Source of the DNA: a virus
Virus record (IMG/VR): IMGVR_UViG_3300048113_000249
Location: 1-26,597 of that record
Reading direction: 5' to 3' (one strand)
DNA length: 26,597 bases
The position numbers were made by a program, and so were the translations under genes. A model generated the notes under the pieces. That model did not search any database. It was given only the letters and a program-made list of their open reading frames with translations, and was not told where the DNA came from. This document shows positions 1-26,597 of the stretch, in pieces; the stretch's first letter is position 1, and each line of letters begins with the position of its first letter.

Positions 1-1153
1 CTTCTTCAACTTCTTCAGTTTCTTCAACCTCTTCAGTAGTTTCGTCAACTAAGCTTTCATTAATAGATGATGCAATATATTCAGCGTATTCTGATACAGA
101 CTGTAAATTTTCTTTTAAGTACTCAACGTATTCTAAAAGATTTTTATGAGTGTCAGTACCTTCATTATGAGATTCTGCTAAATAATCAGCGAAATCTTTA
201 ACTTTAGAAATACCTTCAGCTAAATGTTCAGAGTATTGAATACCTTGATCTAATTTTTCAGCTAGAGTCTCAGTATAAGATATACCTTGGTCTGCTTTTT
301 CAGCGACGTGTTCCGAATATTGGATTGACTCGTCTAATTTGCCAGCTAAATACTCAACATATTCTGAGAGGGTATTTACGCTTTCAACTATGTGATCGTT
401 GTGAGATTTTACATCTTCTAACGTTTCGTCTTCGTTTGTTGCGCCGATAGACTCTTTAATGCTTTTAATTTCATTAGCTAAGTACTCAGAATACTTATTG
501 AAATCTTCAGCTTTTACAAATTCTGCCATGTTTTTATTATTATTTGTTTCTATATTTGTTTCAGTAATTTCTTGTGCTACTTCAAGTGCTTCTTGGTTTT
601 CACCATTCATTTCATATATCCATAAACCAGAGTTATCATCAAATCCATAAGATTCGTTAACTCTTTTTAATTCAGCGTTGGCAAATCCAGGATCTGCTAC
701 TAAATCGTAAGTGAATAATTGTTTGATTTTTACCTTTCCGTTAGATTCAACGGCTCCGGCTGCTCTTGATGAGATTTGTAAGGGTACTCCAGCATCTACT
801 AGTGCTTTAGCTTGACGTCCTGCGTCAGTATCTAATAGTTTGATTTTACCTCTTACTTCTTTTGATTCTTTGTCGTAATATAATTCTTCAATTATGTGAG
901 ACACACTCTTAAGGGAAATATCGAATTGCTGAGGATGATCTAATTCTCCTAATAACTTAGAAGACTTGATCTTGTCTTGCAATGCTTCTATCTGAGGAAC
1001 GTATTCGCTCTCAGTATAGATACGATTGTTTTTATTCTTTTGGTCAATTTGACCAAAGATACCTTCTAGAATGTAATCTTTATTCTCAGTTTCAGCTACG
1101 CTTAGTTGAGATGAAGACATTTCAACAATTAATAAGTTGTTGTTCTTTGCCAT
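1..1153 (-). CDS. 21: Prohead core protease (gp21-like) fused to scaffold-like coiled coil, partial at 3' end
   Basis: The frame opens with ATG at 1153 and stays open for 384 codons to the window edge, so the C terminus is missing. Residues 1-208 resemble T4 gp21, the serine protease that matures the prohead. Visible motifs are GELDHP with a candidate catalytic His73, LQISSRAAG with Ser128/Ser129, and DLVADPGFANA near residue 150. T4 gp21 is about 212 residues, so everything after residue 208 is extra. That part (209-384) is highly charged, predicted helical, and carries roughly eight 14-residue repeats of the type YSEHLAEKLDQGIQ, ending in an acidic EETEEVEE tail. This resembles a scaffolding core protein (the role of T4 gp22). 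An internal ATG at 529 may start a separate scaffold product. It lies downstream of the portal gene, as in T4. The protease assignment is firm; the scaffold role is inferred. Confidence 0.9.
   Translation of the reverse strand, partial: MAKNNNLLIVEMSSSQLSVAETENKDYILEGIFGQIDQKNKNNRIYTESEYVPQIEALQDKIKSSKLLGELDHPQQFDISLKSVSHIIEELYYDKESKEVRGKIKLLDTDAGRQAKALVDAGVPLQISSRAAGAVESNGKVKIKQLFTYDLVADPGFANAELKRVNESYGFDDNSGLWIYEMNGENQEALEVAQEITETNIETNNNKNMAEFVKAEDFNKYSEYLANEIKSIKESIGATNEDETLEDVKSHNDHIVESVNTLSEYVEYLAGKLDESIQYSEHVAEKADQGISYTETLAEKLDQGIQYSEHLAEGISKVKDFADYLAESHNEGTDTHKNLLEYVEYLKENLQSVSEYAEYIASSINESLVDETTEEVEETEEVEE
50..361 (-). repeat. 14-residue (42-nt) degenerate tandem repeats in the gp21 C-terminal extension
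   Basis: Residues 265-368 of the protease-scaffold ORF are built from repeated units such as EYLAGKLDESIQ, YSEHVAEKADQGIS, YTETLAEKLDQGIQ and YSEHLAEGISKVKD. At least four are directly consecutive with exact 14-residue spacing and the others are offset. The period is two heptads, consistent with a coiled coil. DNA-level identity is only partial, so these look like old protein repeats rather than a recent tandem duplication. Confidence 0.8.
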
Positions 1154-1175
1154 AACTATGGTTTATCTATTTTTA

Positions 1176-1184
1176 TTATATATC
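1176..1184 (-). promoter_or_regulatory. Putative late promoter motif GATATATAA before gp21
   Basis: The minus strand reads AGATATATAATAAAA here, ending 22 nt before the gp21 ATG. It is one of six exact copies of GATATATAA in the window, five of them directly upstream of structural genes. By analogy with the T4 late promoter TATAAATA read by gp55, it is a candidate late promoter. Confidence 0.6.
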
Positions 1185-1214
1185 TATTTGTATTATGCAA
1201 TTATCTTAATATCT

Positions 1215-1556
1215 TTAGATGTCTAAATCCAGGCCGCCACCGTCTTTATCATCTTTCTTTTCTTCTTCACCTTCAGCTTCTTTTTCCTCTTCGGCGTCTT
1301 CGGCTGATTTATCTAAGAAATATGCTGTTAAAACATCCATTTCTCCTTCAGCAAATGCATCGTTTCCATATTCTTTATAGAAGTAATCCTTAAAATCGTT
1401 TTCAGTTTGGCAAGCAGTAATAGCTCCTAAAATTTCTGCAGATTTAATTATTTTACCAGAGTCTAACTTCTGATCTTCTACATATATCTTAGAATCTTCT
1501 CCAGCTTTTAGTGAATTTTCTGATACGAATTGTTCAAATGTTGTAATAATCTTCAT
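1215..1556 (-). CDS. Small acidic protein, possible prohead core component
   Basis: This 113-residue protein lies between portal (gp20) and protease (gp21), the position that gp67 and gp68, the small prohead core proteins, hold in T4. I see no sequence match to either. The N terminus has TFEQFVSE, a pattern reminiscent of the short N-terminal tags of many T4-like capsid-associated proteins, and a possible gp21-type cleavage site after the Glu. The last 35 residues are almost entirely Glu, Asp and Lys, with a GGG before the end. A core role rests on position and acidity only. A GATATATAA motif sits just 3 nt before the ATG. Confidence 0.7.
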   Translation of the reverse strand: MKIITTFEQFVSENSLKAGEDSKIYVEDQKLDSGKIIKSAEILGAITACQTENDFKDYFYKEYGNDAFAEGEMDVLTAYFLDKSAEDAEEEKEAEGEEEKKDDKDGGGLDLDI

Positions 1557-1559
1557 GTT

Positions 1560-1568
1560 TTATATATC
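1560..1568 (-). promoter_or_regulatory. Putative late promoter motif GATATATAA, 3 nt before the 113-residue ORF
   Basis: The minus strand reads GAGATATATAAAAC followed directly by ATG at 1556. If this is a -10-type element, transcription would begin at or inside the start codon. That implies a leaderless mRNA or a different role for the motif at this site. Confidence 0.5.
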
Positions 1569-1597
1569 TCTTTTTCTTAGCTATCTAGGGTTATTCA

Positions 1598-3196
1598 TTA
1601 AAAGCCCATTCCGTCGTCCTCTGGTTCAGGCTCATCGGCTGCTGATTTTCTTTCTTTTGCTTTAAATGCGTCGTTAGCTCTAATCTCATCATCAGATAAT
1701 TTCAAGTACTTTCTAACTAAGTATTCTTGATCGAAGTAGTATTCTTCTTCCATAGTTTCTTGGTTAGTTGTCATTAAACTATCTCTCATACTTGAAATGA
1801 AGTCTAATCTTAACTGCATAATTTCTTGCTCTTTTAATTCAGCAAACATATTCTCTTCATTATACCTTAAGGCTACTTGAGTTTTAAACTGAGGATCGTC
1901 AGTAAACTCTGGGTACTTAAGACACATTTGAATGTATAATGGTTTAACTAAGATTTCTTGGAAGACTGATCTTAATCTTTTAATAAACTTACCGAATTTA
2001 ATTTCATCTCTAACCATACCATCACCTGCTAATGCATAGTCACCGCCATCATCTTCGTATAAGAATCTGTTGTAAGGTATTTTAGAAACCTCTTTAAGTT
2101 TATCTTGGAAGTATTTAACTGCTTCAGTATCTGAAAGATCTGGTCCTTCAGAACTAAGAGTTTCAATTTCTGGTGTTTCTCCATCTTTAGAAGGTAACCA
2201 GTATTCTTTAGAGAATTGTAACATTGGCTTACCATCAGTTTCTAATGTTCCTGATTCAAAGTCAAAGTCAACTACCTCTTTATAGTTATTCATTAACTGA
2301 GCTAACGATTGCTTTGCTCTAGTTTTAGATTTACCACCTACAGGTATAATAAACTTCATTCTGAATGAAGCATTGGTCACTGCCCAGATTACTCTGGTGT
2401 GTTCCATAATTCTAAGTAGGTTAAATGATCTAATTAATCTTTCAACGTAACTAACTCTAGATGCTGTTGAAAGTGAAGAATAAGAAATGTAAATGATTTG
2501 AGAATCATATAACACTCTTTCTTTTACTGGATCATCTTTATATTGTACCCAAACTTTCTTACCATCATCTTTATTGTAACCAGGCATTAGAGTTACAGGA
2601 TCTATCTCTTTAAAACCTATAATCTCCTTTTGGTCTGGGGAATAAATTATTTCAAATGATAAGTAACCATCTACTAAGAACTTTCTAAAGAAGTACCATG
2701 CTGATTGTTCACCATTAAAACCAAAGTAGTGATAGATTTGTCTAAAGTATTTGTTAAGGTCTTTTTGTACATCATCTGATACATCGAGTCCCATAATCTC
2801 AGGTTGGCAAAAGAAGTTTTTATCATCGTATACCACTGCTTCATCACAAAGTATATCTAGAATATCTTCTACCTCATCGTTCATTGAGAACCTTCTTAAT
2901 TCATCTCTCTTTCCAGGGTAATCAGTATCAAAGAACGGTACGTTCTTCTTCATGTTTATATCTCCCATGGATAGTGCAGCAAATGCACCGTAAATATCGT
3001 CATTATCTAATCCGAACGGGTTCATCTCTCTGTAACCGAACTGATCTTCCATTGGACCAATCGCTTGAGACTGTCTAAGTACCATGTCATCATAACGCAT
3101 ACCAAAAGAACTTAGCGTCTTCAAAGCATTGGAGAGGCTAAATGGTCTTGAGTTAGAACTAAGTGGTCCGTTTCGTTTGTCAGTAAATCCTGCCAT
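1598..3196 (-). CDS. 20: Portal vertex protein gp20
   Basis: At 532 residues this is close to T4 gp20 (524). The portal forms the dodecameric ring at the capsid vertex through which DNA enters and to which the neck binds. Recognisable gp20-type segments include NFFCQPEI near residue 126, FRKFLVDGYLSFEIIY near 166, and IGFKEIDPVTLMPGY near 193, followed by the helix-rich wing and crown. The C terminus is acidic (EPEPEDD). The gene order portal, small acidic protein, protease matches the T4 head operon. A GATATATAA motif lies 20 nt upstream of the ATG, so the gene may start its own late transcript. Confidence 0.93.
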   Translation of the reverse strand: MAGFTDKRNGPLSSNSRPFSLSNALKTLSSFGMRYDDMVLRQSQAIGPMEDQFGYREMNPFGLDNDDIYGAFAALSMGDINMKKNVPFFDTDYPGKRDELRRFSMNDEVEDILDILCDEAVVYDDKNFFCQPEIMGLDVSDDVQKDLNKYFRQIYHYFGFNGEQSAWYFFRKFLVDGYLSFEIIYSPDQKEIIGFKEIDPVTLMPGYNKDDGKKVWVQYKDDPVKERVLYDSQIIYISYSSLSTASRVSYVERLIRSFNLLRIMEHTRVIWAVTNASFRMKFIIPVGGKSKTRAKQSLAQLMNNYKEVVDFDFESGTLETDGKPMLQFSKEYWLPSKDGETPEIETLSSEGPDLSDTEAVKYFQDKLKEVSKIPYNRFLYEDDGGDYALAGDGMVRDEIKFGKFIKRLRSVFQEILVKPLYIQMCLKYPEFTDDPQFKTQVALRYNEENMFAELKEQEIMQLRLDFISSMRDSLMTTNQETMEEEYYFDQEYLVRKYLKLSDDEIRANDAFKAKERKSAADEPEPEDDGMGF

Positions 3197-3216
3197 AATA
3201 TAGTATTATTTCTGTT

Positions 3217-3225
3217 TTATATATC
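3217..3225 (-). promoter_or_regulatory. Putative late promoter motif GATATATAA before gp20
   Basis: The minus strand reads GAGATATATAAAACAG. It lies directly after the stop codon of the upstream 198-residue gene and 20 nt before the portal ATG. The spacing suits a promoter with a short leader. Confidence 0.6.
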
Positions 3226-3822
3226 TCATTTATTTAGATGGTTTCTGAAGGCTGCTCTTATCTTGCCAACTGATGAGCCATTTAGCTCTAAAAAGTCGCA
3301 AAGCGCTATCTCAGCCCATCGTTCGTATGCCACTACAACTTGTTGAGATTTACGAGTTGTTGCATATTGTCTAATTGCAAAATCAAAGCCATATCTCTTT
3401 AGGAATGATTTAGCTCCTTGATATGATAATGATAATGGTCCTTGTGCTCTAGCGTTCTCCATTTTAGCACCTCTATTCTGTCCGTTGATATAGCCCTTAT
3501 ATTGCTCATAGACAAAATCTAAGAGGTCTTGCTTTACAGGGACTGGTAACATATTAAGATTAATACCCATGTCATTACCTGTGTCTGAGCGGTTCAGTGC
3601 CAATACTACTGGATTACTGTCCCACCATTCTGCTGCAATAGGGTTCTCATATCTAAACACATATATCTTACCTTGTTGGAATGGACCTGCTGATCTAGCT
3701 ACTGCTTTTTCTCTAACAGCTTTTTTAGAAGTATTAAACCAATCTTCTGCTGCACTGGCTGCTCTTGCCATTCCTCCAGCGTCTTTACTTAATTGTGATA
3801 TGTTTTTCTTTATCTCTCCCAT
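3226..3822 (-). CDS. Conserved T4-like protein of unknown function
   Basis: This 198-residue protein has a central stretch with FRYENPIAAEWWD followed by GINLNMLPVPVKQDLLD. The pattern of a hydrophobic strand, an aromatic pair and then GxNLxxLP recurs in uncharacterised T4-like phage proteins, which are often assigned to the virion. The N terminus (about residues 1-45) is helical and Ala-rich. The C terminus is basic. Its ATG overlaps the stop of the gp4-like gene by one base, so the two are probably translationally coupled, and it directly precedes the portal gene. A head or neck assembly role is inferred from position. A DNA end-protein or other terminal protein cannot be excluded. Confidence 0.6.
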   Translation of the reverse strand: MGEIKKNISQLSKDAGGMARAASAAEDWFNTSKKAVREKAVARSAGPFQQGKIYVFRYENPIAAEWWDSNPVVLALNRSDTGNDMGINLNMLPVPVKQDLLDFVYEQYKGYINGQNRGAKMENARAQGPLSLSYQGAKSFLKRYGFDFAIRQYATTRKSQQVVVAYERWAEIALCDFLELNGSSVGKIRAAFRNHLNK

Positions 3823-4301
3823 TATTTAAGCGTCTTTTCAGTTAAGACTATAAATCGCCAACCTCTGTTTTCACACCAGGCATTTGCATAAGCATATTTA
3901 TCTCTATTTTTAATATACTGTTCTGCTAAAAATTTATAGGAGTTAAGTGCCTTTTTAGATTTCTTTAAAGGCGGTTTAGGTTTTTTAATCTGTGCTTCTG
4001 GCTTTATTTCAACTAGCCATTCTACTGGTGGCTCATCGCCAGTACCAGCTGTTTTCATATAAAAGTCCGGATAATAAATGTGTTCTTTTTTATCCGCAGT
4101 CCACCTGTATTTAATTTTAACAGGTTCACTTGACCATTTTAATACATTATCTTTAGTATCGCACATAATACAGAACTTTCTTTCCCAAGAGGAACGATAA
4201 ATGATCGGCGTTGGGCCGATATACTTATCTGGATTTTCAGGAGTAAAATACCCCTGTACAAATCCTGAATTGCCACTAGGTTTTAAGTTCTTTATTGACA
4301 T
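3822..4301 (-). CDS. 4: Head completion nuclease-fold protein gp4
   Basis: At 159 residues this matches T4 gp4 (about 150) along its length. Shared elements are IIYRSSWERKFC (residues 33-44), the SEP segment near 58-60, YYPDFYMK (76-83), WLVEIKPEA (95-103) and the C-terminal NRGWRFIVLTEKTL. The family has a TnsA-like nuclease fold. Glu40, Asp79, Glu98 and Lys100 are the likely active-site positions. In T4 the protein is needed to finish filled heads so that tails can join. It begins directly next to the gp55 stop codon and ends overlapping the next gene, forming a tight gp55-gp4-198aa unit. Confidence 0.88.
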   Translation of the reverse strand: MSIKNLKPSGNSGFVQGYFTPENPDKYIGPTPIIYRSSWERKFCIMCDTKDNVLKWSSEPVKIKYRWTADKKEHIYYPDFYMKTAGTGDEPPVEWLVEIKPEAQIKKPKPPLKKSKKALNSYKFLAEQYIKNRDKYAYANAWCENRGWRFIVLTEKTLK

Positions 4302-4678
4302 TAAATATTAAACATTCCGGATTCGCCATCACCACCTCTAGTGTTAATACGATCCATTGACATTGTGTTTTTATATTTCGTTGGATGAATTTTATTCCAG
4401 CCCTTTGCATAACCTCTCTTTGCAATCTCTGTAAAGTATGCAAATGCATTGGTATATTTAGGGTTAAAATTTCTCCAGTACTTAAGAAGGTCTAATATAG
4501 CAAACTGCATACAATCATTCTTGTCGTCTTCGTTTAAATATACTAGTTTTCTAATTGCTCTTTCAGCGATTAGTATCAACATCTTCTCAGCGTCTTTCGT
4601 TAACTTATCATCTTCTAAAGATAATACAATCTGATTGTACAAATCTTTGTTATTTAAATAATTCTTTTTTCTAGGCAC
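4301..4678 (-). CDS. 55: Late-transcription sigma factor gp55-like
   Basis: This 125-residue protein resembles the front two thirds of T4 gp55 (185 residues). It has NYLNNKDLYNQI at residues 6-17, a LILIAERAIRKL helix, and NAFAYFTEIAKRGYAKGWNKI near 77-97, matching the T4 NNKEL, IMLIAEG and NPHAYITQA segments. gp55 directs host RNA polymerase to late promoters. The start is GTG at 4678: an in-frame stop lies five codons upstream and the first ATG would remove the conserved N terminus. The C terminus GESGMFNI may replace the T4 sliding-clamp-binding tail. A strong terminator sits just upstream, so the gene needs its own promoter in 4679-4711. Confidence 0.82.
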   Translation of the reverse strand: MPRKKNYLNNKDLYNQIVLSLEDDKLTKDAEKMLILIAERAIRKLVYLNEDDKNDCMQFAILDLLKYWRNFNPKYTNAFAYFTEIAKRGYAKGWNKIHPTKYKNTMSMDRINTRGGDGESGMFNI

Positions 4679-4712
4679 AGTAGTTAATTTCTATTTGATT
4701 ACTAGTTATATG

Positions 4713-4744
4713 AAAAAAAGCCCATTTGTTTCGAATGGGCTTTT
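4713..4744 (-). terminator. Intrinsic terminator after the 398-residue ORF
   Basis: The stem is GCCCATT (4720-4726) pairing with AATGGGC (4734-4740) around a 7-nt loop. Read on the minus strand it is followed by seven T. An A/T extension on both sides makes it potentially bidirectional. It separates the upstream structural genes from gp55. Confidence 0.85.
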
Positions 4745-4769
4745 CAGTCAGTATGTTAAGAGAGTATGA

Positions 4770-5966
4770 TTATACTGTGTCTTCGGATGAAATGTTAATC
4801 TTATACTTTTCTACTCTAAATGGTTTGTTTTCTACAAACACAGTTAAAATATCATTTTTACCTGCTTGGTTAAATTCTACAGAGTCTACTTTAACAGCAC
4901 TATCTTCTGCAATACCTTCAACTCCTGATTTTAATGTAGCATCTACATATCCATCTTCGATCGTTAGTGTATCATTTTCTAGGGCTTCAACTTCTTCGCT
5001 AATTCTAGTAATTTCAGAACCTATTAAGTTATCTGCTGCTTTAATGTCCGGTATGTTTCTATCAGCTTCTGCTAATCTACCCTTTTGGTCATATAAGAAA
5101 GATAGCATCTCTTTGTAAAGATTTATCTTTTCTAATTTTTTACCTGTTGATATTGCTGCAGATTCTAAAAGATCTTTAAACTGTTCAGTAATATCTGCTC
5201 CAGTTTGTTCTTTTACGTAGTCTATTGCTGCATCACTTAGCATTTTTTCAAAGCTAGCTAATTTAGTAGTTTCGTTTACTCTGAATACAAAAGCATTTTT
5301 CTCTGCTCTCATAGTTACTACAGTAACGTCTCCTTGTGTAGCTTCAGTTACAAAATCTAAAACTTTATATGAGTTATAGTTTTCACATGCTAATTGAAAT
5401 GCTTCGATTAATTTCTTATCTGCATATTTAATATATGCTGATGCAAAGAATACTTCAGATAGTTTATCTTGAGAACCAATTGGCATTTCGATATTACCTG
5501 CTTTATATAAGTTTTCGTTTACGTCGTATGAAAATTTTACTGTTAGGCTATTAGCTTTCGCTTCGTTTATTGCAGCTTTAGTAAGATTGATTTCTTTATT
5601 AGCTTCTGTTAAGGCTCCGGATTTTTCATCTTTGCCATAAGAAATTCTAAGTTCTTTTGCAGTCTTTTCTAGGAATGTCAGCTTTTCAGTTAGAGCTAAA
5701 TAGTTATCAAAATTTTCTATTGAACCTTCTTGTATTTTAGTTACTGAAGATTTAGCATTGTAATCATAGTAAAAAGAGATACCAGATTCGTTAATATCGA
5801 ATATTTTACCTGCTGCAACTAGAGTTCTAAAAGTATCATTAGTTTCAGTGATAGCTTCAATATGACTTCCTGTGATTTTAAAATCACCTCCAGCTGCATG
5901 GAAGATATAACCTTGTCCTTGTTCTAGAATTGGTGATTTAATTTCTTTGTTAAATGTATTTGTCAT
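4770..5966 (-). CDS. Unknown late (probable virion) protein, 398 residues
   Basis: I do not recognise this family. The protein begins MTNTFNKEIKSPIL, is rich in Lys, Glu and Ala, and has a long helical middle (about residues 90-150 and 270-345, with ALTEKLTFLEKTAKEL and ISEEVEALEND) that may be coiled coil, flanked by beta-rich ends. A longer frame exists from TTG at 6002. The ATG at 5966 is preferred because it has the A-rich leader typical here and does not run into the upstream stop. It sits between a possible tail-completion gene and a terminator, with a variant late motif (GATATATAC) upstream. A virion role is inferred from context only. Confidence 0.7.
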   Translation of the reverse strand: MTNTFNKEIKSPILEQGQGYIFHAAGGDFKITGSHIEAITETNDTFRTLVAAGKIFDINESGISFYYDYNAKSSVTKIQEGSIENFDNYLALTEKLTFLEKTAKELRISYGKDEKSGALTEANKEINLTKAAINEAKANSLTVKFSYDVNENLYKAGNIEMPIGSQDKLSEVFFASAYIKYADKKLIEAFQLACENYNSYKVLDFVTEATQGDVTVVTMRAEKNAFVFRVNETTKLASFEKMLSDAAIDYVKEQTGADITEQFKDLLESAAISTGKKLEKINLYKEMLSFLYDQKGRLAEADRNIPDIKAADNLIGSEITRISEEVEALENDTLTIEDGYVDATLKSGVEGIAEDSAVKVDSVEFNQAGKNDILTVFVENKPFRVEKYKINISSEDTV

Positions 5967-5991
5967 TATCAAATTTTTATGTTTTCTTAAT

Positions 5992-6000
5992 GTATATATC
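5992..6000 (-). promoter_or_regulatory. Variant late motif GATATATAC before the 398-residue ORF
   Basis: One base differs from the GATATATAA consensus. The motif lies 25 nt upstream of the ATG at 5966 and overlaps the stop codon of the preceding gene. Confidence 0.45.
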
Positions 6001-7084
6001 AATCATTTTCTTCATCTAGTTTCTCACCCCATGGAAATTGCTTTGCTTTCACTTCGTAGTTGTCTCCCATTAGCGCACTATTTGGATTACCCATGCCCGG
6101 TGTAGTTAGATTACTATTACCAATAGCAAACATTCTATTAGATTGTTTTCTACGTCTACTAAGACGTTTAATTTGAGATTCTGTTGTTAATTGCTTTCCT
6201 AATGTTTCTAAAATAACAGGGTCTGTTACGTTAATACCAGTCTCAGTTTTAATCCACTCTTCTCCATTAGATTCCCATTTAGCTGGTTCATAATTATCAT
6301 AATATACTCTAGGAAATGCGGTTGCATCTAAGAATCCATTAGGATCTATATAGTCTCCAACAGTACCATTAGCATAAGAAGTTCTAGTGAATTTTCTATA
6401 AACATCTTCTTCAAAATCAAATGATGGTATAAATGAATTAATTTCTAATGAGAAACTAACTTTATGATTTTGTTTATCATCAAATGAATATTCAACAGGT
6501 CTTTCTTGTTCATAATCATCTGGCATCATATACTCAGATGTAATTCTATAAGTACCCTCTTCTAAATGACCAGCATCTACATGATAGAAATTAGCTTTGT
6601 ACATTTTTTTTACAATAGCCTCTGTAACTTTAAATAGATCTAATTGGCTTGATACTAAAATTTCAACATCAACTCCAATTGTACATGGTATCATTTCAAA
6701 TTCTGCAACATAGCCTTCCATTAGGCCATCTTCATTCATCATCATATAATGACCCATATTTCTTTTGTTAACTAATTTAGATGGATCTACTGCAAACGAT
6801 GATAGATTTACAATACCTCTTGGTACTTTATCGTAATTACCGTCTGCAAACTCTCCGTTAGGATCACAGCTTTCGCCATTTGCATTAGAAAACAAGAAAC
6901 TATCTTTCATAAAATTCTCATCTCCAGATACTGCATAAAAGAAAGGCACATCAATTTCTGCCCTTTCATCATTACTGATCTGTCTATAAAAACTAAGTTT
7001 ACTATTAAGATCAGCTAATAAGCCGACAATAACATGTCTAATAACTGAATCGTCTTTGTTGAATTTTAAATTATATGTAGCCAT
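5999..7084 (-). CDS. Probable tail/neck structural protein, possibly gp15-like sheath-completion protein
   Basis: This 361-residue protein has the segment order of the T4-like gp15 (tail sheath stabiliser and completion) group as I recall it. An N-terminal helix (DSVIRHVIVGLLADLN) is followed by a strand with IDVPFFYAV, then VPRGIVNLSSFAVDP, then IPCTIGVDVEILV and a helix DLFKVTEAIVKKMYK. No single motif is diagnostic, and T4 gp15 is shorter (272). The C-terminal 60 residues are basic then acidic (LSRRRKQSNR), perhaps a disordered arm. A GATATATAA motif lies 3 nt before the ATG and a terminator lies just upstream, so this gene probably starts a transcript. It is structural with good probability; the gp15 identity is tentative. 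Confidence 0.55.
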   Translation of the reverse strand: MATYNLKFNKDDSVIRHVIVGLLADLNSKLSFYRQISNDERAEIDVPFFYAVSGDENFMKDSFLFSNANGESCDPNGEFADGNYDKVPRGIVNLSSFAVDPSKLVNKRNMGHYMMMNEDGLMEGYVAEFEMIPCTIGVDVEILVSSQLDLFKVTEAIVKKMYKANFYHVDAGHLEEGTYRITSEYMMPDDYEQERPVEYSFDDKQNHKVSFSLEINSFIPSFDFEEDVYRKFTRTSYANGTVGDYIDPNGFLDATAFPRVYYDNYEPAKWESNGEEWIKTETGINVTDPVILETLGKQLTTESQIKRLSRRRKQSNRMFAIGNSNLTTPGMGNPNSALMGDNYEVKAKQFPWGEKLDEEND

Positions 7085-7087
7085 AGG

Positions 7088-7096
7088 TTATATATC
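7088..7096 (-). promoter_or_regulatory. Putative late promoter motif GATATATAA, 3 nt before the 361-residue ORF
   Basis: The minus strand reads GAAGATATATAACCT then ATG. It shares with the site at 1560-1568 a 3-nt gap to the start codon. It follows the terminator at 7113-7144, so a promoter is needed about here. Confidence 0.55.
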
Positions 7097-7112
7097 TTCA
7101 TTTACTGGAAAC

Positions 7113-7144
7113 AAAAATGGCCAATATTTCTATTGGCCATTTTT
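7113..7144 (-). terminator. Intrinsic terminator after the 248-residue ORF
   Basis: A perfect 14-bp inverted repeat (AAAAATGGCCAATA at 7113-7126, TATTGGCCATTTTT at 7131-7144) with a 4-nt loop. On the minus strand it ends in five T. The A/T flanks are symmetrical, so it could act in both directions. Confidence 0.88.
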
Positions 7145-7162
7145 AATTAAATTTAATTATAG

Positions 7163-7909
7163 TTATGCTTCACAACTTCCAAGAGTAGGATTAGTATCTA
7201 ATAGTTGATGTGCTTGCGCTGTTGTTGATCTAACAACTACATAAGTTTCAGAATCGAAAACGAGTCCTTCAGCGACCAGTACCTCATTAGCTTCGTATGC
7301 GCTAAAACGTGCCAATTCACTTGATGATGTTTTTAGTATGTAAGTGGTACTTCCACCACATGCTGTAACCTCATAATAGAAATCTGTAGGAGTAGGATCT
7401 TCTTTATTGCCACCTTCGTCGCCTTGGTTGCTATTTACTCCGTCGTAATTAGTCCAAGCTCCAAGAGTTGTTGCGTTTATAGCTGCTACTGCCTCTGCGT
7501 CATTTGCGAATGTTCCAATACCTAAGCTATTTGCAATACCTAAGAAATCTGCTTGAGTAGGAACTCCTTTAAATGCTAGTTTTCTAGCTGTTCCATCAAA
7601 ACCATATCCTTCTACTACATCCCCAGGTACATAATCTGGAGTATCAATTGTACCTTCTGTGTTAAATGATTGTGTTAATCCGTCATTAATTTCTGCTGTA
7701 TAACAAATAATTGAATGAAATCTATCTTCATCGGGTCCCATCGTCCACTCAAAACCTGAAAATTCTTGTCCTGGAACTCCATCTCCACCTTGAAATGGAG
7801 TGATGAAATTATCTTGAACAATCAATCTTGCGCCATGTTCTGTATAGCCAGGGAAGTTATATGATTGTGTTACGGGCTTATACCCAAAATGTCTTGCTAA
7901 AACTGCCAT
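7163..7909 (-). CDS. Unknown late protein, probable virion or decoration protein, 248 residues
   Basis: I do not recognise the family. It starts MAVLARHFGYKP, lacks a signal peptide or membrane segment, and is rich in Gly, Asp, Thr and aromatic residues, as beta-rich virion proteins are. A Gly/Asn/Asp linker (NSNQGDEGGNKED, about residues 158-170) separates a C-terminal module with YYEVTACGGSTTYIL, which recalls small Cys-containing beta modules that I associate with structural proteins of Bacteroidota phages. It forms a monocistronic unit: a GATATATAA motif 32 nt upstream and a strong terminator 19 nt after its stop. This suggests high, independently set late expression. Confidence 0.65.
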   Translation of the reverse strand: MAVLARHFGYKPVTQSYNFPGYTEHGARLIVQDNFITPFQGGDGVPGQEFSGFEWTMGPDEDRFHSIICYTAEINDGLTQSFNTEGTIDTPDYVPGDVVEGYGFDGTARKLAFKGVPTQADFLGIANSLGIGTFANDAEAVAAINATTLGAWTNYDGVNSNQGDEGGNKEDPTPTDFYYEVTACGGSTTYILKTSSSELARFSAYEANEVLVAEGLVFDSETYVVVRSTTAQAHQLLDTNPTLGSCEA

Positions 7910-7941
7910 AATTTTATTTGTTGTTTATTTTATTTCTTTTA

Positions 7942-7950
7942 TTATATATC
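7942..7950 (-). promoter_or_regulatory. Putative late promoter motif GATATATAA at the early/late boundary
   Basis: The minus strand reads AGGATATATAATAAAAG, located 4 nt beyond the gp46 stop codon and 32 nt before the 248-residue late gene. It marks the switch from replication/recombination genes to structural genes. Confidence 0.6.
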
Positions 7951-7954
7951 CTAG

Positions 7955-9625
7955 TTAATCTATATTTTCGATAGTAAACTTAGAAAAACCGTTCTCTCTA
8001 TATATTTGTATCTTCTTATCAAAAATCTCATGTGGTAAAACAGAATGGTTAATAACAAATGTATTTATTTCATGTTCTTTAATTACTTGATTTAAAATCT
8101 TCAATATGTTGTATACACCGTCATGATCTACTGAAGATAATAACTCATCTAGGAATAAAAGGTTTAGTTGTGGGAATCTTAACTTTAAGATTTTAATGAT
8201 TGCGATAATAACAATAAAGTCTGCTTTCTTACGCTCACCTGTTGAAAGTGTCATTGGATTAATATCTTCACCTAGGTGATTAATAATACAATTAAACTTC
8301 TCATCAAATCTAATATGAAATTGCAGGTGCATCGTTTGTGCCATTGCAGCTATATTAGTATTAAGTCCTGGTAGAATAGTTTTAACTGCTAAATTCTTTA
8401 CGCCATCTTCACCTAAGATATTTTCTACAACTTCCATAAAGTTATAGTCTGTATTTAAGGTATCTTTACTTGTAGATTTCTCAGCTTCTTTCTCTTCAAA
8501 CTCTGTAATAAGACCTCTTAAGTGATCGAAGTCTGCACCCTCTGGAGTATCTTTTAATTTAACTAGTTCTCCTTTGAGCCCTCGCATTGTTACTTTATTA
8601 TCTGAGATCTGGCCCTCTAGTTCTAATTTAGACTCTCTTGCTGTAATTACTTTTTCTTGTAATACATCCATCTCGGCCTTAATTGATTTAATCTGATCTG
8701 TACTAGATTCTATTTTATCTGCAAATTCTACTTTCTGAGTTTTGTGCCAATCTGAAGTTAACTTAGTTTCACATGTTGGGCAATGTCCACTCTCATATAA
8801 CTTTAACTTCTTATTTAGATAATCAATCTCTCTTTTAATATCTCCGGCTTCTGTGCGCTTCTCGTTATATTGAGTATTGAAGGTATTCATTGCACCCTCT
8901 TCTTTTTTACGATTAGCTTCAATATCTAATACCACTTCATGAAGAGCTACTAGCTCATCTTTTAATTCTTGGATTTTAGATTTATTTGCAGTTTTAGATT
9001 CTTCTAATAAAGTGTTTAGTTTACCTCTAACAGATCCGATTGAATTCATTATCTCATTTAACTCAGCATCAAAAGCATCAATATCATATTTAATATCTCT
9101 GCGTTCGTCTTTGATTTGCTTTTGCATATCATTAAGAATAGAGAAACCAAACATTCTATCAATGATCTGTTTCTTATCCGAGTTAGACATGGTTAAGAAA
9201 GATTTAAAATCATTTACTGATAAGATAATTATATTTTTAAATACATGATATGGAATACCAAATACTTCATCTTCTAAATATTCTTGTACAGATTTCTTAC
9301 CTGCTTTATCAAACTCAACTCCATTAATTAAGACGCTAAATCTATTTGGAGCAATACCTCTTTCAATTTCGATCTTCATAGTACCACATTGTAAACCAAT
9401 CTTTACATGAAGTTCTTTATTAATACGATTAGGTAGATCTGCTAATTTAACACCTTCTACTTTACCGTATAAACCATAGATAATAGCATTAGCAATAGTG
9501 GTTTTACCGTGACCATTTTTACCTAGAGTTAAAAATAACTCTGATGTATCTTGTTTAAATTCTATTCTTTGTTTTTGATTTCCGTAGGAAGCAAAATTCT
9601 TAAATTCAATATAGTCTATTCTCAT
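7955..9625 (-). CDS. 46: Recombination endonuclease subunit gp46 (Rad50/SbcC-like ATPase)
   Basis: At 556 residues this is near T4 gp46 (560). It is an SMC-type ATPase. Walker A GKNGHGKTT is at residues 35-43. A long coiled coil spans about 165-395, interrupted by the zinc hook CPTC (Cys282, Cys285). The ABC signature LSTGERKKAD comes next, then Walker B LNLLFLDE and an H-loop INHS near the C terminus. With gp47 it resects DNA ends and supports recombination-dependent replication and host DNA degradation. Its ATG directly abuts the gp47 stop region, indicating coupling. Confidence 0.95.
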   Translation of the reverse strand: MRIDYIEFKNFASYGNQKQRIEFKQDTSELFLTLGKNGHGKTTIANAIIYGLYGKVEGVKLADLPNRINKELHVKIGLQCGTMKIEIERGIAPNRFSVLINGVEFDKAGKKSVQEYLEDEVFGIPYHVFKNIIILSVNDFKSFLTMSNSDKKQIIDRMFGFSILNDMQKQIKDERRDIKYDIDAFDAELNEIMNSIGSVRGKLNTLLEESKTANKSKIQELKDELVALHEVVLDIEANRKKEEGAMNTFNTQYNEKRTEAGDIKREIDYLNKKLKLYESGHCPTCETKLTSDWHKTQKVEFADKIESSTDQIKSIKAEMDVLQEKVITARESKLELEGQISDNKVTMRGLKGELVKLKDTPEGADFDHLRGLITEFEEKEAEKSTSKDTLNTDYNFMEVVENILGEDGVKNLAVKTILPGLNTNIAAMAQTMHLQFHIRFDEKFNCIINHLGEDINPMTLSTGERKKADFIVIIAIIKILKLRFPQLNLLFLDELLSSVDHDGVYNILKILNQVIKEHEINTFVINHSVLPHEIFDKKIQIYRENGFSKFTIENID

Positions 9626-10741
9626 TTACTTTTCGGTATCGTAATTGTAGGCACATTGGGTATACAATTGTTTTAACTTGCTCTTTAGTCTTATAGTTAA
9701 ATCATCATCTTGTTTCATACCATCTACGTACATGTTACATAAATTAAGGATATTATAGTTCTTATACATTTCCTCAATTTCATTAATGTCATAAAAGTCT
9801 TTATCAATATACGAATCTTCTTCGTAAATATTTGGTTCTAGTTTTCTAGATATATGTTGAATTTCATTAACCAACTGGCTCAGTGCATTGGTTGTAGCGA
9901 TTTGCGAAGGCACGAATAGATCTACAAAGTTATTTCTTATTTGTTCCTTAAACTTGCCAAGAGGCATGTCATATAGCGCTTTAATATTATACCTTAAGAA
10001 TTTAGGAGAATCGTTGTTCTCAAAGAACGTCTCTTCCATTGTTTCTAGATTTACCAGGTCAAATCCTTTTGGATTATCTCGATCTGATCTAGTTAGTTGG
10101 TAAGGCACTCCGACCATTAATAATTTACCACGCTCTTGTCTAAAGTGAATATGACCACTATAAACTCTTGTATACTTATCGTAAATATTAGAATCAGTAC
10201 CATGCTCATTCTTAACTTTAGCATTAAGGTAAATACCTCTAACTTCTGAGTGACAATATACTATATCTGCTTGCGGGTATTCTGCTAAAGTTTCTGCTTC
10301 ATGTTCAGCATCTCTTCTCCATGGCATTAGTAAAATGTTTTTACCAGACCAATTTAATAACTCAGGCTCTTTGTAAACCTGTACATTAGGAATCCATTTT
10401 AAACTATCGATCGATGAGATGTCATTTGATTTCTTAGCCCAAATATCATGGTTACCACATATTACATAACATGGAAGAATTTGACCTAATCTTTCAAATA
10501 GATCCACGGCATAGCTTAATACTTTAATATTAATAGATTGTCTATTATCAAAGGTATCTCCTACTTGTACTAGGACATCACCAGGCTGTACCTGAGCTTT
10601 TAAGATAGGGATAAATGTGTTTTCAAAAAAGTCTTTTTGGATATTCAGCCACTCGACTGAATTTGCTCTTACACCAAAGTGTAAGTCTCCAAGGACCCAT
10701 ACTCTTTTGGCTCCTTGTTTAATTACTTTGGGTTCAATCAT
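9626..10741 (-). CDS. 47: Recombination endonuclease subunit gp47 (Mre11/SbcD-like nuclease)
   Basis: This is a calcineurin-like metallophosphoesterase of 371 residues (T4 gp47 is 339). The metal-binding motifs are in order: GDLHFG (Asp19, His21), GDTFDNR (Asp62, Asn66), GNHDIW (Asn97, His98), CHSE (His164) and GHIH (His197, His199). It is the nuclease partner of gp46, whose gene follows with no intergenic gap. The C-terminal 100 residues, with many Tyr and Asp, probably include the gp46-binding region. The unit gp33-like/gp47/gp46 is packed end to end, so it is likely one transcript. Confidence 0.94.
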   Translation of the reverse strand: MIEPKVIKQGAKRVWVLGDLHFGVRANSVEWLNIQKDFFENTFIPILKAQVQPGDVLVQVGDTFDNRQSINIKVLSYAVDLFERLGQILPCYVICGNHDIWAKKSNDISSIDSLKWIPNVQVYKEPELLNWSGKNILLMPWRRDAEHEAETLAEYPQADIVYCHSEVRGIYLNAKVKNEHGTDSNIYDKYTRVYSGHIHFRQERGKLLMVGVPYQLTRSDRDNPKGFDLVNLETMEETFFENNDSPKFLRYNIKALYDMPLGKFKEQIRNNFVDLFVPSQIATTNALSQLVNEIQHISRKLEPNIYEEDSYIDKDFYDINEIEEMYKNYNILNLCNMYVDGMKQDDDLTIRLKSKLKQLYTQCAYNYDTEK

Positions 10742-11179
10742 TTAAAATAATCTTTTAATGTTCTTCTTTTCTAAAATACCTGTTTTGTTATCGAGCTCTT
10801 GAATAAGATCTTCTTTATATACGTTTGAAAGTGAGCTGTAAAATTTTGCTGGTTTAATATCGAAGTAAATACATAGTTCACTAAATAAATCTATATTAGA
10901 CCACTTAGGTCCTATCTCGTCAATAATATATCCATATACATTATTAATGTCATTCTTTTTAAGTTTATTACATCTACCTAAATCATCTATTTCATTAAAT
11001 ACTTTAAATCTAGAAATAGTAATCAATTCATGGATCTTTCTAGCGATCATTTCGTAATGTATTCTATCTTCTTCGTCTTGATTATTTTTTACAGACGGAT
11101 CTAACTCAAAGCTAATATTACCGAGTTCAAATTCTGGAGTGTCAAAACTATTATTAAAAATTTTATCATTTTTTGCCAT
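10742..11179 (-). CDS. Candidate late-transcription coactivator (gp33-like)
   Basis: This 145-residue protein has no certain match, but its C-terminal half follows the layout of T4 gp33, the adaptor linking RNA polymerase, gp55 and the sliding clamp. A helix (DLFSELCIYFDI) is followed by KPAKFYSSLSNVYKEDLIQEL, which parallels the T4 segment ENSIPETQFAKF...GIIEKI, and then a short tail ending IKRLF at the extreme C terminus, like a clamp-binding peptide. T4 gp33 is 112 residues; the extra length is an acidic N terminus. The stop directly abuts the gp47 start. The assignment is from remembered similarity and needs a profile search. Confidence 0.5.
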   Translation of the reverse strand: MAKNDKIFNNSFDTPEFELGNISFELDPSVKNNQDEEDRIHYEMIARKIHELITISRFKVFNEIDDLGRCNKLKKNDINNVYGYIIDEIGPKWSNIDLFSELCIYFDIKPAKFYSSLSNVYKEDLIQELDNKTGILEKKNIKRLF

Positions 11180-11196
11180 ATTGTTTTGTTTGTTTT

Positions 11197-12513
11197 TTAA
11201 ATACCGTGAATACTTGAAGTACTAATTTCCTCGGTTTCGACTAGTCGCATATAGTTATAGTCTATGTTAAGTTTGCATTTATTACCTTTACCTTCTCCAT
11301 CTCTAATCTTAAGTACCTTTAACCAGTATTCTTGGTTAGCACGCATTAAGTCGTCTTGGATAATACCCAACATTACATCGGCTGTATGTGAAAGACCTGC
11401 AGATTCTGCAACGTCGCCCATAGAAATATCTGAAGAGTTATAGCCGTTTCTGTTTATTTGTGTTGCGGTAACGATCAACCAGTCATTACGCATTCCCATA
11501 GCACGAAGGTCTTCTGCAATTTGCTTGATCTTCATATATGTATTCTCCGTATTTTGGTTACGATAATTAGCTAAGATGTTAATATAGTCAATAACAACTG
11601 CTCCTACTTTAATTTGTAATTCTTCTTCTATTTGACTAACGTATGCTTCAATATCTAATACAGTAGCCTGTGATGTTGGGAATTGTTTTACGTATAAAGA
11701 ACCTGGAGGTGTAAATCCATCTCCAACAGTTTCTAGTCTACGTTTAATATGATCTCGGTTCTTTGCCTTTTCAGCGTATTCATTAATATTAATATTAAGA
11801 AGATTAGAACCTATTCTTTTTACGAATTTATGAGCTGCCATTTCTGCAGTAATTACTACAGTATTAGTTCCCATTTTGACAAAGTTGGCTGCATCATTTG
11901 CTAAGTAAATAGATTTACCGATGTTTTGTTCACCTGCATAAACGACTAAGTTACCGCCCTTGTCATAACCACCACCTAACATTCTATCTAAGAAGTTATA
12001 TCCAGTACTTACTTTTTCGTTTTCTTTCTGATCATGTGAATCAAAGTTAAAAAAGTCAAGTCCTAAATCAGAATTAAATGTTAAATTATTTCTGTCATTA
12101 ATTAAGCCTTTAACTTTTGTAACAATAGATTCTACATTTTCTGGATTAACATCTGTTGTTTTAATAAATTCAATAGTATCTGTTAAAGATGTATTGAAAG
12201 TTCTCCATTTAATCCAGGCTTCTGCAGTTCCTGTTAACCATTCTTCATCATACTTATCTAGATCTACATCAAAGATCATGTCTAACGTATTTTCTCCAAC
12301 ACGTTCTTTAGATTTAGGATGGTTTTGAACTAAGAGCTTTAAGTTTTCTTTAGTTGGAGTCTCATTAAATTTGCTATAAAACTTATTAGCTAAATAACTT
12401 AAAGCATCAAGTTCTTCTGATGTGTAAAAGTTATATTTAATTGCCTGTAAATACTTAACTCTTTCTAATGAGAGTCTAAAGAATAATTTTTCAAAGTCTT
12501 GTCCGAACTGCAT
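11197..12513 (-). CDS. 41: Replicative DNA helicase gp41 (DnaB-like)
   Basis: This 438-residue protein (T4 gp41 is 475) has an all-helical N-terminal domain (about 1-140), a linker, then a RecA-fold motor. The motor holds STGYNFLDRMLGG (169-181), Walker A GEQNIGKS (194-201), VVITAEMAAH, Walker B-like VGAVVIDYINIL, and the DnaB-type segment WLIVTATQINRNGY. It unwinds the lagging-strand template and recruits primase. The leader AACAATAAAAACAAT before the ATG is a clear example of the A-rich start context of this phage. It lies 7 nt after the oxygenase gene. Confidence 0.92.
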   Translation of the reverse strand: MQFGQDFEKLFFRLSLERVKYLQAIKYNFYTSEELDALSYLANKFYSKFNETPTKENLKLLVQNHPKSKERVGENTLDMIFDVDLDKYDEEWLTGTAEAWIKWRTFNTSLTDTIEFIKTTDVNPENVESIVTKVKGLINDRNNLTFNSDLGLDFFNFDSHDQKENEKVSTGYNFLDRMLGGGYDKGGNLVVYAGEQNIGKSIYLANDAANFVKMGTNTVVITAEMAAHKFVKRIGSNLLNININEYAEKAKNRDHIKRRLETVGDGFTPPGSLYVKQFPTSQATVLDIEAYVSQIEEELQIKVGAVVIDYINILANYRNQNTENTYMKIKQIAEDLRAMGMRNDWLIVTATQINRNGYNSSDISMGDVAESAGLSHTADVMLGIIQDDLMRANQEYWLKVLKIRDGEGKGNKCKLNIDYNYMRLVETEEISTSSIHGI

Positions 12514-12520
12514 ATTGTTT

Positions 12521-13102
12521 TTATTGTTCTATGGTTAATATACCGTTTTGTTTAGAATAAGGCTCCTTTTCCCATAGATTAATTGCTAAAGCTTGACGAG
12601 TACCTTTAGTAACTGTTTTAACAGTGTGTACATGTTGTCCAGCTTGAAATATAATAAATCTATTAGGTTTAGCCTTAATTACCTCTGGTGGCATGTCAGC
12701 ACCGTCTGAGTAAACATGTAATTCTCCTCCTTCAAAGCTTTGTCCTGCTGGATAATATACACTTCCGATAACAGGTGTTACAATCTCACCGGTCTTTTTG
12801 TGCCAAGCTTCGTCTTTATCAAAATGAGGTTCTAAAAAATCATTCCATCCTGAGTTAAGTTCTTTAGCTGTTTGAATTCCAGTCCAATATTCAAATCCAT
12901 CAATAGAAAATGTAGTTGAAATTGGGCAATGATCTCCCCATGCATATTCAATGATCTTTTTAGCCGTATTCGTAGCTGGTGAATTCCACCAACCACTATA
13001 CCATTTAAATACACCAGGTTCTTTAAATAAAGAAGGTTTATTTAATTCTATCTCTGCTAAAAGATCTTTGTCTTGTATAAAATTATCAAATACTGCTATC
13101 AT
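12521..13102 (-). CDS. 2-oxoglutarate/Fe(II)-dependent oxygenase
   Basis: This 193-residue protein has the prolyl-4-hydroxylase-like double-stranded beta-helix signature. The iron ligands are HFD (His93, Asp95) and a distal His159 in HVHTVKTV, and Arg169 in TRQALAINLW would bind 2-oxoglutarate. SVYYPAGQSFEGGELHVY and PNRFIIFQ form the core strands. Similar genes are widespread in T4-like marine phages, usually with unknown targets. Protein (prolyl) hydroxylation is the default expectation. Oxidation of a DNA base or modified-base side chain is possible given the modification cassette nearby, but nothing in the sequence decides this. It lies in the uvsX-gp41 replication block, with its ATG overlapping the preceding stop by 4 nt. 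Confidence 0.85.
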   Translation of the reverse strand: MIAVFDNFIQDKDLLAEIELNKPSLFKEPGVFKWYSGWWNSPATNTAKKIIEYAWGDHCPISTTFSIDGFEYWTGIQTAKELNSGWNDFLEPHFDKDEAWHKKTGEIVTPVIGSVYYPAGQSFEGGELHVYSDGADMPPEVIKAKPNRFIIFQAGQHVHTVKTVTKGTRQALAINLWEKEPYSKQNGILTIEQ

Positions 13103-13398
13103 GCGAATGGGTTTTTTATTATTTTAAATGCCTCTTTGCCAGGCTCGTTATTGGTTTGTTCACATAAACCTAATGTAACTAATTCCTTTGCAGATTCTAA
13201 TATTTTATCGTGATCTGCTTCTGGAAATCTATAAGTTTTTAATGCGTGGAATGTAAAAGAACCCTTGTATCTGTCAGGGTTCCTATTACTTAATTTTACT
13301 TCAGCTTGTAAAACGTCGAGTGCAGTTGGATAATCTGGTAGATCTTTTTCTATTCCTAAAATATACTTGATCGGTAGTTTATCCTTATTAATCTTCAT
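13099..13398 (-). CDS. Small protein of unknown function, 99 residues
   Basis: I do not recognise it. The protein is mixed alpha/beta with a basic N terminus (MKINKDKLPIKYIL) and segments SFTFHALKTYRFPEAD and ILESAKELVTLGLCEQ, which could be a small helix-turn-helix-like or winged fold, although that is speculation. It overlaps the uvsX stop by 11 nt and the oxygenase ATG by 4 nt. It is therefore certainly part of the same transcript and probably translationally coupled to uvsX. In position, an accessory to recombination or replication is the simplest guess. Confidence 0.7.
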   Translation of the reverse strand: MKINKDKLPIKYILGIEKDLPDYPTALDVLQAEVKLSNRNPDRYKGSFTFHALKTYRFPEADHDKILESAKELVTLGLCEQTNNEPGKEAFKIIKNPFA

Positions 13399-14500
13399 TC
13401 TCTGCTTCTAGTAACTCATCTACGTTTAGCTCTCTATGCTCAGTACTGTAATTGAATAGTGGCTGAATTCTCTTTTCAATCTTTTGTAGAATCTCTTCTG
13501 TAAATACTTTATCTGTAAAAAACTCTGCATTAGGTACTGCTTCATCTAAGTGTTTACAAATCCAACCTCTTGCTGTAGCCTTAGGTGTTTTAACTCCCTT
13601 TTCAATACTACCCTTTGCAATACCAATATCTTCCCAGTCAATATATTGTTCTAGGCCAACAAATCTATTCATACCCTCTGTAAAGTGTAAGTGGAATTTG
13701 ATTGGATGTGGCTTTGCAAATCTATTTTTATTTGGTTTTGCTGTTACAATAATACCAGTCTTTTCACCACCTTCTTTAAGTTGTGCTTTACCTAAGAATA
13801 AAACTATTGAAGCTGCATATTCTGGTCCAGTACCACCACCTGCTACAGTCTGAGAAATAAATGACTGTGTTTGATATGTGTGGTTAGTAAAGATAAATGG
13901 TATCTTAAGATCTGCAAGTGGAGTCATAATGATTCTAAAGATAGACTTTAAGATTTTAGATCTAGTCATATCTGATTTTTCAGATCCGGTTTTAGCATCA
14001 TCAATTTCTTTTGCAGTTGCTAAGTTACCTGCTGAATCTAAAATAATCATTACTTTAGGTGTTTCACCACCAGCTCTTTTTACCTCTTGCATTTTAGAGG
14101 TAATTGTAGTTACTGATTGTCTAAACTCTTGTACAGTATTACATGGTTGGTAATTGACTTTATTAGTATCAATACCAAACTTCTTCATCAACTCTCTATC
14201 AACTGCTGCTTCTGAATCATAAAAGATAACACTATATCCCATATCAATTGCTCTTGCAATCGAGTTTAAAATTAGGTATGTTTTACCAGTTCCTGAAGGT
14301 CCTGCAATTGAACAAGATCTATTGTTAGGCCATCCACCAAATAGTGAACCACTAACACATGCGTTTAAATGATAGTTACCAGTATCGATCCACTCTGTAA
14401 CTTCACTAAAGCTAGAATGTTCCATAACTGAACCTAGCGGATTAAGATCTGCTAGTTCTTTATTAATGTCATCAAAACTAAATGTTTTCTTTTTTGCCAT
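13388..14500 (-). CDS. uvsX: RecA-like recombinase UvsX
   Basis: The call is 370 residues from ATG 14500 (T4 UvsX is 391). Walker A GPSGTGKT is at residues 67-74, followed by VIFYDSEAAVDRELMKKFGI, a Walker B-like MIILDSAGNL, and a L2-like region with FIFTNHTYQTQ and GGGTGPEYAAS typical of UvsX. It forms filaments on single-stranded DNA and drives strand exchange and origin-independent replication. A longer frame from 14563 exists, but it would overlap the upstream 67-residue gene. The inner ATG has the A-rich leader AAACAAAAGAATACA and the usual ATGGCA start, so I prefer it. Confidence 0.93.
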   Translation of the reverse strand: MAKKKTFSFDDINKELADLNPLGSVMEHSSFSEVTEWIDTGNYHLNACVSGSLFGGWPNNRSCSIAGPSGTGKTYLILNSIARAIDMGYSVIFYDSEAAVDRELMKKFGIDTNKVNYQPCNTVQEFRQSVTTITSKMQEVKRAGGETPKVMIILDSAGNLATAKEIDDAKTGSEKSDMTRSKILKSIFRIIMTPLADLKIPFIFTNHTYQTQSFISQTVAGGGTGPEYAASIVLFLGKAQLKEGGEKTGIIVTAKPNKNRFAKPHPIKFHLHFTEGMNRFVGLEQYIDWEDIGIAKGSIEKGVKTPKATARGWICKHLDEAVPNAEFFTDKVFTEEILQKIEKRIQPLFNYSTEHRELNVDELLEAENED

Positions 14501-14543
14501 TGTATTCTTTTGTTTATTATTATATGTGAAAAGCTTAAATTGT

Positions 14544-14747
14544 TTAGAGTATAACTCCGTCATCTCCGAACTCAGCCTTTTCTTTTGCTCGTAGTGTATC
14601 TAAGTCTTCTGTTAAATTATGAGCCTTTCTCTCTAGGTCTCTAATTTGATCCTGCACATCAGCCAACCCATGTAAAATTCTTTGATATTCTTTTACATAT
14701 TCTTGTTGAGCTTCTGGTAAATCTTTTATATTAATTCTATCTGCCAT
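14544..14747 (-). CDS. Small coiled-coil protein, 67 residues, unknown
   Basis: This is almost entirely helical: about residues 13-55 form a heptad-like stretch (LADVQDQIRDLERKAHNL and following), ending in an acidic tail GDDGVIL. It starts ATGGCA and lies directly upstream of uvsX, 12 nt after the 70-residue gene. No family is recognised. In the same functional slot T4-like phages have small accessory proteins for recombination, but no homology is claimed. Confidence 0.7.
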   Translation of the reverse strand: MADRINIKDLPEAQQEYVKEYQRILHGLADVQDQIRDLERKAHNLTEDLDTLRAKEKAEFGDDGVIL

Positions 14748-14758
14748 GATCGCTTATA

Positions 14759-14971
14759 TTAATCTATTGCTCGATGTGCTATAGTATCAATATCTTCATC
14801 AACAAGCTCAATAGTATCTTCTGGGAATTCTATTTTTAATTGATTTGGATCTGTCACGTTATTTCTTTGTGCCCAATAAACTTGCCTTACATTTTTACCA
14901 AGTTCTTGATCGTTAGGATATAGTTCTACTAGATCCATGATTTGTTTAAAATTATTAATTGGTTTATCCAT
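14759..14971 (-). CDS. Small acidic protein, 70 residues, unknown
   Basis: The protein begins MDKPINNFKQIMDL from ATG 14971. A longer frame from 15001 exists but would run back into the end of the polymerase gene, and the inner ATG has the expected A-rich leader (TTTTAAAATAAACATT). It contains VRQVYWAQRNNVTDPNQL and an acidic C-terminal half. No family is recognised. It sits 10 nt after the polymerase C-terminal fragment, within the clamp-polymerase-uvsX run. Confidence 0.65.
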   Translation of the reverse strand: MDKPINNFKQIMDLVELYPNDQELGKNVRQVYWAQRNNVTDPNQLKIEFPEDTIELVDEDIDTIAHRAID

Positions 14972-14981
14972 AATGTTTATT

Positions 14982-16190
14982 TTAAAATAATGCCGAAGCA
15001 TAAATTAGGTTTGTGTCTAATGTTTGTAATCCTATTGCAGTTAATACTCTATTAAGAGGATCGATCATACATTTTTCAAATTGAGTATCGTAATCTACTT
15101 GTGGTGCAATTTCATAAGGATGTTCGTTTGGCATATATGCATAAACTTCTGATATTGGTGTTTTACAATTGTAAATCTTTAGCTTTTCACCATTACCAAT
15201 TACCTTATATTTGTTTTTATATTTTGAATTTTGGTTCAATAAGTAGTTATAGTAACCTGCAGCTTTTACATTTGCTGGACATTTAAGTCCTACTTGAAAT
15301 TCAATTTGATCGTCAACAATATACTTGTCAATATTATTAGTTCTACGATTAAATGAAATATCATCTATGTTTGCAAGTTGAAATTCTTTCTTGCTAGTTT
15401 TCATAAACTGTACAAGTTCTTGAAGTTCTTCTGCACCTGGTGTTTGCTGAGATTTAAATAAAATCTTTAGTGCTTCTACTAGCTTTTGTCTAGCAAACTT
15501 TGGTGTTGATGATTGAATAGTATCAAAGCCGATTGTTTTTACCTTCTTTAAATGAGGGTGTCTATCAGTAACTTCTAGTTTATCATCCCATGCAATGTTT
15601 TGAATATACTTTTTCTTAGACATCCAAATACCATTATATGCTAATGATTCTAATTCAAAGAATAAGAAATTATCTGTGTTTCTAAGTTCTGCATATTTAT
15701 GCATGGTTGCGGTAATATAATCCTTAAGTCTAAATGCGTAAAATGCTAATATGAATTCATCAAGTGGTAAAGCCTTCTCTTCGTCTTTCCAAACAATAGT
15801 TTCATAAAGATCTTGGAACTGTACGTAACATGAATCTGTATCAATATAGATTACCGCTGGTTTTTCAACTTTACCTTTAACAGTTAAGCCGAATTGTTCA
15901 TGTACTTTAGTGTCCTTGTGCCAAAACTCATTTACATACTTATTAAGTATGGTTTCAGAATATAGAATTGCGTTCTTACCTTGTTTCGTAATAGATTCTG
16001 CAATATCAATATTGAAGAAGTGAAACCACTTGTTACCGAATGCACCGTAGATAGAGTTAAGAGTTAATTTTACTGCTTGTTCATAAGCGGTATATTTAGC
16101 AGATAGCTGCTTGTAATGACTTACAAGCAGCTCTGCATCTTCTCTACTAAGTTGATCGATTGGTTTCTCAGTAAGTGACTCTATATTCAT
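14982..16190 (-). CDS. 43: DNA polymerase gp43, C-terminal fragment (motifs B and C, thumb)
   Basis: This 402-residue piece of a family B polymerase begins with about 35 residues predicted to be the second fingers helix, then motif B KLTLNSIYGAFGN (Lys41, Asn45, Tyr48), motif C IYIDTDSCY (Asp117, Asp119), the KKKYIQN motif after that, and a thumb. No exonuclease and no motif A are present; these are in the separate ORF at 20768-22174. Together the pieces total 870 residues, close to T4 gp43 (898). It starts 3 nt after the gp45 gene and ends SALF, which could serve as a clamp-binding tail. I see no intein sequence at its N terminus. Confidence 0.92.
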   Translation of the reverse strand: MNIESLTEKPIDQLSREDAELLVSHYKQLSAKYTAYEQAVKLTLNSIYGAFGNKWFHFFNIDIAESITKQGKNAILYSETILNKYVNEFWHKDTKVHEQFGLTVKGKVEKPAVIYIDTDSCYVQFQDLYETIVWKDEEKALPLDEFILAFYAFRLKDYITATMHKYAELRNTDNFLFFELESLAYNGIWMSKKKYIQNIAWDDKLEVTDRHPHLKKVKTIGFDTIQSSTPKFARQKLVEALKILFKSQQTPGAEELQELVQFMKTSKKEFQLANIDDISFNRRTNNIDKYIVDDQIEFQVGLKCPANVKAAGYYNYLLNQNSKYKNKYKVIGNGEKLKIYNCKTPISEVYAYMPNEHPYEIAPQVDYDTQFEKCMIDPLNRVLTAIGLQTLDTNLIYASALF

Positions 16191-16193
16191 ATA

Positions 16194-16937
16194 TTAAGCT
16201 GTTTGACAAGTTGAAACAGTTAATAGTGTTTGGGATTCTACTGATTGAAATACAATCTTAGAGTCTGAGATATGTACTTTTTGTTCTTCTCTATCTAAAA
16301 GATTTAAATACTTCTTATAGACAGTTACTTCTCCATTACCATTTGATTCTGGATTAATTGTAGCGTTAAATGATTTTCCACTTACAGCTACTCCTGTGCC
16401 ATTTGCTTTTACGCTAAATGTTTCTTCTTTATCAAGTCCAAATAAGTTCTTTACTTTACCGATGGTATGTGTGTCCATGTTAAAGCTAAACTTAGTATTG
16501 TCAATAGCAAAGATAGCTGCTTGTTGGTCTGGTGATAAATCTTTAAAACCTAATGAAGGCTCTGAACAAGATAATGTAATTTCTAATTCATCATTAAACA
16601 TTCTCAATGAAGATGCGATTAATTCGCCTTCTTGTTCAATGAATTCTAATTCTCCTTTAATAGCGTCTGCATCAAAGTGTTTGATAGCTTCGATAACCTT
16701 TGCTCCTTCAAAGAAGGCAACCTTCATTTCTAGGTCAGTATCAGGCCATTCGCTGATTTGAAAAATCTTATCACATTCAACGGCATGTGATTTTACAGCA
16801 TCTCTTTGTGGGAGATATACTGCGGAAGTTATTTGTCCATCTTTGATTTTCATGTAGACAAATGAGTCAATTAGTTTAACTCGGTTAATAAAACCTGTTA
16901 AAGCGTGTTGGTCAATTCGATCAATTTGTAGTTTCAT
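16194..16937 (-). CDS. 45: Sliding clamp gp45-like
   Basis: This 247-residue protein (T4 gp45 is 228) is predicted to be beta-rich with two similar halves, as expected for a trimeric PCNA-like clamp. There are no catalytic motifs to anchor the call. It rests on size, acidic composition, segments such as SFVYMKIKDGQITSAVYL and FNMDTHTIGKVKNLFGLD in clamp-like positions, and the location directly upstream of the polymerase fragment that must bind it. In T4 it also supports late transcription through gp55 and gp33. A terminator at 16995-17024 isolates it from the gene upstream. Confidence 0.7.
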   Translation of the reverse strand: MKLQIDRIDQHALTGFINRVKLIDSFVYMKIKDGQITSAVYLPQRDAVKSHAVECDKIFQISEWPDTDLEMKVAFFEGAKVIEAIKHFDADAIKGELEFIEQEGELIASSLRMFNDELEITLSCSEPSLGFKDLSPDQQAAIFAIDNTKFSFNMDTHTIGKVKNLFGLDKEETFSVKANGTGVAVSGKSFNATINPESNGNGEVTVYKKYLNLLDREEQKVHISDSKIVFQSVESQTLLTVSTCQTA

Positions 16938-16991
16938 CTAAATATATTTTTGTTTGATAGTTATACTAGTAAAGTGCTAGTTTGTTTCATT

Positions 16992-17024
16992 AAAAAAGCC
17001 CAGGATCCTAGAAACCTGGGCTTT
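16992..17024 (-). terminator. Intrinsic terminator after the outer-membrane protein gene
   Basis: A 10-bp stem, AAAGCCCAGG (16995-17004) with CCTGGGCTTT (17015-17024), and a 10-nt loop. On the minus strand it is followed by six T. It ends the outer-membrane protein transcript before gp45. Confidence 0.88.
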
Positions 17025-17043
17025 AAACCAAATTAGATTTAGC

Positions 17044-17460
17044 TTAGAATTTTAAGCCGAACCCAATTTGAAGGTTAGTTGTTTCAGCTCCTAAATCGTA
17101 AACGATTTTTGGATCTACAAACATTGCTCCTTTGTGGAACTCAAACATTTTACCTACACCTAATTGAGCTTGATCGAAATCAAAGTCGTTTAGTGCAACG
17201 TAGCCAAAGAATCCTTTATGGAAGTATCTTCCTTCTAGACCTAAGACCATGTCTTCTGTTGAGTCTGCTTGTGTCAAATTCATTCCAACCATATAGTTGT
17301 CAGAAAAAGCATAGCCAATTGTTGGCTGGATTGATAACTCAGTCCATGCCGTGTTAGTAATATCGCCAGTACCTACGTACCAGTCACCTTTTGCGTTTTG
17401 CGCGTTTGCACCTAAAGTTGTTAAGACAACTAGTGCCATTGATAAAATAAAATTTTTCAT
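17044..17460 (-). CDS. Small outer-membrane beta-barrel-like protein with signal peptide
   Basis: This 138-residue protein begins with a clear Sec signal peptide (MKNFILSMALVVLTTLGANA, cleavage expected near NAQ at residues 19-21). The mature 117 residues alternate polar and hydrophobic residues in short strands with Gly and aromatic residues (KGDWYVGTGDI, TIGYAFSDNYMVGMNL, VLGLEGRYFHKGFFGYVAL) and end in Phe (LQIGFGLKF), the usual signature of outer-membrane barrels. It looks like a six- to eight-strand porin/OmpA-like domain of Bacteroidota. It has its own terminators on both sides. Possible roles are receptor masking, superinfection exclusion or membrane change during infection; none is shown. 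It is most likely host-derived. Confidence 0.8.
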   Translation of the reverse strand: MKNFILSMALVVLTTLGANAQNAKGDWYVGTGDITNTAWTELSIQPTIGYAFSDNYMVGMNLTQADSTEDMVLGLEGRYFHKGFFGYVALNDFDFDQAQLGVGKMFEFHKGAMFVDPKIVYDLGAETTNLQIGFGLKF

Positions 17461-17492
17461 AATAAATTAATTTGGTTTGTAAAATCTTCTAC

Positions 17493-17594
17493 TCAGTCTG
17501 CAGTTTGCAGTATTCTAGGATTAGATGTAGAAGTAACTGCTACTTGTGTTTGAGCAGTATGGGTTAATATTTTTGTTAACGAATGATTGTTCAT
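17493..17594 (-). CDS. Possible 33-residue leader peptide upstream of the outer-membrane gene
   Basis: ATG at 17594 has an A-rich leader (TTAACAAAGAA) like real starts in this phage. It encodes MNNHSLTKILTHTAQTQVAV and 13 further residues before TGA. The product is Thr/Ser/Gln-rich with no domain. Two short inverted repeats lie inside it (ACTGCT 17536-17541 with AGCAGT 17553-17558; CTGCA 17498-17502 with TGCAG 17506-17510), so the stretch could instead be a structured 5' leader. Confidence 0.3.
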   Translation of the reverse strand: MNNHSLTKILTHTAQTQVAVTSTSNPRILQTAD

Positions 17595-17640
17595 TTCTTT
17601 GTTAATGTAACAGTTTATACAGAGTATCTGTGCTTTGTTC

Positions 17641-17648
17641 CAAAAATA
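17641..17648 (-). promoter_or_regulatory. Possible Bacteroidota-type -7 element upstream of the outer-membrane gene
   Basis: The minus strand reads TATTTTTG, which fits the Bacteroidota -7 consensus TAnnTTTG. No convincing TTTG element lies at the right distance upstream, so this is weak. It is offered because the terminator at 17663-17701 requires a promoter somewhere in 17461-17660. Confidence 0.25.
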
Positions 17649-17662
17649 ATTAACAAACTTGT

Positions 17663-17701
17663 AAAAAAAGTAAGGCCAGGAAGTAGCGAACCCCTGGCCT
17701 T
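17663..17701 (-). terminator. Intrinsic terminator after nrdA
   Basis: A 9-bp stem, AAGGCCAGG (17672-17680) with CCTGGCCTT (17693-17701), and a 12-nt loop. On the minus strand it is followed by AC and seven T. It ends the nrdB-nrdA transcript. Confidence 0.85.
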
Positions 17702-17704
17702 GAT

Positions 17705-17743
17705 CCGAGAACTATCTCGGTCCTAAGAAGTGGACTTAACCAC
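17705..17743 (-). other. Two extra hairpins between the nrdA stop and its terminator
   Basis: CCGAGA (17705-17710) pairs with TCTCGG (17715-17720) around 4 nt. GTGG (17730-17733) pairs with CCAC (17740-17743) around 6 nt. With the terminator they form three hairpins in a row within about 75 nt after the nrdA stop, possibly a stabilising 3' end or a small RNA. The rest of the gap (17461-17660) holds only the possible peptide and weak promoter listed separately. Confidence 0.45.
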
Positions 17744-17753
17744 AACTAAATTA

Positions 17754-19580
17754 TTATCCGTCGCAGCTTAAGCAATCTGGATCCATTGCTGCTTGTGCAA
17801 TATCTCCTCTTAATACGGATTCTGTTCTCATATAATAGAGAGTTTTAACTCCTTCTTTAAAGGCTTCTAAATGTACTTTATTAATAAACTTAGAATCTGC
17901 TTCATTAGGGAATGCTAAATTTAAACTTACAGCCTGATCAACATATTGTTGTCTAATACCTGCTTGTTTTACCAATTCTAATTGATTAATTTCTTTAAAT
18001 GTTTTAAAGATATTCTTAATAGGCACGTATTGGTCTTGTTCTAATTCAGGTAAAGCGTCTAATTTATTTTTAGTAATTATATTTTCTTTATTTGTAATAC
18101 TAGTAGCTACTTTAACATAGTAATCTTCAATAAATTCTAGTCCTTGTACAGAGCCGCCATCTGTTAAGATTTGATCCCATGTTTTTCTAGTATTCTTATT
18201 AATAAGTCCTAAGAAACCTTCTAATACTGGATTCTTTCTAATAAATGTACCCTTTGCAGTTTGTTCTGTGAACACGTTAGCCGCCCATGGCTCAATACCT
18301 GCAGATACATTACCCGCTAGTTTTGAGTTGCTTACAGTCGGTGCTATAGCTCTCAGGTGAGTGTTTCTCATTCCTGTACCTTTACACCATAATGGTTCGC
18401 CCATTTCTAATGCCATATCTCTTGAAGCCTTTTCACTTTCAGTTTCTAATTGCTTAAAGATCTTTCTAGTTTCAAATTGTGCTGATAAGCCTTCAAATGG
18501 AATACCTCTTTCTTGTAAATAAGTATGCCATCCAAGAACTCCAAGTCCTAGTGCTCTACCTTTTTCTGCAGATCTTACAGAATTCTCAAAGCCTCTCATG
18601 AATTTTGCCTTTTGAACAAATTCATCTAGGACTCCGTCAAGGAACCAAGTTGCTGTGTAAATAAGATCTGTATTTTTCCATTCATCATATCTTGCTAAGT
18701 TAACAGAAGATAAACAACATACAAAAGAATGAGATTCATCTGTGTGTAAAGTAATTTCAGAACAGATATTAGTCATATAAACTTTTAATCCGTTTTGTTT
18801 GTATGCATCAGGGTTAGCTCTATTAATATTGCCCTTAAACATCACGTATGGTTCACCAGTCGCTTTTCTTTTTCTTAAGACTGCAATCCATCTCTTTCTA
18901 GCCTCTTTGTCGCCAGCTTCAATCTTTTGCATAAATCCATCTGGTACTACAACACATTGATGAAGATTAAGAGATTGTCTATTAACATCTCCTTTAGGCT
19001 CTCTAATTTCTAGCCATTCCCAGAAGTCACCATGTTCAATGTCAATATTAACACTTGCTGCTCCTCTACGCACAGAACCCTGATTGGTTGCCAATATAGT
19101 ACTGTCGTATATTTTAGTGAATGGTACAACACCATCGCTCGTTCCATTTCCTGTAATGTTACTTCCAGCGGGTCTGATTTGATTTATACCGATGCCTACT
19201 CCACCGCCATGTTTTGCGAGTAGCATCATTTCTAGGTTTTTAGCACCGATGTCGTGAATAGAATCTGCTACATCAATACCAAAACATGAAATAGGAAGAC
19301 CTCTTTCTAGCCCTGTGTTTGATAGAACTGGGCTAGCTAAGTTTAACCATCCCTTCCATATATAATCAAAGAACTTTGTTGCTAGTTCTGGTTTATTAAG
19401 ACGTCTTGCTACTGTAGTTGATACTCTCCAATATGCGTCTTTTGGTTTTTCATCTCCAAACAGATACCCTGCTGAGATTGTTTTTACGTAGACTTCGGTG
19501 TTTGCCCAAAGTGGAAAATCCACTCCGAGTTCCCATCCTAAATGTTCTCCGTGGTTTTTTTGTTTAGTTTCTTGTGCCAT
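17754..19580 (-). CDS. nrdA: Class Ia ribonucleotide reductase, large subunit NrdA
   Basis: This 608-residue alpha subunit reduces ribonucleoside diphosphates to supply dNTPs. All key residues are present: redox Cys99 in SCFG, the catalytic triad in NICSE (Asn271, Cys273, Glu275), the second redox Cys at 288/289, the radical-transfer pair Tyr582-Tyr583 (LYYMRTES), and the C-terminal CLSC (Cys603, Cys606) that thioredoxin or glutaredoxin recharges. The N terminus lacks the usual allosteric ATP-cone of about 90 residues, so dATP inhibition of overall activity is probably absent, a common trait of phage enzymes. It follows nrdB by 9 nt and is closed by a terminator. It sits between the two halves of the polymerase gene. 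Confidence 0.96.
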   Translation of the reverse strand: MAQETKQKNHGEHLGWELGVDFPLWANTEVYVKTISAGYLFGDEKPKDAYWRVSTTVARRLNKPELATKFFDYIWKGWLNLASPVLSNTGLERGLPISCFGIDVADSIHDIGAKNLEMMLLAKHGGGVGIGINQIRPAGSNITGNGTSDGVVPFTKIYDSTILATNQGSVRRGAASVNIDIEHGDFWEWLEIREPKGDVNRQSLNLHQCVVVPDGFMQKIEAGDKEARKRWIAVLRKRKATGEPYVMFKGNINRANPDAYKQNGLKVYMTNICSEITLHTDESHSFVCCLSSVNLARYDEWKNTDLIYTATWFLDGVLDEFVQKAKFMRGFENSVRSAEKGRALGLGVLGWHTYLQERGIPFEGLSAQFETRKIFKQLETESEKASRDMALEMGEPLWCKGTGMRNTHLRAIAPTVSNSKLAGNVSAGIEPWAANVFTEQTAKGTFIRKNPVLEGFLGLINKNTRKTWDQILTDGGSVQGLEFIEDYYVKVATSITNKENIITKNKLDALPELEQDQYVPIKNIFKTFKEINQLELVKQAGIRQQYVDQAVSLNLAFPNEADSKFINKVHLEAFKEGVKTLYYMRTESVLRGDIAQAAMDPDCLSCDG

Positions 19581-19589
19581 ATAATTGTA

Positions 19590-20591
19590 TTAATCAAATA
19601 AGTTATCGTCGTCCCAGTTTTCACCTTCTCCAGCTTTAGCGTAGTCAGTTGGTCTAACTGCAAAAAAGTCTGTGTGAGTGTGACCTCCGGTTAAATGGTA
19701 GAACCATTCTAGTTGATCGGCTGCTTCCTCATCATATTCAAATGCTGATTCGTAACCTAATTCAACTAATTTTTCATTAGCTCTCTTAGTAATGAAATGT
19801 TTTAGATCGCTAGCCTTTAAATTGTCTAGGTCTCCGTTTTCAAAGATCTTATCAATAAAGTTATGTTCTAAATAAATGATAAGTTCTGCTGCTTTTAATA
19901 CGTCTGCTTGAACCGATTGTTTCAAGTCTGGGTATTCTTCACACATGTGTCTGAATAATTTACATCCCATTCTAGAATGTAAAGATTCATCTCTTACTGA
20001 CCACTTCATTTGTTGGCCAATACCTTTTAATAAGTTTCTCATTTGGAATGAGTATAAAACTGCAAAAGAACTATAAAGTGAACAACCCTCTGCAAACGCC
20101 GAAAAAATTGCAAGAGACCTAGCAACCTCATTTCTGGCTTGCTTACTTACCTTTAAATCTTTATGAGTATACGGTGCAGTAGTCGATGTTAATAGCTCAA
20201 ATTTCTCTGCAGTTGCAGGTTCATGTAAAAAAGCTTCAAAATCCTCAAGACCTAAAGTCTCGTTTAAATAAGAATAAGCAGTTGCATGAATAGTCTCTTG
20301 TGAGCCGAACATCATTGCCATTTGTTTTATCTCATGCTTTGGAAACCATTGAGTTACAAATTGAGTCCAGTAATCAGATACTGCACATTCAGTTTGTGCA
20401 AAACCTAAAAGAATATTTCCGACTAAATGTTTTTCATGGGGTAATAGATTTTCATTCCAATCTTTTACGTCTCCTTGCATGGAGATCTCAGTGTGCAGCC
20501 AGAATGCTTGCGCTTGTTTTAACCAACCCTCTGTATAATATTCAGGGTATTCAAATGGTTTAAACGGAATTCTTTCAGTAAATAATGACAT
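19590..20591 (-). CDS. nrdB: Class I ribonucleotide reductase, small subunit NrdB
   Basis: This 333-residue beta subunit carries the diiron centre and tyrosyl radical. Probable ligands are Glu68 (FAQTECAVSD), Glu99 and His102 (QETIHATAY), Glu168 (FAEGCSLY), and Glu202 and His205 (RDESLHSRMG). Tyr106 is at the radical position, so this is not the Phe-containing Mn/Fe subclass. The first ligand appears to be Glu where E. coli has Asp84, by my alignment. The C terminus DDDNLFD would dock on NrdA. The gene is preceded by a terminator and a regulatory-looking gap, and an A-rich leader (AAAACAAAATATACCAA) precedes the ATG. Confidence 0.95.
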   Translation of the reverse strand: MSLFTERIPFKPFEYPEYYTEGWLKQAQAFWLHTEISMQGDVKDWNENLLPHEKHLVGNILLGFAQTECAVSDYWTQFVTQWFPKHEIKQMAMMFGSQETIHATAYSYLNETLGLEDFEAFLHEPATAEKFELLTSTTAPYTHKDLKVSKQARNEVARSLAIFSAFAEGCSLYSSFAVLYSFQMRNLLKGIGQQMKWSVRDESLHSRMGCKLFRHMCEEYPDLKQSVQADVLKAAELIIYLEHNFIDKIFENGDLDNLKASDLKHFITKRANEKLVELGYESAFEYDEEAADQLEWFYHLTGGHTHTDFFAVRPTDYAKAGEGENWDDDNLFD

Positions 20592-20662
20592 TTGGTATAT
20601 TTTGTTTTTTAGTTGTGTTTAATTTTAATTATTACTTCATTTTAAGTAAAGGTCCTTTAGAC

Positions 20663-20684
20663 TAAAAAAGGTCTGTCTAGACCT
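20663..20684 (-). terminator. Short intrinsic terminator upstream of nrdB
   Basis: On the minus strand AGGTCT (20684-20679), loop AGAC, then AGACCT (20674-20669) and a run of six T. The stem is only 6 bp, so it may be a partial terminator or attenuator between the polymerase N-terminal fragment and nrdB. A 13-bp palindrome, TAAAGGTCCTTTA (20647-20659), lies just beyond it and could be an operator. Confidence 0.6.
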
Positions 20685-20713
20685 GATTCAATCTCTTAAT
20701 ACCTAATAAACGA

Positions 20714-20754
20714 CGGTAGTAATACTTGATGAATTATATATCGTATTACTGCCG
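20714..20754 (-). other. Long hairpin carrying a late-promoter motif in its loop
   Basis: CGGTAGTAATAC (20714-20725) and GTATTACTGCCG (20743-20754) form a 12-bp stem with one imperfect pair and a 17-nt loop. It lies 13 nt beyond the stop of the polymerase N-terminal fragment. It lacks a T tract, so it is not a simple terminator on the minus strand. Confidence 0.6.
20734..20742 (-). promoter_or_regulatory. GATATATAA motif upstream of nrdB, inside a hairpin loop
   Basis: This exact copy of the late-promoter candidate is 142 nt upstream of the nrdB ATG. It is the only exact copy not directly before a structural gene. The short terminator at 20663-20684 lies between it and nrdB. Confidence 0.4.
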
Positions 20755-20767
20755 GGGTTTATTGAAT

Positions 20768-22174
20768 TTAGAGCTTAAATTTTTTTGTCAATTCGTCGGC
20801 TTTTGTGTAATATTCATAAGATGTTTTCTTATACTCTTTTCTTTGGCCATATAAATCACCTAGAATCTTTTTAAGAATACTATCTTCTTTTTTATACACA
20901 ACTCCATTTTCGCATACAATAACAGATTCATCTTTACGACGTTCTTTTATTTCTGCTTCTCCTACCATCTCAATAAATGCATCCGGTGAAATGTTAAACT
21001 GTCTCATTATAGATGGATATAGTGATGCAAAATCAAATGCACTTACACCACCATAATAACCCACAATAGGCTGTTTAACAAAAGCACCTTCATACTTAGC
21101 TTCTTTTTTACTGTCTGCTTTGTCGTATTCTACACCAATACGTTGTCCTTGCTCTGTTAACTTACGAGCAATTAAAGATTCAGTAACAGCCACCGGGGAG
21201 GCAGCTTTATATAATGGCATTCTTGTAATCGTAGCTAAGGTTAAAAGAACTTCCATAGATCTAAGTTTCTGATCTATGTAATAAACTAAACAAGAGTCAA
21301 TTACGTTATAGAAGACATATTTCTTAAAGTCATTCTCGTAAAGATCTTGTAAAGATCCACTATATTGTATTTTACTAATACCGCCAAGCACTGCACCAGA
21401 TACAAATGCTAACGCGTTAGATTCTTTTACAGCAACCGAACGATCGTACTTATCATATAATTGCATGTAATCTAAGATACCCATGTGTAGAGGTCTAGAG
21501 TCTTTTCTATCTAAAGCGCCAGTGATTGCAACCTTTTCTAAATCTATTTGTAAGATTTTACAACGGTTTACAATATACTGCCAGTCATAGTTAATAAAGT
21601 TCCATCCTGTCATCATAGGGAATTTAGGTAAAAACTTATGTAGGAAAGTATAAACCATATCATACTCCGACTTAAATTTGTAATAACTAAATTCCCAATC
21701 AGAATCATAATTCTTGAGATGCTCATTAGTGTCATCTTCAATAGCTTTGATTTGTTTAGAGTCTAGATCTTCAAGGCCTAATACAATAGCCTTTTTATCT
21801 GGGGTAATAATTGAGAATGTTAATATTCGAGATTTAGCTTCTTCAGGTTTTGGAAAACCATCTACAATTTCAGTCTCAATATCAACAAAATATGTTTTAG
21901 GCATATTAAACTCAAAGATTTCTTCTTGATCTTTTTCTGGTAGACCATCCATAAAGTAAAGAAGTGAAAACTTATTAAAGGATCTAGAAATAGATTTCTT
22001 AAGTGGTCGCCCGTCCCAATTTGTAGTGGAACGATCTTTCCATTTATCATTATCTTTTGCTACAACCCAATTCTGAAATTTATCAATTCCATATCGTTTA
22101 AATGATACTGTACCCTCTTTGTTATAGTAAGATACAATTACTTCTTTCTCTTTTTGCTCAATATCTAATAACAT
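20768..22174 (-). CDS. 43: DNA polymerase gp43, N-terminal fragment (exonuclease, motif A)
   Basis: This 468-residue piece has an intact 3'-5' exonuclease: Exo I VDIETE (Asp98, Glu100), Exo II NFINYD (Asp197) and Exo III YNVID (Tyr289, Asp293). Palm motif A follows as DFASLYPSI (Asp381). The first fingers helix GQRKEYKKTSYEYY ends the protein at KKFKL and a stop. Motifs B and C are absent and are found in the ORF at 14982-16190. The break therefore falls at the tip of the fingers, and no intein sequence follows residue 468. The ATG overlaps the dUTPase stop by one base (TAATG), so this fragment belongs to the upstream modification/nucleotide operon. Confidence 0.93.
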   Translation of the reverse strand: MLLDIEQKEKEVIVSYYNKEGTVSFKRYGIDKFQNWVVAKDNDKWKDRSTTNWDGRPLKKSISRSFNKFSLLYFMDGLPEKDQEEIFEFNMPKTYFVDIETEIVDGFPKPEEAKSRILTFSIITPDKKAIVLGLEDLDSKQIKAIEDDTNEHLKNYDSDWEFSYYKFKSEYDMVYTFLHKFLPKFPMMTGWNFINYDWQYIVNRCKILQIDLEKVAITGALDRKDSRPLHMGILDYMQLYDKYDRSVAVKESNALAFVSGAVLGGISKIQYSGSLQDLYENDFKKYVFYNVIDSCLVYYIDQKLRSMEVLLTLATITRMPLYKAASPVAVTESLIARKLTEQGQRIGVEYDKADSKKEAKYEGAFVKQPIVGYYGGVSAFDFASLYPSIMRQFNISPDAFIEMVGEAEIKERRKDESVIVCENGVVYKKEDSILKKILGDLYGQRKEYKKTSYEYYTKADELTKKFKL

Positions 22175-22641
22175 TAATAGCCTCTTTTTTGACGTTGAAC
22201 ATTCTCTTCTGCTTTCGCAAAATAGTAATTGTAAGCGGTCTTTGCGTCAAGGCCTATGGACGCGGCATAATTAATAAAGAAGTGTAGAATATCTACCCAT
22301 TCCATATATAGTTCTTTTTTATCATCTTCAGATAAATCAGAAACTTTCTTATTATCAAATGTTGAGAAGTCTTTCTTCCAGTATTTCCATACTGCATTTC
22401 CACTTCCGTCTTTGATTCCACCAAGAGCATCTGTCATTTCGTGAATTTCATCAATTACAGCATGAGTATTACAGTGCCAGAAATTCATTACATCTCGTAA
22501 TGACATTTCTTCGAAGTTAAAACCATAGGTTTTTTCTTGCATGTTTTTTTGATGAGACATGATGTCTGCTAAGTGTGTTGTTGATTCTGCATAGAAGTCT
22601 TTTACTTCTAAGTCTTTGCATTCGTTATCTATATTTGCCAT
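22174..22641 (-). CDS. Dimeric all-alpha dUTPase (MazG-like NTP pyrophosphatase)
   Basis: This 155-residue helical protein has the paired acidic motifs of the dimeric dUTPase/MazG superfamily: DEIHE (Glu65, Glu68) on one helix and EWVDILHF (Glu114, Asp117) on the next, which bind the Mg2+ ions. It would convert dUTP to dUMP, keeping uracil out of DNA and supplying dUMP for thymidylate or hydroxymethyl-dUMP synthesis. Its position beside ribonucleotide reductase and the putative modification genes fits either use. Specificity for dUTP over other NTPs is inferred from family resemblance. Confidence 0.8.
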   Translation of the reverse strand: MANIDNECKDLEVKDFYAESTTHLADIMSHQKNMQEKTYGFNFEEMSLRDVMNFWHCNTHAVIDEIHEMTDALGGIKDGSGNAVWKYWKKDFSTFDNKKVSDLSEDDKKELYMEWVDILHFFINYAASIGLDAKTAYNYYFAKAEENVQRQKRGY

Positions 22642-22671
22642 CGCTACTTTATTTAATTATTATAGTTAGAT

Positions 22672-23568
22672 TTACTTATCTGTTTCAAGTATTTCACCCC
22701 AAGCTCTTTCAGACTTTGTTAACAATTTTGTGTTAATATCTTCTGGTTTAGGGTCTCCACCTACATTCCAAAACCATGCGCCAGGAGTACCATGCTTTTT
22801 CATGAACTCCCAGGCCTTCGCATCGTAGTTCATTGCCGATGGAAATGGTGGATTATATTGTGGATCTACATTTTGTGTAAATGCTTTTGGGTGAGACCAT
22901 ACTTCTGCAATACCTCTTTCGCCCTTCTTAATATTTCTTGCTACTGCAACTCCATTAAACTTAGCATCAGGCCAGGCTATTTGCAGAGACCTCTGTAGAA
23001 CGCCAGTGGATATTGCTGACCATACTTCATCAGGGTACCCATGTGTTTCTGCAATAGTATGCGCGACCTTCACAGCAGCCGCTGTAACTAGCTCATGTTT
23101 AAGTCCTAAGGGAATAAAGAATGCATTGTTTGCTTCTGCCCATTTCTTTGCGTGAGCATTTAAGACTGGCATTGCTGCAATTCTTTTAAATTTCATTTCA
23201 GCTCCCATTTCTACACAGATCGCTTGATGATCTGAAATCTCTTTTTGTGATGGACTGAATAGAACAAGTTTCTTATTATACTTTTTTGCTAGGTATGCTA
23301 ATGAGATACCTGCAAATCCATATCTAGGTTGAACATAAACTAGAGTATCTTGTCTACAAGTGCTAACTAGAATATCTCCAAATCTACATTTAGATCCAAA
23401 GCCCATCATGTCTTCTCTTACCACTTTAAATCCTTCATGGTCTACTAATTGTGGAGCCTCGAAAGGATCTACCCAGTCACCTGCTAAATCTAACCATGCC
23501 TGTTTATTTGGCATCATCAGATTTAAGTCTTGATTGTAAAGTGATGTTGTGTGGTTATTATGTGCCAT
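22672..23568 (-). CDS. Fold-type-II PLP-dependent enzyme (tryptophan-synthase-beta superfamily)
   Basis: The 298 residues follow the fold-type-II plan: GFGSKCRFGD, with Lys60 as the likely Schiff-base lysine (the GSFKxR position of cysteine synthase); VQPRYGFAGISLAYLAKKY in place of the SSGNHG loop; LVLFSPSQKEISDHQAICVEMGAEM for the second domain; and SAISTGVLQRSLQI for phosphate binding. The SSGNHG loop differs from metabolic enzymes, so the substrate is probably not O-acetylserine or threonine. It overlaps the ADDT-like gene by 11 nt. As I recall, similar adjacent pairs occur in marine T4-like phages. The likely role is making or remodelling an amino-acid-derived group on modified thymidine; this is inferred. 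Confidence 0.75.
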   Translation of the reverse strand: MAHNNHTTSLYNQDLNLMMPNKQAWLDLAGDWVDPFEAPQLVDHEGFKVVREDMMGFGSKCRFGDILVSTCRQDTLVYVQPRYGFAGISLAYLAKKYNKKLVLFSPSQKEISDHQAICVEMGAEMKFKRIAAMPVLNAHAKKWAEANNAFFIPLGLKHELVTAAAVKVAHTIAETHGYPDEVWSAISTGVLQRSLQIAWPDAKFNGVAVARNIKKGERGIAEVWSHPKAFTQNVDPQYNPPFPSAMNYDAKAWEFMKKHGTPGAWFWNVGGDPKPEDINTKLLTKSERAWGEILETDK

Positions 23569-24787
23569 ATAATTCTTTTACTTTTTGTTTGTATTCTTCT
23601 ACGTTTGTACTAGCTGCTTTTAGAACTTTATCATCTGATGGAAATGAAGTCATACCATTAAATGTTTCTAATAGCCCTAAATCTAACATAGCCTTTTGTC
23701 TACCGTATGGATGATCTTTAATAGTTGAGGAATTCCATAGAGTGTCCATATTAATATGTGAATAATCTGCACCTGGTCTTAGATAGTTTTCAATCCATCT
23801 GATAAAATCACATGCAACATCCTCAGCGTTATATGGAAGACTACCAGTATCTTCATAAATCTTAGTCATAACTGCATCCAAGAACTCTTCAGACTTCTTA
23901 CCTTTCTTTTCTACAGGATCTGCAAGATAACCAATACATTCTACTGCATTAGTACCATAATAGAACATTGATTCTCTATTCATAAATTCTGGGTACCAAT
24001 CACATACATCTGCAATAACTGCAGCATACTGGAATCTATAAGCTCTTAATCCGTTATCGGCATTCCACTTAAACATCCATTCTCCTAACTCTCTTAAATC
24101 CTTCTTACCACCTTCTCTTAAGTAGCCTGCCATGTCTCTTGCAAGTCTTGGTGCAAATTCACATAGGAAATAATCACCACCTTTTTTGTAAACATATTCT
24201 GGTTCTTTAAAACTAGCCATACCAACAAATGAGTCTTCACCTAAATCCGGCTTTGGTGGCTTAGGGAATGCTGGAAACTGATAACCAACTGACGTGTAAA
24301 AAGAAGTTGGGTGATGTTTTACCTTCTCACACATATCTTCAATAGACTCACAATCATGTAAATCAAATAAGATTGTATTATGATAACCAGATGGTTTAGT
24401 TGCGTAATTAATTGCAGAACCACAAACTCTATGTAGAATAAAGATGTACAAGTATTCTTCTAGTCCAAAAGTATCTCTCTTACCAGTCCAGTTTTTTGCA
24501 ACCTCTTCTCTTTGGGGGTAAATTTTACCAGCCTGCATGTGTTTCCAATAGGGATGCTCTGGAGTCCAGCCATAAAATACATCGTTTATGATCTGGCTAA
24601 AACCTGCGTACTTTCGTTCAACGACATCATATAGCTGAATCTGTTCCATTAGCGGATCGTTCATTCCACTATCGGCATGATCTACCATACCTAGATTTGA
24701 ACGCTCTTGTTGCTTTAATGCCAGGTCATAATACCTGATGAACTCATCATAATATTTAGTTGTCTTAATTTGAACTTTGTTACTCAT
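23558..24787 (-). CDS. Amino acid:DNA transferase-like protein (ADDT / alpha-glutamyl-putrescinyl thymine pyrophosphorylase family)
   Basis: This 409-residue protein matches from memory the ADDT family, distantly related to helix-hairpin-helix DNA glycosylases. Characteristic stretches are FILHRVCGSAINYA (116-129), SGYHNTIL (133-140), TSVGYQFPAFPKP (165-177), CEFAPRLARDMAGYL (209-223), LGEWMFKWNADNGLR (234-248) and YYGTNAVECIGYL (276-288). Members join an amino acid or polyamine to the activated 5-hydroxymethyl of deoxyuridine in DNA, giving hypermodified thymidines that resist restriction enzymes. The kinase that activates hydroxymethyl-dU and the dUMP hydroxymethylase are not in this window. 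Its ATG overlaps the 54-residue gene and its end overlaps the PLP gene, so the three are coupled. Confidence 0.65.
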   Translation of the reverse strand: MSNKVQIKTTKYYDEFIRYYDLALKQQERSNLGMVDHADSGMNDPLMEQIQLYDVVERKYAGFSQIINDVFYGWTPEHPYWKHMQAGKIYPQREEVAKNWTGKRDTFGLEEYLYIFILHRVCGSAINYATKPSGYHNTILFDLHDCESIEDMCEKVKHHPTSFYTSVGYQFPAFPKPPKPDLGEDSFVGMASFKEPEYVYKKGGDYFLCEFAPRLARDMAGYLREGGKKDLRELGEWMFKWNADNGLRAYRFQYAAVIADVCDWYPEFMNRESMFYYGTNAVECIGYLADPVEKKGKKSEEFLDAVMTKIYEDTGSLPYNAEDVACDFIRWIENYLRPGADYSHINMDTLWNSSTIKDHPYGRQKAMLDLGLLETFNGMTSFPSDDKVLKAASTNVEEYKQKVKELYGT

Positions 24788-24944
24788 TCACTTCTATGAT
24801 TTCCCAATTGAAAGCACTTCGGTTTCTTTGGTATTGTGACATAGACCACTCTATATCTTCGGTTTTTATTTCGATAACATGTGGTGCTGCTGCACACATT
24901 TTAGATTCGGTTATTGGTGTAATTTGGATTTGGTATGTTTTCAT
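24780..24944 (-). CDS. Small 54-residue protein in the modification cassette
   Basis: ATG at 24944 starts one base after the SGNH-like gene's stop. The frame ends with TAA overlapping the first 8 nt of the ADDT-like gene. The protein begins MKTYQIQITPITESKM and has a Trp-rich end with DIEWSMSQYQRNRSAFNWEI. The seamless packing on both sides, with no other use for these 165 bases, makes it a real gene. The function is unknown; the position suggests a small partner of the transferase. Confidence 0.7.
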   Translation of the reverse strand: MKTYQIQITPITESKMCAAAPHVIEIKTEDIEWSMSQYQRNRSAFNWEIIEVNE

Positions 24945-24945
24945 T

Positions 24946-26019
24946 TTAAAATAGTGCGAGTGTTGCTTTGGTTAGTTTTGAGTTAGGTTCATTTTTAACT
25001 AGATCCCAACGATAATACTCTCGTGCAATATGAACTGACTTAGGCTTTTCCATAACATCAAATGTTAACTCTCCAAAAGAGTTTAGGTAAACATCCGGAT
25101 GTCTCCAAGTCTTCCAGTCATTTCTTTCACACATATCGGTTACCATTTGATTAAACTGTTTTACCAGTTCAGTTCTTTCAGCCCAACTACCTGCAAATGG
25201 AGTATCTTTATAGTACCCTGTTTTTGGTAGAGGTCTGGATTCATTTTCAATTGGTAGAGCTTGAACAACTTCAATATTATCAATTTCTAAATCGATTAGT
25301 TGTTGTTCATAAATAGCCATCATATCTTTTAGAGCTTTGCTAGGATTAGCTTGTCTCATAAGATGATGTCTAATATCTATATTCCCTAGATAGATCCTAA
25401 GCTCTTGGATTTCTTCTGGTACATAAGAACGAAGGCCTCGTCTTAACGTACCGAATAGAGTTAATCCATCATTTCGATCGGTCATATACCCTGGGGTATA
25501 TTGACTAAAAGAATGTGAGTCTCCAAAGCAAAGCGACTTTGTCTTTTGGATTCGGTCTACTCTGGGAATACTAGCGCAGATTTCCTTAGCATCTTCTATA
25601 CGAACCTCTAGGGTTTTAAAAAGATCTGAACCTGTCTTTAAACGTTTCTCAATTAGAGTACCTACACAAGGCATATCGTGATGTAGTGAATACATCCTAA
25701 CACCTTTTGAAAATAATCTAATTACTTGATTGTATAAATCATCATTAGCACCTCCAAATATATTGAAGTTGCCTTTAAATTCCATACCATGTTCTAATAA
25801 TATTACATGGAAATTCTCTTCCCAATGAGTTACAACATCTGTAATTACTGTAACATCAGTATATCCAGCTGCAGTTAATTGGTTTGCAAGTTTAAAAGCC
25901 CAACCTGATTTATGTGATTGTGGCTTCGGACTTAGTTTACCTACTAGAGCTGCAATACCTATTTTAGTATTTTTATCTTTCTCTAAATCAGTAAAATATA
26001 TTTGGTTATTGGTTGTCAT
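24946..26019 (-). CDS. SGNH-hydrolase-like protein in the modification cassette
   Basis: The call is 357 residues from ATG 26019; in-frame ATGs at 26031 and 26037 are possible alternatives. Three blocks recall SGNH/GDSL esterases: CFGDSHSFSQY (Ser in GDSHS at 166-170), IYLGNIDIRHHLMRQ (a GxN-type block near 212) and SVHIAREYY (His near 330). The N-terminal 150 residues (SHKSGWAFKLANQL, FNIFGGANDDLYNQV) look like a separate alpha/beta domain. As I recall, a similar protein accompanies the ADDT and PLP genes in marine T4-like phages. It may transfer or remove an acyl group on the modified base or its precursor. The C terminus ends TLALF, resembling a clamp-binding peptide. The role is inferred. 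Confidence 0.6.
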   Translation of the reverse strand: MTTNNQIYFTDLEKDKNTKIGIAALVGKLSPKPQSHKSGWAFKLANQLTAAGYTDVTVITDVVTHWEENFHVILLEHGMEFKGNFNIFGGANDDLYNQVIRLFSKGVRMYSLHHDMPCVGTLIEKRLKTGSDLFKTLEVRIEDAKEICASIPRVDRIQKTKSLCFGDSHSFSQYTPGYMTDRNDGLTLFGTLRRGLRSYVPEEIQELRIYLGNIDIRHHLMRQANPSKALKDMMAIYEQQLIDLEIDNIEVVQALPIENESRPLPKTGYYKDTPFAGSWAERTELVKQFNQMVTDMCERNDWKTWRHPDVYLNSFGELTFDVMEKPKSVHIAREYYRWDLVKNEPNSKLTKATLALF

Positions 26020-26335
26020 CGATTCCAGCATCTGCATCAGTTAAATTAATAGGCTTTTCAGTATCGCCATAGCCATACTTCTTAATATAATTATCTAAGC
26101 CGCCAATATATGCGACTGCATCTAGAAGATTATCCTCTTTATAGTTGTAAGAGTGTCTGCTTAATTTAAGTGCAACAAGTGCTGCATACATGTCGGCTCC
26201 AGTAAATTCTTTACCTGTCATGCCTGAACAAACCATGGCAGCTCTTCGCATGCCTTCTTCGAAAGGACCATATTGGCGTTCTTTCTCTTCTGATCTGTGG
26301 TTAATGATTTTGTCTGCTTCGTTTAATATGTTCAT
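26006..26335 (-). CDS. DUF6378-like phage protein, 109 residues
   Basis: The sequence has the pattern I associate with DUF6378: ERQYGPFEEGMRRAA near residues 19-33, a middle with TGADMYAALVALKLSRHSYN, and DNLLDAVAYIGGLDNYIKKYG. This small helical family is common in phages; its function is unknown, though its acidic helices recall MazG-type pyrophosphatases. The C terminus (TDADAGIDDNQ) overlaps the start of the SGNH-like gene by 14 nt, tying it to the same operon. Confidence 0.7.
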   Translation of the reverse strand: MNILNEADKIINHRSEEKERQYGPFEEGMRRAAMVCSGMTGKEFTGADMYAALVALKLSRHSYNYKEDNLLDAVAYIGGLDNYIKKYGYGDTEKPINLTDADAGIDDNQ

Positions 26336-26384
26336 AGAACTAGATTTAATTAATCTTTATAGAGGAATAGCCTCGTTTGTTTCA

Positions 26385-26597
26385 CTATAATTCGTAGATA
26401 ACTGGAACTAAATTCGAGATAACCAAGTACTCATACGGGAGCGCATCAACAAAATAGTGGTTATCGTCATAGTCGATCACTTTCATATTAGTATGTCCAA
26501 CGACTTGTATAATAGTATCATTAAGAGGATTACGTCTTAGGGCTTGAGGTCTAATCCACATTGGACCTTCACCATCATAATTACCATACATTTCCAT
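26385..26597 (-). CDS. Metallophosphoesterase (Ser/Thr phosphatase-like), C-terminal end only
   Basis: The frame enters from the window edge. The first Met coincides with the edge, so the true start is probably outside. The visible 70 residues include EGPMWIRPQAL, then VVGHTNMK (the last His motif of calcineurin-like phosphatases) and DNHYFVDALPYEYLVI, a typical end for phage NinI/lambda-phosphatase-like or diadenosine tetraphosphatase-like enzymes. Substrate cannot be judged from this end alone. Confidence 0.65.
   Translation of the reverse strand: MEMYGNYDGEGPMWIRPQALRRNPLNDTIIQVVGHTNMKVIDYDDNHYFVDALPYEYLVISNLVPVIYEL

Follow-up and report, generated by a model that had tools for sequence, protein, structure and literature searches.

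A T4-type DNA polymerase gene broken at the fingers tip and probably encoding a two-chain enzyme in an old clade of T4-related phages

The window, the whole 26,597-nucleotide stretch of virus record IMGVR_UViG_3300048113_000249 that was analysed, contains two separate open reading frames (ORFs) with the features of a T4-type family B DNA polymerase (gp43); these and all features described below lie on the minus strand. The N-half (20768..22174, 468 aa) comprises the gp43 N-terminal domain, the 3'-5' exonuclease, palm motif A and the first fingers helix, and the C-half (14982..16190, 402 aa) comprises the second fingers helix with motif B, palm motif C and the thumb, ending in a clamp-binding-like peptide (LIYASALF). 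Both ORFs have the positions and lengths given in the initial annotation, summing to 870 aa. Pfam analysis assigned DNA_pol_B_exo1 and the first part of DNA_pol_B (positions 29-137) to the N-half and DNA_pol_B from position 153 to the C-half, a PDB search matched them to residues 106-486 and 546-819 of RB69 gp43, respectively, and PHROG 262 covers both. The Exo I-III and motif A, B and C residues reported earlier are all present and are invariant across 54 non-redundant pairs, with motif A Asp381 on the N-half and motif C Asp117/Asp119 on the C-half; the complete exonuclease module is contained in the N-half. The locus thus has the exonuclease motifs, polymerase motifs and gp43-like domain order of the T4-type family, but not its single polypeptide, since the two ORFs lie 4.6 kb apart and the relatives have no intact copy.

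The break was confirmed to lie at the fingers tip, 23 aa past the conserved fingers Arg (T4 ~502) and 40 aa ahead of the motif-B Lys (T4 ~517). Summed over both chains, the fingers of most split lineages amount to 61-88 residues; T4 has 77 and intact marine relatives have 36-42, and no residues are therefore missing.

Between the halves lie nrdB (19590..20591) and nrdA (17754..19580), encoding the small and large subunits of ribonucleotide reductase and forming exchangeable cargo, followed by a 138-aa ORF with a signal-like N-terminus (17044..17460) and a probable gp45-like sliding clamp gene (16194..16937, 247 aa), which ends a few bases before the C-half begins. The initial annotation had named the same four genes; nrdB and nrdA stand, whereas the ORF it had called an outer-membrane gene has no family match and is limited to close relatives (37/124 IMG/VR loci), and gp45 is retained only as a probable clamp. 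Family and PDB searches with the clamp candidate gave no direct match to gp45; its profile match to T4 gp45 is moderate, and four distant phages (PAU, MA9V-2, PTm1 and LR756500) have homologues immediately upstream of the C-half or not far from it, so synteny and profile together make a sliding clamp the probable product. Directly upstream of the N-half, with a 1-base overlap, is a gene for a MazG/dUTPase-like nucleotide pyrophosphohydrolase (22174..22641).

The proposal that the halves belong to separate expression units is upheld at the level of prediction by conserved terminators and a promoter-like site between them. An intrinsic-terminator-like hairpin (16996..17023) precedes the clamp/C-half unit and recurs in 47/50 relatives against 1 expected, and the promoter-like site TGAAAC-N18-TATAAC (16960..16989) stands in front of the same unit, its pattern TGAAA-N16-19-TATA being found in 41/50 relatives against 0.9 expected. 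A second such hairpin follows nrdA (17672..17701), and a weaker one (20669..20684), present in 14-19 of about 50 relatives, follows the N-half. The regions ahead of the units showed no enrichment of either Bacteroidota-type promoters (TAnnTTTG) or T4 late promoters. Known hosts of the T4-related and jumbo phages of the split clade are mainly Bacteroidota; a search of bacterial genomes with the N-half returned no match and hence no host hint.

The split is old and common to hundreds of T4-related viruses. Among window-like IMG/VR loci, all 124/124 that contain both halves are split, and the halves lie 3.65-5.8 kb from each other. The initial annotation had named a complete gp43 elsewhere as counter-evidence, and none was found: 11 related contigs (54-212 kb) contain only the two pieces, and neither PolA nor Pol III was detected in 10/10 tested of these; like the window itself, its near relatives are contigs and for the most part not closed, and it is within these contigs that no further polymerase gene is present. 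Nor was an intact gp43 found in the complete genomes of PAU, MA9V-2 and PTm1. The same split loop, which the initial annotation had proposed to seek in related genomes, is shared by PAU (Sphingomonas; gp105/gp110), MA9V-1/2 (Chryseobacterium), PTm1 (Tenacibaculum; gp236 and gp239/gp241), the Prevotella Lak phages and uncultured megaphages. The named phages fall in the same clade as the window at about 34% identity or less, their halves are annotated as separate polymerase genes, and the literature searched held no account of a split shared by them. In PAU, MA9V-2 and PTm1 a gp45-like gene stands just upstream of the C-half or within one gene of it, as in the window. In PTm1 and Lak, and probably in LR756500, the C-half carries a further break, formed by a split intein at motif C. 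In deeper relatives the distance between the halves reaches ~280 kb or more, frequently with the two on opposite strands (~230 kb apart and on opposite strands in Lak-C1). In the megaphages the halves are unlinked, ruling out read-through in cis. The split is common and fixed across a deep clade, within which the spacing of the halves has grown from a few kilobases to hundreds of kilobases.

Median dN/dS was 0.041 for the N-half and 0.045 for the C-half, values indicating strong purifying selection on both. Distances of the two halves correlated with r=0.85 (partial 0.76 given uvsX), and those of the intervening nrdB correlated with the halves at only 0.38 and 0.19; the histories of the halves thus match although the nrdBA cassette between them was swapped, and vertical inheritance could be part of the cause. 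In unconstrained trees the intact polymerase of MaF61 (994 aa) fell inside the split clade, a position that would imply re-fusion or more than one split. A topology with one split and MaF61 outside was, however, not rejected by AU tests (p 0.52 for the N-half, 0.44 for the C-half and 0.21 joined), and the fingers-tip split probably arose once, in the ancestor of the clade.

Split gp43 was already known from a few phages. The gp43A/gp43B of Aeromonas phages 44RR2.8t and 25 form a T4-type polymerase broken in the same fingers-tip loop as in the window (30 aa past the fingers Arg in 44RR), with all catalytic residues likewise kept over two ORFs. Their halves are undispersed, forming adjacent cistrons with either a short untranslated stretch or a gene for a homing endonuclease between them, whereas nrdB, nrdA, the 138-aa ORF and the clamp gene separate those of the window. 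In trees, 44RR groups with T4 and the window clade forms a separate branch; the 44RR/25 split is of independent origin. According to a passage in PMC2988022 citing Petrov 2010, 43A and 43B co-purify and polymerase activity is present. The initial annotation had included neither this same-loop split nor the deep-clade fixation and the free wandering of halves in larger relatives. Separation of exonuclease and polymerase on different proteins is a known feature of the T4-related Rhodothermus phage RM378, whose polymerase ORF (522 aa) begins just before motif A and lacks the exonuclease; there the break lies between exonuclease and palm and so leaves the polymerase active site on a single chain, unlike in the window. 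Family B polymerases in two genes are also found in archaea, as the split PolB3 of Methanobacteriales and the split PolB of Nanoarchaeum equitans (PMC4104785); the parts of the latter are non-adjacent like those of the window, but the archaeal splits are attributed to inteins and N. equitans retains intein parts. Split PolB of Pseudomonas jumbo phage MIJ3 is likewise different: its ORFs are neighbours, accompanied by an HNH gene and by a putative split intein (PMC6892783).

The two ORFs very probably encode, as two genes, one replicative DNA polymerase of a T4-related phage, whose chains would associate non-covalently as an obligate pair; for these halves we infer assembly, activity and regulation. 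An ancestral gp43 would have broken in the fingers-tip loop; each of the pieces would have acquired a start or stop of its own along with a short extension, and the two would then have moved apart. The N-half would be made together with the upstream nucleotide-metabolism genes and the C-half from its own unit shared with the probable clamp, and the two chains would assemble into one RB69-like enzyme. Assembly is implied by the location of the metal-binding Asp of motif A and of motif C on different chains. Because motifs A and C contribute ligands to one shared set of catalytic metals and each chain must supply strands of the palm, neither chain would polymerise alone; the N-half alone could still be an exonuclease. 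Purifying selection and the matched evolution of the halves favour two-chain assembly, for which the same-site split of 44RR/25 offers, by analogy, a biochemical precedent. In AF2 models of single halves, which were moderate (C-half pLDDT 74, pTM 0.47), uncertainty lay mainly in the palm parts that the partner would complete, and shallow alignments could partly explain it.

The halves may also act apart, the N-half as a free 3'-5' exonuclease in DNA degradation or recombination and the clamp/C-half unit as a control on polymerase assembly. The whole exonuclease module sits in the N-half, a T4 gp43 fragment of 388 aa has been solved (1noy) and the predicted separate transcription units are conserved; intact relatives, however, manage without such a division, which leaves this reading possible but rather doubtful, and it would supplement the heterodimer, not replace it. 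Less likely still is the wider proposal that the split was kept as an exonuclease chain and a clamp-linked chain regulable by parts, with a single deep origin, a free N-half exonuclease, a clamp/C-half unit gating assembly and a slot taking nrdBA cargo.

Trans-splicing, in which a split intein joins the chains or a split intron joins the mRNAs, would draw on the PolB split inteins of Aeromonas and Pseudomonas phages (PMC11923092, PMC6892783) and on those at motif C in PTm1, Lak and probably LR756500, but the relatives' secondary inteins occupy another site. The intein N and C parts of a fractured polymerase gene are lacking at the break, where the few residues on either side leave no room for them, and Pfam shows no intein domain in either ORF, in agreement with the initial annotation. 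Likewise, the gene does not have the features of one interrupted by a group I/II intron, since no Rfam match was obtained at gathering thresholds anywhere in the window and the gp45-like stop right before the C-half start leaves no space for an intron. Trans-splicing is accordingly very improbable. We give equally little credence to a decaying relic in a genome replicated by another polymerase: some group 2.2 jumbo phages are reported with extra split Pol III-like proteins (PMC7824862), but 13 records gave no PolA or Pol III family match, and the low dN/dS, the invariant catalytic residues and the conservation of the split throughout a deep clade are not those of a relic. An assembly artefact or misreading of a contiguous gene, conceivable for a metagenomic contig, is refuted by independent genomes, as the same arrangement is seen in the 54-kb contig L003 (both halves 100% identical to the window's) and in 123 further IMG/VR loci, and the cultured PAU, MA9V-2 and PTm1 are split alike.

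Replicative family B polymerases are nearly always a single chain. That an old, stable split through fingers and palm persists with genes hundreds of kb apart suggests that the fold can assemble in trans, and for whole phage lineages the two-chain enzyme is the sole replicase candidate. The independent break of 44RR in the same loop identifies the fingers tip as a site where breakage is tolerated, which may be useful for engineered split polymerases. Annotation calls for caution, as the halves are mostly listed as unrelated polymerases, and the clade would provide a natural system for studying the regulation of two-part replicases.

By sequence, Pfam, PHROG and PDB comparisons alike, the N-half (22174-20768, minus strand) and C-half (16190-14982, minus strand) were found to be consecutive parts of one gp43 polymerase, as the initial annotation had proposed. 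On this linear 26.6-kb IMG/VR viral record the minus-strand order is a MazG/dUTPase-like gene, the N-half, nrdB, nrdA, a 138-aa ORF, a gp45-like gene, the C-half, two small ORFs, uvsX (RecA family) and later a DnaB-like helicase. The two parts already belong to separate PHROGs families (phrog_2062 and phrog_1918), a first hint that the split is not unique. Elsewhere in the window, a gene for a 2OG-Fe(II) oxygenase (12521-13102) lies between those for the helicase and UvsX, there is a weak PALP (pyridoxal-phosphate-dependent enzyme) match upstream of the N-half operon (22672-23568), and a short ORF of 125 aa that starts with GTG (4301-4678) encodes a gp55-like late sigma factor.

The break lies at the fingers tip, where it had been placed at first reading: the N-half ends 23 residues past the conserved fingers arginine (T4 ~502 by counting) and the C-half starts 40 residues ahead of the motif-B lysine (T4 ~517 by counting). 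The distance from this arginine to the end of the N chain is 27-36 residues in the other split lineages. Most lineages have 61-88 fingers residues when both chains are added up; this exceeds the count in intact marine T4-like polymerases (36-42) and is close to that of T4 (77), indicating fingers without loss. No intein domain was found in the split polymerase ORFs, in line with the original claim, and no Rfam intron match was found. Other split PolBs, those of Pseudomonas phage MIJ3 (PMC6892783) and N. equitans (PMC4104785), are intein-linked, as are, by inference, those of Methanobacteriales (PMC4104785).

The same split site, sought in related genomes, is present in 124 window-like IMG/VR loci and in cultured phages. 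Relatives in IMG/VR numbered 294 for the N-half and 228 for the C-half; the 124 loci, which partly overlap because both searches fetched the same contig, so that distinct contigs are fewer, have a distance of 3.65-5.8 kb between the two halves, which share a strand and flank nrdB, nrdA and the gp45-like gene. Both halves on one 54-kb contig (L003) are 100% identical to those of the window. In each of eleven contigs of 54-212 kb, a single N-type and a single C-type DNA_pol_B region were present without an intact copy, and no PolA or Pol III match was found in 10 of them, nor in Sphingomonas phage PAU, Chryseobacterium phage MA9V-2 and Tenacibaculum phage PTm1.

These three cultured phages share the split (gp105/gp110 in PAU), with halves 2-3.5 kb apart. 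Megaphage halves are unlinked: in LR756504 the N-half is at 256 kb on the plus strand and the C-half at 539 kb on the minus strand, the halves lie on opposite strands ~130 kb apart in LR756502 and ~230 kb apart in Prevotella phage Lak-C1, and ~620 kb separates them on the linear record of LR756501. Two IMG/VR contigs (G012 and G017) have them on opposite strands with ~87 kb between. In half-by-half trees the split phages and Flavobacterium phage MaF61 grouped into a single clade, with UFBoot support of 100 in the C-half tree and 60 in the N-half tree, and T4, 44RR and intact marine phages stood apart; a single split was not rejected by AU tests. The gp43 gene of MaF61 (L165, 11944-14928) is intact, encodes 994 aa and sits on a long branch inside the split clade, possibly a re-fusion. 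Gene 43 of Aeromonas phages 44RR and 25 is split in the same loop as the window polymerase, but these phages branch with T4, so their split is independent; both products co-purify and show polymerase activity, according to a review (PMC2988022).

Further rearrangements were observed. The 735-kb phage LR756501 encodes a C-half of 566 aa in all, with a long extension at its N-terminus (L210, 2835-4535). In PTm1 (L164, 15522-18328), Lak-C1 (L211), Lak-B5 (L212) and LR756500 (L166, 31706-35121) the C-half is broken again at motif C (DTDS), giving a three-gene polymerase; this second break is a split intein in PTm1 and Lak, and a VSR-type endonuclease gene lies between the motif-C parts in PTm1. 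In an otherwise intact marine T4-like clade, one gp43 (L277, 3252-6391) is interrupted by about 0.9 kb between the fingers tip and a point just past motif B, the motif-B piece being absent from both ORFs; this interruption is apparently independent.

The proposal that the halves occupy separate expression units agrees with predicted minus-strand signals between nrdA and the gp45-like gene (16937-16194): terminator-like hairpins after nrdA (17701-17672) and before the gp45-like gene (17023-16996), and a promoter-like site (16989-16960). A terminator-like hairpin occurs in this interval in 45/54 genomes, versus 3% in shuffled sequence. In the 180 bp preceding the gp45-like gene, a hairpin was predicted in 47/50 (1 expected), a TGAAA-N16-19-TATA promoter-like site in 41/50 (0.9 expected) and both in that order in 40/50, where shuffles preserved base content only and the promoter pattern was picked after the sequences were seen. 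A minority of relatives also have a weaker hairpin after the N-half. From these predictions, the halves are apparently separately expressed. The gp45-like gene ends within a few bases of the C-half start or slightly overlaps it, and is probably the clamp, given its profile match to T4 gp45 (57%, P 1e-4) and its synteny with PAU, MA9V-2, PTm1 and LR756500.

AlphaFold single-chain models (pLDDT 79 for the N-half, 74 for the C-half) both matched RB69 gp43 best. Low-confidence segments include 353-392 of the N-half, in the palm around motif A, and 41-71 and 193-223 of the C-half, covering motif B and palm; the partner chain would complete these parts, and shallow alignments may contribute to the low confidence. 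In family B polymerases the aspartates of motifs A and C coordinate the same two metals, so neither chain would be expected to polymerise alone.

Across 54 non-redundant protein pairs, the basis of our statistics, all exonuclease and polymerase catalytic residues were invariant, and median dN/dS was 0.041 for the N-half and 0.045 for the C-half. Their distance matrices correlated at 0.85 (0.76 after conditioning on uvsX; permutation p 0.001), and the gp45-like gene correlated with N and C at 0.87 and 0.83. Correlation with the N-half was just 0.45 for the upstream gene overlapping it, and for nrdB the values were 0.38 (N) and 0.19 (C). The low nrdB values arise because the intervening nrdBA (17754-20591 in the window) exists at the same locus as two types, with NrdB 60-80% different, and the polymerase tree shows two or more swaps between them. 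The intervening DNA has thus been replaced while the halves remained matched, the pattern that joint function would predict.

The two-gene split polymerase is real, and strong indirect evidence indicates that it is functional; how the two chains would act as one enzyme is drawn by analogy. A split Pol III-like protein is described in a jumbo-phage survey (PMC7824862), whose consulted passages do not refer to the present PolB split, and a search of open-access papers turned up no account of a split shared across the clade. Split PolB as such is already known, e.g. from 44RR/25, MIJ3 and N. equitans; what sets this one apart is a split fixed in a deep clade, with dispersed and apparently separately expressed halves and no intein at the break.
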